Made by a program: the position numbers and the translations under genes
Part shown: positions 1-64,000 of the stretch, piece by piece
How the letters are laid out: each line of letters opens with the position of its first letter
How positions within the stretch are numbered: the stretch's first letter is position 1
Notes under the pieces: model-generated
The model's input: the letters and a program-made list of their open reading frames with translations, nothing else
The model's database searches: none
What the model was told of the DNA's origin: nothing
From: Candidatus Electrothrix communis
GTDB lineage: Bacteria > Desulfobacterota > Desulfobulbia > Desulfobulbales > Desulfobulbaceae
Direction of reading: 5' to 3'
Assembly: GCA_030644725.1 (NCBI GenBank)
Contig: CP130629.1
Location: 3,797,501-3,861,500, forward strand
DNA length: 64,000 bases

Positions 1-673
1 GACAAAATTTATCCGCGAATATGTTCAGCTTCTCATGAATAACATCTACAGTCAGTTGATTATTTATTTCTTGCGCATATTCAAACGATTCTAAATTGAT
101 AAACATATTATCAACTTGAGAATGTTTAACTGAGTGCTTTTCAAGTGCTGATGCAAGATAATTGTGACCATTAAAATATATTTGTAACCGAAAAGGACAC
201 CAAGTCGGCACCCTGACATAACAAAGGCCAAGGTCTTCATCAATCAGGTAAAAATAATAGTGCAGACATTTACCCTGAGTAAACTTCAGAAAAGTTTTAT
301 GTGTTTTTTTGTCATGCCACGGCCTGTAAGAGGCACATGGTTCCATGGCTGAAAAAATATGTACAACCCCTGGATGACGGCCTCGTTCAGTTATAATATC
401 ACGTACTCGTTGTTCTTTCCGAAAGTTATTTTTTCGAATGAAATCAATGCTCAATTTGTTTTTATTGGCAATATATTCTGCATTGGATCTAATCTCATTA
501 CGAAGCGGCTCTGTAAATTTGGTGTAATCAATAATTCTTATATTATTTGCGTAGAGGTAACTTGTCATTCCCTCTGCATAACAAAATCCAGGCAATGTGC
601 CATTGATAACAACTCGATCAAAGCATGAATAAACACCGGAAATTTGCTGGTTATATCGTTCTACAAGGGACAT
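1..673 (-). CDS. Conserved hypothetical protein, 5' part only (runs off the window)
   Basis: The frame starts at ATG 673, preceded by a good ribosome site (GGAGG about 9 bases upstream), and stays open for 224 codons to the window edge, so the C-terminus is missing. The protein begins MSLVERYNQQ and has a cysteine/aromatic-rich middle (KCLHYYFYLIDEDLGLCYVR) followed by a PTWCPFRLQIYFNGHNYL segment. It looks like a family of proteins of unknown function that I recall from other Deltaproteobacteria, but I can attach no activity to it. There is no signal peptide or membrane segment in the visible part. It lies on the same strand as the two orphan genes upstream of it, separated from the nearest by 40 bases. 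Confidence 0.75.
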   Translation of the reverse strand, partial: MSLVERYNQQISGVYSCFDRVVINGTLPGFCYAEGMTSYLYANNIRIIDYTKFTEPLRNEIRSNAEYIANKNKLSIDFIRKNNFRKEQRVRDIITERGRHPGVVHIFSAMEPCASYRPWHDKKTHKTFLKFTQGKCLHYYFYLIDEDLGLCYVRVPTWCPFRLQIYFNGHNYLASALEKHSVKHSQVDNMFINLESFEYAQEINNQLTVDVIHEKLNIFADKFC

Positions 674-713
674 GATTAAACCTCCAAGTGAATTTTACTT
701 TCTCGGATAAAAT

Positions 714-923
714 TTAATCATGAGCTAATGTTTTGCCACCTTTTTGGTTCCGGCTTGTCCGGGTTAGGAAAGTGTCAATTCTCCTCTCATTGACATTTGA
801 TAGAACTAAATTTTCGAACTCGTCTAATTGCTCTTTTGAAATATCCATGTAATGACAGAAAAGTTCTTCTGAGGGCCAATCCTTGGGATATTCCCATTCA
901 GCGGTAGTAAATATATCATTCAT
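714..923 (-). CDS. Small hypothetical protein (69 aa)
   Basis: A 69-residue acidic protein (MNDIFTTAEWEYPKDWPSEE) with no recognisable domain, signal peptide or membrane segment. The composition (mixed charged residues, Trp, Tyr) is that of a small cytosolic protein rather than random frame. The ATG at 923 lacks a strong ribosome site, so the call rests mostly on composition and on fitting between two genes of the same strand. The spacer upstream of it has an attC-like structure, so it could be a cassette gene; this is speculative. Confidence 0.45.
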   Translation of the reverse strand: MNDIFTTAEWEYPKDWPSEELFCHYMDISKEQLDEFENLVLSNVNERRIDTFLTRTSRNQKGGKTLAHD

Positions 924-935
924 GTGATTTTATAT

Positions 936-1025
936 TGCTAACGTCACGATAACCTGCCGCATAATGCGGACGATTAAAGCTGAATTTTCATCGATTTTTA
1001 TGCGGATATATGAACTTGGTTAAAC
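936..1025 (-). other. Structured spacer, weakly attC-like
   Basis: Read on the minus strand this spacer starts with GTTTAAC, ends with GTTAGC just before the next gene, and contains complementary arms CCGCATAA and TTATGCGG plus a palindrome CCGCATTATGCGG. That resembles the R-box and L-box layout of integron attC sites. The end boxes pair over only 4-5 bases, so the assignment is weak. A related spacer (CCGCATTAT followed by GTTAGCC) lies at 3311-3400. Confidence 0.2.
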
Positions 1026-1673
1026 CGCCGATTTTTCATATATCTAAGACTGTCAGGTAGAGGCCCTCATTATCCTCAAATTGTAAGCCAAACTTTTTCA
1101 TAAATTGCTTGAAAATTGCCACACAATCAACAAGGTCAAAATTATTTTGTTCAAATTTATTTTTGAATAACTCTCCTGTCTCAAATGCAAATTGATCTAT
1201 GAAATAGGTCTCTGGCATACTTTCTAATATTTTTTCATATTCACCAAAGTGATGGGTGTAAGATAGAAGATATACGAAAGATTTGGTGATTGTGTCAAAT
1301 GTCAACGTAGTTGACTCCATAAATCTCTGAGCATTAGCATGATTTCTAAAACGAGCTATCTCATTCTTAACGTGATCATAATGATTTTCTGAATGAGTTA
1401 AAGTAGTTAAAAAACCAGTAACAGCTTCTAAAGTTATTTCGTTGTATTTCTTTGTTCTTTCTCCGCAAACACTGTCTGTGATTTCATAAGATTTCCTATT
1501 AGAGAAATACTCATCATACAAGATATGAATCATGTTTAAGACGTAATTATCGGCTGTTGAACCAGAATTAATTTTTGGGAAAATATTGTGTGTAAGAGAA
1601 TGACAAAATTCATGAGAAGTTATTTGGTGTTGATAATGTTTATCATCACAATTTAAATACAGGCTCTTTGAGA

Positions 1674-3040
1674 CAATGGTTCGGTAAATTTTGCTTCAGA
1701 TTATGCAAGTGCAGCCGCTGTATTCAACAGTTCTTCATAATCGAAGTTGAATTTATCTGAAACCAGCTCAATATCCAGTTTGGATAAAATCCGGTCAAGA
1801 AATAATTTTGCGGAATAATAGTCTGTTATATCCCTCATCGAAAAAGGTGCTCCTTGATTTTCGGCATCGCCATAAAAGTCGGCTTTAGCGATTGAAACGG
1901 CGGTCAGCGAAGAGTTGAAGTGAAAATACAGCTTGTTTTCACTTCGTGCCTGACAATGTGTGAGGCCGGTATATTGTTTCGCATCCCGAAAGAGAAACTC
2001 TATCTGAAAGCGAGCTTTGTAATATTTGTAAATCAAGAACCCGTCCAGATTCAAATCGGTAGAGAAAAGAATAGCATAACTGTCGGAGCATTTTTTGTAG
2101 ATATAGGCGATACGAACATTGCACTTCAGCAATACACTATTGACGACAGCAGTATATATAATGATTTCATCATCTTCATAACAGGTGTCGAAACGGTCCG
2201 TCTCAATTTTTTCCATCGGATTTTTCCGTCATATTGCCTCGGTCGACCCGGTCCTGACTTCCTTGGCCCTGTATACAAATAGCGCATATTCGCATTTTTT
2301 GGAAATTTACTGACAAGATGCAACCCGGTATTTTCAGTGATGCCATCGACAAACTTTTTCTTTGCCGCAGCACCGTCGTAAACAAAATAGTCAGCGATTT
2401 CCTCGAGTTCTGGGGCACGGTTGATTACTTGATTAATATAAAAATCGATTCGACTTTCATTCTCAGGGAGAGTTGCCGGAGTTTGCTCACATTCAAGATG
2501 AAAGGCTGTATTCGCTTTAAGGTCGACAACCGCAAGAGAGCTTATTTCAAGTCCAGGCAGCGACTTAGATGCACATCCGCTCCAGAATTTGGCAACATGA
2601 GGAGTCTTTTTCCTGCCTTCGGGATGAAGGAGCAGTCTCCAGCAATGATTCTGTGAGGAGAACAAAACCTCTCTATAAGTTGCTTGTTAAATTCGAAAAA
2701 ATCAAATTTTTTCTCGAAATGACTCCGATATGTTTTTTCGGAGAAGCTACCATGTCGGGCCATCGCGAGAAAATTGATACGGCCCGGCAGAGCTATGAAG
2801 AGAGTAAAAATATGGATCAGGACATTTTTTCTGACAGCTTTGATTCCCTCTATTTCACTTAAAACACTTCTTATTTTTTGCTTCACCATTCTGTATGTCC
2901 AGTAATAATTTCAAGAAATTGTCCTGGACAACGGAGATATAAGATAAAGATACTGCTGGTTTTTATTCAAGCTTTTTTCGCCCTAAGAGGCTCTAAGTAT
3001 CATTTGCCTCGCAGCTGAGAGAAAAATTACCGAACCATTG
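1674..3040 (-). mobile_element. IS4-type insertion sequence, complete, 1367 bp
   Basis: The ends are inverted repeats: CAATGGTTCGGTAA at 1674-1687 and its complement TTACCGAACCATTG at 3027-3040. Outside them the 6-bp sequence TTGAGA is directly repeated (1668-1673 and 3041-3046). It carries one transposase gene in three frames. Insertion was into the open reading frame of the HExxH gene. If one extra base is counted in the inverted repeat, the duplication would be 4 bp (TGAG) instead; the in-frame reconstruction of the host gene is the same either way. Confidence 0.9.
1701..2889 (-). pseudogene. IS4-family DDE transposase, two frameshifts
   Basis: Three overlapping frames together give one transposase. 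Frame one (2889 to about 2613) carries the N-terminus and the first catalytic Asp (IAGDCSFIPKAGK). Frame two (about 2612 to 2210) has the family-typical KFWSGCASKSLPGLE and YFVYDGAAAKKKFVDG with the second Asp. Frame three (about 2209 to 1701) has YYKARFQIEFLFRDAKQYTG, the Y-(2)-R-(3)-E-(6)-K signature with the catalytic Glu. Each frame change fits loss of one A from an A run: A5 at about 2613-2617 and A6 at about 2206-2211 (complement positions). All three catalytic residues survive, so the protein would work if the frame changes are suppressed; otherwise it is a recently broken gene. Confidence 0.85.
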
Positions 3041-3296
3041 TTGAGAAAACAATTGATGTTTCTATTTCTTCTGGAAAATAAATATTTTTAGCTAGCGCTT
3101 CATATTCGCCTCTGGAAGAGGCATAATCATTTGCACCCTGTAGTTCGTTAACTTTTCTGTCAAAATCGTTTGGAACCCAGATTTCTTTTATAGGTGGTTT
3201 GACACTTTCCTTGATAAGGAATTGTTCTATTTCAGAATACTTCTGAAGTATTCGATCTTTACCATTTAATTCAATTGGTTCGATTGTGATTTTCAA

Positions 3297-3753
3297 TATT
3301 TATTCCAATGGCTAACAGCATTAATAATGCGGAAAACTTTCCATGCTATTGACTATAATATATTACCGTATTTTCCACATATGAGGATATTAAACAGGCA
3401 AACATGTATAAATCATAAATCAGGGACAGACCCCAATTGTAAACCAACGATTTCAATTTACCAAAGATACATGTTGAATTGAAAAAATCAACAAAAAGTA
3501 CTCATGGAGGCATCACAGGTTAAAATCAGAGGCCGCAGTGATGCGGGTTACAGGTCGGGGTCGCGGGTTCGAAAGCTGAGTAGAGAACAAAGAGTAGGCC
3601 GAATTCCGCCCATTCCTCACCCAGTTCATTTCATAAAAATGTGTGCGAAAAGTGCATGATTTGCAAATAAAGGAGAGAGAGTGTGGAGGGGCAAAAGTCG
3701 TTTCGGTTCAGAATATCACATACAGGGAAAAGGCTACACAAGAAGTACCTTTT
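3297..3753. other. Intergenic stretch without a supported gene
   Basis: The first 100 bases hold the attC-like spacer CCGCATTAT...GTTAGCC (3311-3400) upstream of the split HExxH gene. Around 3422 the phrase GGGACAGACC occurs, and again at about 61328, so it is probably a worn repeat end. A short T-arm-like GGGTTCGAA near 3565 has no surrounding cloverleaf. A frame starting at 3643 crosses into the gene on the other strand and has no coding character. I see nothing else here. Confidence 0.5.
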
Positions 3754-4611
3754 TTATCGAAGGAACGCGAAGAAGAAATAGGCACCATGACCCGACAGGG
3801 TGATCAACGGAACAATAAGTTGCCGGAAAGAGCTTCCCAACGAACCGGGCTCAATATCCCCCTGCTTTCCAAGCCTGGGAGAACCCGGCAAGGCATCAAG
3901 CATCATTGCGTCATCTGGATTATCTTTTAAATAGAGCAGACTCTCCTCCCTGTCGTCCTGAAGCAAATATGTCCTATGGGTTTTCTCTGAAACTTTGAAT
4001 TTCCTGCCACTTCTGTCTTTAAAACCAAATATGAACTCATAGACGGTCTGATCATTAATCGTTGTGTTTGTCCGCTTTTTCTCAAGAAGTGTGCCCGTTG
4101 TCAAGATGCCCTCCTGCAACAGCTTGTTTGCTCGAACAGCTTTTCTCAGCCCGAACAGCAAAAAGGCCAGCCCTGCAAGCGGGAAAATGAGCACCAGCAA
4201 GACAGCTGGCCCAAACATCTTTCTTCGCATGCCCTGTATTCGGGAGTAGTACGGTTTCCCTACCGGATATTCCACCATCACAGGCTCACCCTCTTCAAGC
4301 CATCTTCCGGTTGCATACGAAAAACCTTTTACTCTCTTTTCTCTGTCATCGATAAATGTATAGTGATTTTCATACACAGATGTCTCATTAACAGATGCAC
4401 TTGTTTCTCGTGAATCTGTTACCATCCCCTGAACAAGGGTATTTTCTCCAGAAAAAACAAGAAAAGACACGTCGGCATTTAAGGCAAATATCCAGAAAAA
4501 AATCATTCCGAAGCCAAAGAAAATCCAGCCGAATTGATTGGCAAACCCGCCAAAGAAAATATTGACCCATACAGTGACAGGAACCTCCCTTTTTATATTA
4601 TTCAGATACAT
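3754..4611 (-). CDS. DUF3592-like membrane protein (285 aa)
   Basis: There are two adjoining N-terminal hydrophobic stretches (about residues 15-50) and a further strong membrane segment near residues 135-158 (FGPAVLLVLIFPLAGLAFLL), with a last hydrophobic tail at the C-terminus. Between them are extracytoplasmic-type beta segments with the pattern GMVTDSRETSASVNETSVYE ... MVEYPVGKPYYSRIQG, which is the repeat-like layout of DUF3592 proteins (a substituted G-x-V-T start and a V-x-Y-P-x-x-x-P-x-x-S-R-I end). A second such half follows the central membrane segment (GTLLEKKRTNTTINDQTVYE). No enzymatic motif is visible and the role of the family is unknown. It is followed downstream by a long gene-poor stretch and lies 78 bases downstream of ricT on the same strand. 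Confidence 0.75.
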   Translation of the reverse strand: MYLNNIKREVPVTVWVNIFFGGFANQFGWIFFGFGMIFFWIFALNADVSFLVFSGENTLVQGMVTDSRETSASVNETSVYENHYTFIDDREKRVKGFSYATGRWLEEGEPVMVEYPVGKPYYSRIQGMRRKMFGPAVLLVLIFPLAGLAFLLFGLRKAVRANKLLQEGILTTGTLLEKKRTNTTINDQTVYEFIFGFKDRSGRKFKVSEKTHRTYLLQDDREESLLYLKDNPDDAMMLDALPGSPRLGKQGDIEPGSLGSSFRQLIVPLITLSGHGAYFFFAFLR

Positions 4612-4689
4612 TGCAGATATCTCATGAATGGTTAACAGGTTCGATGCAGGAAGTTATGCATTTATTATACGAATGCAGGGATGGTAATT

Positions 4690-5655
4690 CTATGTTTCAT
4701 CTTTTTTGTTTTTCTTCCGCTGCTGGCCTTTTCCGCCTCCCTTGGCCTTGCCTTTTTTCGGCGGTTGACGGCTCACCGGAGTTGCTGCCCGCCACTGCTC
4801 CTCGGTCATCAACAACTCTCCCTCCTCGCGGGACACAGCCAATACCGTGCCTTGCAGGGCAAAAATTCGCACCACCCGATAGACCGATCCTTCGTAATTC
4901 AGCAGGCGACCGACACGAGGCATTTCCTGCTTAATCGTTTTGTAGTTCTCAAACTCATAGGTCAAACAGCAGAGCAGCCGGTTGCAGACCCCGGAAATCT
5001 TAGCCGGATTCAGGGGCAGATCCTGGGTCTTCGCCATTTTGATGGAGACAGAATCAAACTTCTGCAAAAACGAAGTACAACAGAGCTCGCGACCACAGGC
5101 CCCGATGCCACCGGTCATCTTGGTCTCGTGCCGGACCCCGATCTGGCGCATTTCAACCCTGGTGCGAAATTCCTGAACTAGGTCCTTGACCAGCTCTCGG
5201 AAATCCACCCGATTTTCCGCAGTAAAATAAAAAATCACCTTAGAGCCGTTAAAAAAACGTTCCGCCCGGACCAGGTGCATGGATAACGAATGCTTTTTTA
5301 TACATTCCCGACAAAAGGTGGCAGCCTGTTTTTCCAGGACCGGCAGATACTCGTACTTTTTCCTTTCCTCCGAGTTTGCACGCCGGAGGATTTTATAGGA
5401 AAAACCCCTTTTGATATTCGGTTCCGTTACTCCTGATGTTCTACTGATAATAGTCACCGGCTCAGGACATTGCTCTGCCTCCACCGTCACAACATCACCA
5501 TTGCATAAATCAGATGCAATGCTCAGGGCGGTGTATTCCTGCCCTTGTTCCCGAAAACGAATACGATAAAAATATTTTTTCTCCCCGCAATCATCGACAT
5601 CTGCCGAATTACTGAAAAGCGGTTCAACAGCTTGTGGTTCTTTATTTTCCGTCAT
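4690..5655 (-). CDS. ricT: RicT/YaaT-type PSP1-domain protein
   Basis: A 321-residue protein with the PSP1 C-terminal domain. The diagnostic cysteine clusters are present: GGIGACGRELCCTSF and, about 30 residues later, GVCNRLLCCLTYE. In Bacillus the homologue RicT forms a complex with RicA and RicF that holds iron-sulfur clusters and acts in RNase Y-dependent mRNA maturation; that role is family knowledge and is not shown here. The last 30 residues are a Lys/Gly-rich tail (KKGKAKGGGKGQQRKKNKKD), likely nucleic-acid or membrane contacting. It follows holB by 97 bases on the same strand, the same neighbour order as holB-yaaT in Firmicutes. The start ATG 5655 fits the PSP1 N-terminal length. Confidence 0.9.
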   Translation of the reverse strand: MTENKEPQAVEPLFSNSADVDDCGEKKYFYRIRFREQGQEYTALSIASDLCNGDVVTVEAEQCPEPVTIISRTSGVTEPNIKRGFSYKILRRANSEERKKYEYLPVLEKQAATFCRECIKKHSLSMHLVRAERFFNGSKVIFYFTAENRVDFRELVKDLVQEFRTRVEMRQIGVRHETKMTGGIGACGRELCCTSFLQKFDSVSIKMAKTQDLPLNPAKISGVCNRLLCCLTYEFENYKTIKQEMPRVGRLLNYEGSVYRVVRIFALQGTVLAVSREEGELLMTEEQWRAATPVSRQPPKKGKAKGGGKGQQRKKNKKDET

Positions 5656-5752
5656 ATATAACTCACCGGTTATATCCCGGCAGATCTTTTTTTAGAATGA
5701 ATGGAGTGATGAAGGGGGTACCTTATTTTTTGGTAAATCCCTTACTGCTTAT

Positions 5753-6739
5753 TCAAGCAAAGAGTTCCAGCAGTAAAACTTCGCAAACCAAGGCCCGATT
5801 ACAATTCCTGGCCAGTTGACGACGAGCAGCGTCAACAGCGTCCACCATAGCAGAAAGACGCTGCAAATTCCAGCGCTCTCTTGCTCCCTCTCTTGCTGCT
5901 GAGGGGACATCCGGATCAGTTTTCTTGTTTTCACTGAGCAGGGCAATCATATTTTCTTTCAAGGAGAGGGCAAGGAGATCAAAGAGTTGATCCAGCCCGT
6001 CCTTGAGTTCAGCAAGGCGACCGGCTAGGTAAAGGGCCTGCTCTAGCGATTCAGCCTGGTTCCCGTTATCCGCCGACAGGGCCTGGATGCATTCCTTGTG
6101 CAGGAGCAGGACCTCATCATTGTACAGGGTCCCAGCCTGCCCCGGACATCCTCCGGTCAACTTGGCCAGCGCCTCGGCCTCTTCTGTAGCAAACTCGGGG
6201 TGATTGCGCTGAATAATTGCAACAGCCTGCTCTACGGGCAAAGTCATAAAGGGAATGACCTGACATCTTGAGACGATGGTGTCCAGAAGAGGCTCAGAGT
6301 CTGCCGCTACCAGCAGCAAGAGATTATTGGGAGGAGGTTCTTCCAGGATCTTGAGCAGACTATTGCCGGCTTCCCGCTTCATGGTCTGCGTATCTTCAAT
6401 GATGATAATCCGCATCTCCGCTTCAAAAGGAGGGAAGGAAAGGCTTTTTTTCAGCTCACGGATTTGCTGGATCTTGATCCCGGCTCCTTCGGGTCTGATG
6501 GTCAACAGATCAGGATGATTGCCAGAGCGCACCTTGACACAGCTGCTGCAATGGCCGCAGGGAGAGCTGGCCTCCGCTGTCTGACAAAAGAGGTGTGCTG
6601 CCAAGGCATGGGCTGTTGTGGTTTTGCCAACCCCGCCAGGGCCGACAAAGAGATACCCATGCGCCAGACGATTGCCGTTGAGAGCACGGGTGAGCAGGTT
6701 GACCGCCTTGGGCTGGCCGATAATTGACGAAAAAGGCAT
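5753..6739 (-). CDS. holB: DNA polymerase III subunit delta' (clamp loader)
   Basis: A 328-residue AAA+ protein. Features in order: box II/III start SSIIGQPKAVNLL, an intact Walker A GPGGVGKTT (about 33-41), a zinc-module cysteine set (C-x9-C-x2-C-x2-C in CQTAEASSPCGHCSSC), the DEAD-like Walker B replacement IIIEDTQTM, LLKILEEPPPN, and the SRC sensor motif (VSRCQVIPF). Delta' loads the sliding clamp together with the tau/gamma and delta subunits. The ATG at 6739 lies 3 bases beyond the stop of the upstream dehydrogenase, with its ribosome site (GGGGTGAGG) inside that gene's end, so the two are translationally linked. ricT follows downstream. Confidence 0.93.
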   Translation of the reverse strand: MPFSSIIGQPKAVNLLTRALNGNRLAHGYLFVGPGGVGKTTTAHALAAHLFCQTAEASSPCGHCSSCVKVRSGNHPDLLTIRPEGAGIKIQQIRELKKSLSFPPFEAEMRIIIIEDTQTMKREAGNSLLKILEEPPPNNLLLLVAADSEPLLDTIVSRCQVIPFMTLPVEQAVAIIQRNHPEFATEEAEALAKLTGGCPGQAGTLYNDEVLLLHKECIQALSADNGNQAESLEQALYLAGRLAELKDGLDQLFDLLALSLKENMIALLSENKKTDPDVPSAAREGARERWNLQRLSAMVDAVDAARRQLARNCNRALVCEVLLLELFA

Positions 6740-6742
6740 ACC

Positions 6743-7855
6743 TCACCCCAGCCGGACAAGAACCTTGCAGTTTTCACTGAAAATCTTATCCGGACTTTGC
6801 ATAAAATCTGCCAACTCTACTGGACCGTTCAATACCGTGGTGACAACTTCGTGCAAGGGTATTTTACCTTCTCGATACAGACGGAGAATGTCTGTAAAGG
6901 CTCCACAGAGATGGCCTCTGGAGCCGATAAGCTGAATCGCATTGGTGATCATATGATCCATTGCATCCAGGGTCAGCGGCATTCCGCTTCTTGCCAGAAA
7001 GGCTATGCGACCGTTGGCATTGATCTGACGAAAAACCTTGTTCACATTGTCTAAGAAACCGGATGCCTCAATGACCACATCAACTCCCGGCGGAGGAGCG
7101 CTAAAAAATTCCTTTGGCGTATAGACGTAATCACACCATTTGCGGGCAAATTGTCGACGAAAAGGCACCGGCTCAACAATATGCACGGAAGAGGCTCCGA
7201 AAATCAACTTACTGAATATGGCGACAAACAAACCGATAGGCCCGGCTCCGAAGATAACCACAGAGTCTCCGCCCTTGATATGGGTATTCTGACAGGCCAC
7301 ATAGGCGACTCCGGCAGGTTCCACACAGGCCGCACTTTGCAAATCCTGATCGCTCTTCACCAGATCGGTAACATCATGGGCCAGCATGGCTGCGATATCC
7401 ACGGTTGTCCCAAAAATGCCGTCTTTTTCCAACCCTAATAATTTTGCATTACGGCATTGGTTAAACTGCCCTTTCCGGCAGACATCGCAATAATGGCAGA
7501 CAATAATGGATTCAAAGGTAACAATGGCTCCGGCATGCAGGTGGCGAATATTGGAGCCTGTTTCCAAGATCCTGCCGACCCCTTCATGACCTATAACCCT
7601 TCCTTCAGGTGGAATCTCAGCAGGGGCCGAACTTCGAATATATCCGGTTTCCGGGATTCGTTCCGCTAAATGCACATCTGTGCCGCAGATACCGGCATAG
7701 AGCATCTGCACCCTGATCTCATCCGAATCCAGCTTCTGTAAGGTTCTTTTTTCGACAGAGACCTGGGGATTTTTATATATCTGATGCGGGCCGGGATCGG
7801 CAACCCCCTCCATAGGGGCTCTTTCCGCATGAACGACGACAACCTCTGTTTCCAA
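6743..7855 (-). CDS. Zinc-dependent medium-chain alcohol dehydrogenase family protein
   Basis: A 370-residue MDR-superfamily enzyme. Catalytic zinc ligands are in GICGTDVH and GHEGVG. The structural zinc loop CHYCDVCRKGQFNQC keeps four cysteines. The NAD(P) Rossmann motif GAGPIGLF follows in the second half. It resembles threonine, sorbitol or glucose dehydrogenases (KLLGLEKDGIFGTTV), but the substrate cannot be told from sequence alone. I place the start at TTG 7855 because AGAGG stands about 9 bases upstream and the N-terminus is otherwise short; ATG 7813 is the alternative. The first 30 residues before the core GroES-like fold are unusual for the family. It is cotranscribed with holB, probably by chance of position. 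Confidence 0.85.
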   Translation of the reverse strand: METEVVVVHAERAPMEGVADPGPHQIYKNPQVSVEKRTLQKLDSDEIRVQMLYAGICGTDVHLAERIPETGYIRSSAPAEIPPEGRVIGHEGVGRILETGSNIRHLHAGAIVTFESIIVCHYCDVCRKGQFNQCRNAKLLGLEKDGIFGTTVDIAAMLAHDVTDLVKSDQDLQSAACVEPAGVAYVACQNTHIKGGDSVVIFGAGPIGLFVAIFSKLIFGASSVHIVEPVPFRRQFARKWCDYVYTPKEFFSAPPPGVDVVIEASGFLDNVNKVFRQINANGRIAFLARSGMPLTLDAMDHMITNAIQLIGSRGHLCGAFTDILRLYREGKIPLHEVVTTVLNGPVELADFMQSPDKIFSENCKVLVRLG

Positions 7856-8002
7856 ACCGTTACCTCTTATTTTCAGCGATTTTGCTGCGCTTGGCCTTTT
7901 TTTCAGGGAATACCCATATTGCCGACCTGTTACCGATCTATTGCCGATGCGTTCCTCCGGGCTGCAAGAGACGCAGCATACTGTACCTTACCCGAAGCAA
8001 TA

Positions 8003-8206
8003 ATGTTAGATTTTTTTCCTGGTCAGCCAGCCCGAGTAAACACACCGCTGTGGTATCGAGCTGACCTGCTTGCCCTGCATACTGAATTTCCCGCATACGA
8101 CTTTACTTTTACCGAGCAACCGAATATCTTTTTCATTTCTCTAGAAAAATGCCGTTCCAGAATGCCCCACATTTCTCACTCAATGGCCCACGACCCCACG
8201 AAATGA
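8003..8206 (+). CDS. Possible small protein translationally coupled to moeA (67 aa)
   Basis: An open frame ends with TGA at 8204-8206, overlapping the chosen moeA ATG at 8203 in the classic ATGA arrangement. From ATG 8003 it would give MLDFFPGQPARVNTPLWYRA..., a 67-residue protein with natural-looking codon choice but no family I know. The ribosome site is weak (GAAG). The frame stays open further upstream across the dehydrogenase start, so the 5' limit is uncertain. It may be just the leader of moeA. The 147 bases between 7856 and 8002 otherwise hold only the divergent start of the dehydrogenase gene. Confidence 0.3.
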   Translation: MLDFFPGQPARVNTPLWYRADLLALHTEFPAYDFTFTEQPNIFFISLEKCRSRMPHISHSMAHDPTK

Positions 8207-9504
8207 TGAAGAACAACTCTCCCGCTCTTGCGTATTCACTTCAGGAAGCCCATGCAGCCATTGCTGCCGAGCTGAGCCCCTTAGAACAGGAGCAAGTACC
8301 TCTTGCTCAAGCCCTGGGACGCATTCTTGCAGCTTCCGTTTTTGCTGACCGCCCTAAACCCTCCTATAACCAATCGACCCGAGATGGTTTTGCTCTTGCC
8401 GAACAACCCCATTCCGCTGATGAGTTATCTGCTGAATTTCAGCTGAACGGTGAAGTTGCTGCCGGTTGCCTTGAACAACGGCAGGTTCAGCCTGGACAGG
8501 CGTATAGAATTATGACCGGAGCTCTGGTGCCTTGCGGCGCGGTCCGGGTTGTGCCCTTTGAGATTTGTCAAGAAAAAGGATCGAGGCTTTCTGTACCGCG
8601 AGAGGAACTGGCCCGAGAACAACTATACATTCGCCACCAGGGAAAAGATATTAAACAAGGCCAGCAATTGGTTGCTGCCGGAACCCGGCTTTGTCCCGAT
8701 CATCTGCTTCTGTTGGCAGAAAATGGTTCTCAGGAAATTCGGGTGTATCGATGTCCCAGAGTGGCAGTAATCTGTACCGGCAGTGAACTGGTAAAGAGTG
8801 GAGGGGAGCTCCTCCCTGGCCAAAAAATATCCAGTAACGGAGTGTTGCTGGCCGCCCTGTTACAGCAGGAAGGTTGTCATCTTGTGCGATCGGTAACGGT
8901 GGGGGATGATGCGGATATGATTATGACTCGTATTCAGCAGGTACTGGCCCGAGACAAACCGGACCTGCTGATCAGCACGGGCGGTATGGGACCGGGGAAA
9001 TTTGATCTAATGGAACAGGTCGTTGCCCGCCTTGGCGGAAAACCTGTGTATAATCGCCTGAAGGTACGTCCCGGCAAAGCAACGCTGTTTGCTCTGATCG
9101 ACAAGACCCCGCTCTTTGCTCTCCCCGGCCCGCCGCCTGCGGTCCGCCTCCTTTTTCATGAACTTGTTGTTCCGGGATTGCATCGTCTCCAAGGTTTACC
9201 GGAAAACGACATAACCTCTAGCGGATTAACTTCTAACGGATTAGTGGATGCGATCCTGACAGAACCTATGGGCATTCGTCAAACCGGGCATCTTGCTCTG
9301 AAAAACGCGGTGGCGACCTTATGCGGTGGTCGCGTACAGGTTCGTCCGGCAGGGAAGCTTGAGCCGATGAATGCGATCATCCATCTTACGTACAAGGCAG
9401 CTGAAAAAGCCGGGCGTGGCGAAACAGAGAAAAACCAGCAGGTGAAGATTCGGTTGGTCGGTCCCCTCTCCTCTCTCGTAGCGGAAAACGGTGTCAATAA
9501 ATGA
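8203..9504 (+). CDS. moeA: Molybdopterin molybdenumtransferase MoeA
   Basis: MoeA inserts molybdate or tungstate into adenylated molybdopterin, the last step of cofactor formation before dinucleotide attachment. The protein has the N-terminal start ALGRILAASVFADRPKPSYN followed by STRDGFAL (the usual N-x-S-x-M-D-G-Y/F-A region), the MoCF-binding motif STGGMGPGKFDLM where most family members have TGG-x-S-x-G-D, and NRLKVRPGKATLFA ... LFALPGPPPAV near the C-terminal domain. The total of 434 residues is slightly longer than usual, with a variable C-terminal beta domain. An in-frame ATG at 8149 would add 18 unlike residues, so I prefer 8203. The 3' end overlaps the converging acyltransferase gene by 11 bases. 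No other cofactor gene is next to it. Confidence 0.9.
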   Translation: MMKNNSPALAYSLQEAHAAIAAELSPLEQEQVPLAQALGRILAASVFADRPKPSYNQSTRDGFALAEQPHSADELSAEFQLNGEVAAGCLEQRQVQPGQAYRIMTGALVPCGAVRVVPFEICQEKGSRLSVPREELAREQLYIRHQGKDIKQGQQLVAAGTRLCPDHLLLLAENGSQEIRVYRCPRVAVICTGSELVKSGGELLPGQKISSNGVLLAALLQQEGCHLVRSVTVGDDADMIMTRIQQVLARDKPDLLISTGGMGPGKFDLMEQVVARLGGKPVYNRLKVRPGKATLFALIDKTPLFALPGPPPAVRLLFHELVVPGLHRLQGLPENDITSSGLTSNGLVDAILTEPMGIRQTGHLALKNAVATLCGGRVQVRPAGKLEPMNAIIHLTYKAAEKAGRGETEKNQQVKIRLVGPLSSLVAENGVNK

Positions 9505-10360
9505 AGCGCTCAAAATGATACCACTCAAAGGGGTGTTGCCGTAAGGCCTGCTCCAGTAAGTCAGCATACTGCTGAGCAGCCCGGTTGATGGCTGCGGCCC
9601 TGTCCTGCCGAGATTGGGCCTGCACAGTAATGGGATCGGACAGGGTAAAGGTAGAGCTCTTTCCTGTGCGAAAAGTGAAAAAGGCGAACAAGGGCGAACC
9701 AGAAACCAAGGCAAAGATAAACGGCGCTTCCGGAATATAGGCATCATGCCCGAGAAAGGTCACCCGCAACCTGCGCTGATCATGCCGCCACAGCCTGTCC
9801 CCGGCCAGGGACACCAGCCCGCCGGATTGGAGGAAACGAATCCCCTCCACAGCGGAAAAAGCCGCGTTCTCTCCCTGATCAACCCCGATAATGGTCACCC
9901 CAGATCGGCGCAGATCCTCTTTCTGGATGCGCTCCACCCCTTCTTTCTCCTTGACCCCCATATAGAGCAGCAAACGGAGATCTTCCTTTTGCCGTTTGAG
10001 TAAGGTGGCGGCCATTTCCCAATTACCGAGGTGGGACATCAGGAGGATGCCACCCTGTTTGCCGATCACCGCTTCCAGATTTTCCCAGCCCTGGGAAGTG
10101 AAATCAACGGGACGGGATCCATTCAGCAGTAACCGGTCAAAATGGATGGTGGTAAAATGCTGGTACTGCTGAAAGGTACACCAGAGATGATAGATTTTGC
10201 TCCGTTCTGGATACAGGGCAGCGTAGAAGCGGCGACTTTCCGGCATGTTTCGGGAAAAAAGGAAATAGCCAGCAGCGATAATCCGGGCGACAAGGGCGAA
10301 GAACCAGGAGCCGAAAATCCTGGATGTCCAAACAACCACTCTATACCAAAAACCATTCAT
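9494..10360 (-). CDS. LpxL/HtrB-family lipid acyltransferase
   Basis: A 288-residue membrane-anchored protein. The N-terminal hydrophobic stretch (FGSWFFALVARIIAAGYFLF) anchors it. The catalytic H-x4-E motif is HLGNWE in LLMSHLGNWEMAATLL. The following GVKEKEGVERIQ ... IRFLQSGGLVSLAGDRLW and the C-terminal PFEWYHFERF match lysophospholipid/lipid A acyltransferases of the WGR/AT fold. It transfers an acyl chain to a lipid or glycolipid at the inner membrane; the acceptor is unknown. Its start overlaps the stop of the upstream glycosyltransferase by 4 bases (ATGA). The same pair (GT2 plus LpxL-like acyltransferase) is fused or adjacent in aryl-polyene and ornithine-lipid-type clusters, so it may complete the aryl-polyene-type genes at 32-39 kb. 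Confidence 0.85.
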   Translation of the reverse strand: MNGFWYRVVVWTSRIFGSWFFALVARIIAAGYFLFSRNMPESRRFYAALYPERSKIYHLWCTFQQYQHFTTIHFDRLLLNGSRPVDFTSQGWENLEAVIGKQGGILLMSHLGNWEMAATLLKRQKEDLRLLLYMGVKEKEGVERIQKEDLRRSGVTIIGVDQGENAAFSAVEGIRFLQSGGLVSLAGDRLWRHDQRRLRVTFLGHDAYIPEAPFIFALVSGSPLFAFFTFRTGKSSTFTLSDPITVQAQSRQDRAAAINRAAQQYADLLEQALRQHPFEWYHFERFIY

Positions 10361-11082
10361 CGTCTCAGCGCCCTAAAAATCCTTTTCCATATCAAAACAC
10401 TAAAGGTTACGGAGTTGCGCCGGAAATCCAACCAGGGCTGAAAATGGCTCACCCGTACGCCCTTGGGCTGATAAACAACCCGGATGGGGACCTCCTTAAC
10501 GGCGAGTCCCTGCTGTCGGGCCTTGACCAGGATTTCCACCTCGAACTGATAGCGACGAGCCTGAACATCCAGGTGCAGGGCCTCCGGGAGTGGATAGAGC
10601 CTGAAACCGGATTGGGAGTCTGCCAGCAACGGGCCGCCTGCGGCCCATACCCAGAAATTGGAAAAACCGCGTCCAGAGCGGCTGGTCCAGGGGACATTGG
10701 CGTTTTCTTCCATGCCCTGCCGTCTGCCAATGACCAGGCAGCGTTCACTGTTCTGGACTGCTTGCAGCAAATTTTCCGCGTCTTCCGGCTGATGCTGCCC
10801 GTCGCCATCTAGGCTGACAGCCCAGTCATGCCCCTGTGCCTCTGCCGCCTTGAAACCGGTGAGGAGAGCAGCCCCTTTGCCCTGGTTTTCCGAGTGGCGG
10901 AGGACGGTGATGCCGTCAAGAGTTTTCAGGACTTCCGAGGTGGTGTCGGTGGAGCCGTCGTCAATCACAAAGATCGGGAAATTGAGTTGTCGGGCCTTAC
11001 GGACAACCTCGCCTATTTGCTTGCCGTGGTTGTAGACCGGGATAATTATGGCGAGGGACATGGGACGTACAGGCAATTTCAT
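10357..11082 (-). CDS. Glycosyltransferase family 2 (DPM-like)
   Basis: 241 residues with the GT-A fold hallmarks: SLAIIIPVYNHGKQIGEVVR, FVIDDGSTDTT (nucleotide-binding Asp), NQGKGAALLTGF, and the DxD metal site in VSLDGDGQHQPED. It is of the dolichyl-phosphate mannose synthase/polyprenyl glycosyltransferase kind and is cytoplasmic-facing. It has no C-terminal membrane domain, so it is soluble or peripheral. Start ATG 11082 overlaps the stop of the GH16 gene by 4 bases, and its own stop overlaps the acyltransferase start, so the three are one tightly coupled operon. An alternative start at MSLAII (11061) would shorten it by 7 residues. Confidence 0.9.
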   Translation of the reverse strand: MKLPVRPMSLAIIIPVYNHGKQIGEVVRKARQLNFPIFVIDDGSTDTTSEVLKTLDGITVLRHSENQGKGAALLTGFKAAEAQGHDWAVSLDGDGQHQPEDAENLLQAVQNSERCLVIGRRQGMEENANVPWTSRSGRGFSNFWVWAAGGPLLADSQSGFRLYPLPEALHLDVQARRYQFEVEILVKARQQGLAVKEVPIRVVYQPKGVRVSHFQPWLDFRRNSVTFSVLIWKRIFRALRR

Positions 11083-11891
11083 CGCTTTTCAAGCAAAAGG
11101 TACAGAATAGGCGCCAGGTTAGGTGTCGTTCTGATTTCGATTGAGTCAACAATCATCCCAAAAATTTGATTGGAATCCGCTGTTGCTGCGGGATGGAGTT
11201 CAGGATTATACGCCTGTTCCCATTCCGAGTCAGGGACCCAGGCATTGAAATGCATCTCCATGGGGATAGCTGGCACATGCTTTGTTTCTACTCTGATCAA
11301 ATTACCGTCCACAAACCAAGACACCTTATCCGTCTCCCATTTAATTTCATATACGTGGTAATCGGTTATTGTCCCTGACTCATAGAATGCAACTTGCGGA
11401 TGCCCGGCCCCGAGAGGTTCATTGCTGTAACTATTGGTCATTATCAAATCTGGTTTAGAAGTAACAAACTCAAAATCTATTTCATCATGCAGCATCATAC
11501 TTTCGGGCCTAAAAGCGAATAAAAAAATTCCTCCGACAATACCCGGTATTGCGCTATCCATTTTGGCGCGGACTTTAATATGGACATATCCTCTCGTTAA
11601 CGGAATAAGTTTAACGGTTTTCAGATCCGTGCCATAAAAATAATCTCCTGAAAAACCGTCCTCCGGGTTATAGGATTCGACCGTAATAATAATATTACCA
11701 TCCTTTATTTCTGGAAGAGGAGACTCTTTAAATGTTGTTGTACCGAGTATTCCCCCCTCCCAAAAAGAAAGATGCCACTTGTCCGTATCGACTGCATCTT
11801 GATTAAAGTCATCAGAAAACAGCATCTCGGCAGACGTAAAAGCTGGCCAGCTTACGACGAGATATGCCGATAACCATATTATATATCTCAT
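11079..11891 (-). CDS. Secreted glycoside hydrolase family 16 protein
   Basis: 270 residues. The N-terminal signal peptide (MRYIIWLSAYLVVSWPAFTSA) directs export. The GH16 active site is clear: HDEIDFEF, matching E-I-D-x-E with nucleophile and acid/base glutamates. Around it are DDFNQDAVDTDKWHL (typical GH16 start) and the late WFVDGNLIRVE ... MHFNAWVPD region. Family members cut beta-1,3/1,4-glucans, galactans or remodel beta-glucans; the substrate here is open. The C-terminus ends in NLAPILYLLLEKR, a hydrophobic tail also seen in the unrelated beta-helix protein at 17.8 kb. It is first gene of the operon with the GT2 and acyltransferase, so it may trim or remodel the glycan those two build. 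Confidence 0.85.
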   Translation of the reverse strand: MRYIIWLSAYLVVSWPAFTSAEMLFSDDFNQDAVDTDKWHLSFWEGGILGTTTFKESPLPEIKDGNIIITVESYNPEDGFSGDYFYGTDLKTVKLIPLTRGYVHIKVRAKMDSAIPGIVGGIFLFAFRPESMMLHDEIDFEFVTSKPDLIMTNSYSNEPLGAGHPQVAFYESGTITDYHVYEIKWETDKVSWFVDGNLIRVETKHVPAIPMEMHFNAWVPDSEWEQAYNPELHPAATADSNQIFGMIVDSIEIRTTPNLAPILYLLLEKR

Positions 11892-11935
11892 AATTAACGT
11901 TATGTAGCTGTGTGTTATTACAACTTTTCATCAAA

Positions 11936-12199
11936 AGACTTGTTCCTATTTAAAAACCAGATAATATCCCGATCAATTCAACCGGAGACACCTGAAGACT
12001 ATAAAAACACGCGACGACCGTCACCTGCGTGCCTTGACAGGATTAACGCAGGAACCCGGAAACGTCGTCCAGGAGGCTGCAGAAAAGGAGCATTGCCTTT
12101 GATGCGAGACAAGCTTCTGTTTGTTCTCTGTTATTTAAAAGTATATCCTACGTTCGACGTATTAGGGACTCTCAATCTTCGTTATTAAGGAACAAGTCT
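11936..12199 (+). mobile_element. Degraded insertion-sequence remnant with inverted ends (264 bp)
   Basis: The segment is bounded by inverted repeats AGACTTGTTCC (11936-11946) and GGAACAAGTCT (12189-12199). Inside, two frames give pieces of a transposase N-terminus of the IS5/ISL-like kind: KTRDDRHLRALTGLTQE (from about 12000) and, in another frame, MRDKLLFVLCYLKVYPTFDV (from 12101). The order and spacing are those of the family, but frames are broken and the catalytic part is gone. It is an internally deleted, MITE-like derivative. No clear target duplication flanks it. Confidence 0.6.
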
Positions 12200-12272
12200 A
12201 GTAATTAAAAGCTGCTCCCGCAAAGTACAAAGCCGGTATGCTCCGCACTCTTACCCATGCTGTTTTTGGCAA

Positions 12273-13253
12273 TTATTCAGTCAAACTATTAAACCGTTCC
12301 TCGCAGGAAAGCACCCGCTCTTTTGCTGCTTCAGCAAGTACCTGCTTGGCTGTGGCGACATCCTTTTGGATCTGTGCAGATAGCTCCTCAATCGAGTTGA
12401 ATTTCATTTCCCCACGTAAATAACGAAGCAGGTTGAGTCGGATGGGTTGACCGTAAATGTCTTTGTTGAAATCGAAAATATGTGTTTCAACAACCAGTTC
12501 ATTCTCTCCGAAAGTGGGGTTATAACCTATATTGGTAACGCTGCCGTACATCTTGCCGCCATACAGCACCTGGGTCACGTACACCCCTTTTTTTGGGCAG
12601 AGATCCTCTTCTGAGAGCTTCAGGTTTGCGGTGGGGAAACCGATCTCTGCTCCTCCCCGCTGTTTGCCCCGTTGCACCTCGCCGTGGATATGGTAGCAGC
12701 GACCGAGTAAATTGCGCACTTCGCTCATTCGCCCTTCCATGACCAGTTCCCGTATCCTGGTGCTGGAAACCAGCATTTCTTCTTCATAATGGGCTTCCAC
12801 CACGGTGACCGGAAAGCCTTTTTGTTCTCCTTGGCCACGGAGGAAATCAATATTTCCTTCTCTACCCCGGCCAAAGGCATAATCGTACCCGACCACCAAT
12901 TCGTGGACCCCTATGGTGTCACAGAGTATATTGTTGACGAAATCAGTGGCTGTCGTCTTGGCAAATTGCTCATCAAAGGGAAGGATGACCAAAACATCAA
13001 TTCCGGCCATGCGGATCAGCTCGATTTTCTGCCGGGTCGTTGAGATAAGTCTGATTCCATCCGGTCGCAGCACTTTCAGCGGATGCGGATCAAAGGTGAT
13101 AGCCACCGAGGTGCCGCCGGTACGCTTGGCCCGAATCGCCACCTCGTGAAATAGCAATTGGTGTCCCAGATGTACTCCGTCAAAATTGCCGATAGTGACC
13201 ACTGGGCGTTTAAAGGGTCTTTTGATTTCTTGTGTATTTCTATACAACTGCAT
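12273..13253 (-). CDS. ribF: Bifunctional riboflavin kinase / FAD synthetase
   Basis: RibF phosphorylates riboflavin to FMN and adenylates FMN to FAD. The 326 residues show the N-terminal nucleotidyltransferase with VVTIGNFDGVHLGHQLL (the HxGH-type site), FDPHPLKVL and the SSTRIRELVMEGR loop (S/T-S-x-x-R). The C-terminal flavokinase follows with RGKQRGGAEIGFPTANL and the catalytic NIGYNPTFGENELVVETHIFD region. Length is the usual one for a bacterial bifunctional enzyme. It is a single gene between a transposon remnant and tRNA-Leu. I see no FMN riboswitch upstream. Confidence 0.95.
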   Translation of the reverse strand: MQLYRNTQEIKRPFKRPVVTIGNFDGVHLGHQLLFHEVAIRAKRTGGTSVAITFDPHPLKVLRPDGIRLISTTRQKIELIRMAGIDVLVILPFDEQFAKTTATDFVNNILCDTIGVHELVVGYDYAFGRGREGNIDFLRGQGEQKGFPVTVVEAHYEEEMLVSSTRIRELVMEGRMSEVRNLLGRCYHIHGEVQRGKQRGGAEIGFPTANLKLSEEDLCPKKGVYVTQVLYGGKMYGSVTNIGYNPTFGENELVVETHIFDFNKDIYGQPIRLNLLRYLRGEMKFNSIEELSAQIQKDVATAKQVLAEAAKERVLSCEERFNSLTE

Positions 13254-13488
13254 ATGTATATGTGTTGCCTCGTTTGATCATGCGGGTCATTTTTTACTTT
13301 TCCGATGCATTCGACCGTTTCGGAAAAACAAGCATATTCCTTTTGGGCAAAACAGAATATGTACTCCAACCAGACAAAACCCGCAAACAGTTCATGTGTC
13401 CTTGAGAGAGACATATTCATTTTTTTATAAACAAGGATGAAAAAACAATTGACAGCACGCCAGAAATGAGGCATATTCCTTTCGCCGT

Positions 13489-13575
13489 GCCGAAGTGGCG
13501 GAATTGGTAGACGCGCTAGGTTCAGGGTCTAGTGGGCGTACGCTCGTGGGAGTTCGACTCTCCCCTTCGGCACCA
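13489..13575 (+). tRNA. tRNA-Leu (anticodon CAG)
   Basis: The cloverleaf is complete: acceptor GCCGAAG pairs with CTTCGGC (13565-13571), D-arm region TGGCGGAATTGGTAGACGCG, anticodon loop TTCAGGG with CAG, a class II long variable arm, and T-arm GGGAGTTCGACTCTCCC. A discriminator A and an encoded CCA end follow (13572-13575). Long variable arm plus CAG anticodon fixes it as leucine. Confidence 0.97.
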
Positions 13576-13605
13576 TATTTAGTTCCATCTCGTCTTTTGA
13601 CGTTT

Positions 13606-13640
13606 AACCCGTAGCCTTCATTGGTTGCGGGTTTTTTTTT
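13606..13640 (+). terminator. Rho-independent terminator after tRNA-Leu
   Basis: A stem AACCCG / CGGGTT (13606-13611 and 13628-13633) is followed directly by a run of nine T residues. It is placed 30 bases after the CCA end of the tRNA and points the same way. Confidence 0.75.
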
Positions 13641-14196
13641 GCTTTTTCTCTCTCATTCGTATCTCTTGTGCTCCACCCTTTGAAGTAAGAAGGCTGTCTG
13701 CTGCATCGTGCGAGATTTGCTGTTGGCAAGGAGATGCGATCATCTCTCGTAAATGAACTACGCAGTGAACTCAACCTGTTGCTTGGCAGGGGCGGAGAAG
13801 GAGGCGCTTGTGGTTCTCTCGTGAAAAAGGCCCCCTTCTCTGGGGAGGAGCAGGAGTAGATTATTCCTGTCGCCTTCCTAGGCGTTTCTGAACTCACTTT
13901 GTTACGATCATTCAAAATTAATTAAAATCACAATGTAAAAAAAACTGTACACAGGGTGTAGAAAACTGTACAGTGTTAGCGGATACAGGGTGAATCTGTA
14001 TTCATTCAGGGATGCAACAAGAAATACCTTATGCCGGGGCAGACACGCACCTGAAAAGGGATTTTATTTTTTGAAGGATTCATAATAGGTCGCCAGCTTA
14101 ATTTTTTTGTCTTCTGCCCCTAGGATCTGATGATGGTTGCGTCGTTGAGTGGCAGGTTCAATATAATGTAATTACTGTGTAAAGATGGGATGTATT
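13641..14196. other. Long intergenic stretch without a supported gene
   Basis: I find no gene on either strand. A minus-strand frame around 13604-13915 has the low-complexity Ser/Pro/Arg content of a chance frame. At 13945-13975 there is a repeated phrase (CTGTACA ... GGGTGTAG ... CTGTACAG) that forms an imperfect inverted repeat and could be a protein binding site. The last 100 bases lead into the first rhodanese gene and should hold its promoter, but I cannot pick -35 and -10 boxes with confidence. Confidence 0.5.
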
Positions 14197-14592
14197 ATGA
14201 GGGAAATATTCGGGCTGATCTTTGTCTATCTTCTTCTCGGTGCGACGTCACTGCTTGCTGCTGATGAGGTTCAATTTATGAGCGCTGAAGAGTTGAAGGC
14301 AAATCTCAATGCCGAAAACATATCTATTTTGGATGCTCGATCTGAAAGAGGCTGGAGTAACAGCGACGTTAAAATCCCCGGTGCCATACGGGCAACATGG
14401 GATAATTTTGATGAATGGTCTGTTTCTTTGCCAAAGGATAATACATTGGTCTTCTATTGCTCATGAGCGAACGAAAGAAGCAGTGCCAGGTTGGCACGCA
14501 GGTTCGTATCAAAAAGTTTTAGCGATGTCTACGTTCTTGAAGGGGGCTGGCGAAAATGGAGAGTCGACGATCTTCCGGTAGAAAAGAAGTAA
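14197..14592 (+). CDS. Secreted rhodanese-like protein with in-frame TGA, candidate selenoprotein
   Basis: From ATG 14197 the frame gives a signal peptide (MREIFGLIFVYLLLGATSLLA), a rhodanese fold start (ISILDARSERGW, VKIPGAI), then LVFYCS and a TGA at 14464-14466. Beyond the TGA the same frame continues with ANERSSARLARRF ... VYVLEGGWRKW and stops at TAA 14590. The total is 131 residues, against 132 in the paralogue directly downstream. The TGA (residue 90) aligns with Cys91 of the paralogue's YCAC loop, so C89-x0-U90 here would match C89-A-C91 there. A hairpin with G-G in the loop sits 23-24 bases after the TGA. Reading TGA as selenocysteine explains length, alignment and hairpin. The alternative is a recent nonsense mutation in a duplicate gene. 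An earlier in-frame ATG at 14185 would add four residues before the signal peptide. Confidence 0.7.
14464..14499 (+). promoter_or_regulatory. Candidate bacterial SECIS element
   Basis: After TGA 14464-14466 a stem GTGCC (14483-14487) pairs with GGCAC (14493-14497), closing the five-base loop AGGTT. The stem extends by two further pairs (GC 14480-14481 with GC 14498-14499) across a bulged A. Bacterial SECIS hairpins lie just behind the UGA with G residues in the apical loop at roughly 16-37 nt (E. coli fdhF has GGTCT); here the loop GG is at 23-24 nt. The downstream Cys paralogue has no such hairpin at the same place. Confidence 0.6.
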
Positions 14593-14702
14593 GTTTTCCT
14601 GCTTGCAGAGGTTGGCGTAATCCTGTGCCCCGTTGATGAGTTGAGACAGGCAGGAAAACAATAAAAAGGATCAGTAACTATTTTACTAAAGGAGAAAATG
14701 TT

Positions 14703-15101
14703 ATGAAAAACTTTCTACTGCTCGTTGTCGCGGTTTTATTGGGGATAGGAGGTGCTACTCAGGCATTTTCCGCTGAGATCCAAACCATAAGCAAAGAAGA
14801 GTTGAAATCCAAGCTTGGTTCTTATGAGTACACTGTTTTGGATGTGCGTAGCGACCATCATTGGAGTGCCAGTGAAAACAAAATTCCTGGAGCGATCCGT
14901 CTGTCAGGTGATAAACTGGACGTTTGGGCAGAAAATTTCCATAAAAATACACCGCTGGTCTTGTACTGTGCTTGTGAAGGCCTAGGGAGTAGCGGCAGAT
15001 TGGTCCGTCAGCTTATGGAGAAGGGGTTTACTCATGTCTATGCGCTCAGTGGCGGCTGGACCGAGTGGCTCATGAACAGCTACCCGGTTACCCACAAATA
15101 A
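14703..15101 (+). CDS. Secreted rhodanese-like protein (Cys form)
   Basis: 132 residues with a strong ribosome site (AAAGGAG, then ATG 14703). A signal peptide (MKNFLLLVVAVLLGIGGATQAFS) exports it to the periplasm. The single rhodanese domain has VLDVRSDHHW, KIPGAIRL and the active-site loop LYCACEGLGSSGR, followed by VYALSGGWTEWL. The CxC in the loop replaces the usual single cysteine and suggests a redox or persulfide-relay role, which is an inference. It is the tandem paralogue of the TGA-containing gene 110 bases upstream; the two share residues throughout, so they arose by duplication and may act together in periplasmic sulfur handling. The gene is followed by a 43-base gap and a converging gene. 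Confidence 0.9.
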   Translation: MKNFLLLVVAVLLGIGGATQAFSAEIQTISKEELKSKLGSYEYTVLDVRSDHHWSASENKIPGAIRLSGDKLDVWAENFHKNTPLVLYCACEGLGSSGRLVRQLMEKGFTHVYALSGGWTEWLMNSYPVTHK

Positions 15102-15144
15102 AACGAATAATAGCACGTTAAACCGGTCGCCCGGGTATCCGGCA

Positions 15145-16623
15145 TTATTTCAGCGGGACCAATTTGTCCTTGGCTAAACGGCCTCCCTGTTCTTGAGCAG
15201 CTTCCCGATAGCAGATCCGGACAGTATTGCCGGATTTCGTCTCCAATCGACTATAGGGTAAACGTACTGTCACTGTATCCCCAGATACAGTGACAGCTTT
15301 TTTATCCAGCGTTCCAAAAGATCGTCTTTCATTCCCATCAATTTGATAAAGACTTACTTCAGCCCCTCCTGAAACACCCCTTGCGTTCCCCTCTTGCTGG
15401 GCGACAAGTTGTACTTGTACATTCAGGTCATATCCATCCCTTTCTTGCTGCTGTCTAAAGGGGGTGCCGCCCGTTGCTCTATTCGTGTCGGTATCCAGGT
15501 AAAAGCTGATCAACGGATCAAAATCTCCTGCCTTAACAGCGAGAAAATAGGCGGAAAGGGGACGGGTCATGGTGATCGTAAGTAGAAGCCCGCCTTGATC
15601 TCCTTTTGCCGAGACCTCTTTTATATCCAGAAAGGGGTTATGGGTATCTCCAATCGGGTCACGCCAGATGAGGAAACCATCCACAGAAGGAAGTTGGCGA
15701 ACAATCGGAACCTTTATATCTTTCGCGTCGATGGAATTCCGTGCGTCATTCTGCGGCTGGGGAAAGATGTCTGTGCCAAGGGTACGATTGACCTCTGTCT
15801 GCACCTGCTTGATGATTTCGGGAAGTTGTGGGCCAAGGGCAACAATGGAGCCTATAAAGGCAAGCAAAGGGAGTAAAAAGCCGAACACGCCCAGGAGAAC
15901 CCAGAACCATCCTGAGCTGGAGGAGGGATCAACTTCTCCAGAGCACTCTTTGAGATCATGGTAAACAGTCACCGTGTAGAGCATCAGAAATGGGGCGAAA
16001 AGCAAGGAAAGGATCGGGCCGACAGGAAGAGGAGCCAGGCCGAGCAAGATGGAAAGGACCCAGACCAGCAGGAGCTTGAACAGGGTGTTCCACCAATGTC
16101 CTCGTATGTAGAGGCGGCTGGCAAGCAGTGCATCAATGCCTGTTCGTTCTTCTTCAACCATGATGAAAAAACAAAGAGACATGGACAGGGCCAGTATCAG
16201 ACCTGGGATAATAAAAAAAACAGATCCAGTTATGACAATGCCTACATAAAGACTACTGATCCAGAGCAGTGGAAAAATATATTTCCAGCTGGTTATGAGG
16301 TTTCCCATAACGCTACGTTCTTGCTGAACAGTTGCGGTAAGAACAGCAGTATGACACCAGGTTATCAGCAGGCTGGCAACGAAAAGCAAGAGGATTCCTG
16401 TGCCGATAACTAACGGATTGAGCAGGATTTTCTGAGGGTCACCCGTAAAATAAGGTTGGCCTCCCAAGGCAAAAAATGCTGCTGTGCCTCCACCGATGAG
16501 GAGCATAATGCTCACAAAGAGAGATACGAGGGAGACAAGCCCAATAGAAATGACGCTGCTTTTGTACAAAGTCCATGTTTCGGAAAAAATCTCGTATGTA
16601 TTTTTCAGTTGATCTTTTTCCAT
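15145..16623 (-). CDS. Multi-pass membrane protein with C-terminal extracytoplasmic beta domain (492 aa)
   Basis: The first 270 residues hold about six membrane segments (VISIGLVSLVSLFVSIMLLIG, LVIGTGILLLFVASLLITW, LLWISSLYVGIVITGSVFFI and others) with the layout of the YciC/glycerophosphodiesterase membrane-domain group. From about residue 300 a soluble beta-rich domain follows (DGFLIWRDPIGDTHNPFLDI ... ISFYLDTDTNRATGGTPF), resembling carbohydrate-binding-type or DOMON-like folds, ending in KLVPLK. I do not recognise the fusion as a named family. It is downstream of yggU by 71 bases on the same strand. The function is unknown; a sensor or transporter role is only a guess. Confidence 0.8.
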   Translation of the reverse strand: MEKDQLKNTYEIFSETWTLYKSSVISIGLVSLVSLFVSIMLLIGGGTAAFFALGGQPYFTGDPQKILLNPLVIGTGILLLFVASLLITWCHTAVLTATVQQERSVMGNLITSWKYIFPLLWISSLYVGIVITGSVFFIIPGLILALSMSLCFFIMVEEERTGIDALLASRLYIRGHWWNTLFKLLLVWVLSILLGLAPLPVGPILSLLFAPFLMLYTVTVYHDLKECSGEVDPSSSSGWFWVLLGVFGFLLPLLAFIGSIVALGPQLPEIIKQVQTEVNRTLGTDIFPQPQNDARNSIDAKDIKVPIVRQLPSVDGFLIWRDPIGDTHNPFLDIKEVSAKGDQGGLLLTITMTRPLSAYFLAVKAGDFDPLISFYLDTDTNRATGGTPFRQQQERDGYDLNVQVQLVAQQEGNARGVSGGAEVSLYQIDGNERRSFGTLDKKAVTVSGDTVTVRLPYSRLETKSGNTVRICYREAAQEQGGRLAKDKLVPLK

Positions 16624-16694
16624 GCCTTTCTTCCTTGGTACACCGTTAAGTTCAGTATGTTACGGGGGAGTGTTTTCTTCCCGATCCAGATTTA

Positions 16695-16982
16695 TTATTC
16701 AATCAGGCCACGGACCTGCTCTTCGTCCACCCCGGTCAGCAGAATTTTTTTCATACGACTCTGCAAGCCGCTTCGAAGGGTTACAGCCGATTTGGGGATT
16801 TTTAATGCCTTTGCAAAAAAGGCGATAACCGCCTTGTTGGCCTTGCCATCCACTGGAGGCGCATTAAGTTGCAGTTTTACTGCATCGCCGTGCAGGCCGA
16901 CGATTGCATTTTGACCGGATCTGGGCTGCACGTAGAGAGAGAGCAGAAGGCTGCCGTCAGGCCGGGTTTGCAGGTAGGGCAT
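16695..16982 (-). CDS. yggU: DUF167/YggU family protein
   Basis: A 95-residue protein with the family core VQPRSGQNAIVGLHGDAVKL, QLNAPPVDGKANKAVI and the C-terminal LRSGLQSRMKKILLTGV. YggU proteins are small and widespread; their biochemical role is unknown. It follows yggT by 24 bases on the same strand, the order seen in many bacteria next to proC and divIVA. Confidence 0.9.
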   Translation of the reverse strand: MPYLQTRPDGSLLLSLYVQPRSGQNAIVGLHGDAVKLQLNAPPVDGKANKAVIAFFAKALKIPKSAVTLRSGLQSRMKKILLTGVDEEQVRGLIE

Positions 16983-17006
16983 AGCTCTGTGTCGACAGTC
17001 GTTGTC

Positions 17007-17303
17007 TCAGTGCAAAGACATTCCTATTTGGGTCAGGGTCGGTACAATAAAGCTTTGCAGGAAAACAAGACCAAATATGAGCAGCATAGGGCTCAGGTCA
17101 AGCCCTCCCATGGGGGGAACATAACGGCGAATTCTTTCTAAGACCGGATCGGTGGCCTGGACAAGAAATCGGACAATAGGATTATACGGGTCTGCGTTGA
17201 CCCAGGATATGATTGCCCGGCCAATGACGATCCAGATATAGGCGGTAAAAGCGACATTAACAAGCTTGGCCAGGGCAAGTAGAAAATTTCCGAGCATAAA
17301 CAT
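17007..17303 (-). CDS. yggT: YggT family membrane protein
   Basis: 98 residues with two membrane helices (MLGNFLLALAKLVNVAFTAYIWIVI and LSPMLLIFGLVFLQSFIV). The family signatures ISWVNADPYNPIVRFLVQ and TDPVLERIRRYVPPMGGLDL are intact. YggT proteins act in membrane or division-site processes and in osmotic stress in some species; the exact role is open. Together with yggU it forms a two-gene unit, with a long upstream region that holds a 10-bp hairpin. Confidence 0.92.
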   Translation of the reverse strand: MFMLGNFLLALAKLVNVAFTAYIWIVIGRAIISWVNADPYNPIVRFLVQATDPVLERIRRYVPPMGGLDLSPMLLIFGLVFLQSFIVPTLTQIGMSLH

Positions 17304-17362
17304 GGAGGTATCTTAAAGTGAGGATTAACGATTTCGACGTTCTTGTATGAAGAATCGGAGCA

Positions 17363-17387
17363 ATCCTCCTCTTTTTCAGAGGAGGAT
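17363..17387. other. Perfect 10-bp hairpin upstream of yggT
   Basis: ATCCTCCTCT (17363-17372) pairs perfectly with AGAGGAGGAT (17378-17387) over a five-base loop. It stands 60 bases upstream of yggT. No T run follows on either strand, so it is not a plain terminator. The arms contain an anti-Shine-Dalgarno-like CCTCCT. The rest of 17304-17511 holds nothing else that I can support. Confidence 0.4.
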
Positions 17388-17511
17388 AACGTGCCCCGAC
17401 GAGTTATTCATGATACATGAGGAGCTGTACAGAGTAAATAGTTTATAAGAAAATATGGACAATAACGAGAGAATAGGGGGGAGAATCGGGGGCCACTCTA
17501 CCCTATTGTTC

Positions 17512-17642
17512 GGGCTTGGTTCTAACTTCGGCCAAATTTATTTCTCTGGCTGACGTTCAATGTGGAAAAAGCACAAGATTAGTGAGATGCAAGTAGGTGC
17601 GGATGCTGTTTCGACAGGGTGGCCGAACTTAGAACCAAGCCC
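17512..17642. mobile_element. MITE-like element, 131 bp, with 8-bp target duplication
   Basis: Ends are long inverted repeats: GGGCTTGGTTCTAA at 17512-17525 and its complement at 17629-17642. The match continues inward (CTTCGGCCA against TGGCCGAAC) with one mismatch over about 23 bp. The sequence TATTGTTC is directly repeated just outside (17504-17511 and 17643-17650). No coding frame lies inside, so it must be mobilised by a transposase from elsewhere. The parent IS is not in this window. Confidence 0.85.
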
Positions 17643-17823
17643 TATTGTTCGCTGAAAGAGGCGCCCCCCAATTGCTCATTGAGATGAGTTATAGAGCGAT
17701 AAGAATCTCCTTTGAGTATCTTGTCTTTTTTGTTAGGAAATGGCATGATACCCTCTTGAGTAGATAATTTTTGTCAACGACTAACTGTCTGTATTGCTAC
17801 AGCGTTTCTCTTGGGGAGACAAC

Positions 17824-19119
17824 ATGAAAAGGCAACGAATGTATTTGTTTTTCTTCATCGTACTCTTAGCAGCCGATGCAGGATACGCTCAGGCAGCGGA
17901 CATCACTGTAGATGGCACCACCTGCATCTTGGCCGATGCCATTACGGCGGCCAATACTAATGCAAATGCGGGGGGCTGCGTAGGCAGCGGGTCATACGGG
18001 AACGACACCATCTTTCTGACGACCGATGTTTTGCTTACGGCACAGCTGCCTGTGATCACCAGTACTATCATCATTGAAGGTCAAGGCTATACTATTGACG
18101 GTAATGATGATTCAGCGGTCGGCTCTGTGCTGCGCACTAGTTCTGCTGGTCATCTGACTATGAATAAGACTACCATCACCGGCGGGAATAGGGAAGACAA
18201 CCTTGGCGGAGGAATTTACAACAACGGCACCGTCATTCTGACTAATGTTACGATCAGCGGGAACACCGCCAAAGGTGGCGGGGGCATCTATAACAACGGC
18301 TTCGCCACACTCATTTTGACCAATTCCATGGTTAGCGGCAATAGCACCAAGAGTGCAAATGATACATTCGGCGGGGGTATTTATAATTCTTACGGCATCG
18401 TCACTCTGACCCGATCTATAGTTAGTGACAACACTGCCAATAATGGAGGGGGGATCTGTAACGGTGACGGTACGATCACGGTGATAAACTCCACGGTCAG
18501 CGGAAACACAGCCTACTCCTATTGCTTCGGTACCTGCTTTGGGAGCGCCTCAGCCGGGGGCATTTACAATTATTCCGGTACGGTCACCCTCATGAATTCC
18601 ACGGTCAGCGAGAACACCGCCTACGCCAGCAGCTCCCACGGTAGCTCCTATGGCGGGGGGATTTTCAACTACGGCACTGTCACTCTGGTCAGTTCAATCA
18701 TCAGCGATAACTGGGCCTATGATGGTGGCTATGAGATTTATTCATTTGAGGGTGTTGGCACTATCAATGCCGACAACTTTAATCTCTTCGGTACCAGTTC
18801 CAGGAGCAATGCTTATGCCTTCGATGGCTTCACCCCTGGCAGTAGCGATATTACAGCTACTAGTGACGGCACAGACCCGACAGCTCTAGAGGCTATTTTC
18901 CTGCCTCTGGCCGACAATGGTGGTCCAACCCTGACGCATGCCTTGGTGAAGGGTAGCCCGGCCATTGACCTGGATGCAGGATGCGCCACCGGTTTGAGCG
19001 AGGACCAACGCGGCGAGCCTCGACCTGTTGGAGACGGTTGCGATGCAGGTGCCTTTGAGGGTACCATCAGTTTTTCAAACAACGGTTTTTTGCCTGCTGT
19101 TTATTTACTTTTGTTCTGA
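17824..19119 (+). CDS. Secreted right-handed beta-helix protein with repeated motifs
   Basis: The start ATG 17824 follows GGGGAG and gives a signal peptide (MKRQRMYLFFFIVLLAADAG ... AQA). The mature part starts with CILADAITAANTNANAGG, a start typical of CSLP-type parallel beta-helix proteins. It then repeats GGGIYN and NSTVSGNTA units about eight times (for example GGGIYNNGTVILTNVTISGN). The end has LADNGGPTLTHALVKGSPAI and EDQRGEPRPVGDGCDAGAFE, the choice-of-anchor Q-type C-terminal domain. Its last residues FSNNGFLPAVYLLLF are an extra hydrophobic tail. It is probably a surface or secreted adhesin-like or carbohydrate-active protein; no catalytic site is evident. In-frame upstream codons to 17794 lack a signal. 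Confidence 0.85.
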   Translation: MKRQRMYLFFFIVLLAADAGYAQAADITVDGTTCILADAITAANTNANAGGCVGSGSYGNDTIFLTTDVLLTAQLPVITSTIIIEGQGYTIDGNDDSAVGSVLRTSSAGHLTMNKTTITGGNREDNLGGGIYNNGTVILTNVTISGNTAKGGGGIYNNGFATLILTNSMVSGNSTKSANDTFGGGIYNSYGIVTLTRSIVSDNTANNGGGICNGDGTITVINSTVSGNTAYSYCFGTCFGSASAGGIYNYSGTVTLMNSTVSENTAYASSSHGSSYGGGIFNYGTVTLVSSIISDNWAYDGGYEIYSFEGVGTINADNFNLFGTSSRSNAYAFDGFTPGSSDITATSDGTDPTALEAIFLPLADNGGPTLTHALVKGSPAIDLDAGCATGLSEDQRGEPRPVGDGCDAGAFEGTISFSNNGFLPAVYLLLF

Positions 19120-19477
19120 ATAAATGGGCGAGAGAGCATTCTCGCTGCATATATGAGAAGTAACTAAGGCGGAAAACAAGGGGCGGGTCACGTTTTTAAG
19201 CCCTGCTTTGTATCCCGCTCCGAAAATTCTCACAACAACCATGCCGGAGAAAGTGAAATCCGTTTTTCAGGGTAAGAGACGATCTGTTGACAACAGTCTT
19301 GCTGATTCTGAAAAACTGCTCCTGATACTTCTTTTCAAAAGCACACATCGCCTTGACCGGCCCGTCAAAGACTCCCACCTCTACTTCAATCAATTTCACA
19401 GGACGTCATAAACACGCATTCCGCAATTTAATCTTGCAAACCCAGGAGGATCGTGTCAGGATACCTTTATTTCTACC
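19120..19477. other. Intergenic stretch without a firm gene
   Basis: Just after the beta-helix gene is a hairpin GCGAGA / TCTCGC (19131-19147) without a T run. A minus-strand frame 19399-19196 (MKLIEVEVGVFDGPVKAMCA...) has plausible composition for a 67-residue protein, but no ribosome site and no family I know; I leave it uncalled. AGGAGG at 19444 is followed by a GTG in a frame that stops after 12 codons. Confidence 0.4.
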
Positions 19478-20245
19478 GTGCAGAATAACACAACAATATC
19501 CCTACCCGTGACAACAAAAGATCCCCCCGGAAGCAGCACCGGCCATCGCCAGCGGCTCCGGGATAAATTTCAGGAAAAGGGCATTGAAGCCCTGACGGAT
19601 ACAGAAGTCATTGAGCTCCTGCTGACCTTCGGCACCCCCCGTTCCGACTGCAAACAGGCGGCGATAGATGCCTTGGCAAAATTTGGTTCCCTGCCTGAAG
19701 TGCTGGATGCCTCTCCGGTGCTCCTGAAAAAAATCAAAGGCATGGGCCCGAAGAATATCTTTGCCCTCCAGTTTGTCCAGGGGGTCGCCCGCCGTTATCT
19801 GCGCCAGCGGATTCAGAAAAAGAGCTATATCACTTCGTCTAAGGATGTGGCTGATTATCTGATCCATGCCCTGCGGGGGCTTCGGCATGAGGTATTCATG
19901 GTTGTCTACTTAGATGCCTCCCATGCCGTGATCGACAGTGAAATTCTCTCCCAAGGCACCATCAATGTAAACACGGTTTATCCCCGCGAACTGATTAAGT
20001 CGGCCCTGGCCCATCATGCCGTCTCTCTTGTGGTTGCCCATAATCACCCTTCAGGCAGCCTTCGGCCTTCGACCCAGGATGAACAGTTAACCCGCACCCT
20101 GTATCTGATGTGCTCGTTCATGAATATCACCCTGCTGGACCACCTGATCATCGGTGCCGGAGAAACCGTGTACAGTTTTGCCGATCACGGCCTGATGACC
20201 GCTGTCCAGCAGGATTGTGCTGAGATTCGCTCTCGCCTCGCCTGA
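19478..20245 (+). CDS. radC: RadC family JAB/MPN-domain protein
   Basis: 255 residues, GTG start at 19478. The N-terminal helix-hairpin-helix part (LTDTEVIELLLTFGTPR ... LLKKIKGMGPKNIFALQ) is followed by the JAMM/MPN+ metal motif VVAHNHPSGSLRPSTQDEQL (H-x-H-P-x-G-x7-S-x2-D). The family is widely annotated as DNA repair protein RadC, but its real role is unsettled. The GTG lacks a strong ribosome site; a GTG at 19508 is an alternative that would drop ten residues. hemW follows 39 bases later. Confidence 0.92.
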   Translation: MQNNTTISLPVTTKDPPGSSTGHRQRLRDKFQEKGIEALTDTEVIELLLTFGTPRSDCKQAAIDALAKFGSLPEVLDASPVLLKKIKGMGPKNIFALQFVQGVARRYLRQRIQKKSYITSSKDVADYLIHALRGLRHEVFMVVYLDASHAVIDSEILSQGTINVNTVYPRELIKSALAHHAVSLVVAHNHPSGSLRPSTQDEQLTRTLYLMCSFMNITLLDHLIIGAGETVYSFADHGLMTAVQQDCAEIRSRLA

Positions 20246-20284
20246 TTTTCTTGTGTTTCCTCCTCTCCTGTCCAAGTCCCGCCA

Positions 20285-21424
20285 ATGAATAATCTCGGCC
20301 TCTACCTCCATGTGCCGTTTTGCCTGCGCAAATGCCCTTATTGCAGTTTTTACTCCCTTGCAGGCAGGGCGGATCTCCATGATCGTTATGCGCGGGCGAT
20401 TAGCACACAACTACGTTCTTTCAGCGAAGAGTATCGTGATCAGCAACGGCCCATGACCAGTATTTTCTTCGGCGGGGGTACCCCGACCTTGTTGCCTCCA
20501 GAGACGCTGAGCAGGCTTCTTGCTGACTGTTTGGCTCAATTTCCCTGTGCTGACGGGGCGGAAATCTCTATTGAGGTTAATCCGGCAACGGTTGATGCCG
20601 CCGGGCTTCAGGTTCTGCGCCGAGCAGGGTTTAACCGTCTGTCCATCGGTGTCCAATCTTTAAACGATGTAGAGTTGCGTCAACTTGGCCGTCCCCATAG
20701 CGTGGCAGATGCAGTGCAAACGGTTCGGATGGCCCGTGCAGCAGGGTTTGATAATATCAACCTGGATTTGATGTACGGGCTTCCTGAGCAAGAATTCCAT
20801 ACTTGGCTGAAGACCCTTGACCATGCCGTGGAGCTGCAACCGGAACATCTTTCTATCTATGAGCTCACCATCGAAGCAGGCACCCCTTTTGCTCAACAGC
20901 AAGAGCAGGGCAGATTCTCCCTGCCTGATGAGGATACCGTCCTTCTGATGCTGGAAAAAACACAGCAGGCGCTCAAGCAGGCTGGTCTCAGCCGCTATGA
21001 GATATCCAATTATGCCAAACCGGGATGCCAATGCCGCCATAATATCAATTACTGGCAGAACGGGGAGTACATCGGCCTCGGGGTAGGGGCGGTTGCCTTT
21101 CTTAATGGAACACGCTGTACAGCGATTACCGATGCAGATCAATTTTGCAAGTGCCTGGAAAGTGAGCAGGACGTTTGGGCGGAGAAAGAACAACTCGACC
21201 GAGAAGCCGCCTTTCGGGAAACAGTCATTATGGGGCTGCGCATGACAGCAGGGGTATCTCTGGTCGAGTTGACTGATCGTTTCGGTATCAAGGCGGAAAT
21301 CTATTACAGTGAGACCTTGCATCGTCTTATTCGGCAGGACTTGCTGCATATTGTCCAGAATCGTTTACAGCTCACCCCGCAGGGGATGCTGCTGGCAAAT
21401 ACGGTTATGGCTGAGTTGGTTTAA
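20285..21424 (+). CDS. hemW: Radical SAM heme chaperone HemW (HemN-like)
   Basis: 379 residues. The radical SAM cluster motif is CLRKCPYCSF (C-x3-C-x2-C) near the N-terminus, where true HemN has an extra cysteine; this CPYCSF form marks HemW, which binds heme and passes it to target enzymes. Further landmarks are SIFFGGGTPTLL, EVNPATVDAAGL, RLSIGVQSLNDVEL, LDLMYGLPEQ, YEISNYAKPG and NINYWQNGEYIGLGVGA. The C-terminal HemN_C domain is present. It acts in the cytoplasm. It follows radC closely and is probably cotranscribed. Confidence 0.93.
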   Translation: MNNLGLYLHVPFCLRKCPYCSFYSLAGRADLHDRYARAISTQLRSFSEEYRDQQRPMTSIFFGGGTPTLLPPETLSRLLADCLAQFPCADGAEISIEVNPATVDAAGLQVLRRAGFNRLSIGVQSLNDVELRQLGRPHSVADAVQTVRMARAAGFDNINLDLMYGLPEQEFHTWLKTLDHAVELQPEHLSIYELTIEAGTPFAQQQEQGRFSLPDEDTVLLMLEKTQQALKQAGLSRYEISNYAKPGCQCRHNINYWQNGEYIGLGVGAVAFLNGTRCTAITDADQFCKCLESEQDVWAEKEQLDREAAFRETVIMGLRMTAGVSLVELTDRFGIKAEIYYSETLHRLIRQDLLHIVQNRLQLTPQGMLLANTVMAELV

Positions 21425-21678
21425 GAGCGTTAAAAGAGGTGACGGGCGCGTAAGGCGTTTGGTGCGGAGTGGATATAAGCAACTCAACAGTTGGCTTTTA
21501 TTGAAACAGAGTGTTGGATCGGGTATTTTTTTCTCACCCAAGTAAAAAAAATATTGCGTAGCCTTATAAACAGTGTTACGTATCTAAAAAAAGTAATACC
21601 CCTCATTGTGGGACACAGTACTTGCGTTCGCATAAAAGGGGTACACTCATTAGGTACAGGAAGAGCAGGTGACTATTT

Positions 21679-22341
21679 ATGAATAATGCCGATACACAAG
21701 AATGCAAAGAAGTGATCGTTGCCCCGCTTGCTGCGGGGCGTGAGGTTTTAGGACTTGCCGTTGTTATCTGTTGCATCTTCCTGCTTGCAGGCTTGCGACA
21801 TGTTCAGGTTGCACCAAAAGAAGACGTTACGGCAAAAATATCCTATCAGATTAAGGATGTTCGTCTGAAGAATCAGGCTCCGGTTTTATACCGATCCCTG
21901 CTTGGAGCTGTGGACAGTATTACCTGGACCTATGAGGCTGCGGGCAATTGGCCGGAGATTTCCGAACTAGAAACCGAATCTCTCCCGCCTTTTGTCGGCG
22001 ATTTTTTGCCCGCAGGCCTGCGTGGTTTCTCTTGGGAAATGCATCAGGGCGAAACTTGGGTTGATTATTACGGTTCCAATAAAGAGGTCGTTCAGCAAGA
22101 AAAACAAGGAGCTGATCCTTTAGAGAATAGTTTTATTCTCCGTATTATTGATCTCCGGGCCGGGCAATATCCCTATCCGTATGTTCAGGGTGCGCAGGAG
22201 GATCGTTTTACTGCCCAGATTTGGATAAATCCACAGATCGTTGACTACTCGGAAGGCCCTCTTGTCGAACGAGGCTGGAAATGGGTTGTCAGCGGCAACG
22301 CTGCTGTTAACGGGAAAGTTAGAGAATCCACCGGCAGCTGA
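21679..22341 (+). CDS. Membrane-anchored periplasmic protein of a metal ABC operon (DUF6162-like)
   Basis: 220 residues: one N-terminal membrane helix (EVLGLAVVICCIFLLAGLRH, about residues 22-42) and a periplasmic domain of about 170 residues rich in aromatic and acidic residues (RGFSWEMHQGETWVDYYGSN). It matches my memory of DUF6162 proteins, which sit beside zinc-type ABC transporters; that family assignment is tentative. It is the first gene of the operon, followed after a REP-like hairpin by the binding protein, ATPase and permease. No metal ligand cluster is obvious. A role in passing metal to, or regulating, the transporter is inferred from position only. Confidence 0.7.
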   Translation: MNNADTQECKEVIVAPLAAGREVLGLAVVICCIFLLAGLRHVQVAPKEDVTAKISYQIKDVRLKNQAPVLYRSLLGAVDSITWTYEAAGNWPEISELETESLPPFVGDFLPAGLRGFSWEMHQGETWVDYYGSNKEVVQQEKQGADPLENSFILRIIDLRAGQYPYPYVQGAQEDRFTAQIWINPQIVDYSEGPLVERGWKWVVSGNAAVNGKVRESTGS

Positions 22342-22368
22342 CACGCCTCTGCTCTGTTAAATTTTTAT

Positions 22369-22446
22369 ATGAAAGTACCGGCGACTCCTTGGAGTCGCCC
22401 GACAAGCTTTCATGCTTTGTTGTCCCGCCCCAGAGGGGCGGGATGG
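22369..22446 (+). repeat. REP-like double hairpin, copy A
   Basis: The layout is TGAAAGTACCGG, hairpin GGCGACTCC-TT-GGAGTCGCC, then GACAAGCTTTCAT, TTTGTTG and a second hairpin CCCGCCCC-AGA-GGGGCGGG. It lies in the gap before the binding-protein gene. Copies B and C in the same operon have the same order with compensating base changes. Confidence 0.8.
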
Positions 22447-22474
22447 GTGTTATTAAAAAACATACAGGTACCAC

Positions 22475-23857
22475 ATGAAAAAGATGCTACGTCCTCAACT
22501 TATGCTTGTCTTCAGCCTTGTCTTTTTTTCGACACAGGCATATGCCCAGGAAACAAAATGTCGTTTGAATATCGGGGCTTCTCTGCACCCGTATTATTCC
22601 TGGGTCAAAAATATTGTCGGTGATGAGGCAAATGTGACCTCAATAATACCTCCGGGCTCGGACCCTCATGCCTACCAGCCCGTACCCTCGGATATGGAGA
22701 AGTTGCAAAATCTGGATGTGGTCATCGTTAACGGGGTAGGGCATGATGAGTTTATCAAGCCCATGCTCAAGGCCATTGAAAACGATAAGATGATGGTCAT
22801 AGATACCAGCAAGGGCCTTCCCCTGATACCGTCTTTTAATAAGCATTACGATTTTGACAAACAGGATGGCAAGGTTTCGTATAACAGCCATACCTATATT
22901 TCCATAACCGGTGCGATTCAGCAGATGCAGATGATCGCCAGGAAACTGGGCAGACTCTGTCCGAATCAGGCCGGTGTGTTTGTGAAAAATGTCCGTGCGT
23001 ATTCTATGAAGCTGCGTAATATGCTTCAGTCCGCGTTAATGCGGCTTGATATGCTCAATATCAATAATCTGCGCATTGCTACAGTGCATGACGGATATTC
23101 CTATCTCTTCCAGGAGCTCGGTATTGAGGTCAGTGCCGTGGTTCAGCCGAGACACGGGGTGAAGCCCAGTGCGCGCCAGTTACAGGATACCATTAAAAGG
23201 ATCAAGCGGGCTAAGGTGAATGTGCTGTTTGGTGAGCTAGATTATGAAAAGAAATACATAGATATTATCTATAAGGAGACCGGTTGCCGCCTTTATGCTC
23301 TCTCTCATATTTCCAACGGGGAGTACTCAAAGGAATTTTTTGAGCAGGCCATGCAGAGAAACATCGACGCCGTTATTGCAGCCCTGACCGAGGTGTCGGG
23401 AGGAAGTGTTCCGGGAGGCATGCCGGGTAAGATACCGGAAAACATGTCCAAACAGATGCAGGATGCTTCGCAGCAGATGCAGGGTGCTGTCCAGGAAAAA
23501 CTCAAAGGTTCTGTGCCGACAATGCAGCAGCAGCAGATGTCTGAACGGATGAATCGGCAGCTTCAGGATACGACCAAGCGGATGCAGGAAGTTGTGCAGG
23601 AAAAACTCAAAGATTCCATACCGACAATGCAGCAGCAGCAGATGTCTGAACGGATGAATCAGCAGCTTATAGATACAAAGGCGCAGATGCAGGGCACCAT
23701 GCAGGAGAGTTTGAAAGAAACGCTACCTGAAATGCAGCAGGAAATGCAGCAGCAGCAGATGAAGGGTCGTATGAATCAGCAGGTGCAGGGTATGCAGAAA
23801 GGCATGCTGGAGAATCTGGCCCCCGGAGCACCGCAACAGCAGAATAAGGACCAATAA
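22475..23857 (+). CDS. Metal ABC transporter substrate-binding protein with Met/Gln-rich repeat tail
   Basis: 460 residues. A signal peptide (MKKMLRPQLMLVFSLVFFST) leads a cluster A-I (ZnuA/TroA-type) binding fold: ASLHPYYSWVKNIVG (first His), PPGSDPHAYQPVPSDM (second His), SHTYISITGAIQQM (third ligand region), ATVHDGYSYLFQELGI and LFGELDYEKKYIDIIYKETG. Ligands suggest zinc or manganese. After about residue 305 comes an unusual tail of about 150 residues made of repeats such as MQQQQMSERMNRQLQDTTKR and MQEVVQEKLKDSIPTMQQQQ, strongly helical and rich in Met and Gln. Usual family members have at most a short His/Asp loop, and stop after the second lobe. The stop overlaps the ATPase start (TAATG), so translation is coupled. 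Confidence 0.88.
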   Translation: MKKMLRPQLMLVFSLVFFSTQAYAQETKCRLNIGASLHPYYSWVKNIVGDEANVTSIIPPGSDPHAYQPVPSDMEKLQNLDVVIVNGVGHDEFIKPMLKAIENDKMMVIDTSKGLPLIPSFNKHYDFDKQDGKVSYNSHTYISITGAIQQMQMIARKLGRLCPNQAGVFVKNVRAYSMKLRNMLQSALMRLDMLNINNLRIATVHDGYSYLFQELGIEVSAVVQPRHGVKPSARQLQDTIKRIKRAKVNVLFGELDYEKKYIDIIYKETGCRLYALSHISNGEYSKEFFEQAMQRNIDAVIAALTEVSGGSVPGGMPGKIPENMSKQMQDASQQMQGAVQEKLKGSVPTMQQQQMSERMNRQLQDTTKRMQEVVQEKLKDSIPTMQQQQMSERMNQQLIDTKAQMQGTMQESLKETLPEMQQEMQQQQMKGRMNQQVQGMQKGMLENLAPGAPQQQNKDQ

Positions 23858-24564
23858 TGAGCAGTACTGAAAAGCATAATCTGCTTGAAATAGATAATCT
23901 TTCGGTTTCTCTTCGGGGAAACCGAATTCTGGAGGATATTAACCTGCGGGTCAAGAAAGGACATATTCATGCCCTGACCGGTCCCAACGGAGCTGGCAAG
24001 ACCACCTTGATACGGAGCGTCATGGGCGGGATGCCCCATAAGGGAACTATCCGTTTCCTCTTCCGAGAAAGCGGCCGGGTCGGCTATGTGCCGCAGTTCT
24101 TGGAGTTTGATCATTCCGTGCCGATCACAGTTTTTGATTTTCTTTTTCTGATGCTGAAAAAGATGCCTGTTTTTCTCGCTCGTCGGAGGGCGGTGCGGGC
24201 GGAGATTGAAGAACTGCTGACTGCGACGGACTGTGCGCATCTGATTGATCGCAGCGTGGGCCAGCTTTCCGGCGGGGAGTTTCGCAGAGTCCTGCTGGCT
24301 CAGGCCCTGAGCCCCAAGCCGGAGCTTCTCCTTCTTGATGAACCTGCCAGTAATATTGACGAGGTTGGTATCCGTCATTTTGAGGAAATGCTTATCAATC
24401 TGAGAGATGAGCATGGAATTACCATTCTCATGGTCTGCCATAGTATGAACATGATTTCTCGTGTTTGCGATGAGGTTACAGCGGTCAACCGAACGATCTT
24501 TTATGATGGCCCCGCCAAAGGGCTGAATCATGCCGATCTCCTGCAGCAATATACATTTCTATGA
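23857..24564 (+). CDS. Metal ABC transporter ATP-binding protein
   Basis: 235 residues, cytoplasmic ATPase of the transporter. It has Walker A GPNGAGKTTLIRSVMGG, Q-loop VGYVPQFLEFDHSVP, the signature LSGGEFRRVLLAQAL, Walker B LLLLDEPASNIDEVG (the usual D-E-P-x-x-x-x-D) and switch histidine MVCHSMNM. It most resembles ZnuC/MntA-type subunits. Start ATG 23857 overlaps the stop of the binding protein. The permease follows after two REP-like hairpins. Confidence 0.92.
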   Translation: MSSTEKHNLLEIDNLSVSLRGNRILEDINLRVKKGHIHALTGPNGAGKTTLIRSVMGGMPHKGTIRFLFRESGRVGYVPQFLEFDHSVPITVFDFLFLMLKKMPVFLARRRAVRAEIEELLTATDCAHLIDRSVGQLSGGEFRRVLLAQALSPKPELLLLDEPASNIDEVGIRHFEEMLINLRDEHGITILMVCHSMNMISRVCDEVTAVNRTIFYDGPAKGLNHADLLQQYTFL

Positions 24565-24640
24565 AAGGGGTCGGGTAAACTTCATTCGAGCCGCCCGATA
24601 AACTTTTATGTTTTATTGTCCCACCCCGGGGGGTGGGATG
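24561..24640 (+). repeat. REP-like double hairpin, copy B
   Basis: It begins at the ATPase stop codon (ATGAAAGGGG) and runs through TCGGG...CCCGA as a diverged first arm. The second hairpin is CCCACCCC-GG-GGGGTGGG. Relative to copy A, G is replaced by A on one side and C by T on the other, so pairing is kept. Confidence 0.75.
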
Positions 24641-24649
24641 GTGGTTTAT

Positions 24650-24727
24650 GTGAAAGTACCGGGTGACTCCTTGGAGTCGCCTGACCAACTTTCATTTTTT
24701 GTTGTCCCGGCCCAAGGGGCCGGGATG
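24650..24727 (+). repeat. REP-like double hairpin, copy C
   Basis: TGAAAGTACCGGG, hairpin GTGACTCC-TT-GGAGTCGC, TTTCAT, TTTGTTG and a second hairpin CCCGGCCC-AA-GGGCCGGG. The second arm changes at two paired positions compared with copies A and B, again preserving the stem. Confidence 0.8.
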
Positions 24728-24788
24728 GATACTAAATGATAAGCTGTGGTAAAGCTTATTGATCCTTAAGGCTTATCAGAACGATAAT

Positions 24789-25682
24789 ATGGACTTTATT
24801 TACGATATTTTTAAAAATTGGGCAGTTCAAGGGTATCTGCCCTCAATCTTTGAGCACACCTTTATGATTCGCGGCCTGCTGGCCGCTTTGATTATCGGTC
24901 CGCTGCTCGGGGCTATCGGTACAGTGGTGGTCACAAAGAAGCTCTCTTTCTTTACCCAGACCATAGGCAACGCAGCCATGAGTGGCGTTGCCATCGGGTT
25001 GCTGCTCGGTGAGCCGGTGGACGGCACTTATGCTGGATTGTACGGCTTTTGCCTGGTTGTCGCTCTGCTAATGACCTTTGTTAAAAATCGGACCCGGCTT
25101 GCCAATGATACGATTATCGGGGTTGTGCTGGCTCAGGTGCTGGGCCTCGGTATCATCCTGATGATCGTGGTGACCAGCCAGTTTAATATTCATCAGGTGG
25201 AGGGTATTCTCTTCGGCAGTCTGATTACCCTCAACGATCAGGATCTCATTGTTCTGACAATGGCCTCGCTGGTGGTCGGGATTCTGTTCGCTTTTAATTT
25301 CAACAGATTTATGTTGGCCAGCTTCAACCGTACTTTGGCCAAGGCACGGGGACTGTCTCCGGTCTTTCTGGAGTACCTCTTTGTTACTCTGATGACCATT
25401 GTGGTGGTGGCCAGTCTGAAATTAATTGGCGCTCTGCTTGTCCTGGTTCTTATAGTTGTTCCGGCGGCAGGTGCCCAGCTGGTTGCCCCTAACCTTCGCT
25501 GGTTTGTCTGGCTCAGCGTCATCTTTTCTACGATCAGTACAGCCTCCGGACTGCTGCTGTCGGGATTGTTGCCGGTGCCCAGCGGCGCAGTTATCGCCCT
25601 GGTTTCCAGCGCCCTGTTTTACGGGGCTCTGGTTTTTCGACCCTTGCTGTCCAGAAGTGGGCCGAATCAGGGAGAAATCTAA
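24789..25682 (+). CDS. Metal ABC transporter permease (ZnuB-like)
   Basis: 297 residues from ATG 24789, with eight or more membrane segments (MIRGLLAALIIGPLLGAIGTVVV, AMSGVAIGLLLGEP, TMASLVVGILFAFNF, LIGALLVLVLIVVPAAGAQL and others). Family marks of the cluster A-I permeases are GTVVVTKKLSFFTQTIGNAA near the N-terminus and KLIGALLVLVLIVVPAA in the second half. A TTG at 24759 would lengthen the N-terminus by ten non-conserved residues. It completes the metal transporter with the upstream genes. It is followed by a partial repeat and then the small periplasmic gene. Confidence 0.9.
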   Translation: MDFIYDIFKNWAVQGYLPSIFEHTFMIRGLLAALIIGPLLGAIGTVVVTKKLSFFTQTIGNAAMSGVAIGLLLGEPVDGTYAGLYGFCLVVALLMTFVKNRTRLANDTIIGVVLAQVLGLGIILMIVVTSQFNIHQVEGILFGSLITLNDQDLIVLTMASLVVGILFAFNFNRFMLASFNRTLAKARGLSPVFLEYLFVTLMTIVVVASLKLIGALLVLVLIVVPAAGAQLVAPNLRWFVWLSVIFSTISTASGLLLSGLLPVPSGAVIALVSSALFYGALVFRPLLSRSGPNQGEI

Positions 25683-25689
25683 GCCCCGA

Positions 25690-25760
25690 TCATTCCCGCC
25701 ACTCCGGGGTGGGATAAAAAAAGTGAAAATTGATGGGCGGCTGGTCAGGCCCCCCTCACT
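25690..25760 (+). repeat. Partial REP-like element, copy D
   Basis: A hairpin TCCCGCCAC-TCCGG-GGTGGGA (25692-25713) followed by TAAAAAAAG resembles the second hairpin of copies A-C but is diverged and lacks the first. It lies directly behind the permease stop and could also act as that gene's terminator. Confidence 0.5.
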
Positions 25761-25807
25761 ACTTTTATGTAATTCCATCTGATCCTTAAAAAGGAGGTAA
25801 TTTCATC

Positions 25808-26170
25808 ATGTTCAAAATGCAACCCATGAGACAAGCAGCTCTCCTGCTTGCCGCAACCATGCTCTTTCTGTCTTTTGCTTCTTCTGCCTTTGCCCATGCA
25901 ACCACTCTCTGGTGCTATGTGGAAAATAATCGGGTGTATGTAGAAGGTTTTTTTATGGGAGGGAGGAAAGTACAGAACGGTCATGTGATTGTTGTGAATA
26001 ATAAGGGCGAAAAGATCCTAGAAGGAACGACTGATAAAGAAGGACTGTTTGATTTTGATCCTCCGTATCAGGGTGATATGACAATTCTTTTGAAGGTGGA
26101 CCAGGCCCATGATACTGATTTTGAGTTGACTGAGCAGGATTTTCTTGATGCAGCGGCTGAAACAGAGTAG
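25808..26170 (+). CDS. Small periplasmic protein with carboxypeptidase-regulatory-like fold (NikL/CbiL-like)
   Basis: 120 residues with a very good ribosome site (AAGGAGGTAA). A signal peptide (RQAALLLAATMLFLSFASSA) precedes HATTLWCYVENNRVYVEGFF, so the mature protein begins AHATTLW. The His just after the cleavage site and the VEGFFMGGRKVQNGHVIVVN ... KILEGTTDKEGLFDF pattern match periplasmic metal-transport accessory proteins of the DUF4198/NikL group, where an N-terminal His can bind nickel or copper. That ligand role is inferred. The place directly after the ABC genes supports a metal link. The C-terminus is acidic (FLDAAAETE). Confidence 0.8.
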   Translation: MFKMQPMRQAALLLAATMLFLSFASSAFAHATTLWCYVENNRVYVEGFFMGGRKVQNGHVIVVNNKGEKILEGTTDKEGLFDFDPPYQGDMTILLKVDQAHDTDFELTEQDFLDAAAETE

Positions 26171-26283
26171 TTTTTAACTTTCTTACTCCTCGGTTTTTTC
26201 TGTTACGCCGCTTAGAGACAGGATACTCTTTCCTTGTCTTCGAGCGGCGATGCCTTCCCGCTGTCTCTCCAAGAGATATCTTT

Positions 26284-28056
26284 GTATCCTCTCCAAAAAC
26301 CAGGGTAACAGGAATATTTTCAGGCGGGGTCGGAAGCAGTATGCTGAGATTGAGATGAAATGATGGATGCCAAGGAGGGCATTTCGTACTTTTTGCTGAT
26401 ACGGTCATGGATGTATTCAAACACATTGACCGACATTTTTTTTGCAGTTTCGACCACAGTCATCATGGTGTCTTTTGCTTGAGTCCCTTTTTCGTTTTTC
26501 GTCTGGAAACTGACATCCCGTTTTCGTGCCTGAACTCTGGCACCAAGTTCCGCAGAATTATTATGCAAAGGAATGTGCGGATATTGCAGGACAAGCAGAA
26601 GATTATCCTTCTTGGCCCATGTTTTCCGTAAACGGTCATCTAGCTGATCATAGCCTGTTGTTTGCAGGAATAAGGTGTCGAACTGCTCGGAAAGACGTTC
26701 AGCTTCAGCCTTGGAGGGAGCCTCTTTATAGCTCCGCAGGCAATGGTAATAATCCCAAAAGTCACTGAGCACTTTTGCCAGTTTCTCGCGATTATTTTCC
26801 ATGAACGGCTGCAGTTTCTTGTAATGCCTGCCTTCGTGGACCCAGCATAGACCAAGATGTTCGGTGATCCCCTTAAACTGAGGGGCATCATCACAGATAA
26901 GGATCGGAAACGGGCGGCCCTGATGACGAAACGCTGTCACAGCACAGGCTTCCAAAATGCGTTGACGATTCGTTTTCTGTTTGCCAGGGTCAGGAAACAG
27001 CCTACTCAACAAAGCATCCATTTCAGAACGCTCCATTATGCGTTCACTTAAAAATGGTGTCAGACGTTGCCGCTGTTTTTCAGACAGGTTAAAGTCACTT
27101 AACAGTTCAATGGTTTGCGAGTTTAGCTGGAAGGTCAATTCGCCTTCACTGAATATTTCCAGCAGAGTCAGGCGATTCTTCTTCGCTCTGGTAAAATATG
27201 CTGTATAATAGGGGCTGCAGAGTACATGGTTGTAGAAATTGGCGCCATTGACACGAGCACTGGTATCATCAGCATTCTGATAATTCGTTGCTTGAAGACC
27301 AGCCGAGACAATTTCAGATTTTTCGTCGTGAAAACAGGTAACATCGTCTGTTATTATGCGAGAAATTGTTGCTGGTGAGATTTCAACACCGACTGTCTGC
27401 AACAAGCTATGGATTTTAGGCTGACTCATGTTGGAGTCATTATATAAGCAGAGGACCAATGTCCTGATGCCGGGGCCGAAACCACCTTGATATTCAATGG
27501 GTAATGCGCCGATGATTCGTCGGTTTTCTGATGCTGAATAATAGACTTCCCGCTTAAAGGCGGTGTTTTTCACCTCTATAATAATATCCTGAACAACAAC
27601 GGTATCGTGTCCTTTTGGTACAGCATCAGCGGGTAATTTTTCCTTATCCACTGGGCAGCTTTTTTCTCATGGATAACAAGATTGCGTTTTTTCCGTTTGG
27701 GTTGCTTTGTTGTTTTTTTCTTTTTACGGTCCGACTCCGATGAAATATCACCAGATTGTGTTTTGGGTCGAATTATCGGACACCCCTGCTCTCCTTTGAG
27801 ACGGTTGTTCTCGTCTTTGAGCAATTTGACAGTTTCCTTGAGTTCTTGGTTCTCCTGGGCTAACTGCTCAACGATGTTTATCAACAGCATGATTTTATCC
27901 TGCACCCCATTGTCGGGCAGTGAGTCAAAATCAATATGAAGCTGTTGTAAGGTTTTCAGACTATCTGCATTCATGAGGCATATATTCTTATAAATTGAGC
28001 CATATTGCAAGCTTTGAAAAATTTTATTTAGCTACCCTGGATTTTGGAGAGGATAC
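26284..28056 (-). mobile_element. IS66-family insertion sequence (ISBst12-like), 1773 bp
   Basis: Inverted ends start GTATCCTCTCCAAAA (26284-26298, with the complement at 28042-28056) and match over about 26 bp with two mismatches. The 8-bp direct repeat ATATCTTT stands at 26276-26283 and 28057-28064, the length expected for IS66. Only a tnpC-type gene is present, with no tnpA or tnpB, which fits the ISBst12-type subgroup. Confidence 0.92.
26320..28010 (-). pseudogene. IS66-family transposase (tnpC), one frameshift
   Basis: The first frame (28010 to about 27660) gives the coiled-coil leader (VEQLAQENQELKETVKLLKD) and a basic segment (KKKKTTKQPKRKKRN). The second (about 27660 to 26320) gives CPVDKEKLPADAVPKG, the catalytic Asp in NADDTSARV, ICDDAPQFKG and the Glu in HNNSAELGAR. 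The two frames are joined by reading an extra A in the A6 run at 27659-27664 (plus strand T6), giving EKKSCPVDKEKL. The sequence otherwise has no stops, so the break is recent, a programmed slip, or a sequencing indel. Confidence 0.88.
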
Positions 28057-28306
28057 ATATCTTTTTTCAAAAAACACGGATCTGTCAGCTCTCCCGTGAC
28101 CCACCACCATTTGCTTTTAAATTGAAATTATAAACAGATCATGTATTCTTATTTTGCTCACTTCTTGAGAAGCAGCATTTTTTGATGCGCCTTCTTAACT
28201 CATTGCTGAGTAACCTTCTTGTATATCGTGAAAAATAAAAGGTGATTCCGGTCGACGGATCTTTTTTTCCCTGCCCCGTAATAGAACGAGTTAGAACGAA
28301 TCTCTT

Positions 28307-30229
28307 ATGCAAAAGATACTTATCGTCGATGATAAGGAACAGAATCTGTTCACGTTGAGAAAGGTTCTGGCTGACCTTGATGTGGAGTTTGTTGAAGCAA
28401 CGTACGGCAATGATGCCCTCAAGGCAACCCTGCATAATGACTTTGCGTTGGCAATACTTGATGTCCAGATGCCAGATATGGACGGTTATGAATTGGCCGA
28501 GCTCCTCCGTTGCGACCCCAAAACAGAAAATCTCCCTATTATCTTTTTATCAGCCGTCTATCATGACGACTACCATGTCTTTAAGGGGTATGACTCTGGA
28601 GCGGTTGATTTTATTATTAAGCCTTATGAGCCGAAGATTCTGCTCAGCAAGGTGAACTTTTTTTTACAGCTGCACCAGCAAAAACTCGCCTTAGAAAAAG
28701 CCGTCGAACTGGAGAGAAGCAAGAATTACCTGGAAAACATCCTCTTTTCCATGAGCGACGCAATTTTTGTTATCAATCTCCAGGGCCGCATAGATATTTG
28801 CAATCAGGGGAGCCAGTCTCTTGTCGGTTACGAGCAGGATGAGATGGCTGGTCAGCCGTTGCATGCGTTCCTGACAGAGGAAATCTGCACGGCCTGGGTG
28901 CAGCAGCTGGTGGCGGACGAACAAGCAGAGCCCCTGCAAAATCAGGAAACTTCCTTGCAAAACGCATACGATGAAAAGATTCCGGTCCTTGCTTCTGCAT
29001 CGCCCATTCGTGATGAGGCGGGAGAAGTACACGGAGCGGTCTTTGTTCTGAGGGATCTGCGGGAGCGTAAGAAGCTGGAAGAGCAGGTGTACCGGTCCAA
29101 GCGAATGGAATCCATAGGTCTGATGGCTGGCGGTGTGGCCCATGATTTGAATAATATCTTGTCCGGGATTATTGGGTATCCTGAACTGCTTCTCAAGACC
29201 CTGCCCGAGAACAGTAATCTCCGCGAACCGCTCGAAGCTATCTTGGAATCCGGGCAACGGGCAGCAATGGTGGTGGCTGATCTCTTAACCGTAGCTCGTG
29301 GTGTTGCTATTGCCAAAGAGGTTCGTCATCTCAATCTTCTGGTGAAAGAATACCTTAATTCCCCGGAACACAAGAAACTCAATACCCTATATCCTGAAAT
29401 TTCGTTTGAGCATCGACTTGAGGCGATGCGGACGGGCATTTTTTGCTCCCCGATCCATATTAAGAAATGCCTCATGAATTTGATAACCAATGCTTCCGAA
29501 GCTGTTGTCGGCAATGGAGTTATTAGTATTACCACCCATAATACGCAGGTTGACGAGGTTAAGGCTCTGGAATATGAAATAGCCGAAGGAGAATACATCG
29601 TCCTCTCCGTGGAAGATACCGGTTCAGGCATTCCAGAAAAAGATCTGCAACATATTTTTGAGCCTTTTTATACCAAGAAGTCCATGGGGCGAAGCGGCAC
29701 GGGCCTGGGATTGACAGTGGTCTGGAATACCGTCCAGGATCATGAAAGCAAAATATTTGTTACCAGCGGCGAGAAAGGAACCTGTTTTCAAATTTATTTT
29801 CCGGTGAGCAAAGAAAAAGTTGTTGTGACCGAGGAGAGCAGCGAACAGGAAAAAATAGCTGAGCGGAGCGGGACCATTCTGATTGTAGATGATGAGCCGC
29901 AATTACGAGATATTGCCGCTAGGATGCTTAAATCCATTGGCTATACGGTTGACTCTGTTTGCTCCGGTGAACTGGCGATCAAATATATTTTGGACAAGCC
30001 GGTTGATCTTATCGTGATTGATATGCAGATGGAGCCGGGTATGAATGGACATGATACCTATATTGAAATCAGTAAGATATCTCCTGGGCAGAAGGCCGTT
30101 ATTGTCAGTGGATTCTCCGACAGTGCAGATGTAAAGGCCGCCTTGAAGCTGGGGGCAAACGGCTTTATCAAAAAACCATACTCTCTTGATCAGCTCGGCA
30201 GAGCGGTGAAAGAGGCTTTGTGTAGTTGA
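28307..30229 (+). CDS. Hybrid sensor histidine kinase (REC-PAS-HisKA-HATPase-REC)
   Basis: 640 residues, no membrane segment, so cytosolic. An N-terminal receiver (ILIVDDKEQNLFTLRKVL, acceptor Asp about 52 in AILDVQMPDMDGYE) is followed by a PAS domain (ENILFSMSDAIFVINLQGRI), the phosphoacceptor His in GGVAHDLNNILSGIIGY, and the ATPase domain (CLMNLITNASEAV, VEDTGSGIP, GTGLGLTVV). A second receiver closes the protein (ILIVDDEPQLRDIAARML ... VIDMQMEPGMNG). It should feed a phosphorelay; its partner regulator is not next to it. The 250 bases before it, behind the IS66, hold its promoter region. The downstream gene is a lipoprotein. Confidence 0.93.
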   Translation: MQKILIVDDKEQNLFTLRKVLADLDVEFVEATYGNDALKATLHNDFALAILDVQMPDMDGYELAELLRCDPKTENLPIIFLSAVYHDDYHVFKGYDSGAVDFIIKPYEPKILLSKVNFFLQLHQQKLALEKAVELERSKNYLENILFSMSDAIFVINLQGRIDICNQGSQSLVGYEQDEMAGQPLHAFLTEEICTAWVQQLVADEQAEPLQNQETSLQNAYDEKIPVLASASPIRDEAGEVHGAVFVLRDLRERKKLEEQVYRSKRMESIGLMAGGVAHDLNNILSGIIGYPELLLKTLPENSNLREPLEAILESGQRAAMVVADLLTVARGVAIAKEVRHLNLLVKEYLNSPEHKKLNTLYPEISFEHRLEAMRTGIFCSPIHIKKCLMNLITNASEAVVGNGVISITTHNTQVDEVKALEYEIAEGEYIVLSVEDTGSGIPEKDLQHIFEPFYTKKSMGRSGTGLGLTVVWNTVQDHESKIFVTSGEKGTCFQIYFPVSKEKVVVTEESSEQEKIAERSGTILIVDDEPQLRDIAARMLKSIGYTVDSVCSGELAIKYILDKPVDLIVIDMQMEPGMNGHDTYIEISKISPGQKAVIVSGFSDSADVKAALKLGANGFIKKPYSLDQLGRAVKEALCS

Positions 30230-30281
30230 CACCGGCAGCTGTTTTCCGGAAAAATTGATCAACCTTTAATAACGTAAAGCC

Positions 30282-31601
30282 ATGCGTACAAATCTTCGCC
30301 TTTTTTTACTCCTTGTCCTGTTTATGGCAGGATGTGCTCCCCATCAGAAGCATATCCAGAAGGACAAGGCAACAGCATTTATCCATCCCCTTCCTGCTGT
30401 TTTTCGAGCTGACCTCGCACTGAAGCGATGTCCACCGACATCATTTGAGTTAGTCTTGCGTCCTGATGGACTGTATTTTCTCCAGATGGAGAAGGGTATC
30501 TTCGGTAATGCTACGGTGCAGGCAGAGATCGGCGTGTGGAGATATAACGAAGAAAAGGAAATTGTTCGGTTGACGAGCTATGACAAGGCGGTTCGGATTT
30601 TGGAGGTCACAGGAAAACAGGCTCTGAAGATGATCAAGGCCTCTGGCGGAATAATGCCCCCTCTTGTCCGGTATGACTTTACCTTGGCCAATACAGAACC
30701 CACCTATGAGGGAGTAGTTCGGGTGCAGGGCATGTACAGTCGTAAACGTGGTCGTGGGGTTTTTCGGGAATGTCTGAGCGGGGTGAGTTTTCCGCTTCTT
30801 GCTACTCGAAACAGGGTTGCTGAAGCCGAGCAGGCGTATCAGAATATTTTGCATGGTCGGGCGGGGTCGCTTTTTGTTACTCTGGATGTACGTTTTTCCT
30901 CTCGAACCGGCAGAGGGGATCGCCTGATCCCGGTGCGTTCCGTCAGCATTGACCCTTATCGCTCCTGTAAGGAACGGCGTATAGCGACAATTGCCGATAA
31001 CCGATGGTATTTGATAGAGGTGGGAGGAAAGACGCTGGAACGGGAGAGCGTGAGCAAATCGCCCTTTCTCAAGGTTCAAAGCGGTGAACAGCTGATTCAG
31101 GGTTCTGCCGGGTGTAATAATTTTACCGGTAGCTGGCTTTTTGCCGATAATGAGTTCGTCTTCAGTCGGATTGCGGCAACTCGTATGGCCTGTTCTGTTG
31201 GTATGGAGGTGGAAGATGCCTTTTTGCAGGCCCTGGATAACACCCGGAGGTATACCATCAGGGGTGATATTCTGAGGCTGCATGATCGACGGGGCAGAGT
31301 GCTGGCTCGTCTACGTCATTCCCGCCAGCTGACAGACCTGGATTTCACCCTGTTGCCTGAGCAGGAAAAAACAAACAAGGAGAATCTTTCTGATGAGATT
31401 GGTGTTCCAGAAAATCATAGTGTTGAGGTAGAAGGGGTTGTTCCTGACTCTGTCGTGCTGCCGCTCCCTCCTACGCAAGCCGGTGAAGAAAAAATCCAGC
31501 AGAAATCCTCAGGAGTCGGGGGGAGCCATGCGGGCAGGGGTAAGATAACTATACTGAAAGCTAAGAGAAAAGTTGCTGTTAGGGCCTCTGTCCCCGAGTG
31601 A
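30282..31601 (+). CDS. Lipoprotein with NlpE-like and META (HslJ-like) domains
   Basis: 439 residues. The lipobox signal is LFLLLVLFMAGCAPHQ, with Cys as the lipidated residue. Residues about 40-150 resemble the NlpE N-terminal domain (PAVFRADLALKRCPPTSFEL, LRPDGLYFLQMEKG), but without the usual CxxC pair. A META domain follows at about 245-350 (NRWYLIEVGGKTL, GSAGCNNFTGSWLF, ATRMAC). The tail (about 360-439) is charged and low in structure with VVLPLPPTQAGEE. The protein sits in the outer or inner membrane envelope. In other bacteria such proteins sense envelope stress or confer copper/novobiocin tolerance; here that is only a family expectation. Confidence 0.85.
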   Translation: MRTNLRLFLLLVLFMAGCAPHQKHIQKDKATAFIHPLPAVFRADLALKRCPPTSFELVLRPDGLYFLQMEKGIFGNATVQAEIGVWRYNEEKEIVRLTSYDKAVRILEVTGKQALKMIKASGGIMPPLVRYDFTLANTEPTYEGVVRVQGMYSRKRGRGVFRECLSGVSFPLLATRNRVAEAEQAYQNILHGRAGSLFVTLDVRFSSRTGRGDRLIPVRSVSIDPYRSCKERRIATIADNRWYLIEVGGKTLERESVSKSPFLKVQSGEQLIQGSAGCNNFTGSWLFADNEFVFSRIAATRMACSVGMEVEDAFLQALDNTRRYTIRGDILRLHDRRGRVLARLRHSRQLTDLDFTLLPEQEKTNKENLSDEIGVPENHSVEVEGVVPDSVVLPLPPTQAGEEKIQQKSSGVGGSHAGRGKITILKAKRKVAVRASVPE

Positions 31602-31722
31602 TGCCGTAGAGAAAATCTCAATCCTTCTTCCACGACACCATCTCGTTAATAGTTCGACAATGCTGTTTCTTCATTCCTCAAGGACGTATAGATCTTTGCG
31701 GAGTCTTTCTTTACCGGTTCCC

Positions 31723-32118
31723 TTACTGTTCCATATTGAAAAACTCAACTGGCGGACCTTCAATGCGGGTATTCAACCAGTCCTGAAGACTTCTATTTAA
31801 GCGATGGACTGTCCCGCCCGGTTTTATACCATCCTCTTTGCAGGCAGCGTCAAAGAGTTTTTTCGGTACCTCAATTTTCGCGAGTTCCTCTGCACCTTCA
31901 AGGGTACGATGAATCAGGGTAACCACTGGTGGCTCTGTTTCCCAGTCGAAAATGACAAAATAATAGCTCTCATCATCGGCACTTGAGACGAAATCGTTAC
32001 CACGAATCCAGCCTGTTCCCCATTCCAGATACATTTCTACTGCTTTTTCCGGGGTCATAGCCCAGTCAATACTATTGACTAATGTTCTGTTTTTTCGGAG
32101 TTCTGCAAGACTTAACAT
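31723..32118 (-). CDS. DVU0772-like conserved protein (131 aa)
   Basis: A 131-residue cytosolic protein preceded by a strong ribosome site (AAGGAGGTACCCC, then ATG). It begins MLSLAELRKNRTLVNSIDWA, with MTPEKAVEMYLEWGTGWIRG and YYFVIFDWETEPPVVTLIHR, which matches my memory of the DVU0772 family of sulfate reducers and relatives. The function of the family is unknown. The W-G-x-G-W-x-R-G stretch is the most distinctive part. It converges on the lipoprotein gene from the left. Confidence 0.75.
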   Translation of the reverse strand: MLSLAELRKNRTLVNSIDWAMTPEKAVEMYLEWGTGWIRGNDFVSSADDESYYFVIFDWETEPPVVTLIHRTLEGAEELAKIEVPKKLFDAACKEDGIKPGGTVHRLNRSLQDWLNTRIEGPPVEFFNMEQ

Positions 32119-32242
32119 GGGGTACCTCCTTATTGATTCTATTTGTTAATTTATTATAATTATTATTATCAAATAGATTAATAAAGTCAAGCAGGCTGAT
32201 GAATAAATCGCATACTAATGGGGATTTCTTATCTTTTTGTTT

Positions 32243-32944
32243 TTATGGAAGATGTTCAGCAGAGATGAGATTCATCTTTAAAATATAGCCGGTGGGACCG
32301 TAGGTCTGGAGTTCCAACTTTTGTGGGATATGGGAGGGGCCTGTTTTTTTGCATGCTTGGGCAATGACGGAGCGGGTCAGCTTTTTGTTTGCCGTATAGT
32401 TGCGGATTTGCCAGCAGGTATCAGTATTTCCTTCTGGAAAAACGTCGGTCATCTTGTTCGCGTCGTCGGTGTATCGGCAGACTGCCGCAGGAGGATCGCC
32501 AAGATGACCGCGTTGTGTTCTTGCTTTGATCGGTTCTCGGAAGATCGCTTGCAGGTCTTCCAACATGCCCTGGGCAAAGGCCGGTTTGTCAAAGGGGGGG
32601 ACAGCGCGTTTGACTTCAAAGTTGTCTTCTCTGTCCAAGGTTCCTGAGAAAAGTGTGAAGCCTTCAGGTGTGACCAAGGCGCATTTAAGACTGTCCGGGG
32701 TCAAGGCCGTCACGCCGACGACTGTTGAGCCGCCTCCGCTCTTGAGACTGAAATCAATGGCGTGAACGAACTGCCAGCTTCCTCGGGGAAAGACAGAGCT
32801 GCACTTGTAATCAGCAGCTTCCCTGTGCCCGGATGCTGTCTCGGTCCGAATTTCGTTCAGGACAGGAAGAGTTATCTGCTTTCCTCCGCAGGATGTGAGG
32901 GTGAACTGAGCGGCGATGAGGAGAGAGAAAAGAATTCGCTTCAT
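32243..32944 (-). CDS. Lipoprotein of the aryl-polyene-type operon (DUF3261-like)
   Basis: 233 residues. The signal and lipobox are MKRILFSLLIAAQFTLTSCGG with the lipidated Cys in TSC. The mature part (RGSWQFVHAIDFSLKSGGGSTVVGV and LKCALVTPEGFTLFSGTLD) matches the DUF3261 lipoproteins found in aryl-polyene clusters, though it has an extra C-terminal part (CRYTDDANKMTDVFPEGN...) that is not typical. The start ATG overlaps the LolA-like stop by 4 bases. A role in outer-membrane insertion of the lipid product is inferred from context. Confidence 0.72.
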   Translation of the reverse strand: MKRILFSLLIAAQFTLTSCGGKQITLPVLNEIRTETASGHREAADYKCSSVFPRGSWQFVHAIDFSLKSGGGSTVVGVTALTPDSLKCALVTPEGFTLFSGTLDREDNFEVKRAVPPFDKPAFAQGMLEDLQAIFREPIKARTQRGHLGDPPAAVCRYTDDANKMTDVFPEGNTDTCWQIRNYTANKKLTRSVIAQACKKTGPSHIPQKLELQTYGPTGYILKMNLISAEHLP

Positions 32945-33555
32945 CTTTGTGTAAAGGATGTGGTCGGAATATTTTGATTCAAGACCCTGTTGCTGAAACT
33001 CATGACTGTGGTAGCTCCGGGGCCCTCAATAATGGTCACCCGATCCAGCAGGCCTTGTTGATCAGCCAGTTTTAGCTCAATTTTTTCGATCAGGTTGGCA
33101 AAGGCTTGGTCTTTCGGGGCCAGCAGGACCGTGCTGCTGTCAGGAAAAGACACCGAGAATAACTCATTTTCTGTAAAACGACCATCGAGCCAGCTGCTAA
33201 TTTCTGTCAGGACAACTTGCATTGCATCAAGTTGCATGCCCTTTTCTTCCTGAAAGCGACCGTCGCGCTCAATGATTCGTTTAACCCTTCCTTCGTGCAT
33301 GAGCAGGAAGGAGGAAAACGGGCTGGTATACTCCCAGCGCAGGGAGCGAGGGGTCTGAAAGAGGAGCTTCCCTGTAGAAATAATGGGACGGGCAAGAATC
33401 TTCAGATGCTTTTCCTGGGTGAAATCTGCTTGGATAGACTCAATGCGAAAGTCCTTCTCTTCTGGAGGCACGGCTGAAGCGGCCCTGATAATAAAGAGGG
33501 GGCCGGAGATCGCCGAAATGAGACAGAGGCAGATGAAAAGGAAAATACGCAGCAC
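32941..33555 (-). CDS. LolA-like outer-membrane lipoprotein carrier protein
   Basis: 204 residues: a signal peptide (MLRIFLFICLCLISAISGPL) and a LolA fold, with IESIQADFTQEKHLKILARP (the Lol-type start F-x-Q-x-K/R) and STGKLLFQTPRSLRWEYTSP, then MSFSNRVLNQNIPTTSFT at the end. LolA-like proteins of aryl-polyene clusters carry the lipid product across the periplasm; the standard LolA carries lipoproteins. The overlap with fabG upstream by one base (stop/start) and with the lipoprotein downstream by four supports one operon and the former role. Confidence 0.85.
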   Translation of the reverse strand: MLRIFLFICLCLISAISGPLFIIRAASAVPPEEKDFRIESIQADFTQEKHLKILARPIISTGKLLFQTPRSLRWEYTSPFSSFLLMHEGRVKRIIERDGRFQEEKGMQLDAMQVVLTEISSWLDGRFTENELFSVSFPDSSTVLLAPKDQAFANLIEKIELKLADQQGLLDRVTIIEGPGATTVMSFSNRVLNQNIPTTSFTQR

Positions 33556-34298
33556 TAGACCATGCCTCCGTTCACCGAAATAACCTGACCGGTCAGATAC
33601 GAGGCCGCATCTGAGCAGAGAAAGCCGACCACCTTGGCAACCTCTTCCGGTTTGCCGATACGGGCCATAGGAATCATGGATTTGATCAGATCTTTCGGGG
33701 CCTCCTGGATCATATCCGTTTCAATGAGCCCAGGAGCCACCACATTGACTCGGATGCCCAGTCGGGCAACCTCGGTCGCCACTGTCCTGCTGGCCGCATT
33801 CAAGCCAGCCTTGGCAGCTGCATAATTGGCCTGTCCTCGGTTGGGCACAAGGGAGCTTGCAGAAGAAATGGAAATGATGGAGCCTTTACGTTTACGCACC
33901 ATCTTTTCCAGAACCGGGCGGGTCATATTGTAAAATCCGTTCAGGCTGGTATCAATGACAGAATGCCAGTTTTCCGGGCTCATCATCATGAACAGACCGT
34001 CGGCAATAATGCCGGCGTTGTTGACCAGCACGTCAATGCTGCCTAGCCGTTGCGCGATATCTTCAATGATCTGCTCTACCGCCTCTCTGTCCCGGATATC
34101 GAATTGGCAGATTTCGCCTTGACCGCCCTGTTCTTCAACCTGAGTAAGGGTCTGTTTTGCCCCGTCCTTATCCCCCATATAATTGATAACAACGTAGTAG
34201 CCGTTCTTGGCCAGCTCAACGCAGATGGCCTTGCCGATTCCCTTGCTGCCGCCGGTCACGACGGCGATTTCCTGTTCCTTGTCCTGTTCTTTATTCAT
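33555..34298 (-). CDS. fabG: 3-oxoacyl-ACP reductase of FabG type (short-chain dehydrogenase)
   Basis: 247 residues, NADPH-dependent reductase of the SDR family. The cofactor motif is VTGGSKGIGKAICVELAKNG, the N-N-A-G motif VLVNNAGI, and the catalytic Ser-Tyr-Lys triad SISSASS...YAAAKAG. The C-terminal LTGQVISVNGGMV is the usual end. The cluster position behind a dehydratase fragment and before LolA matches ApeQ-like reductases that build the polyene chain. It overlaps the upstream dehydratase fragment by 8 bases. Confidence 0.93.
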   Translation of the reverse strand: MNKEQDKEQEIAVVTGGSKGIGKAICVELAKNGYYVVINYMGDKDGAKQTLTQVEEQGGQGEICQFDIRDREAVEQIIEDIAQRLGSIDVLVNNAGIIADGLFMMMSPENWHSVIDTSLNGFYNMTRPVLEKMVRKRKGSIISISSASSLVPNRGQANYAAAKAGLNAASRTVATEVARLGIRVNVVAPGLIETDMIQEAPKDLIKSMIPMARIGKPEEVAKVVGFLCSDAASYLTGQVISVNGGMV

Positions 34299-34458
34299 CT
34301 GTTTTTGCCTGAAAGAGCTGAAGGGTTATCCTGCTGATGGGGTTGTCGTCAATGTATTGTTCGCAGTGAACTTCCCGGAGATGATCAAAGCTGTACGTGG
34401 TTTCTGCCCAGCTGATAATATCGCAGCCAAAGGAGAGATGGTCAATGAAAAAATAGGC
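34291..34458 (-). pseudogene. 3' remnant of an ApeP-like dehydratase gene, cut by an IS
   Basis: The reading from 34458 down to TAA 34291 gives AYFFIDHLSFGCDIISWAET ... QLFQAKTDE, about 80 percent like the C-terminal third of the intact dehydratase at 38448-38894 (AEFSIDHLPFGCNIITWAKN). The upstream part is lost at the inverted repeat of the IS at 34459. The stop overlaps the fabG start by 8 bases exactly as at the intact copy. Confidence 0.9.
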
Positions 34459-36236
34459 TACCAACTTAAGCCGGGACAGAAAGTAAATTCAAAGGGTTAC
34501 TCTTGACATGTTTTCTCGGCTTACGAGGCAGGGGCAACTCGCCCACTTGGTGCAGCAACCATTCAAATAAGTCCGGTGGCTTTTCACCAAACAATCGTTG
34601 CGCTGCTGTACTGCCATCTGAGCGTTTTGTGAAATAATTATGCATAACGGTAAGCGATTTGAGACGATTTGAATTCAATCCTCTATTATTATGATGAATT
34701 TGTGACAAGAATCCGTTACGTCCTTCGACAGCAGAGGAAGCTCGATGAAATTTTCCCACCATTTCCTCGGCCCAATTTTGCCAAAAGAAAATCTCATCCT
34801 CGCTAAATGTTCCAGTCAAGGCATGCGCCTGAAAGACGACCAAAGCTTTTTCCCATACTTTTTCATATTCTTTTCGAAGGGTTGGGTTCTTAGTTTTTCT
34901 TGCCTGATTGTACCAATACACCGTAGGCAAAAGATGGTACATTGCCCAATCCAGCAGTTCCTTGCTCCTCTTTCCCAGCCCTATCAGGTTAGTGAACACA
35001 TACAACCACCAAAAATCAATTGATGGGACCAATTCTTTTATTTGATTCTTAAATTTCTTCATAACGCCGGTATTGTCGTTAATACCTTGTTTGCAGGCCA
35101 GCGTTTCAATATTCTTGGCTTGCTCTCGCAGCTCTTTTGCAACGTTTGCAGAATCTTGCGGTTTATTGTCGTCCAGTTTGAACGGATGCACCGTTTTTGA
35201 TATTTTCCTTATTGTTCCACGGTAGTTATCCAGATCTTGCGTGGCTTTTTGGTCTTGAGCCCGTGCTTCTTCGACCTGCTTCACTTTGGAGGCCACAATT
35301 TTTTTGTTTGCTCCTCTTTTTTCAGCTTTTTCAAGACTTGACTCGCACTTATCCAACTGTCTTTTCGTCGTGCTCTTACGGCGGCCTAAAGTTGAGCCCA
35401 TCCATTTACTGATATCGTGCAAGCCGTGAAAAATATCAGCGTTGTGATCACATTTAAGCCCGACCACAGCCAACTTTATTAACGCTTTAGCTCGATCAGA
35501 TACCATCAGCTGAACGTGTACACCTAACTCCTCAAGGCGTGGTTCCAACATTTTAAACCAGGTATCAAAACTTCTGTCATCAGCGACATCCTCTAAAATT
35601 AAATAACCCGATGACAGGTCCATAAATACCAGAATGAGTGCATTGCAGAAAAATGTTTCGTCCGCCGCACCGATCACCTCTTTGAATACATCTTTATAAT
35701 TTTGTTCAACTTCTTTTTGAAACCTGATAATTGCATCCTGAAGCTGAGAGAGTCTGGTTCGTATAGGCGTGGGTGATACCCCGATATGCGTGTCGAGTCG
35801 AAGCACCTTGAAATATTCGGAAAGGGTGTCCGCTCCTATTCCATGTTGCACACCGAATATCAACAAGGTGGCAAAAAATGCCTGCGAATCCACTCATACC
35901 CCTCTTCATGTTCCCACAAAACAGATTCGGGATAGATATTTCTTCTTTGAATTCCTTTAACTTGTCGAAACGCACTACTTTTGCTTGTATTCGCTTCTTT
36001 TGCCAGTTGTTCGTAGGTAAGCTTGTCTGACTTCCCCAGAGCCGCAAAAACTCTGCCACCGATAGATCGTATTTTTTCCGTTAATGCTTTCATAACGGAA
36101 ATATGCTATTTTTTTACGAGCAGTTAAAGTATTTTTTCAATAAACTTATTTTTCATAGACTTCTGGCAATCAAAAACGATATTTCAGGTTATGATTTTTT
36201 GGGACGAGGTTCATTTTGTCCCGGCTTAAGTTGGTA
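34459..36236 (-). mobile_element. Insertion sequence with DUF6399-type transposase, 1778 bp
   Basis: The ends carry a perfect 20-bp inverted repeat, TACCAACTTAAGCCGGGACA at 34459-34478 and its complement at 36217-36236. No target duplication is visible: the left flank is the dehydratase remnant, the right flank is unrelated. So material on one side was lost or rearranged after insertion. Two frames together encode one transposase. Confidence 0.88.
34466..36093 (-). pseudogene. DUF6399-type transposase, one frameshift
   Basis: The first frame (36093 down to about 35878) is a helix-turn-helix leader (MKALTEKIRSIGGRVFAALG, QLAKEANTSKSSAFRQVKGI). The second (about 35878 down to 34466) carries the main part with FGVQHGIGADTLSEYFKVL, IGAADETFFCNALILVFMD, VSDRAKALIKLA and the conserved FHRASSAVEGRNGFLSQIHH, NSNRLKSLTVMHNYF. 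The frames join by adding one T to a T6 run at 35873-35879 (minus-strand reading), giving RRHFFATLLIFG. The second frame could also start from GTG 35893. Its family function is transposition; the catalytic residues are not obvious to me. Confidence 0.82.
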
Positions 36237-36328
36237 CCCCTTTTTTTTGGATACATCCGTAATGCGTTACAACGGCGGATACCATTACCAGCAAAGCCAA
36301 CCCCGTTCTAATTTTATTCATTCCTCTC

Positions 36329-38230
36329 TCAGCTCCTTGTTTTTTCCCTACGGAAAGCAGTTAGTTGATTTCTCCTCTTCGTGTATTCTGCGTCAGATGT
36401 GGGGAGTCGCGTCAAACGTTGTAAGTGGTCGGGTGTGAAGTGTATTGATTGCGTGATATGTTCCACTTTCATTGTTGCCGATCCTAGCTTGCCGCTCACA
36501 AGGCAGCGCCCTTCCTTTTGTCCACCTGTCCACTCTGTTGGAAGCTGTTCACAGCTATGTATCAGCAAGAAAGCGCTTTCCTGATCAAAATCCATCAGGT
36601 GTTCCAGTAGGGTTTTATGATTCGGTGAATTATAGCGTTCAAACCACAGTGATGTCTGCATTTCGATATCATATTGAATCAAGGCCGGTGTAGAAAATGT
36701 TCTGCCATCAATGGCTAAGCTTCCTTTTTCGCTATCAATCTGTAGAGACTGTTCGATCTTCGGAAATGCCCACAGCTTCATGATTTCTTTGCGCCATCCG
36801 TTCAACGTGCTGTCAATATGTTTTATCTCTTCCAGGATGGAAGGTTCACCGTTCAGTAGGTCACGTCCGAGACCGAGATAATTTGTGTATCCCAGAGCAC
36901 TTAATACTGTGGAACCGGTGTCCAGCGGTGAGCCTTTCCTGTCTATAGCTAGTGGCTGAGGGGCGCTTGGATCAATAATAAAAAAGAGATTTTGTCGATT
37001 TTTGCTTTTTCTCAGTCTGCCCGGTCTCATCGCCTTATGATCCGATGCCACAATAATAAGCGTGTTCTCATTCCACGGAGAGTTTCGTATCTTTTTGATA
37101 AAATTGTTGATTAAATAATCAGAGCAGGCAACGCCGTTGAGGACGTAGTTTTTACCGTCTCCGTATGGAATGTCTTGGCAACTTTTTGAAATATGGTCTC
37201 CGCCATGGGTGTCCAGAGTCAATAAATAGAGGCCAAAGGGTTTGTCCTCGCGGGACAGTCGCTCAAATTTTTTCAAAGCGAGATTAAAGAGGGAATCATC
37301 ATGCAGTCCCCATGCAGAAAGGTATGATTGGTCAGCCAGCAAGGGGGTTAGCTCGTATCTACCGAGTACTTCGGAAAAGCCGTGGCTTCGGTAAAATTTG
37401 CCCTTGCCAGCAAACTCTAAGGCTGCACCGCCCATGTAAGCGAGGTGGTATCCTTCCTCCTTTAATAAATCCCCCATACAGGTTGCACCGGCAAGAAAGG
37501 AGTCCATGCCTCCCATGGAGTTTCCGTGCGAGGGGGCAACCAAGGGTATGCCGCATTGACTGGCGACCATCCCCGCAATTGTCCATCCTGTTTCAGGATA
37601 GCCGCCTATATTGGTAAAGGAGATATTTTCAGCTTCGAGTTTATCAAGATGGTTAATCAGACCTGGAAAGATTTGTTTGTCAAAATATGTTCTTTCAAGA
37701 CTTTCCGTATAGATAAAAATAAAATTTTTAGCTGATGCATCAGTTGCCTGGATATAGGGTGTGCGATAATATTTAAAAAATGGTTTTCCTTCATGCTTTC
37801 TGGAGAGTTTGATCCAATCGGCAGTGGCGGGATGGATCACAGCGGCAAGGAGGAGTAGCAGGGTTGCGAGAAGAAAGGAAGAGGGGGTCTGCCTGTTCTT
37901 ATCGATTTTGGAGCGGAGTAAAAAATAAATAACGATAACGGAGAAAAAGACCAAGAAGAACAGACTGCTGTATATCAAGGTTCGGTACTCTCCAAACCCG
38001 GCACCAGTAAGCCCATATTTTATGTGGTACAGCACGGAATAATCAATCCCGTTATCGGTAAAATAATAGCAAACCCCGTAAAAAACAGCGTATAGGAAAT
38101 AAGCAATTCCATATCCTGCCGTAAGGAATGAGAACAGTATATTGATTTTGCCGGTGCGAAAAAAACGCGTTATTCCGAGAAGAAAAAATGATATTGACAG
38201 GGCGGAGAGAATGAGATGTGCAGAGTTCAT
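36329..38230 (-). CDS. Phosphoglycerol transferase (OpgB/MdoB-like)
   Basis: 633 residues. Four N-terminal membrane segments (LILSALSISFFLLGITRFF, INILFSFLTAGYGIAYFLYA, SSLFFLVFFSVIVIYFLL, SSFLLATLLLLLAAVIHP) precede a periplasmic sulfatase-fold domain. IFIYTESLERTYFD carries the metal-binding Glu, PETGWTIAGMVASQCGIPLV the nucleophile Thr, and TLDTHGGDH plus VASDHKAMRP further metal ligands. The GWTIAGMVASQCG string is characteristic for OpgB, which adds sn-1-phosphoglycerol to periplasmic glucans from phosphatidylglycerol. Here it could decorate a glycan from the same cluster. It lies between two halves of the duplicated dehydratase-fabG module, so its place may come from rearrangement. Confidence 0.9.
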   Translation of the reverse strand: MNSAHLILSALSISFFLLGITRFFRTGKINILFSFLTAGYGIAYFLYAVFYGVCYYFTDNGIDYSVLYHIKYGLTGAGFGEYRTLIYSSLFFLVFFSVIVIYFLLRSKIDKNRQTPSSFLLATLLLLLAAVIHPATADWIKLSRKHEGKPFFKYYRTPYIQATDASAKNFIFIYTESLERTYFDKQIFPGLINHLDKLEAENISFTNIGGYPETGWTIAGMVASQCGIPLVAPSHGNSMGGMDSFLAGATCMGDLLKEEGYHLAYMGGAALEFAGKGKFYRSHGFSEVLGRYELTPLLADQSYLSAWGLHDDSLFNLALKKFERLSREDKPFGLYLLTLDTHGGDHISKSCQDIPYGDGKNYVLNGVACSDYLINNFIKKIRNSPWNENTLIIVASDHKAMRPGRLRKSKNRQNLFFIIDPSAPQPLAIDRKGSPLDTGSTVLSALGYTNYLGLGRDLLNGEPSILEEIKHIDSTLNGWRKEIMKLWAFPKIEQSLQIDSEKGSLAIDGRTFSTPALIQYDIEMQTSLWFERYNSPNHKTLLEHLMDFDQESAFLLIHSCEQLPTEWTGGQKEGRCLVSGKLGSATMKVEHITQSIHFTPDHLQRLTRLPTSDAEYTKRRNQLTAFRREKTRS

Positions 38231-38333
38231 TGTAAAAAAAGGTCCAAGAGAAAGGTGTTCGGAAGGTTCACAGGGAGAGCTGATTATTTTTGAATCTGTC
38301 AGGAACCATCATCCTCTCAATATCGCACTTTTT

Positions 38334-38455
38334 CATAGCTTGATAACAACGTAGTTGCCGTTCTTGGCCAGCTCAACGCAGATGGCTCTGCCGATTCCCT
38401 TGCTGCCGCTGGTTACCACGGCGGTTTTTTGTTCTTTGCTTTGTTCTTTACTCAT
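38334..38455 (-). pseudogene. 5' remnant of a second fabG copy
   Basis: From ATG 38455 the frame reads MSKEQSKEQKTAVVTSGSKG and then IGRAICVELAKNGNYVVIKL before a TGA at 38334-38336. This is the first 40 residues of FabG (compare TGGSKGIGKAICVELAKNGY in the intact copy), including the nucleotide-binding glycines, but nothing more. The start overlaps the dehydratase stop by 8 bases, as in the other copy. Confidence 0.88.
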
Positions 38456-38894
38456 CTGTGCTTGCTTGAAAGAGCTGAAGTGTCATTCTGCTGATTAATG
38501 TATCGTCAATGTGCAGTTCACAGTGAACTTCCCGGAGTGATTCAAAACTGAAGGTGTTTTTTGCCCAAGTGATAATATTGCAGCCAAAGGGGAGATGGTC
38601 AATGGAAAATTCTGCTTTCTTGATGCCGACGAGCCAACCCATCTTTTTCGAATCAATCCCCTTGACCTGTATTCTATCCCAGCCGTTGTACACACCAGCG
38701 GTCTGGGCGGCCAGTTCTACCAGGATTAGGGCAGGAACGCCGGTTGCATGGGCCATGGGCCAGGATGGTTGCGGCCGACAAAGAGTGCGGGCCTGGGTTT
38801 TGTCTACCTCAAGAACCTCTTGTACCAGCAGCATATCGCCGCGATGGGGGAGGAGATCCTCCAGAGTCAGGTCGGAAAGTAACGGGGTCTTCAT
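38448..38894 (-). CDS. ApeP-like 3-hydroxyacyl-ACP dehydratase (hotdog fold)
   Basis: 148 residues of the FabA/FabZ-like hotdog family: LEDLLPHRGDMLLVQEVLEV has the catalytic His, GVPALILVELAAQTAGVYNG the central helix with the acidic partner (E), and KKAEFSIDHLPFGCNIITWA the second half. Such ApeP-type dehydratases work with a FabG and ketosynthases in aryl-polyene formation. The partner fabG behind it is broken at 40 codons, so this copy must rely on the complete fabG at 33.5 kb. No ketosynthase or acyl carrier protein is present in the window. Confidence 0.88.
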   Translation of the reverse strand: MKTPLLSDLTLEDLLPHRGDMLLVQEVLEVDKTQARTLCRPQPSWPMAHATGVPALILVELAAQTAGVYNGWDRIQVKGIDSKKMGWLVGIKKAEFSIDHLPFGCNIITWAKNTFSFESLREVHCELHIDDTLISRMTLQLFQASTDE

Positions 38895-39055
38895 GGGGAT
38901 TTTTTTTTGCCGAGTGAACGATTTTTACGCCTCTTTAGGTGGTGAAATCAAGCTTTTCATTTCAAACATGTTTGGAGCAATTTCCGAACAATTTTTCATT
39001 TGAAATGGATGGACCGTGATTGATATTAAGCAGTTGATAGAGTGGTGAGGAGGGC

Positions 39056-39769
39056 TCACGCCCCCAAATACGCCTTTTTCACCCCCGGATTATCCAGCAG
39101 ATCATCTGCCTTGCCCTCCAGCACTAATTTCCCGTTTTCCAGCACATAGCCGCGTTGAGCAAATTTCAGGGCCAACCGGGCATTCTGTTCCACCAGCAGG
39201 ATGGTGGTTCCGGTTCGGTTGATTTCTTTGAGCGACTTGAACATGTCCAGCATCAGCAGGGGGGCAAGGCCCATAGAGGGCTCATCCAGGAGCATGATCT
39301 TCCTGCCGCTGATATAGGCCCGACCAACCGCCAGCATCTGCTGCTCGCCGCCGCTCAGGGTTCCGGCCAGCTGGTCTTTCCGTTCTTCCAGGCGCGAGAA
39401 GAGATCAAAGACCCATTTCCGGTCTTTGACCACGGCCTCCTTATCCTTACGGGCAAAGGCAGCCAGGGTGAGATTTTCGGTGACGGTGAGATTGCCGAAG
39501 ATCATTCGCCCTTCTGGAACATGAGAGATACCGAGTTTTGAGACCACCTTGTCAGTATTGTACTTGAGGATACTCTCCCCCATAAAATCGATCTTTGAGC
39601 CCGGTTCCGCTGGAATCATTCGGGAAATGGCCCGAAGGGTGGTGCTCTTTCCTGCCCCGTTAGCCCCGATAATGGTCACGATCTCACCCTGCTCCACGGA
39701 AAAGCTCACTTCGTGCAAGGCGCGGATATTGCCGTAGGAGACGGTTAGATTCTCTACAGTGAGCTGCAT
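39056..39769 (-). CDS. livF: Branched-chain amino acid ABC transporter ATP-binding protein LivF
   Basis: 237 residues. Walker A GANGAGKSTTLRAISRM, signature LSGGEQQMLAVGRAYI, Walker B IMLLDEPSMGLAP, switch His replaced by Gln in LLVEQNARLAL as usual for LivF. The family mark is VSHVPEGRMIF (here GISHVPEGRMIFGNLTV). Its start overlaps the livG stop by one base (TAATG). It powers import of leucine, isoleucine and valine or amides. Confidence 0.92.
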   Translation of the reverse strand: MQLTVENLTVSYGNIRALHEVSFSVEQGEIVTIIGANGAGKSTTLRAISRMIPAEPGSKIDFMGESILKYNTDKVVSKLGISHVPEGRMIFGNLTVTENLTLAAFARKDKEAVVKDRKWVFDLFSRLEERKDQLAGTLSGGEQQMLAVGRAYISGRKIMLLDEPSMGLAPLLMLDMFKSLKEINRTGTTILLVEQNARLALKFAQRGYVLENGKLVLEGKADDLLDNPGVKKAYLGA

Positions 39770-40578
39770 TAATGAATATCCTCCGTGCCGAGATAGGCTT
39801 CAATCACCTTGGGATTATTCTGGATTTCCTCCGGTTGCCCCTGGGCTATCACCTCACCAAAGACCAAGACCTGGATGCTGTCGCAGAGTTCCATGACAAA
39901 CTTCATCCGATGCTCAATGAGGAAGATGGCTACTCCGAATTCCCGGTGGACCTGGCGGATGATGGCAATCATCCTGACCAGCTCATCTGGGGTCATACCC
40001 GCAGTAGGTTCATCCAGGAAAAGGATTTTTGGGTTGGTTGCCATGGCCCGGGCCATCTCCACCCGGCGTTGGGCTCCGTAGGGCAGGCTGCCCACCATAT
40101 GCTCGGCAAACTGGCTGATGTCAAAGGTCTCCATCAGCCGGTAGCAATGCTCCTTGACTTTTTTTTCCTGTCGTCGGCAGGCCGGGGTGCCGAAAAAGGC
40201 CCCGAACAGGCCGTAGCTGAGCTGGGAGTAATGGGCCAGCCGGATATGATCGAGCACGTTCATGTGCCGCCAGAGAAGCAGGTTCTGAAAGGTTCTGCCG
40301 ATCCCCATTGAGGCGATGTGATGGGGTTCTTTGCCCCGGATATTTTCCCCTTCAAGGGTGAGGGTGCCCTCAGTGGGTGTATATACCCCGGTAATCAGGT
40401 TGAAGACCGTGGTCTTGCCTGCCCCGTTGGGGCCGATCAGCCCGTGGATTCGGCCCGGCTCAATGCTGAGATTGAAGCCATGTACCGCACGCAGTCCTCC
40501 GAAAAAATGGGTCATGTTGTTTACTTCAAGCAGGGAGGACATTGCCTGTGGCTCCTTCAGATTCTTCATATTATTCAA
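39769..40578 (-). CDS. livG: Branched-chain amino acid ABC transporter ATP-binding protein LivG
   Basis: 269 residues. The Walker A is GPNGAGKTTVFNLITG, with the LivG-typical IGRTFQNLLLWRHMNVLDHI, signature SLPYGAQRRVEMARAM, Walker B ILFLDEPTAGMTPDE and IFLIEHRMKFVME. ATG 40542 (MSSLLEVNN) may be the real start, because the first 12 residues are not family-like. Together with livF it makes the ATPase pair of a Liv transporter, but no livH, livM or binding protein is adjacent on either side. The preceding 346 bases (40579-40924) hold no gene that I can support. Confidence 0.92.
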   Translation of the reverse strand: MNNMKNLKEPQAMSSLLEVNNMTHFFGGLRAVHGFNLSIEPGRIHGLIGPNGAGKTTVFNLITGVYTPTEGTLTLEGENIRGKEPHHIASMGIGRTFQNLLLWRHMNVLDHIRLAHYSQLSYGLFGAFFGTPACRRQEKKVKEHCYRLMETFDISQFAEHMVGSLPYGAQRRVEMARAMATNPKILFLDEPTAGMTPDELVRMIAIIRQVHREFGVAIFLIEHRMKFVMELCDSIQVLVFGEVIAQGQPEEIQNNPKVIEAYLGTEDIH

Positions 40579-40924
40579 ACGGCAATCTACTGGTTTTACG
40601 ACGGTTCATGCGGTGCATATGAGGGTACTGTTTGCGCTTGAGCGTCGGCTGAATGCGTCGATGTATTCTTATGCCGGACACTGCGGGCAGAAACATCTTT
40701 GAGCAAGGCCGGGCTCGGGTGTATTATGAACAGAGACACCGGCCTGTTTTCAGGGGATTGTTCATAAGCGGCAGGTGCTTGACCTTTTAAAAAGAGTATT
40801 ATATCGAGATTGAAAGAAAAGTACAGAAAAAGGAATGACCGGGACACGCGCTGTTGTGCATTCATCCGGTAATGAGAACTTCATCGAAGTAAATCAACAA
40901 ACTGTGATAAGGGGGATTCTGTTC

Positions 40925-41488
40925 ATGCAAAGCCCATCTGATAACGTCTCAATTTCTCAAGAAGAGTTTGCCGGGCTGGAACAACAGGTCGAAACATTGA
41001 ATGAGGAGTTGGCATATTATAAAAAAATTTCAAAAGCCTTACAAAAAGATCATTCCTTCCGAAAAGGTGTTATAGAGCGGGCCGCTGAAGGGGTCTGTGT
41101 CTGCCATGATATCCCGGAAAGTCCGCATGTGCGATTTACAGTGTGGAACGCCAGAATGGTTGATATTACCGGGTATAGTCTTGAAGAAATCAACATAAAA
41201 GGGTGGTATCAAGCCATGTACCCGGACCCGCTTGTTCAGGAGAAAGCGATAAAACGCATGAACCAAATGCGGGAAGGGAATGACCTGCACGGCGAGCGAT
41301 GGGAAGTGGTACGATCTGACGGAGAAAAACGTATCCTTTCAATTTCAACCTCGGTTTTGAAGGCCGATGACGGAGTAATCCATGTCCTTGGATTGATGAT
41401 GGATGTTACTGAGGAGGAAAGGCATCGTCAACATCTGGAAACAGTGCTGAATGAATTAAAAACAATACTGGACAGGTCTCTTGCATGA
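40925..41488 (+). CDS. PAS-domain protein (187 aa)
   Basis: From ATG 40925 a short acidic coiled coil (EFAGLEQQVETLNEELAYYK) leads into one PAS domain (IERAAEGVCVCHDIPESPHV, ARMVDITGYSLEEI, WYQAMYPDPLVQEKAI) with a PAC end (RSDGEKRILSISTSVLKADD, VLGLMMDVTEEERHRQHL). There is no kinase, cyclase or DNA-binding output: it stops after a short second helix (ETVLNELKTILDRSLA). Such single-PAS proteins can be sensors that act on partners, or shortened kinases. A cysteine pair VCVCH in the PAS core could be redox active; this is a guess. Codons upstream to 40835 are in frame but look non-coding. Confidence 0.72.
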   Translation: MQSPSDNVSISQEEFAGLEQQVETLNEELAYYKKISKALQKDHSFRKGVIERAAEGVCVCHDIPESPHVRFTVWNARMVDITGYSLEEINIKGWYQAMYPDPLVQEKAIKRMNQMREGNDLHGERWEVVRSDGEKRILSISTSVLKADDGVIHVLGLMMDVTEEERHRQHLETVLNELKTILDRSLA

Positions 41489-41556
41489 TGATGAGAAGGA
41501 AGCTATAGCCCGGTAGAGGTTCCGCAATTGTTTGAGATGCTGAGGTGCATTTCCTC

Positions 41557-42015
41557 TTATCCTTTCAGCAGCCATATCCCGCCCTGTAGGAACAAAAAAG
41601 CATAGAGCCCGGCCGCTACATCGTCCAGCATAATACCCAAGCCGCCGTGGATGCGTTGGTCAAACCAGCTCACCGGAAAGGGTTTCAGGATGTCGAAGAA
41701 GCGAAACAGGGCAAATCCGGCAAGAGCGGCCAAGGGATGCCAAGGTATCAGAGCCAGCGCAATCAGCTGCCCGAGGATCTCATCAATCACCACCAGGCCG
41801 GGATCCCCCCGATCCACGATTTTTTCTGCTGCCCCGGCCGCAGCCGTGCCGATCAGTAAAATCCCTGCCAACATCATCGCATAGGCGTGGGGGGAAAGTC
41901 TGTGCAGGCCCAGAGCCCAGAGCAGTACGCCGACCAGAGAGCCCCAGGTACCCGGTGCCTTGGGCAGGTAGCCGCTGTAGGCCCCGGTTGCTATGAACAT
42001 AAAGAGTTTATCCAT
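41557..42015 (-). CDS. pgpA: Phosphatidylglycerophosphatase A
   Basis: 152 residues, an inner-membrane enzyme that dephosphorylates phosphatidylglycerophosphate to phosphatidylglycerol. The signature is AYSGYLPKAPGTWGSLVGVL, followed by DPGLVVIDEILGQLIAL (the acidic site) and FRFFDILKPFPVSWFDQRIH and LGIMLDDVAAGLYAFLFL. I start at ATG 42015; further upstream in-frame codons reach 42168 but overlap larC and are not family-like. Four membrane segments are visible. It is last in the def-fmt-larC-pgpA unit. Confidence 0.92.
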   Translation of the reverse strand: MDKLFMFIATGAYSGYLPKAPGTWGSLVGVLLWALGLHRLSPHAYAMMLAGILLIGTAAAGAAEKIVDRGDPGLVVIDEILGQLIALALIPWHPLAALAGFALFRFFDILKPFPVSWFDQRIHGGLGIMLDDVAAGLYAFLFLQGGIWLLKG

Positions 42016-42067
42016 GATTATGTGAGAATATCTTAGTGTCTTGTAAAGGAGGTTCGTGGGAATAGAC

Positions 42068-43276
42068 TTAATGATGACCAATGGCCGCATTGCCCAGTTC
42101 TGCAACCGCAGCATAAATTTTTTGTAAGGGGATGTTCTGTTCTTCGGCCATTTTTGCGCAATCCTCATACTCCGGGGTAATTCTGACGCCCTCAGAGGTT
42201 GTTACCTTTTTTGCCCGCACGGTCCCCCAGGGGGTTGTCAGCTCAATGCCGGTTCTGGGCAGGGTCATACGTTGAACCGTATGAAAGCGGAGGCCGATGG
42301 CCGAGGTTTCGTTGAGGAGAGAATTTTTCAGGCGGGCAGCGTGGGTTGGGTCAGCAAGCAGGCGGAGGAGAAAACCGGGACGGCCCTTTTTCATTTGGAT
42401 GGGCACGAGGCTGACATCCAGTGCGCCTTGCTTTATCAGCTTGGCCGCAACATGGGGCCAGAGTTCTGGGTTCCAGTCGTCCAGATGGGTTTCAATGACT
42501 TCAACCTGTTGCGCTTCCTGCACGACCTCGTTGTACCCGATCATCAGGCGCAATAGGTTAGGTCTTCCGTCCTGTCGTTGCATAGTGCCTGCACCGTAAC
42601 CGGTTTGTTCCAGGGTCAGAGGCGGGATGGTCCCGAACGAGCTGCTCAGTTCGGTAGCCAAGGCCGCACCTGTGGGGGTGACCAGCTCCTGTTGTAGGCT
42701 GTCCCCGTAGACAGGAACACCTTTGAGCAGTTCGCAGACCGCCGGGGCAGGCAGAGGGATCTCCCCGTGTTGGCAACGGACCCAGCCCCCACCCGGTATG
42801 GGCAGGGGAGAACAGATGACCTCTTCTATACCGAGAAGATGGAGGCCAGCAACGACCCCGACAATATCAACGATCGCATCCAGGGCACCTACTTCGTGGA
42901 AATGGATTTTTTCGGGAACCGTCCCGTGGACATGGGCCTCAGCCTCGGCCAATCGAGTGAAGACAGCAAGGGAACGCTCCACAATAATCGGCTTCAGCTC
43001 TGATTGCTCCAGAATGGTGCGGATATCCGATAAATGGTGATGGACCCCGGTTTCATTTTCTTGAGCCTCAATCTGAATCTGAACCGAGGCCGCCTGTAAG
43101 CCGGAGATTGTGACGGGGGTACAGCAGAGTTCCCAACCCGGAAGCTTCAGATGGCTGAGCGTTTCCTGGAGGGCTTCCTGCGACAGCCCGGCATTGAGCA
43201 GGGCACCCAGAAACATATTGCCGCTGATTCCGGAAAAACAGTCCAGGAAGCAGATTTTTTTACCTAGGAACGACAT
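42068..43276 (-). CDS. larC: Nickel-pincer cofactor metallochelatase LarC
   Basis: 402 residues in a single frame, whereas some bacteria make LarC by a frameshift. Landmarks: FLDCFSGISGNMFLGALLNA, KIHFHEVGALDAIVDIVGV, LPIPGGGWVRCQHGEIPLPA, ELVTPTGAALATEL and ETHLDDWNPELW, FLLRLLADPTHA. LarC inserts nickel into the pyridinium-bis-thiocarboxylate mononucleotide made by LarB and LarE; those genes are not in the window. In many genomes larC is alone and its user enzyme is unknown. It sits 21 bases after fmt and 52 before pgpA on the same strand, so it is probably one transcription unit with them. Confidence 0.9.
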   Translation of the reverse strand: MSFLGKKICFLDCFSGISGNMFLGALLNAGLSQEALQETLSHLKLPGWELCCTPVTISGLQAASVQIQIEAQENETGVHHHLSDIRTILEQSELKPIIVERSLAVFTRLAEAEAHVHGTVPEKIHFHEVGALDAIVDIVGVVAGLHLLGIEEVICSPLPIPGGGWVRCQHGEIPLPAPAVCELLKGVPVYGDSLQQELVTPTGAALATELSSSFGTIPPLTLEQTGYGAGTMQRQDGRPNLLRLMIGYNEVVQEAQQVEVIETHLDDWNPELWPHVAAKLIKQGALDVSLVPIQMKKGRPGFLLRLLADPTHAARLKNSLLNETSAIGLRFHTVQRMTLPRTGIELTTPWGTVRAKKVTTSEGVRITPEYEDCAKMAEEQNIPLQKIYAAVAELGNAAIGHH

Positions 43277-43297
43277 AGGGAGGGTCAGGTAAAAGTT

Positions 43298-44239
43298 TCA
43301 GCTAAACTGTTCGCCGATGGGCAGTTTCATCCCGCAGATGCAGGCCTGGACACACATCCGCTTTTTGCCCTCCGGTTGAATCTCCCGGATCAGCAGATAA
43401 TCCTTGCCCGTGGCTATCAGAACACCGTTTTTGTCCGCCCGACAGAGGGTACCGGGTTTTTCCTTCACCTCACCTTGAATGACCTGCGGTTTGAAGAACC
43501 GGAAACGTCTCTTATCAATAAAACTGTAGGCTGAAGGCCAAGGGTCAAGGCCGCGAATCAGGCAATGCAGCTCGGTTGCGGATTTACTCCAGTCCAGCTG
43601 GCCCATCTCCTTTTTAAGCATAGGAGCAGGGCAGGATAGTGCGTCATCCTGCGAGGTCGGGGGTAAATCGCCTTGCTTGATCCGGGATATCGCCTCAAAG
43701 AGGGCCTGACCGCCCAGGTCAGCCAGTTTTTGAAACAGGGTGCCGCTGGTGTCTTCTTCTGTGATCGGCAGGCTGAGCGGCAGGAGGATATCCCCGGTAT
43801 CCACACCCTCATCCATCTGCATGATGGTGACCCCGGTCTCGGTCTCGCCATTGATGACTGCCCATTGAATGGGAGCTGCTCCCCTGTATTTGGGCAGGAG
43901 CGAGCCGTGGACATTGATGATGCCCAAGCGGGGGAGGTTAAGCAGGCGGCCCGGCAGGATCCTGCCGTAGGCTGTGACCACGATCAGGTCGGGCTTTAAG
44001 GCGCTGATCTCTTCAAAAAACGCATCATTGCAGATACAGGTCGGTTGGAGGACAGGAATCTCTGCTTTTTCCGCCAGGACTTTCACCGATGGCGGACAGA
44101 GTTTTTTTCCCCGTCCCTGCCTACAATCCGGTTGGCAGACCACGCCCACTACCTGTTCCGGGCAGTCGAGCAGGGCATGAAGACTGGGCACGGCAAAATC
44201 GGGGGTCCCCATGAAAATGATACGCAGAGGCTCACTCAT
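43298..44239 (-). CDS. fmt: Methionyl-tRNA formyltransferase
   Basis: 313 residues. The formyl-donor site motif is SLLPKYRGAAPIQWAVINGE (with the preceding NVHG), the N-terminal IFMGTPDFAVPSLHALLD, and TGVTIMQMDEGVDTGDILL are all intact. The C-terminal OB-like domain has GLDPWPSAYSFI. It formylates the initiator tRNA; the deformylase gene is directly upstream (12-base gap), the normal def-fmt pair. Confidence 0.95.
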   Translation of the reverse strand: MSEPLRIIFMGTPDFAVPSLHALLDCPEQVVGVVCQPDCRQGRGKKLCPPSVKVLAEKAEIPVLQPTCICNDAFFEEISALKPDLIVVTAYGRILPGRLLNLPRLGIINVHGSLLPKYRGAAPIQWAVINGETETGVTIMQMDEGVDTGDILLPLSLPITEEDTSGTLFQKLADLGGQALFEAISRIKQGDLPPTSQDDALSCPAPMLKKEMGQLDWSKSATELHCLIRGLDPWPSAYSFIDKRRFRFFKPQVIQGEVKEKPGTLCRADKNGVLIATGKDYLLIREIQPEGKKRMCVQACICGMKLPIGEQFS

Positions 44240-44251
44240 TCCTTGATTTTC

Positions 44252-44758
44252 CTATTGATTTTTTAATATTTTTTTCAGCTTTTTCTTGTACAGTCCCCGT
44301 TTCAGGCTGCTTATCCGGTCAATGAATAAGGTGCCATGCAGATGATCCACTTCGTGCTGGATGATCCGGGCAAAGCGATCTTCGGCTATGAAATCCAGTT
44401 CTTTTCCTTCTGGGTCCTGGGCCATAACCCTGATTTTTCGAAAGCGGTCCACCTTGGCAGAGTACTCCACAACACTCAGGCAGCCTTCCTGATCAGGTAC
44501 CGTACCTTCGCCCTCGGAGATAACAGGGTTGATAAGGACGATATATTTTTGTTCATCCTCTTCGGTCGAGATATCAACCACCACTATCTGGCGGGCAACA
44601 CCGATCTGGTTACCTGCCAAGCCGACGCCTTGGGCATCGTACATGGTTTCGGCCATATCTTCGGCCAATTCTCGGAGCGCGTCATCAAACTCTTCTATTT
44701 TTACTGCTTTTTTCCGGAGTACCGGAGCAGGATAGGTCATTATTTCTCTGATAGCCAT
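44252..44758 (-). CDS. def: Peptide deformylase
   Basis: 168 residues with the three metalloenzyme motifs GVGLAGNQIG (usual G-x-G-L-A-A-x-Q has G for A here), EGCLSV and QHEVDHLHG (H-E-x-x-D-H). It removes the formyl group from nascent proteins. It is first gene of the def-fmt-larC-pgpA unit, transcribed away from the YkgJ-type gene. Confidence 0.96.
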   Translation of the reverse strand: MAIREIMTYPAPVLRKKAVKIEEFDDALRELAEDMAETMYDAQGVGLAGNQIGVARQIVVVDISTEEDEQKYIVLINPVISEGEGTVPDQEGCLSVVEYSAKVDRFRKIRVMAQDPEGKELDFIAEDRFARIIQHEVDHLHGTLFIDRISSLKRGLYKKKLKKILKNQ

Positions 44759-45078
44759 TATTGGAAGTATGTCAGAAGTAAACTTGAAAAATTATTTCGC
44801 GAAATTGAGGAGATGATATTGTGCTGTTTGCAGCATCTCTCAAAAAATACCCGGATTGTGCGTTCCGCCATTTTTGGGCGGAGTCAGCGCATTTTTATCA
44901 GGGCAACAGCGTCTCTTTTTTCCGCAAGCTGATACCTAATAATTTTCTTGCCTGCTGTAAAGGAGAAAGGCAACTTCAGCTGCATGGAAAAAACATCGCT
45001 CCTGCTTGTTTTCGATTTGAATCTTGTGTACTTTGAAAGGCAATTTCAAATTTATAGAGAAGAAGAGGGGAGCAGAAG
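44759..45078. other. Divergent promoter region, no gene
   Basis: The 320 bases lie between the divergently transcribed def and the YkgJ-type gene. They must hold promoters for both. No frame has coding character, and I cannot mark boxes with confidence. Confidence 0.5.
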
Positions 45079-46002
45079 GTGAAGAGAAAGGTGAAGAAAG
45101 AAGATTTTCAGGATGGAATAGCGTTGCTGAGGCAGCCGGTGTTACCGCTGGCCTTTATGGTCCAATTCATGTATCAGCTCAGCGGCCCCGAGGCAAAGAT
45201 TGAAGATATCATTGCCGAGATGACCGAGCCGATTGAGACCGCCTACGCGGTCTACGCGGAGCCGGACAAGTTGCTGCGCTGTTATCTTGATCAGCTGCAA
45301 TTATTGGAAAAATTGGGAAATGTGGATGCTGACCAGCAACCGGATGAACTGGACGCTGAGGTGGTGGACGAGTCTGGCCAACCGGTGGATGCGATAACGG
45401 CCTGCACGGCTTTGATCAATCAGCGCATTTTGGAAGCAGAATTGGAGGAGATCAACTCCCGGCTCTGTGCGCCTTGTAACTGTACGCTCTGCTGCGTGGG
45501 ACCGGAGAAAGGGATGGCCCATGAATTCTTTGAGATTCCCTTGCAGGCTTCGGAAACGGAACTCTTTGCCCTTCCCCGTCATGACACACCTGAGAGTCGG
45601 AGCAGGCTGGCCCTTGATTCGGGGACGGATGATGGTGGTGTTTTGCAGGTCGATGGTCGTCCTTTTTATCACGGTGCTGATGCGGATCAATGCGGTACCG
45701 GCACCCCGGAACTGGTGCATTGGCAAAACGGCTGGAGCATGATTCTGCCTAAGGACTCATCCTGCCCCGCTCTTGAGCTGAACGGACGCTGCACCGTGTA
45801 CAGTCAACGCCCCCAGGTTTGCCGCCGTCCGCAGATCTTCAGTTATATTCTTGAACCGATGGAACAGAGCAGAAAATATATGATGAGAAATTCTCTCCTT
45901 GCAGTAACCGACTGCCCTTATGTACAATTCCTGCAAGAGGAAATTACCACCTATGCAGCGGCATGTGAGCTTGACTGTATCCTGAAAGCGAATAAGGGCT
46001 GA
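45079..46002 (+). CDS. YkgJ-family cysteine-cluster protein (307 aa)
   Basis: GTG start at 45079 behind GAGGGGAGC. An N-terminal helical part (about 1-125) precedes the cysteine cluster CAPCNCTLCCVGPEKG, which is the C-x2-C-x-C-x2-CC form of the YkgJ/CxxCxxCC group that probably binds iron-sulfur or zinc. The second half holds the conserved CPALELNGRCTVYSQRPQVC followed by RRPQIFSYI, as in the family (C-x-F-L-x-x-x-G-x-C-x-I-Y-x-x-R-P-x-x-C-R). Function is unknown, and the partner is unknown. The unusually long N-terminal half is specific to this gene. Confidence 0.82.
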   Translation: MKRKVKKEDFQDGIALLRQPVLPLAFMVQFMYQLSGPEAKIEDIIAEMTEPIETAYAVYAEPDKLLRCYLDQLQLLEKLGNVDADQQPDELDAEVVDESGQPVDAITACTALINQRILEAELEEINSRLCAPCNCTLCCVGPEKGMAHEFFEIPLQASETELFALPRHDTPESRSRLALDSGTDDGGVLQVDGRPFYHGADADQCGTGTPELVHWQNGWSMILPKDSSCPALELNGRCTVYSQRPQVCRRPQIFSYILEPMEQSRKYMMRNSLLAVTDCPYVQFLQEEITTYAAACELDCILKANKG

Positions 46003-46102
46003 TTTTTCAAACGCCCTCTTTTCGACCGAGAGAGCGGTGGTTTCTGAGAAATTTCCATGAGCGAGTAGATAAGTAGATACCCTTGAGGAGGTGAGAACGA
46101 GC

Positions 46103-47107
46103 GTGTTGAAGCTTACAGCGGTGGTTGACAGGGTACGCGAGCACATCATGATCGACGGGACTGGTCGGCTCTATAAAAAAGAGGTGATACGGATTGTTTT
46201 CCCCTCTATTCTGACCATTCTTCTCTTTGTGGTGACCCTTTTTGCTGTCGCCCTGCCGGTGTTTAAGCATAACCTCCTGGCTCAGAAAAAAGCATTGATT
46301 GCCGCTGAGGTTCAGACCGTTCTCAGTATGTTGGGACATTATGAACAACTGGTGAACTCCGGCCAGCTTTCCTTAGAGGTAGGGCAGAAGTTGGCAACAG
46401 ACCAGATCCGAGAAATCCGCTATGGATTTGAAGGGAGAGGGTATTTTTGGATTAACGATACGCAGCCGGTCATGATCATGCATCCACGTTTTCAACGGAT
46501 GGAGGGTAAGAATCTAGCGGATTTGACGGATTCACAAGGCCGACATCTTTTTCAGGAATTTGTTGTCCTGGCAAAAGAAGATAACGGCGGTTATGCTCAA
46601 TATTATTGGAAATGGAAAAAAGATCCCGTGCGTATTATACCCAAACTTGCTTATGTGAAACTTTTTAAACCTTGGGGATGGGTTATCGGCACCGGCATTT
46701 TTTTTGAAGAAATCAACGATGAAATTGCTCATCTGACGAAGGGGTTACTCTGCATCTCGATCGTTATTGTTACGATCACTCTTTTTCTGTCTCTCTATAT
46801 TGTTAAGAATTCTTTAGGTGAGATGAAAAAAAGGCTTGTCGCTGAAAAGGAACTCAATCTCTATAAGGATGAGTTGGAAGAACTTGTCGAGCAACGGACG
46901 GAAAAATTACAGGAAGCGATGTCCCAGGTGAAAATATTAAGCGGTTTCCTGCCGATATGTGCCTCCTGTAAAAAAATACGGGACGATAAGGGGTATTGGA
47001 GCCAGATTGAGACATATATACGAAAGTATTCCGAAGCGGAATTTAGCCACGGTATTTGCCCTGATTGCGCAGCAAAACTGTACCCAGAATTATACGAGGA
47101 AAAATAA
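46103..47107 (+). CDS. Membrane sensor: single Cache domain, coiled coil, C-terminal cysteine motif
   Basis: The perfect ribosome site GGAGGTGA at 46087-46094 stands 8 bases before GTG 46103, which I take as the start. A membrane segment (IRIVFPSILTILLFVVTLFAVAL) is followed by a periplasmic sCache domain (RYGFEGRGYFWINDTQPVMI, MHPRFQRMEGKNL, YVKLFKPWGWVIGTGIFFEE). A second membrane segment (GLLCISIVIVTITLFLSLYIV), a coiled coil (DELEELVEQRTEKLQEAMSQ) and the end PICASCKKIRDDKGYWSQIE ... FSHGICPDCAAKLYPELYEE follow. The last 55 residues recur in the GAF protein at 58.3 kb. No kinase, cyclase or methyl-acceptor part is present, so output through the Cys motif (metal or redox) is an inference. 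Confidence 0.85.
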   Translation: MLKLTAVVDRVREHIMIDGTGRLYKKEVIRIVFPSILTILLFVVTLFAVALPVFKHNLLAQKKALIAAEVQTVLSMLGHYEQLVNSGQLSLEVGQKLATDQIREIRYGFEGRGYFWINDTQPVMIMHPRFQRMEGKNLADLTDSQGRHLFQEFVVLAKEDNGGYAQYYWKWKKDPVRIIPKLAYVKLFKPWGWVIGTGIFFEEINDEIAHLTKGLLCISIVIVTITLFLSLYIVKNSLGEMKKRLVAEKELNLYKDELEELVEQRTEKLQEAMSQVKILSGFLPICASCKKIRDDKGYWSQIETYIRKYSEAEFSHGICPDCAAKLYPELYEEK

Positions 47108-47130
47108 TTTTTTCGGATTGTTATATCCTG

Positions 47131-47457
47131 TTAGGATTCTTTCTGTTTTTCTTCGTGGGGTGTTCTTCCTCCCTTCTTGTAGCGATATCTTATGATGGAC
47201 TGAAGGATAAAAAAATTGGCTACGTAAAAAGGAAGATAAAAAATTATCCCCCAAAGAAAGGCATTGCGCAGGTTGTGGCCCAACAGGAAGGCGATGAACG
47301 CACTGAATCCGCACCAGAAGAAAATACCTCGGATAACCCTTGGGTACTCAGTACGGATTGTGTACCAGAGATCAAGGATTCGATAGAAGGCGGCTAACAC
47401 CTGGACACCCACGCACATTCCGAGAAGAAAGACGATAATTTTTCCGACAACCATCAT
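47131..47457 (-). CDS. Small membrane protein (108 aa)
   Basis: Three hydrophobic segments (VGKIIVFLLGMCVGVQVLAAF, GIFFWCGFSAFIAFLLGHNL, AFLWGIIFYLPFYVANFFIL) and a basic C-terminus (YRYKKGGRTPHEEKQKE). It overlaps the PEP-synthase-like gene by 4 bases (ATGA), so it is translated with it. I do not recognise a family. It could be a membrane partner of the large protein. Confidence 0.65.
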   Translation of the reverse strand: MMVVGKIIVFLLGMCVGVQVLAAFYRILDLWYTIRTEYPRVIRGIFFWCGFSAFIAFLLGHNLRNAFLWGIIFYLPFYVANFFILQSIIRYRYKKGGRTPHEEKQKES

Positions 47458-50120
47458 GTTGCCACCCCCGTTTTTGAAGATATTTTAATTTGCGTTTTTC
47501 GCTCAGCATGAATGTGCACAATTCCTTGATCGCCGTCAACATAAAGTCGAACACCGCTCCGAATCCGCTTTGTGCATTCCGCGACATCCACCACACAGGG
47601 AAGTCCGTATTCTCTGGCTACGGTTCCGGCATGGGAGAGGTAACTCCCCACTTCCACCACCGCTGCCCCTGCGGTGAGAAAGAGCGGGGTCCAGGCTGGG
47701 TCCGTGTACGGGGCGATCAGGATTTCTCCGGGCTGTAATTCCGTATTAACGGCAGGGTCTAGGATGACTCGGGCGATTCCCTCGTAAGATCCCGGAGAGG
47801 CGGATTTGCCGCGAAGGACTGCGCTGTCTTCAGTGGCCTGTTGATGCGGCTGAAGATTCTCCGACAGGTCGATCCCTACGGTTTTCCGAGGGGGTTTTTG
47901 AGAAAAACGGGCGTATTCAAGTCGTCGCTGGCGGAGCCGGTTTTCAACATCAGGCCAGCTTAGCACCCCTTTCAGCATGCTTCTGACCTCGTCTAGCTGG
48001 AGAAAGAAAATATCATTTTTGCATTTTAGGATACCTTTGGCCAGGAATTCGCGTTCAATGCTGAGCAACTTTTTGCGAACAAAAGAGAAACCCAAAATAT
48101 GATAAAATCGGGAATTCTCCCTGAGTTTTATCAGATATCTTGCCTGGGTAAGAAGGAAATTGAGAAGACGTTGGCGTGGACGGAAAAGGCGTTCCAGGGG
48201 GAGGGGGGCAAGCTGCTGGCGCAGCGCGGCCTTCAGCGCGGCCCGACTCTGCGCAGGTGTTTTTTTGGGTTGCCTCAGATCCACGTCCGCGAGGAGATAA
48301 TTACGTATCATGCTGATGACTTGATTCGGACATTCCTCCCAGCGAGGAGATTGCAGCTCAAGTTCTCGCACGGCCCGGTGCCCGTGTTTTGCTAAAAATT
48401 GGTCAAAGAGGCGGAGAAATTTTTCCCCCTCCGGTACCCCTCTGATTGTATCCAACACCTGTTCTGTCGGGCAGTGCAGAAGCAGATTCCGTACAGGTTG
48501 GTGGCGAGCTGCTTCCTCTGCAACTTTCTTGATTTCACGTCCCATTTCTGCGGAAAATACGTCGTGCTGGCCGGAGCAAAGGAGCGGTATCGTATCCAGA
48601 GGGGCATCAGGCCACCAATGCTTGAGAAGCATTGTTAAGAGGCTGGGAAAAAATACGCTGCGGGCCGCTGAAAAATTTGCCATCATGGGGGCATTGCCAA
48701 TTGGATCAAGTAAGTGAGGCATGATCCATAGGCGTTGCAGGGTTTCGGCTGGACCGTAGTTTGGGTTGCTTTCTGTCTTGTGGCATAAGGACCTGTAATC
48801 AGACATGAAATTTGTTGGCATGTTACGAGTGCGGGCGAAGATGCTGCCAAGAGTGAGGTAGCTGTAGCATAATACTGGAAGGAGAATAAGGAGTTTATAC
48901 AAGGAGATTTGCGTAAACGACAGATCAGCATCAAGGCGTAGATCATAGAGGAGGCTGGCTAATTTCTGATCGGAAAGCCTCAACGGAAGCAGAGGACGCA
49001 GGAATCTGAGGTCAAGGTAGAGCCGTCCGTCGATGAGACGGACCACGGGAAAGAGCGCTCGAGAGAGCAGATCCGCCGTCATCGGAGTAAGCGGTTCGGT
49101 CAGATTTTCGATATAGGGTTTGCCCAGGACATACTGCCCCACAGGGTCTTTTGTTTGTTCGGTGAGGCCTATGGCGGTGATGGGGCGGGACTGGAGCAGG
49201 TAGAAGGCATTATCAGCAATGGCCCATTCCAGATCCTGGGGCGAGCCGAAATACTCTTCTGCCCGGATGGCCCAGGTTGCTACGGTGTTGAGGTGATCGG
49301 GCGGCAACGTTTCCTGCTGCTGCATATCCGGGGGAATTTCTTCCAGCCGGGATTCGGCACCGGCCCGGAGGGAGGAGGAAACCATAAAACGCTTGCGGGC
49401 GATTCGGCGTTCGCGTTGTTGCAGGGTGTTGCGGTCCAGGATGTAGCGATCCGGTGTCACTCTGCCGTCAACAATGGCGGCCCCCATGCCCCAGGAGGAC
49501 TCGGTGATGATTTCCTCTGCACCGGAAACCGGGTTGACCGTAAAGGTGATGCCTGAAACCTCAGCCCGGATCATTTCTTGTACCACCACAGCCATCTGCG
49601 CGGCACCATGCTCAATCCCACGGGCAAGGCGATAGCTGACCGCCTCGGTATTCCAGAGTGAGGCCCAGCATGAGCGGATCATGTGGAGCAGGTTACTTTG
49701 GTCAACATAATAATAGGTCCCGTGTTGCCCGGCAAAACTGGCACCCTGGAGATCTTCTGTGGTTGCGGAACTGCGCACGGCGCAGAGAAGGTCATCCCCT
49801 CTTTCCTGGACAAGCTGCTCATGAGCGCTCAGAATGGCCTGGGAAGGGAGGGAAGGCAGCTCAGTCGAGGTTATCGTCTCGCGGATCGGGGCGCAGTATT
49901 GTTCCAGCTCTTTGGGTTGGGCTTTGGCAAGTTGATTCAGTTTGTTTTCCAGACCAAGGGATGCAAAGAAATTGCTATATGTCTGCGCGGTGACAACAAA
50001 ACCGGGAGGAACGGGAAAGTCTACCCCGGTCAGTTCGCCTAGATTGGCCCCTTTTCCGCCGACCTCGGCGGTATCCTTTTTATTGAGAGAAGAAAAGAGG
50101 CGAATGTGGGGGCTGGTCAT
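47454..50120 (-). CDS. PEP-synthase-like phosphotransferase (PEP-utilising enzyme)
   Basis: 888 residues. The N-terminal ATP-grasp-type domain begins with DTAEVGGKGANLGELTGVDF and PVPPGFVVTAQTY, and contains VRSSATTEDLQGASFAGQHG (the PPDK-type nucleotide loop). The C-terminal phosphohistidine domain has ILIAPYTDPAWTPLFLTAGA, EVGSYLSHAGTVAREYGLPC with the reactive His, and IRSGVRLYVDGDQG. The middle third (about 330-720) is not that of PpsA; the arrangement is ATP-grasp, helical middle, swivelling His domain, as in rifampin phosphotransferase-like proteins. It has no PEP-binding TIM barrel that I can see, so it likely phosphorylates a small molecule, not pyruvate. The substrate is unknown. Confidence 0.85.
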   Translation of the reverse strand: MTSPHIRLFSSLNKKDTAEVGGKGANLGELTGVDFPVPPGFVVTAQTYSNFFASLGLENKLNQLAKAQPKELEQYCAPIRETITSTELPSLPSQAILSAHEQLVQERGDDLLCAVRSSATTEDLQGASFAGQHGTYYYVDQSNLLHMIRSCWASLWNTEAVSYRLARGIEHGAAQMAVVVQEMIRAEVSGITFTVNPVSGAEEIITESSWGMGAAIVDGRVTPDRYILDRNTLQQRERRIARKRFMVSSSLRAGAESRLEEIPPDMQQQETLPPDHLNTVATWAIRAEEYFGSPQDLEWAIADNAFYLLQSRPITAIGLTEQTKDPVGQYVLGKPYIENLTEPLTPMTADLLSRALFPVVRLIDGRLYLDLRFLRPLLPLRLSDQKLASLLYDLRLDADLSFTQISLYKLLILLPVLCYSYLTLGSIFARTRNMPTNFMSDYRSLCHKTESNPNYGPAETLQRLWIMPHLLDPIGNAPMMANFSAARSVFFPSLLTMLLKHWWPDAPLDTIPLLCSGQHDVFSAEMGREIKKVAEEAARHQPVRNLLLHCPTEQVLDTIRGVPEGEKFLRLFDQFLAKHGHRAVRELELQSPRWEECPNQVISMIRNYLLADVDLRQPKKTPAQSRAALKAALRQQLAPLPLERLFRPRQRLLNFLLTQARYLIKLRENSRFYHILGFSFVRKKLLSIEREFLAKGILKCKNDIFFLQLDEVRSMLKGVLSWPDVENRLRQRRLEYARFSQKPPRKTVGIDLSENLQPHQQATEDSAVLRGKSASPGSYEGIARVILDPAVNTELQPGEILIAPYTDPAWTPLFLTAGAAVVEVGSYLSHAGTVAREYGLPCVVDVAECTKRIRSGVRLYVDGDQGIVHIHAERKTQIKISSKTGVAT

Positions 50121-50449
50121 GGGTATCCTGCGCTGTCCTTTGTTGTCCGGTGTGTTTTTAGTCTCAACCTTCTCATATCATGAAGTCGATGATAGCGGAT
50201 ATCCCGGTGGAAGCCAACGAATTTTCATTGGCAGCGATCCCCCTTGCTTTGACCGGGTGCAATCTTGTTATACTGGTACCGTTGTTGAGCAGCAAAAGTC
50301 TAAAATTTCATACGGCACGTCCCTCTTTTTTCTTTCCTTTATCAAGGATAATGTTATGTTGGGACATTTCGCGTTGCAGGCGGTCTGTTTTGTCCGCTAC
50401 AAGGCTGAGTTTGTTCTTCAGAGAAAATGTAAGCTAGGAGGTCCTGATT
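50121..50449. other. Intergenic stretch between divergent genes, no gene seen
   Basis: This is the shared upstream region of the PEP-synthase-like gene and the small gene at 50450. Frames crossing it have no coding character. The ribosome site TAGGAGG at its right end belongs to the small gene. Confidence 0.5.
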
Positions 50450-50677
50450 ATGCCGAAATACACGGTAAAGATTCAACCGGGGAAACGAGCCGAGGCCTGT
50501 ACCTGCAAGATGGGGCAGCAGAGGTACACAGTGGAAGCCGAGTCCAAGGATGCGGCAATGACACTTGCCGGAAACAGATGGTACGATGCAGAGTGCCCGA
50601 ATAGGCAACCAGATGATTGCCCGCATGGTCGAGAGGAGATTATTGCCGAGTGCAGTTACACTGTACAGGAAGTGTAA
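50450..50677 (+). CDS. Small cysteine-containing hypothetical protein (75 aa)
   Basis: A strong ribosome site (TAGGAGG, 8 bases before ATG 50450) and natural composition support this 75-residue protein. It contains EACTCKMGQQRYTVEA, AECPNRQPDDCPHG and a final Cys in AECSYTV, five cysteines in all; the pairs C-x-C and C-x6-C-x-H could bind a metal. No family is known to me. It is alone, in front of a dispersed repeat. Confidence 0.7.
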   Translation: MPKYTVKIQPGKRAEACTCKMGQQRYTVEAESKDAAMTLAGNRWYDAECPNRQPDDCPHGREEIIAECSYTVQEV

Positions 50678-50743
50678 GGGGTATTTCCTCATCGTTCATC
50701 GTTGGTCCATTGTTGCTGAAGCGCGGTTTTTTGTCCAGGCTGT

Positions 50744-50822
50744 GTAGGGGCGAACCCCCGTGTTCGCCCTGAATGTTCCGTGCCGTATATAAACGGGCAG
50801 GCACAGGGGGCCTGCCCCTACG
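50744..50822. repeat. Dispersed REP-like repeat, copy 1
   Basis: The element begins GTAGGGGCG and ends GCCCCTAC (inverted), with the inner parts CGTGTTCGCCCTGAA and CCGTATATAAACGGGCAGGC. A second copy with the same layout stands at 59102-59179. Non-coding and intergenic. Confidence 0.8.
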
Positions 50823-50864
50823 GTGCTGTCCTGAAAAATGGGGATTTATTTTTTTGGGAATCGC

Positions 50865-52148
50865 TTATTGTTCAACCGGCCGGGTCTCGCTTTTGGAGAA
50901 AGAGATCGCCCTGAAATCGTAGCCAGAAGGCTCCTGAAAAACGCGGAGGTCAAAATAGGGCAGGATAGCGATCAGATGATCAAAGATATCTGCCTGTAAG
51001 GCCTCGTAATTGGCCCAGACCTGATCATTACTAAAGACATAGATTTCCAGAGGCATACCTGTGGAGCCGGGTTTCAGTTGCCGGACCAGAAAGGTCATTT
51101 TTTTGTGGATTTTGGGATGTTCCTGGAGCCATGCTGAGATATAAGCTCGAAAAACACCCACATTTGTTAGGCAACGCCCGTTGATTGTCTCGCTTGATTC
51201 TGCTCCCCGCGCCCTGTTATATTTTTTGATTTCTTCCCTTCCGCTGCGGAGATACTCCCGAAGAATACGGATCTCCCCCAATCTGTCTAAATCATCATCT
51301 GTCAGAAAACGAATCGAGGTCATGTCAAGATGCAGGGCCCGTTTGATCCGACGGCCCCCAGACTCGCTCATGCCGCGCCAATTTTTAAAGGGATTGGCGA
51401 TCAGGGCATAGGTGGGGATGGTGGTGACGGTCTTATTCCAGTTGCGCACCCGAACCGAGTGGATGGATACCTCAATGACATCGCCGTCCGCGCCATGTGA
51501 TCCCATCTCAATCCAGTCACCCACCCTGATCATATCATTGGCTGTGAGTTGAATAGAGGCGATAAAGCCAAGAATGGTATCCCGGAAGATGAGCATGGTG
51601 AGCGCAGTCAGGCCGCCCATGACGGAAAGCAGGCCCCAAGGGGAACGACCGGTCAATGCGCTGATGAGCAAGATAGCGCATAGGATATAGGAGACGATCC
51701 TGATGGCGTCGATATAGCCCCGAATAGTCTTGCCGGTTTGGAGATGACGGGAGCGATAGATGCTGTTGACGGCCTTGAGCAGGGCGCTGATGAGACGGAC
51801 TCCGGCCAGGATGAAACCGCAGATAATCAGGCGGCGGAGCAGCTCCACCCATTGCGAATCAGGGGGGAGGAGGATGTCCTGGGCGATATAGAAGATGAGC
51901 ACCGGGACAAACCAGGACAGTCGGGTGAAAAAATAATGATCTACCAGGGCGTCATCCCAGCGTAGGCGGTTATTGCGGATGAGCTTAATAAGGGTGCTGA
52001 CCAGAGTGCGGCGAACGATCCAGGTTGTTAACAGGGCCACGAGAACGACCGCAAAGATTATGAGGCTGTACGTCAGGGGGACAGCAAAGTTATGGGAAAT
52101 TCCTGCCTGTTCAAGCCAAGTGATCAAGAGATGAGGTTGTTTATTCAT
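50865..52148 (-). CDS. Small-conductance mechanosensitive channel, MscS family (YbdG-like)
   Basis: 427 residues. Membrane helices (YSLIIFAVVLVALLTTWIV, WFVPVLIFYIAQDILL, LIICGFILAGVRLISALLKA, IVSYILCAILLISALTG) lead to the pore-lining helix and beta domain: GGLTALTMLIFRDTILGFIA, TANDMIRVGDWIEMGSHGAD, VEVSIHSVRVRNWNKTVTT (here IEVSIHS...), PTYALIANPFKNWRGMSESG. The last part, with GGRRIKRALHLDMTSIRFL, is the YbdG-type C-terminal region. It sits in the inner membrane and opens on osmotic downshift. Its start overlaps the thioredoxin-like gene stop by 8 bases. Confidence 0.92.
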   Translation of the reverse strand: MNKQPHLLITWLEQAGISHNFAVPLTYSLIIFAVVLVALLTTWIVRRTLVSTLIKLIRNNRLRWDDALVDHYFFTRLSWFVPVLIFYIAQDILLPPDSQWVELLRRLIICGFILAGVRLISALLKAVNSIYRSRHLQTGKTIRGYIDAIRIVSYILCAILLISALTGRSPWGLLSVMGGLTALTMLIFRDTILGFIASIQLTANDMIRVGDWIEMGSHGADGDVIEVSIHSVRVRNWNKTVTTIPTYALIANPFKNWRGMSESGGRRIKRALHLDMTSIRFLTDDDLDRLGEIRILREYLRSGREEIKKYNRARGAESSETINGRCLTNVGVFRAYISAWLQEHPKIHKKMTFLVRQLKPGSTGMPLEIYVFSNDQVWANYEALQADIFDHLIAILPYFDLRVFQEPSGYDFRAISFSKSETRPVEQ

Positions 52149-52626
52149 GGTTTGCTTCCTGTACCCATTGTTCGACCTGTACCGGGGTAGGTATGAGGCC
52201 GGTGCTTTTTATGGTTCCGTTGATCATCAAGGCAGGCGTCATGGTGACACCGGCCCGACCGATCTCATCGGGATCGTGAATCTGTTCAATATCAGCGGCC
52301 AGCTTCAGGCGATCAAGGGTCTCGATAACCAGGGTCTGGAGGCTGTTGCAGCTGACGCAGCCGGTGCCGAAGATACGAATGACAAGACCTTCCTCCTCTG
52401 TTGCGATATTACAATGCTTGCGAAAGGCGGCTAAGAGGGCTTGCTTGTATTTTTCCTGATTGCCCGGAGGGATATAGTTTTGTCGGCTGACCTCGGTGAA
52501 GAGGAAATCGACAGCCTCGGTTTCGCTCATCTCTTGGCGGGCGATGGTGTTCAGGGCGATATCCAGGCCGATGAGGCCGATGCTGGCTGTGCCGATGCGT
52601 ATGAAGCGTTGGGTTGCTGCGTCCAT
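52141..52626 (-). CDS. Thioredoxin-like redox-active disulfide protein with N-terminal extension
   Basis: 161 residues. The C-terminal half is the small redox-active disulfide protein 2 type: VIRIFGTGCVSCNSLQTLVI (C-x2-C) and TPALMINGTIKSTGLIPT (cis-Pro). The first 80 residues (TQRFIRIGTASIGLIGLDIA ... LLAAFRKHCNIATEE) are an unusual helical extension, with EMSETEAVDFLFTEVSRQ. No signal peptide is seen. It is coupled with the mechanosensitive channel downstream, and preceded by chorismate mutase 8 bases away. Its target is unknown. Confidence 0.82.
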   Translation of the reverse strand: MDAATQRFIRIGTASIGLIGLDIALNTIARQEMSETEAVDFLFTEVSRQNYIPPGNQEKYKQALLAAFRKHCNIATEEEGLVIRIFGTGCVSCNSLQTLVIETLDRLKLAADIEQIHDPDEIGRAGVTMTPALMINGTIKSTGLIPTPVQVEQWVQEANHE

Positions 52627-52634
52627 AGGTATTG

Positions 52635-52961
52635 TTATTGTCTGTTGTTACCGTCGATAGTCACCCCGGTGCTGAGGGCTATTTCGTTTTTTTCCTGAAT
52701 TTTTTTATGTTTTTCTACCACTTCGTCAATAATAAGACGCAGGACCTTAACAGCAATCTCTGGCTCCAACCCATGGTTGCCTGCCAATTGTTTAATCCTT
52801 TCAAATTGTTTCCTTTCCCTTTCTTCATCAACGGAAGGAAGGTTGTTTTCGGCTTTAAAAACACCTACCTCATAAGTGAGTTTAAACCTCTCTGAGAGAA
52901 TGGAGATCAAGGCACTGTCGAGATTATCCAGTGAATGTCTAAGAGTTTCTAATTTCTTCAT
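52635..52961 (-). CDS. Chorismate mutase, AroQ type
   Basis: 108 residues, all-helical, converting chorismate to prephenate. The active-site residues are in LRHSLDNLDSALISILSERF (the first Arg, D and the second Arg), VGVFKAENNLPSVDEERER (K and the later E/R) and VLRLIIDEVVEKH. It lies 8 bases upstream of the thioredoxin-like gene on the same strand. No prephenate dehydratase or DAHP synthase is fused or adjacent. The C-terminal tail (IALSTGVTIDGNNRQ) is not conserved. Confidence 0.87.
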   Translation of the reverse strand: MKKLETLRHSLDNLDSALISILSERFKLTYEVGVFKAENNLPSVDEERERKQFERIKQLAGNHGLEPEIAVKVLRLIIDEVVEKHKKIQEKNEIALSTGVTIDGNNRQ

Positions 52962-53070
52962 GTCTTTTTTTTTATAATTTCAGTCAGCTCTACATTGGCG
53001 GCGTCATTTAATAGCTATCATTCATTATCGATGAAGCTGGTGGTTTGCAGTGATAAAAAAATCATAAAAA

Positions 53071-54447
53071 TCAGAGGAACACCAGCACATATATCGTGGC
53101 AAGGACGATATGCATTGTCGCAAAGGGTAAGGCTTTGATAACAAAACCGCCAAAGGACAGCTTGAGCTTGTGTTTATGAATAATGGTGACAGCAACCAGT
53201 GTCGAGGCACTGCCGATGGGCGTAAGGTTGCCGCCGAGGTTGGCACCGAAGATCACCGACCACCAGAGCGATGAGTCACCTGCGGTTCCCTGAGCCGCGA
53301 GGATCTTGCCGAGCATGGCAGCCAAAGGGATATTATCCGTGACACTGCTGAAGGCGGCAGAAGAAACAAGCAGAGCACCGAGCCCAAAACGATTTTCATC
53401 TTCACCGATGATCCAAGTAATCCCCTGTCCTATCAGGTCCAGCACTCCCGCGTATTCTAGCATATGAATAACAACAAACAAGGCCATGAAGAAGCCGATC
53501 AGATCCCAGTCAACGGCCTTATAGAATTGCTCCACTTCATGCTTGTAACGAATCAGCATAATAAGGGCAAAGGTCAGGGCCACGTAGCCCATACCCAAGC
53601 TGCTGACCACCGGCAGAACCGAGGTAGTGGCGATTACCAAAATAAAGGCGCCCAGCATAACAGCACCGAACCAGAAGAATCCCCGGCTCTCAATACCGTC
53701 GTTTTCATCAAAGCCAGTAACATGCTGTTTGGCTGCGGCTATCTCCTCGGTATCGCTCAATTTGTTGATTTTAAAGAGACGGGCACCCAACCAGATGGTC
53801 GCACCGGTAGCCACCACCACGTAAGGACTGGCCTTAAGGAAGAAGGTAACAAAGCTGATACCGGCGGTGGTCCCGATAATAATATTGGGCACAGAACTGA
53901 TCAGAGTCAGCAAGCCGCCGATATTGGTGAGTAAGCCTTCAATCAGTAAAAAGCCGAGCAACTGCTCTTCCCGCTGCAATCTTTTCAAAGATACTGCGGA
54001 TAAGGAACCGACAATAATCATGGCGGTCACGTTGTTCAGCACGGCAGAAAACACCACCGTCATGAGACCGTAGTACCACAGCAGCTTCAGCGGATCACCG
54101 CAGGACAGCTTGGTCAGTTTAATGGCGATCCAGGTAAACAGACCGGAGCGGGAGGTCACATCGACAAAAATACTTGAGCCGATAATGATGGCGATCACCC
54201 CCCAGTCGATGGCTTCAATATACACCGGCATATCAAGCGTATGACCATTCGGCAGGGTAATCGGGCCAAAGGGGAGCAGACCCAGTGCCCCGTCCAGGAG
54301 CAAGAGCGCAGCGGCAAACAAGCCGACAATCAGGGATTTCTTTGCGTGTATCTTTTCTTCCAGGGCCAAAGAGGCAATCAGCAGGATAAGAACACCGGTA
54401 AAAAAAATGGTGGTGCCATGCGAGGCATGGGCAACGGCATGTTCCAT
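53071..54447 (-). CDS. ArsB/NhaD-type (ion transporter superfamily) membrane transporter
   Basis: 458 residues with about eleven membrane segments (TIFFTGVLILLIASLALEEK, SLIVGLFAAALLLLDGALG, VIAIIIGSSIFVDVTSRSGL, MTVVFSAVLNNVTAMIIVG, and others). The IT-superfamily marks are VLNNVTAMIIVGSLSAVSLK (the N-N-V/A-T-A motif) and FSSVTDNIPLAAMLGKILAA, and GANLGGNLTPIGSASTLVAV near the end. Close relatives are NhaD antiporters and ArsB; the actual ion is not clear. It is linked with the Usp-type gene 2 bases upstream. Confidence 0.87.
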   Translation of the reverse strand: MEHAVAHASHGTTIFFTGVLILLIASLALEEKIHAKKSLIVGLFAAALLLLDGALGLLPFGPITLPNGHTLDMPVYIEAIDWGVIAIIIGSSIFVDVTSRSGLFTWIAIKLTKLSCGDPLKLLWYYGLMTVVFSAVLNNVTAMIIVGSLSAVSLKRLQREEQLLGFLLIEGLLTNIGGLLTLISSVPNIIIGTTAGISFVTFFLKASPYVVVATGATIWLGARLFKINKLSDTEEIAAAKQHVTGFDENDGIESRGFFWFGAVMLGAFILVIATTSVLPVVSSLGMGYVALTFALIMLIRYKHEVEQFYKAVDWDLIGFFMALFVVIHMLEYAGVLDLIGQGITWIIGEDENRFGLGALLVSSAAFSSVTDNIPLAAMLGKILAAQGTAGDSSLWWSVIFGANLGGNLTPIGSASTLVAVTIIHKHKLKLSFGGFVIKALPFATMHIVLATIYVLVFL

Positions 54448-54449
54448 GA

Positions 54450-55301
54450 TTACAGCATCAGCAGAGGGAGTTGGCGTAATTCAACCGCCAGAGGATAAGC
54501 CAGACCGTGCATGGCCAGCTGCTCATTGTCTTTGGTATTCATGACCAGCAGGTTGACCGCATGCGATTCCACGGCCTGCCGGTATTCGGTCAGGTGATGA
54601 CCGAAGCTGACCAGAGGATGGATCTTGAGTGACAGTCCCTTTTCCTTCAGTATTTCCTGACAGGAGGTGATGTAATTGAGGGGATCTTGGAGGAGCTGGT
54701 GCGATATATGTTTTCGCGCATCATCGGTATCAATGGATGGAATCTTTGAGATAGCCTCGATATAGCGTTCAAAGACTGCCTTGTCTTCGATATGGGTCAG
54801 GTAGAGTTCACCGCCCGGTGCGACAAAGCTGATGGCATGATTAACCAATGCGTGCTTATTGACCAGCTGACCGGTCATCACCATGACCGTTTTCGTCTCC
54901 CGGAGCGCATCAAGATTGGCAAACCCGGCTTCTGGATGGGGCATGACCAGTACCGGCGCATCAGTTCGCTGGAGGAGCACATCCAGGTGCTCTCCTAGGC
55001 TGTGCCGGAATTTCCATGCCTTGCTGTGCAGATTCCGATAGGTGCAGATCAGGTCTGGGTGGTGGGCGGTGACTTTTTCCAGCAACTCGTCGGTGGTTTG
55101 AAACTCTTCGCCATGCACCAGTTCGATTTCTGCGTTCTTTAAATTGGTTGCATAGTCAAGCGTCTGCTGGACAAAGGCCTTGCTCTGTTCGGCATTGCCA
55201 TCGGTAACGAACAGCACACGAGGAAATGCGACGACATCGTACTCAAAGGCATCGTGTGCCGCTGCCCGAAATACACTTTCAAATTGATCTATTTGTGTCA
55301 T
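54450..55301 (-). CDS. Tandem universal-stress-protein-like protein (283 aa)
   Basis: Two Usp-like halves: the first (about 25-125) with PRVLFVTDGNAEQSKAFVQQ and HPDLICTYRNLHSKAWKFRH; the second (about 135-283) with TVMVMTGQLVNKHALVNHAI and VNLLVMNTKDNEQLAMHGLA, ending AVELRQLPLLML. Each half keeps the Rossmann-like alternating layout, but the ATP-binding G-x2-G-x9-G-S/T motif is weak, so nucleotide binding is uncertain. Its stop is 2 bases before the transporter start, so it may regulate the transporter, as Usp domains often do with ion antiporters. Confidence 0.78.
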   Translation of the reverse strand: MTQIDQFESVFRAAAHDAFEYDVVAFPRVLFVTDGNAEQSKAFVQQTLDYATNLKNAEIELVHGEEFQTTDELLEKVTAHHPDLICTYRNLHSKAWKFRHSLGEHLDVLLQRTDAPVLVMPHPEAGFANLDALRETKTVMVMTGQLVNKHALVNHAISFVAPGGELYLTHIEDKAVFERYIEAISKIPSIDTDDARKHISHQLLQDPLNYITSCQEILKEKGLSLKIHPLVSFGHHLTEYRQAVESHAVNLLVMNTKDNEQLAMHGLAYPLAVELRQLPLLML

Positions 55302-55366
55302 TAATTCACCGTAGTGTTCACGATAAGTAGGCAGGGTTCATAGGAAAGCATACACTGTTTAATAGC

Positions 55367-55440
55367 GTATAACGGCTGAATTCATTAATTTTTATAGAGC
55401 GTAGCGTGGTAACAAATCAATGCGCGGTTATTTGTTATGT
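55367..55440 (-). other. attC-like structure directly behind the TIR gene
   Basis: On the minus strand, three bases after the TIR gene stop, comes ACATAAC, then a hairpin TAACAAAT / ATTTGTTA, CACGCTACGCTC and finally GCCGTTATAC. The terminal boxes ATAAC and GTTAT are complementary and lie 74 bases apart, the layout of integron attC sites of cassette genes. The inner boxes are not clearly complementary, so I hold it as possible only. Confidence 0.3.
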
Positions 55441-55443
55441 TTT

Positions 55444-56457
55444 TTATTTTTCGTTCATCATTATCATCTCTATATTTTTAAGTAACATCATCGGCAAATC
55501 TCTAAAAAGAAAATAATCATCCTTTGAATCCATAAAATATTCTCGCATCATTGGATGCCGAGTAGACATCTCAACTATTTCTTGAAATTCTATGAATGCT
55601 CTCTTCTTTTCTGCTTTTGTTTTTCCATCTTTAACAGTCCTGATAGTATCCATGCCTATTTCATACAACCAGGGCATTGTCTCTTTAAATAAACTTAATG
55701 CCATCATTATTCCAATGTATCTATTTTTGCTCATTTCCATCATTTCTTCGAACATCATTGGGTGGAATCGACGTCTTTTGCGGTTAATTGATTCAGGTCT
55801 AATATTATTTTCGATTCTTGACGGTAAATCCTGAAACATGACTTTAATTTCTTCAAAAAGTTTTGCTGATGAGTTGTCATTCTTCGATGATTTTGTATTT
55901 TCAGGCTTAACGACGGCATTTTTGTCTTTCAGAATATTCTCAATTGTTTTTTTAAAATTACCGACCTGAAATTTTATCGTATCTTCATCAGGTTCTGAAT
56001 TTGGTATTCGATCTACAAGTTGAAAGACTAATTTTGTTAATGATTCTTCATCGTCCCCACAATTTTGGAATTGAGCAAACGGACCAGAGGAGGCATTTTT
56101 CAAAGAAATACCCAGTGCCACACCTAAAATAGGTGTTTCAAGTTTACCTTTTGCCATCCCAGCTTCAAATAAAATCCAAGGTCTATCGATACTTCTTTCC
56201 GTAAGAAGGCAAACAACATCTGAGGCGTTTTGAATATTCTTTATAATTTCGGGGTACCATTCAACTCCGTACTCAATCCCTTGATTCCCTTTTCTATCAG
56301 ATGTCCTAAAGGACTTTAAAACTCCAGCACTAACACTTTTCAGGAGGCCGCTGAAAGCTTCGGCGAGTTTGGCATCTCGTGTATCATGACTGATAAATAC
56401 AAGAGGGTTTCTAGTTTTTACAATTTCATCTTTATTTTGAACTTTTTCTTTAGCCAT
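55444..56457 (-). CDS. TIR-domain protein with unknown C-terminal domain (337 aa)
   Basis: The N-terminal half is a TIR-like fold: NPLVFISHDTRDAKLAEAFS (box 1 with the S-H-D-x-x-D form), SAGVLKSFRTSDRKGNQG, WYPEIIKNIQNASDVVCLLT, and RPWILFEAGMAKGKLETPIL with the candidate catalytic Glu in FEAG. Bacterial TIR domains of this type are often NADases in antiviral systems, but this one is not next to any known partner (no ThsA, SIR2 or argonaute). The second half is helical with Met-rich segments (MMFEEMMEMSKNRYIGIMMA) and ends at MMLLKNIEMIMMNEK, a domain I do not know. A good AGGAGT ribosome site precedes ATG 56457. Base composition is A+T richer than neighbours, which hints at transfer. Confidence 0.8.
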   Translation of the reverse strand: MAKEKVQNKDEIVKTRNPLVFISHDTRDAKLAEAFSGLLKSVSAGVLKSFRTSDRKGNQGIEYGVEWYPEIIKNIQNASDVVCLLTERSIDRPWILFEAGMAKGKLETPILGVALGISLKNASSGPFAQFQNCGDDEESLTKLVFQLVDRIPNSEPDEDTIKFQVGNFKKTIENILKDKNAVVKPENTKSSKNDNSSAKLFEEIKVMFQDLPSRIENNIRPESINRKRRRFHPMMFEEMMEMSKNRYIGIMMALSLFKETMPWLYEIGMDTIRTVKDGKTKAEKKRAFIEFQEIVEMSTRHPMMREYFMDSKDDYFLFRDLPMMLLKNIEMIMMNEK

Positions 56458-56637
56458 TTTTACTCCTTAATGAATGGGTGCTTCATGAAATATAACAGTA
56501 TTGGTGGTATAGGATCTTCCTCCTGTTTATTAACCAACAGCACATTACCACCACCCCAAGGAAAAGCAAGCCGAAACCACTTGATATCCGGCCACAACTG
56601 TGCTGAAAGATAGGTAAAGAATAAAGCTACCTTAGGC

Positions 56638-57225
56638 TTACACCGTAACCCACCCGACCTTCAGCCCCTGAACCTTGGCCTGATCCAACATATCCTGAAT
56701 GATTTCCTCAGCATCATCCGGCAGGTTACCTACCGCTGCCAAAATTAGAGAACAGCGCAGGAACACCCCTTCTTCGCCGATGGTCATCACGCCCACCTCT
56801 GGATCGTAAAGCATCTGCAAGGCCTCAAGCTCGGCCATTGCATCTCGGGGACTCCGCTTGGGCGTTGGCGTCATATACAAGACCTCGGCCTCTGTTTTAC
56901 GGGCACGATCAGCGATGTCACGGAGCATTGGATGCTGCCAGGTATCCCAGCAGATCACCTCCACCGCAGTGGAGGGAAGGAATGGACATTGCTCTCGCCT
57001 CGACCGTATTCGTACGACCAGGCTCCGGAATTCGTCATGTAGCGACCCTCCGATGCGCAGCACATCATAGGCGGGCTTACTTTTATGCCGGAGCAGAGAA
57101 AGTGCCTTTTTCGGCTTATTCGCTGCAAGTGCGCGTGCCTCCTGAAGAAGCGAGACAGCCCGTTCCCTCTGCTTTGCCTCCGGCAAGGGTTTCTTCCCAC
57201 CAAAAAGATAGCTCAATAGCGACAT
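56638..57225 (-). CDS. Hypothetical protein (195 aa)
   Basis: I start at ATG 57225 because AAGGAGG lies 8 bases before it; ATG 57231 is too close to that site. The N-terminus MSLLSYLFGGKKPLPEAKQR is followed by a helical stretch (ALAANKPKKALSLLRHKSKP) and a mixed fold with ICWDTWQHPMLRDIADRARK and KTEAEVLYMTPTPKRSPRDA. The last part, MLYDPEVGVMTIGEEGVFLR, looks beta-rich. No family is recognised. It follows the lipoprotein gene by 30 bases on the same strand; together they may form an operon. Confidence 0.7.
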   Translation of the reverse strand: MSLLSYLFGGKKPLPEAKQRERAVSLLQEARALAANKPKKALSLLRHKSKPAYDVLRIGGSLHDEFRSLVVRIRSRREQCPFLPSTAVEVICWDTWQHPMLRDIADRARKTEAEVLYMTPTPKRSPRDAMAELEALQMLYDPEVGVMTIGEEGVFLRCSLILAAVGNLPDDAEEIIQDMLDQAKVQGLKVGWVTV

Positions 57226-57255
57226 GATCATGTCCTCCTTATCAGGTATCTTTCC

Positions 57256-58248
57256 CTAGAAATTCCAACCCCAATACTCCGCAAAGGTCACAAAATCCCG
57301 TAAATCAGAAGCCTCTCTGGCCCACGGTTTCAGGCTGGTGTAGAAGGTAACCCCGTCCCCTTTGTTCTTTCCCAGCTTCTTATCCTCGCCAATCCGCCAA
57401 TCAAAGGCCCACCAACTCATATACAACCTTTCCCGTGACTTATGACTCCCTTTTACGTAGCTCTTTCTCGGGCCGGAGGTCTCATAAAACGAGGTTCCCC
57501 ATTGATCTCCTATAGGGAGTGCTTCCAAGGCAGTAAAGGGCTGAAGATCCGCTGTGATTTTTTTGTAGCTTGGTAAAAAGCCGGCGTCAGCCAACCAGAT
57601 GTCTTTGACCCGGTGAGTGCCGCCTCTGATGACGAACACCACCTTGTCCTGTTCTGGAGAGTCACTCCTATGATCAAGCAGACCGGGCAGGCTTTCAGAG
57701 TAGATAGACTGCCGCTCTTTTTTCCAATCCTCTGGGAGGACATCTGGGGGCGTGTACGAGGTCGGGACAAAGGCCAGGTAGCAACCGCAGGTATGGACCG
57801 AGGTATACAGTATGGGCTCGTTGCGGCTGTTGAGGGTGATGATGAACAGGAGGCCGACGTTTTTCCCCTCTCCTAGGTAATAAGGAAAGAAGCCGCCTGG
57901 CACTTCCTCAAAATGAATGCGGTAGATCAGGTTGGTGTAGCTGCCCTTCTCCGTTGTAAACTGATCTTTCCTGGCATAGACCGTGGTCTTTTCTGGATCT
58001 ATGTAAATGAGCTCTTGGTTATATGTGCTGAGTCGTGCGCTGGGCGTGCCAATTTTGTTAGAGCTCTCCTGGGCATCTTCTATGGCAAAAACCGGGGCGT
58101 ACTGGCTGAGGAGTGTTTCGCCATCCTCAACAGTGTAAAGGAGGAAATTATCGCCTGGTGGATGGGCTGGCGGGAGTGTCGTTGTGCAGGCAGAAAGGAG
58201 GAGGAAGAGAGGGAAAACGAAAACGAGTTTTTTATGTTTATTGTACAT
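57256..58248 (-). CDS. Hypothetical lipoprotein (330 aa)
   Basis: The lipobox is VFVFPLFLLLSACTTTLPPA with lipidated Cys. The mature part begins PPAHPPGDNFLLYTVEDGETLL and continues with a long beta-rich domain including YRIHFEEVPGGFFPYYLGEG and YTSVHTCGCYLAFVPTSYTP, where C-x-C might bind metal. The ending WAFDWRIGEDKKLGKNKGDG, then FVTFAEYWGWNF is aromatic-rich. No family known to me. It may be exported to the outer membrane. The gene behind it is cotranscribed. Confidence 0.75.
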   Translation of the reverse strand: MYNKHKKLVFVFPLFLLLSACTTTLPPAHPPGDNFLLYTVEDGETLLSQYAPVFAIEDAQESSNKIGTPSARLSTYNQELIYIDPEKTTVYARKDQFTTEKGSYTNLIYRIHFEEVPGGFFPYYLGEGKNVGLLFIITLNSRNEPILYTSVHTCGCYLAFVPTSYTPPDVLPEDWKKERQSIYSESLPGLLDHRSDSPEQDKVVFVIRGGTHRVKDIWLADAGFLPSYKKITADLQPFTALEALPIGDQWGTSFYETSGPRKSYVKGSHKSRERLYMSWWAFDWRIGEDKKLGKNKGDGVTFYTSLKPWAREASDLRDFVTFAEYWGWNF

Positions 58249-58322
58249 AATTTGACGGAACGTGAATGTTTTGAAAGGGAGGTATGTTGCCTATCGCGAG
58301 GGTCTGCTCTGTCTACTCAGGC

Positions 58323-59069
58323 CTAGTCATCCGGTTTGCAAAACTCTGGATAGAAATTCTGCATACAGTCAGGGCAAATACCGTGGGTGAAATCGAAATT
58401 AGCCGCTGAGAGCTGACCGATGTAGACCTCAACCTGATGCCAGTAGCCTTGGTCATCGCGGATTTTTTTGCAATGGGCGCAGATAGGGATCATGCCTTCC
58501 AGGGTTTCAATACGACTGAGGGCCTTTTGCAGCTCGGTAATGAGTTTCTTCTGAGAGTTGTTGGCTTGCGTAAGCTCGTAGGAGGAACGACGCAGCTCAA
58601 GTTGTGAGATAATTTGGCGAGCTAAGGCCTCTAAGGCGTGCCGTTGCTCCTGGCTCAAGTTTCGGGGCTTTTGGTCTATTACACATAAGGTGCCCAGTGG
58701 ATAGCCATCAGGGGTGACGAGTTGGGAACCTGCATAAAATCTGATATTGGGGTCCCTCGTGACGAGGGGATTGGTGGCAAAGCGCTTGTCATTGAGGGTA
58801 TTCTGGATGATGAGTATATCAGGCTGCATGATAGCATGATTACAAAAGGCTATTTCCCGCGAGGTTTCAGGGACCGAGACCCCTATCTTTGATTTAAACC
58901 ACTGGCGGGTTTCATCCAGCAGGGTGATAAGAGAAATGGGGGTCTCACAGATAAAGGAGGCGAGCAAGGTGATATCGTCAAATGCCTGCTCCGGCGGTGT
59001 GTCGAGAATATTATAACGATTCAGGGCCTTGATTCGGTCCAGTTCATTCTCAGGAATTGGGATGGTCAT
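58323..59069 (-). CDS. GAF-domain protein with the C-terminal cysteine motif
   Basis: 248 residues. The GAF domain occupies about 15-165 (LNRYNILDTPPEQAFDDITL, IALITLLDETRQWFKSKIGV form, CNHAIMQPDILIIQNTLNDK, YAGSQLVTPDGYPLGTLCVI). A coiled coil follows (EALARQIISQLELRRSSYEL ... LITELQKALSRIETLEG). The end MIPICAHCKKIRDDQGYWHQ, then FTHGICPDCMQNFYPEFCK matches the end of the Cache protein at 46.1 kb. No enzymatic output domain is present, so it is probably a sensing protein in the cytosol with the Cys-rich end as interaction or metal-binding output. Confidence 0.85.
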   Translation of the reverse strand: MTIPIPENELDRIKALNRYNILDTPPEQAFDDITLLASFICETPISLITLLDETRQWFKSKIGVSVPETSREIAFCNHAIMQPDILIIQNTLNDKRFATNPLVTRDPNIRFYAGSQLVTPDGYPLGTLCVIDQKPRNLSQEQRHALEALARQIISQLELRRSSYELTQANNSQKKLITELQKALSRIETLEGMIPICAHCKKIRDDQGYWHQVEVYIGQLSAANFDFTHGICPDCMQNFYPEFCKPDD

Positions 59070-59101
59070 GGCTTCCTTCTCCTTGTATAGGGTCTCGTGC
59101 C

Positions 59102-59179
59102 GTAGGGGCGGAACCTTTGTGTTCGCCCTGAACGTCCTGTGCCGTATATAAACGGGCAGGCACAGGGGCCTGCCCCTAC
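59102..59179. repeat. Dispersed REP-like repeat, copy 2
   Basis: GTAGGGGCGGAACC...GTGTTCGCCCTGAACG, GCCGTATATAAACGGGCAGG and the end GCCCCTAC match copy 1 at 50744-50822 with only a few changes. It lies between the GAF gene and cmk. Confidence 0.8.
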
Positions 59180-59251
59180 TCTCCTGTATCGAAAGAGGTG
59201 TTTTTAGTATGGTGTAGCTATGGAGTATTGTGAAAAATACAGCCGGGATGC

Positions 59252-59974
59252 TTAGCTTGACTGAACAACCTCAAGCATCCGGGCCACAACCTCTTCCGCG
59301 TTCAGGCGGGAGGAATCGATCAAAATCGCATCTTCAGCCATGGCCAGCGGGGCAATGGTCCGTTCCTGATCATTGCGGTCGCGCTCCATAATCTGGGCCA
59401 GGGTCTCCTGCTCATCCACCTCCTGGCCTTGTTCGCGGAGCTGGGCCACCCGGCGTCGGCACCGTTCTTCTGGGGCAGCATCAAGGTAGAATTTCCAGGC
59501 CGCCTGTGGGAAAACAATGGTGCCGGTATCCCTGCCGTCGGCCACCAGGCCTCCGGCCTGTCCCATTTTCTGCTGCATGACGGTCAGGCAGGCCCGCACT
59601 GCCGGAACAGCAGAGACTTTGGAGGCGGCCATGCTCATCTCGGGCATCCGGATGGCTGCGCTGACGTCCTCATCCCCTAAAAAGACCCGTACTCCATCTT
59701 CCTCCTGGGCAGGGGGAAGGAGGCGAAGGTCAAGTTTGTCAAGCAGCAGAGCAAGGGCATCCTGATGATCAGCATTGTCCGCGCTGATCCCGGCTTTTGT
59801 GCAGGCATAAGCCACAGCCCGGTACATAGCCCCGGTGTCCAGATAGGTGAAGCCAAGCTTTGCCGCCACTGTCCGGCTGACTGTGGATTTACCGACTCCA
59901 GAAGGGCCGTCAATGGTGACGACCCGCAATTTCTCGGTCTTAGCGTTGGTCTCCTGCCTTTCCTGTTCAGACAT
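59252..59974 (-). CDS. cmk: Cytidylate kinase
   Basis: 240 residues from ATG 59974; longer in-frame starts would overlap hisC. It phosphorylates CMP and dCMP. P-loop TIDGPSGVGKSTVSRTVAAK, FTYLDTGAMYRAVAY, the CMP-site VADGRDTGTIVFPQAAWKFY and the LID IMERDRNDQERTIAPLAMAE, then DAILIDSSRLNAEEVV are all in place. It overlaps the end of hisC by 8 bases, so both are cotranscribed. Confidence 0.94.
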   Translation of the reverse strand: MSEQERQETNAKTEKLRVVTIDGPSGVGKSTVSRTVAAKLGFTYLDTGAMYRAVAYACTKAGISADNADHQDALALLLDKLDLRLLPPAQEEDGVRVFLGDEDVSAAIRMPEMSMAASKVSAVPAVRACLTVMQQKMGQAGGLVADGRDTGTIVFPQAAWKFYLDAAPEERCRRRVAQLREQGQEVDEQETLAQIMERDRNDQERTIAPLAMAEDAILIDSSRLNAEEVVARMLEVVQSS

Positions 59975-61079
59975 AACCCAGCTCCTGAAGACAATTCTGT
60001 AATGCCGTGACAAAGCGTTGGTTCTCCGCCTCGGTGCCAATGGTGATGCGGATGAAATAGGGATAGCCGTAGGCCTTCATGGAGCGGACAATCACCCCTT
60101 TATAAAGCATGGCCTCGTAGAGGGCCGTGGCATCGCCCTGCACATCAATGAGAAAGAAATTGGTGCAGGAGGGATAGGGCACGCAGCCTAAGGCGTGGAC
60201 CTGTTCGGAGAGCCATTCTCGGCCCGCAGCAGTGCCGTTGATGGTCTTCTCGTAATGCCCAATATCGCTCAGGGCGGCCAGGGCACCGGCTTGGGCCGGG
60301 AGATTGATGTTAAAGGGCTGACGGACCCGATGGAGCAGGGAGGCGATCTCTCTGTGCATGATGCCGAAACCGACCCGCAGGCCGGAAAGACCAAAGGCTT
60401 TGGAAAAGGTGCGCAGGGTAACCACTGCCGGGATGCCCTCGGGATGCCGGATGAGGGAGAGGACATCAATCCGTTTTTCCGGCTCGACAAAATCGATATA
60501 GGCCTCATCCAGCACCACAACCACTTCTTCGGGCAGCTTGCGGAGAAAGACGGCAAAGTCCTCCTTGCTGACCAAGGTGGCGCAGGGATTATTGGGATTA
60601 TCCAGGAAGATGAGTTTAGTGCGTTTGGTCACGGCTGCGGCAATGGCCTCCAGATCGTGGTTCATCTCTCGGAGCGGGATCACCACGTTAGTGCCTCCCC
60701 GTACCTGCACAAATTTCTGGTACATGAGAAAGGAGGGATGGCTGGTGACCACCTCGTCGCCGGAGCGGACAAAGGCCTTGACCAGGAATTCAATCACCTC
60801 GTTGGAGCCGTTGCCGAGGATGATCTCTTCCGGGGCCGCACCTGTCCACTCTGCTAGGGCATTGGTGAGATGATAGCTTGAGCCGTCCGGGTAGCGATGC
60901 AGCCCGCTCAGGGTTTCTCGGGCCGCCATGACCGCCTTGGGGGACGGTCCCCAGGGGTTTTCATTGGAGGCCAGCTTGATGGAGTTTTTGATGCCGTATT
61001 CGCGTTCCAGTTCCTCCAGAGGTTTGCCTGGGGGGTAGGGGATGATGTCGGCTATGTTTTTTGGGATGTTGAGTTTCAT
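59967..61079 (-). CDS. hisC: Histidinol-phosphate aminotransferase
   Basis: 370 residues, PLP-dependent fold-type I. KLASNENPWGPSPKAVMAAR, YPDGSSYHLTNALAEWTGA, ILGNGSNEVIEFLVKAFV, FLDNPNNPCATLVS, VVVLDEAYIDFVEPEKRI and the lysine in LRTFSKAFGLSGLRVGFG are conserved. In Desulfobacterota this enzyme also serves aromatic amino acid transamination. It is followed by cmk. In the window no other his gene is present. Confidence 0.94.
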   Translation of the reverse strand: MKLNIPKNIADIIPYPPGKPLEELEREYGIKNSIKLASNENPWGPSPKAVMAARETLSGLHRYPDGSSYHLTNALAEWTGAAPEEIILGNGSNEVIEFLVKAFVRSGDEVVTSHPSFLMYQKFVQVRGGTNVVIPLREMNHDLEAIAAAVTKRTKLIFLDNPNNPCATLVSKEDFAVFLRKLPEEVVVVLDEAYIDFVEPEKRIDVLSLIRHPEGIPAVVTLRTFSKAFGLSGLRVGFGIMHREIASLLHRVRQPFNINLPAQAGALAALSDIGHYEKTINGTAAGREWLSEQVHALGCVPYPSCTNFFLIDVQGDATALYEAMLYKGVIVRSMKAYGYPYFIRITIGTEAENQRFVTALQNCLQELGYV

Positions 61080-61441
61080 TATAGAGTGGCAAGAGCCATA
61101 TTAATTGTTCTTGTTCTGAGATGCCTATTCTTGTTCCTGTTAAATATCAGGAGGTTATTTTGAACACTCTCCCTTCCAGAGATTGTTTGCTCTCCTTTTT
61201 GAGGAGAAGTACAGACAACTATCGTATGTTCTCGGAATTTTCAAGAGGAAACAGTGTGGGGTTCTCTTTTTCGGGGCTGCATGAAGTAGCAGAACGGGTG
61301 AAGTCAGTTATCTGTCCTTAGTAATTAAGGGACAGACCACCTTTTTCTTGTTTGCCATTTTATCACGATAGGGTATAGTAAACTCATACTAAAAAAGCCA
61401 CTCAAACCGTCCTCCAAGAAATTCAGCAAGTCGACGACCCT
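61080..61441. other. Intergenic stretch without a supported gene
   Basis: The 362 bases upstream of the Rpn gene hold no coding frame that I trust. At about 61328 the phrase GGGACAGACC repeats one found at 3422, probably a worn repeat end. AAGTCGACGACC immediately precedes the GTG start of the Rpn-type gene. Confidence 0.45.
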
Positions 61442-62290
61442 GTGTCCACCAAAGAACGCTATATCAACCTCTTTACCGATTACGGTTTTAAGAAAATCTT
61501 CGGCGAAGAGCCCAACAAAAACCTGCTTCTCGATTTCCTCAACGAATTACTCCGAGAAGAACAGGGAGAAATCCAGAAACTGACCTACCTGAAGACAGAA
61601 CAGCTCGGCGATACGCATATTGACCGCAAGGCGATCTTCGATCTCTACTGCGAGAATGAGCGGGGCGAAAAGTTTATTGTTGAACTCCAGAAGAGCAAAC
61701 AGAATTTTTTCAAGGATCGCGCTCTCTACTACTCCACCTTTCCCATTCGCGAACAGGCGGAACGGGGCGACTGGAATTTCAAGCTCAAGGCTGTCTATAC
61801 TGTGGCTATCCTAGACTTTGTCTTTGATGAAGATAAGGATCAACCAGAAAAATATCGTTATGATGTCAAGTTGGCGGATATTGAAACCAATAAGGTTTTT
61901 TACGACAAGCTGACCTTTATCTATCTGGAAATGCCCAAGTTCACAAAGAGCTTGGACAAACTGGAAAGCAGGTTTGATAAATGGATGTATGTCATAAGGA
62001 ACTTAAATAGGCTGGAACGGTTACCAGACGCGCTACGGGAGCAGGTATTTGAGCAGCTTTTTGAGAGTGCTGAGATTGCCCGCTTTACCCCAGACCAGAT
62101 ACGTTCCTATGAGAAGAGCCTGAAATTTTACCGGGATATGCAAAACACACTGGAGACTGCCAAAGAAGAAGGGAGAGTGTCTGGGCAATTAAAAATGGCG
62201 AAGGGTTTGTTGGCACAGGAGATGTCGGTGTCTGAGATTGTGGCCATTTCAGATTTGACGGTAGAACAGATTAAGGAATTACTGGATTAA
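61442..62290 (+). CDS. Rpn family recombination-promoting nuclease (PD-(D/E)XK transposase-like)
   Basis: 282 residues with GTG start. The PD-(D/E)XK nuclease core is NLFTDYGFKKIFGEEPNKNL (the family start), KAIFDLYCENERGEKFIVEL (D...E-x-Q) and QKSKQNFFKDRALYYSTFPI. The middle has FDKLTFIYLEMPKFTKSLDK, and the C-terminal repeats AKEEGRVSGQLKMAKGLLAQ. Rpn proteins promote RecA-independent recombination in E. coli and are often multi-copy in Desulfobacterota. Here it stands alone, followed by the AAA gene after a 92-base gap. A phage-defence role has been proposed for some relatives; here it is not shown. Confidence 0.85.
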   Translation: MSTKERYINLFTDYGFKKIFGEEPNKNLLLDFLNELLREEQGEIQKLTYLKTEQLGDTHIDRKAIFDLYCENERGEKFIVELQKSKQNFFKDRALYYSTFPIREQAERGDWNFKLKAVYTVAILDFVFDEDKDQPEKYRYDVKLADIETNKVFYDKLTFIYLEMPKFTKSLDKLESRFDKWMYVIRNLNRLERLPDALREQVFEQLFESAEIARFTPDQIRSYEKSLKFYRDMQNTLETAKEEGRVSGQLKMAKGLLAQEMSVSEIVAISDLTVEQIKELLD

Positions 62291-62382
62291 TCGGGCTTAA
62301 TTATTTCCGTAAAGGCTTTGGTCAATCATTTGGTAAACGATCTCCGTTTGCCGGATGAACCAAAAAATAAACACCCCAAACC

Positions 62383-63933
62383 ATGAAATACCCCTTAGGT
62401 GTCCAAACGTTCAGCAAGCTGATCGGCCAGAACTACGTCTATGTCGACAAGACAGCATTAATATATAAATTGGTGGATGAGGGTGAGTGGTATTTCTTCT
62501 CTCGCCCCAGACGCTTTGGCAAGTCGGTCTTGGTATCGACCCTGGAGGCCTTGTTTCGTGGGGAAAAAGCGCTCTTTGAAGCGCTGTTCATCAGTACCAC
62601 AGACTATGCCTTTGATAAACACCTCGTGATCAAACTGGAATTCACCAAAGCAAAAATTCTCAACGCAACCAGCTTTGAAGCTTTTATTTCGGAACAAGTC
62701 ACTACCCTGGCAAAACAACATCAGATTCCACTGACCAGTGAGCGCTTCGAGCGACAGTTCGACCAGCTGGTGACCGGGCTTCACTTGCAAACAGGGAGAA
62801 AAGTCGTCTTGTTAGTTGACGAATATGATAAGCCGCTGCTGAACACCTTGGAGACTGATCAACTTGCCGACGTGAAAACCTCCATGAATGCCTTTTACGG
62901 GGTTGTGAAAGCCTTGGACGAACATCTGCGCTTTGTCTTTATAACCGGTGTTTCCAAGTTTTCCAAAGTGAGTGTTTTTTCAGGGATGAATAACCTTGAG
63001 GACATCAGTATGAGGAAAGACTACTCAGCCTTATGTGGGTATACCCAACAGGAACTGGATAATTATTTTGAGCAGGCACTGAAATCCTTAGCAGTAGCTG
63101 AGCAGAAAAAGCCAGATACAATAAAAAATGAAGTGAAACAGTGGTATAACGGCTATCGTTTCCACCGGAACGGGACAACCGTGTATAACCCCCACTCCAT
63201 CCTTTCCTTATGTAAAAATCAGGAGTTTGATAATTTTTGGTTTCAAAGCGCCACCCCGACATTTTTAATCAAGAGACTCAAAGCCAGACAGTATTTGCTG
63301 TCTGATCTGGATAACCTCTATATTTCCCCTGAAGGGTTGAACGCCAGCGAACCGGAACATACCAGCATACAGTCGTTGTTTGTTCAAACAGGCTACCTGA
63401 CCATCAGCGCCTGGACAGGGACTTTGTATCAACTTGATTTTCCTAACCGAGAAGTGCGTGATTCTTTTTATAAGTCCATTGTCGAGCACTATGCCTATGT
63501 GGAAAAGGGCATTGGGCCCATCTATATTGAGCAACTGGTCAAGGGCTTCAAAGACAAAAACTTGGAGCATGTTTTTGCTACTCTGAAACTATTTTTTGCC
63601 AATATCCCCTACGATATCAACATAGAACAAGAAAAATACTATCAGTCAATTTTTTTCGCTATCTTCAAACTGCTGGGATTTTTAATAGAAGCGGAAGTTA
63701 GGACCAACAAAGGACGCATCGACTGTGTCGTCCAAACGGAATTTTTTATTTATGTCTTGGAGTTCAAATTACACGGGACAGAAGATGACGCTTTGCAGCA
63801 GATCAAAGACAAACAGTATGCGCAAAAGTACCAAGGCAGCGGAAAGGAAATTATTTTATTGGGTGTAGAGTTTGATCGGCAAGAGCGTAATCTCGGCGCT
63901 TGGGTAGAAGAACGTCACCTGCAAGAGGGCTGA
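62383..63933 (+). CDS. AAA-ATPase-like protein with C-terminal PD-(D/E)XK (DUF1703-type)
   Basis: 516 residues. The N-terminal AAA-like ATPase shows KYPLGVQTFSKLIGQNYVYV, a Walker A YFFSRPRRFGKSVLVSTLEA (R-P-R-R-F-G-K-S) and Walker B KVVLLVDEYDKPLLNT. The sensor region is FVFITGVSKFSKVSVFSGMN and WYNGYRFHRNGTTVYNPHSI. The C-terminal nuclease-like half has EAEVRTNKGRIDCVVQTEFF and IYVLEFKLHGTEDDALQQIK (D...E-x-K). Such genes are abundant, multi-copy and of unknown purpose in Bacteroidetes and Desulfobacterota; a role in mobile elements or defence is an inference. ATG 62383 lacks a clear ribosome site. The last 67 bases of the window after its stop carry nothing I can name. Confidence 0.87.
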   Translation: MKYPLGVQTFSKLIGQNYVYVDKTALIYKLVDEGEWYFFSRPRRFGKSVLVSTLEALFRGEKALFEALFISTTDYAFDKHLVIKLEFTKAKILNATSFEAFISEQVTTLAKQHQIPLTSERFERQFDQLVTGLHLQTGRKVVLLVDEYDKPLLNTLETDQLADVKTSMNAFYGVVKALDEHLRFVFITGVSKFSKVSVFSGMNNLEDISMRKDYSALCGYTQQELDNYFEQALKSLAVAEQKKPDTIKNEVKQWYNGYRFHRNGTTVYNPHSILSLCKNQEFDNFWFQSATPTFLIKRLKARQYLLSDLDNLYISPEGLNASEPEHTSIQSLFVQTGYLTISAWTGTLYQLDFPNREVRDSFYKSIVEHYAYVEKGIGPIYIEQLVKGFKDKNLEHVFATLKLFFANIPYDINIEQEKYYQSIFFAIFKLLGFLIEAEVRTNKGRIDCVVQTEFFIYVLEFKLHGTEDDALQQIKDKQYAQKYQGSGKEIILLGVEFDRQERNLGAWVEERHLQEG

Positions 63934-64000
63934 ATTCAGGAGGGATGAAAAGGGCATCCGCCAGCATGAGTACAAGAATACCTATCTTTTCACCTGGCAA

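What the first reader, a model, noticed from the sequence alone, without database searches (positions are those of the whole stretch)
14197..14592. Candidate new selenoprotein: secreted rhodanese with Sec in a C-U active-site loop, beside its Cys paralogue
Seen: the TGA at 14464-14466 interrupts a frame that otherwise continues to TAA 14590 with rhodanese sequence (ANERSSARLARRF, VYVLEGGWRKW). Read through, the product is 131 residues, the paralogue 132, and the TGA lines up with Cys91 in YCAC of the paralogue. A hairpin (stem GTGCC/GGCAC plus two pairs, loop AGGTT) lies 23-24 nt after the TGA. Known: bacterial Sec insertion needs an adjacent hairpin with a G-containing loop at about this distance, and Cys/Sec pairs are the classic mark of selenoproteins. 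Inferred: the tandem pair is a Sec and a Cys version of the same periplasmic sulfurtransferase.
Basis: partly seen in the sequence, partly recalled or inferred. Interest (0 to 1): 0.85.

Follow-up and report, generated by a model that had tools for sequence, protein, structure and literature searches.

The report
Known rhodanese selenoprotein in cable bacterium
A gene that looks broken by a stop codon almost certainly encodes a small exported sulfur-handling protein with selenocysteine in its active site; it belongs to an already catalogued selenoprotein family, and the less expected point is that in some close relatives this copy has decayed while its cysteine-containing neighbour stays intact.

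Summary
TGA 14464-14466 interrupts a frame that reads on to TAA 14590-14592 (131 aa, Sec90). It is followed by a bacterial SECIS-type hairpin (14483-14497) and, 110 nt after the TAA, by a Cys paralogue (14703-15101, Cys91). The genome has selA, selB, tRNA-Sec and selD. Read through, the protein scores 147 bits against a cut-off of 115 for NCBIfam NF041203, 'rhodanese-related (seleno)protein', listed in a 2026 review as 'form 3, CxU'. So it is a selenoprotein gene by sequence evidence, but not a new family. Of 86 over-cut-off members from 61 of 395 genomes of the phylum, 75 have TGA at this codon. All 5 hairpin pairs form in 73 of those 75, with compensatory changes, and in 1 of 11 without the TGA. 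The window is inferred to be from a Candidatus Electrothrix (cable bacterium). Less ordinary: in 7 genomes of the genus with the tandem locus the Cys gene is intact in 7, the Sec gene in 4; 11 of 86 members carry TGA at both active-site positions (UxU); 4 of 86 run on into a multihaem stretch. The catalytic role is inferred.

The parts
14197..14592 (+). Selenoprotein gene of family NF041203 (rhodanese_LYCAU), 131 aa when TGA is read as Sec
   Evidence: (147 bits, cut-off 115)
14197..14262 (+). Probable N-terminal signal peptide, residues 1-22 (read by eye, no predictor run)
   Evidence: sequence MREIFGLIFVYLLLGATSLLAA; helix 3-20 in the model, at low confidence
14458..14460 (+). TGC codon of Cys88, the expected rhodanese catalytic cysteine (TGA in the UxU relatives)
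14464..14466 (+). In-frame TGA, Sec90
   Evidence: TGA at this codon in 75 of 86 over-cut-off members, this gene included, and in 79 of 80 named loci
14483..14497 (+). Bacterial SECIS-type hairpin (5-6 pairs, loop with G at position 2); two further pairs 14480-14481 with 14498-14499 around a bulged A
14703..15101 (+). Cys paralogue, 132 aa, same family
   Evidence: 139 bits, cut-off 115
14973..14975 (+). TGT codon of Cys91, aligned with Sec90
14992..15006 (+). Place in the Cys gene that corresponds to the SECIS hairpin; only 3 of 5 pairs form
   Evidence: (row L026)

Best explanation
The gene is a member of the known NF041203 selenoprotein family in a Candidatus Electrothrix. UGA90 is decoded as selenocysteine by SelB and tRNA-Sec with the hairpin that starts 16 nt downstream (well supported by comparison, not shown by experiment). 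The product is a single-domain rhodanese (fold supported by a model), probably exported (inferred from the N-terminus). In its active-site loop Cys88 is the probable sulfane-sulfur acceptor and Sec90, two residues on, a redox partner that can close a selenenyl-sulfide with Cys88 or release sulfur or electrons from a Cys88 persulfide (inferred). Four relatives in which the same domain runs on into a multihaem stretch suggest that electrons from this chemistry can go to c-type haems (inferred; no such fusion here). The neighbouring Cys gene is a probably derived relative without the hairpin that is retained where the Sec copy decays.
For: Over-cut-off match to NF041203. selB 374 bits, selA 629, selD 343, tRNA-Sec 74.8 bits, each over its cut-off in the genome; ARAGORN also calls tRNA-SeC with anticodon tca. 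TGA at this codon in 75 of 86 members over cut-off and in 79 of 80 named loci, which include Nitrospirota and Methylomirabilota by record title. Hairpin: all 5 pairs in 73 of 75, 4 pairs in the other 2; G in the first two loop positions in 75 of 75; second pair T-A in 48 and C-G in 24 (2 T-G, 1 C-A), Fisher p 3e-16, or 3e-13 with one row for each of 60 genomes. Pairing falls from 99% to 10-63% when the whole stem is slid by 1-3 nt and to 22-63% when only the 3' partner is slid. The hairpin satisfies the bSECIS rules quoted in PMC13188914: loop 3-9 nt, stem 4-16 pairs, G in the first two loop positions, spacing 16-37 nt, energy at or below -7.5 kcal/mol (45-nt stretch -15.5). Model mean pLDDT 88.8 with position 90 in the loop between strand 83-87 and helix 94-105; the four best PDB matches are rhodanese-domain entries. 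Multihaem continuations.
Against: No protein or selenium-labelling data. The hairpin of this one gene alone has z only -1.96. Fisher counts treat related sequences as independent. The usual rhodanese loop CRxGx[RT] (recalled) is not kept, so sulfurtransferase activity is uncertain. Decayed Sec copies in three genomes of the genus show that this copy is dispensable there. The AF2 model was made with Cys in place of Sec. One CxS member (L086) keeps all 5 hairpin pairs without a TGA.
Confidence: 0.92

Rival explanations
1. Pseudogene: the TGA is a nonsense mutation in a Cys-type rhodanese gene.
For: Sec copies at this very locus are decayed in three genomes of the genus.
Against: The same TGA stands in 75 of 86 family members; the frame after it is conserved with dN/dS about 0.14 against Ca. 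E. aarhusensis; the hairpin is conserved and covaries.
Confidence: 0.02
2. The TGA is a real stop and the 89-residue N-terminal part is the working product.
For: Translation termination is the default reading of TGA.
Against: The truncated product would lack the helix after the active-site loop (94-105) and all that follows, and it does not explain the conservation of the 41 codons after the TGA.
Confidence: 0.02
3. A new selenoprotein family.
For: No paper in the library pairs 'cable bacteria' with 'selenoprotein' or 'Electrothrix' with 'selenocysteine' (0 papers each).
Against: NF041203 covers it over the curated cut-off, and the CxU rhodanese is listed in PMC9312934 and PMC13188914; the latter cites Zhang and Gladyshev 2005 for it.
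Confidence: 0.02
4. A selenoprotein, but the work is thiol or persulfide redox chemistry rather than sulfur transfer: Cys88-Sec90 acts as a selenenyl-sulfide switch.
For: C-x-U, U-x-U and C-x-C forms all occur; continuation into multihaem stretches.
Against: The rhodanese fold and a Cys at the end of the expected strand remain.
Confidence: 0.4

Closest known systems
NCBIfam NF041203 rhodanese_LYCAU, 'rhodanese-related (seleno)protein' = 'Rhodanese-like form 3, CxU' of PMC13188914 (example TKB26178.1)
   Same: Nearly whole-length match over the curated cut-off (residues 11-131, profile 6-126 of 126); C-x-U loop; Sec at the same position
   Different: CSU-ANER instead of the commoner CAU-PNE; stands beside a Cys paralogue, not beside the membrane-type protein found upstream of 32 of 80 named relatives
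Rhodanese/DsbD fusion-like selenoprotein TsoB (NF045694)
   Same: Rhodanese-domain selenoprotein
   Different: 572-position fusion profile; only 24 bits here against a cut-off of 805
Thiosulfate sulfurtransferase GlpE / single-domain rhodaneses (PF00581)
   Same: Rhodanese fold and a Cys at the end of the same strand
   Different: Different active-site loop with Sec two residues after the Cys; probably exported, whereas GlpE is cytosolic (recalled)

Membership tests
NF041203 rhodanese-related (seleno)protein | Score over the curated cut-off of 115 bits | tested here: met
   147 bits; 139.3 bits on the genome
NF041203 rhodanese-related (seleno)protein | C-x-U (or Cys form) in the YCxU loop | tested here: met
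   FYCSU; TGA at this codon in 75 of 86 members
Bacterial selenoprotein gene | selA, selB, selC and selD in the genome | tested here: met
Bacterial selenoprotein gene | bSECIS hairpin with G in the first two loop positions, 16-37 nt after the UGA | tested here: met
   rules as quoted in PMC13188914
Bacterial selenoprotein gene | Cys homologues at the Sec position | tested here: met
   paralogue in the window and 2 further CxC members among 86
Bacterial selenoprotein gene | Selenium in the protein | not testable with these tools
   needs labelling or mass spectrometry
Rhodanese (PF00581) | Rhodanese domain and fold | tested here: met
   54.9 bits, cut-off 22.2; fold matches
Rhodanese sulfurtransferase | Canonical active-site loop CRxGx[RT] (recalled) | tested here: not met
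   loop is C-S-U-A-N-E-R; in many relatives C-x-U-P-N-E-x-T
Rhodanese sulfurtransferase | Sulfur transfer activity | not testable with these tools
   needs an enzyme assay

The most novel reading that the evidence does not exclude
In cable bacteria a selenoprotein is being handed over to a neighbouring cysteine paralogue: the tandem Sec gene is being lost lineage by lineage while the Cys gene, itself nested among Sec forms, takes over. In the wider family the active-site pair switches repeatedly between C-x-U, U-x-U, C-x-C and C-x-S, one hairpin in U-x-U genes serving two UGA codons one codon apart, with some members wired directly to multihaem cytochromes.
Probability: 0.45. Interest if true: 0.5.

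Novelty: new member of a known kind. Interest (0 to 1): 0.33.

Why it matters
It settles a gene that a reading with TGA as stop would cut at residue 89, and adds selenium use to the sulfur chemistry of cable bacteria. The tandem locus (Sec copy intact in 4 and decayed in 3 of 7 genomes) is a compact natural case for how a selenoprotein may be replaced by a cysteine form, and the UxU and multihaem-fused relatives give testable hints about what this family does.

Tried and rejected
Rejected: nonsense-mutation pseudogene and genuine stop (see rivals); new family (PMC13188914). The simple idea that the tandem pair is a recent Sec/Cys duplication is not shown: the proteins are 40% identical, the tree places them apart without starred support, and holding them together is not rejected (p 0.41). 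A search of the window's own genome for the membrane-type protein found upstream of relatives gave nothing at E up to 0.001, with one distant query and no positive control, so this shows little. Plasmid tblastn gave 10 records, all under 60% identity; of the 5 listed, 2 are annotated DedA/GlpE fusions and 3 have no annotation. The terminator-like minus-strand hit at 14483-14497 is the SECIS hairpin itself. Rfam on 13000-16000 at E up to 1 gave only a tRNA and a sub-threshold match. Literature: search listings, and passages of PMC9312934, PMC13188914, PMC1794560, PMC2398784 and PMC1088965; PMC12013277 was word-searched with no hit for rhodanese, UxU or Electrothrix. No paper was read whole.

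Hand choices in counts: L096 was printed as '*xA'; read by eye it is C-x-S with a TAA in the preceding codon, so CxS is 7 of 86. The hairpin register was set by hand, one codon earlier for L098 and one later for L096. L178 has an extra in-frame TAA and was left out of alignment A2; L042 shows the same and is the same contig by length. Alignment A2 used 35 of the 80 named loci, the tree 62 rows chosen by hand.

Full report
What is there. The window holds an ORF at 14197-14592 with one in-frame TGA (14464-14466) and, 110 nt after its TAA, a second ORF at 14703-15101. Read through, the first product has 131 residues with U90; the second has 132 with Cys91 at the aligned place. Both are rhodaneses by Pfam (54.9 and 55.1 bits, cut-off 22.2) and both exceed the cut-off of NCBIfam NF041203, 'rhodanese-related (seleno)protein' (147 and 139 bits against 115).

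Machinery. The window lies in a single contig of 4,845,585 bases. Over cut-off in it: selB (374 bits), selA (629 bits), selD (343 bits, itself with one TGA) and tRNA-Sec (74.8 bits; ARAGORN anticodon tca). Three NF041203 members are over cut-off in the genome: 979088-979459 (one TGA), the finding, and the Cys paralogue.

Organism. The closest named relative is Candidatus Electrothrix aarhusensis (86% identity, L123). Genome G398, which the tool lists as the same genus as the window's genome, has a contig of the same length (57,630) with a gene at the same 86% identity. So the window is from a Candidatus Electrothrix, a cable bacterium (inference).

The codon across the family. NF041203 was searched in 395 genomes of the phylum: 61 have an over-cut-off match (at most 10 candidates were scored in each genome). 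I examined all 86 over-cut-off matches listed, three of them from the window's own genome. TGA stands at the Sec position in 75 of 86: 64 CxU and 11 UxU. The rest are 3 CxC, 7 CxS (one of them with a TAA in the preceding codon) and 1 SxS (with the correction given under Tried and rejected). Of the 80 best named loci of another collection, 76 are CxU, 3 UxU and 1 CxC; by title they include Nitrospirota and Methylomirabilota.

The hairpin. A 5-pair stem begins 16 nt after the TGA. All 5 pairs form in 73 of 75 TGA-bearing members and 4 in the other 2 (L058, L098); all 11 UxU members have 5. In the 11 without TGA, 5 pairs form in 1 (L086, CxS), 4 in 1 and 1-3 in 9. The second pair is T-A in 48, C-G in 24, T-G in 2 and C-A in 1. 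In this gene its two bases are third positions of a Ser and an Ala codon, so protein conservation alone does not explain the coupling. Fisher p is 3e-16, or 3e-13 with one row for each of 60 genomes; both ignore relatedness. Sliding the whole stem by 1-3 nt drops pairing from 99% to 10-63%, and sliding only the 3' partner to 22-63%. In the named set 77 of 79 have all 5 pairs. The element meets the published bSECIS rules (passage of PMC13188914). In this gene alone the fold is only modestly better than shuffles (z -1.96).

Selection on the read-through part. Against Ca. E. aarhusensis, 41 codons after the TGA show 5 synonymous and 3 nonsynonymous codon differences (dN 0.031, dS 0.226), and 89 codons before it 13 and 14 (dN 0.075, dS 0.317). 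Between 11 nt before and 22 nt after the first base of the TGA there is no difference.

Fold and loop. An AlphaFold2 model from 37 sequences has mean pLDDT 88.8 and pTM 0.77. Its four best PDB matches are rhodanese-domain entries (best E 9.5e-8, TM-score by query 0.68). Cys88 and position 90 lie in the loop between strand 83-87 and helix 94-105, where rhodaneses carry the catalytic Cys (recalled). The canonical loop CRxGx[RT] (recalled) is not present. The N-terminus looks like a signal peptide by eye; no predictor was run.

What it probably does. Cys88 as sulfur acceptor and Sec90 as redox partner is inference. Supporting hints: the pair varies as C-x-U, U-x-U and C-x-C. Four of the 86 members (L075, L083, L085, L113) run on for about 400 residues into a stretch with eight CxxCH motifs, counted by eye in L075. 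The two of these scanned (the L085 and L113 places) match PF13447 multi-haem cytochrome at 82 and 84 bits, cut-off 21.9. In 32 of 80 named loci a membrane-type protein of 403-519 aa lies upstream on the same strand, within 200 nt in 31 of them; 5 of the 80 loci hold under 1200 nt upstream. Three or four examples were tested: no Pfam match up to E 1 except one chance-level hit, and one weak match to an amino acid antiporter family in one of three. Neither feature is at the window locus.

The tandem locus in the genus. Of eight genomes of the genus searched, the window's own included, seven have the tandem locus; the eighth (G400, 69% complete) has no match. The Cys gene has no stop inside and matches from residue 5-13 to 129-130 of the query in 7 of 7. 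The Sec gene is intact in 4 (the window, G398, G397, G396). In G399 and G401 the 5' half is not recognisable, and G401 has one extra base further on; in G395 only a 3' remnant, from about the hairpin on, remains. A separate Sec member elsewhere in the genome (45-48% identical to the query, 40% in G395) is present in the window's genome and in G395, G397, G398, G399 and G401, and not seen in G396. The Cys gene is nested among Sec forms in the tree, which suggests that it derives from a Sec form; the root is arbitrary and support is moderate. Whether it arose by duplication of its neighbour is open (AU p 0.41). That the Cys gene takes over the work of the Sec gene is inference.

Known or new. 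[quoted passage not shown] the 2005 paper itself was not seen). So this is a new member of a known family. Not found in the open library: a paper with 'cable bacteria' and 'selenoprotein' or with 'Electrothrix' and 'selenocysteine'. For a UxU rhodanese, one search gave one paper, on neurodegeneration by title, not opened, and one search gave five listings, of which I saw passages only of PMC13188914, where 'UxU' does not occur. Absence there is weak, because most subscription journals are missing.

Noticed in passing
L041, L047, L051, L062, L071, L080, L081, L083, L085, L092, L113: Eleven of 86 family members have TGA at both active-site positions (UxU), so the expected catalytic Cys is also a TGA; the hairpin keeps its place, 27 nt from the first TGA to the loop. 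The review table gives CxU with one Sec for this family.
   Followed up: partly
L075, L083, L085, L113: The rhodanese domain runs on into about 400 residues with many CxxCH haem motifs (multihaem cytochrome by Pfam in the two scanned).
   Followed up: partly
e.g. L124:4747-5985, L126:4715-5992: A membrane-type protein of 403-519 aa lies upstream of the rhodanese gene in 32 of 80 named loci; the examples tested have no Pfam family.
   Followed up: partly
L229, L230, L231: The tandem Sec gene is decayed in three genomes of the genus while the Cys gene is intact.
   Followed up: yes
L030, genome position 609777-610043: Another rhodanese domain in the same genome has an in-frame TGA at the catalytic position (VVYUAIGGRS) and continues into a second, perhaps rubrerythrin-like, domain (by eye).
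   Followed up: no
L018, genome position 1791388-1792317: selD of this genome carries an in-frame TGA, as known for Sec-containing SelD (recalled).
   Followed up: no
L099, L104, L107, L111, L112: A branch of paralogues in one family of the phylum has Ser instead of Sec (CxS, SxS) and lacks the hairpin (1-3 of 5 pairs).
   Followed up: no
window 13489-13572: A tRNA gene (50.4 bits to RF00005) lies upstream of the tandem pair.
   Followed up: no
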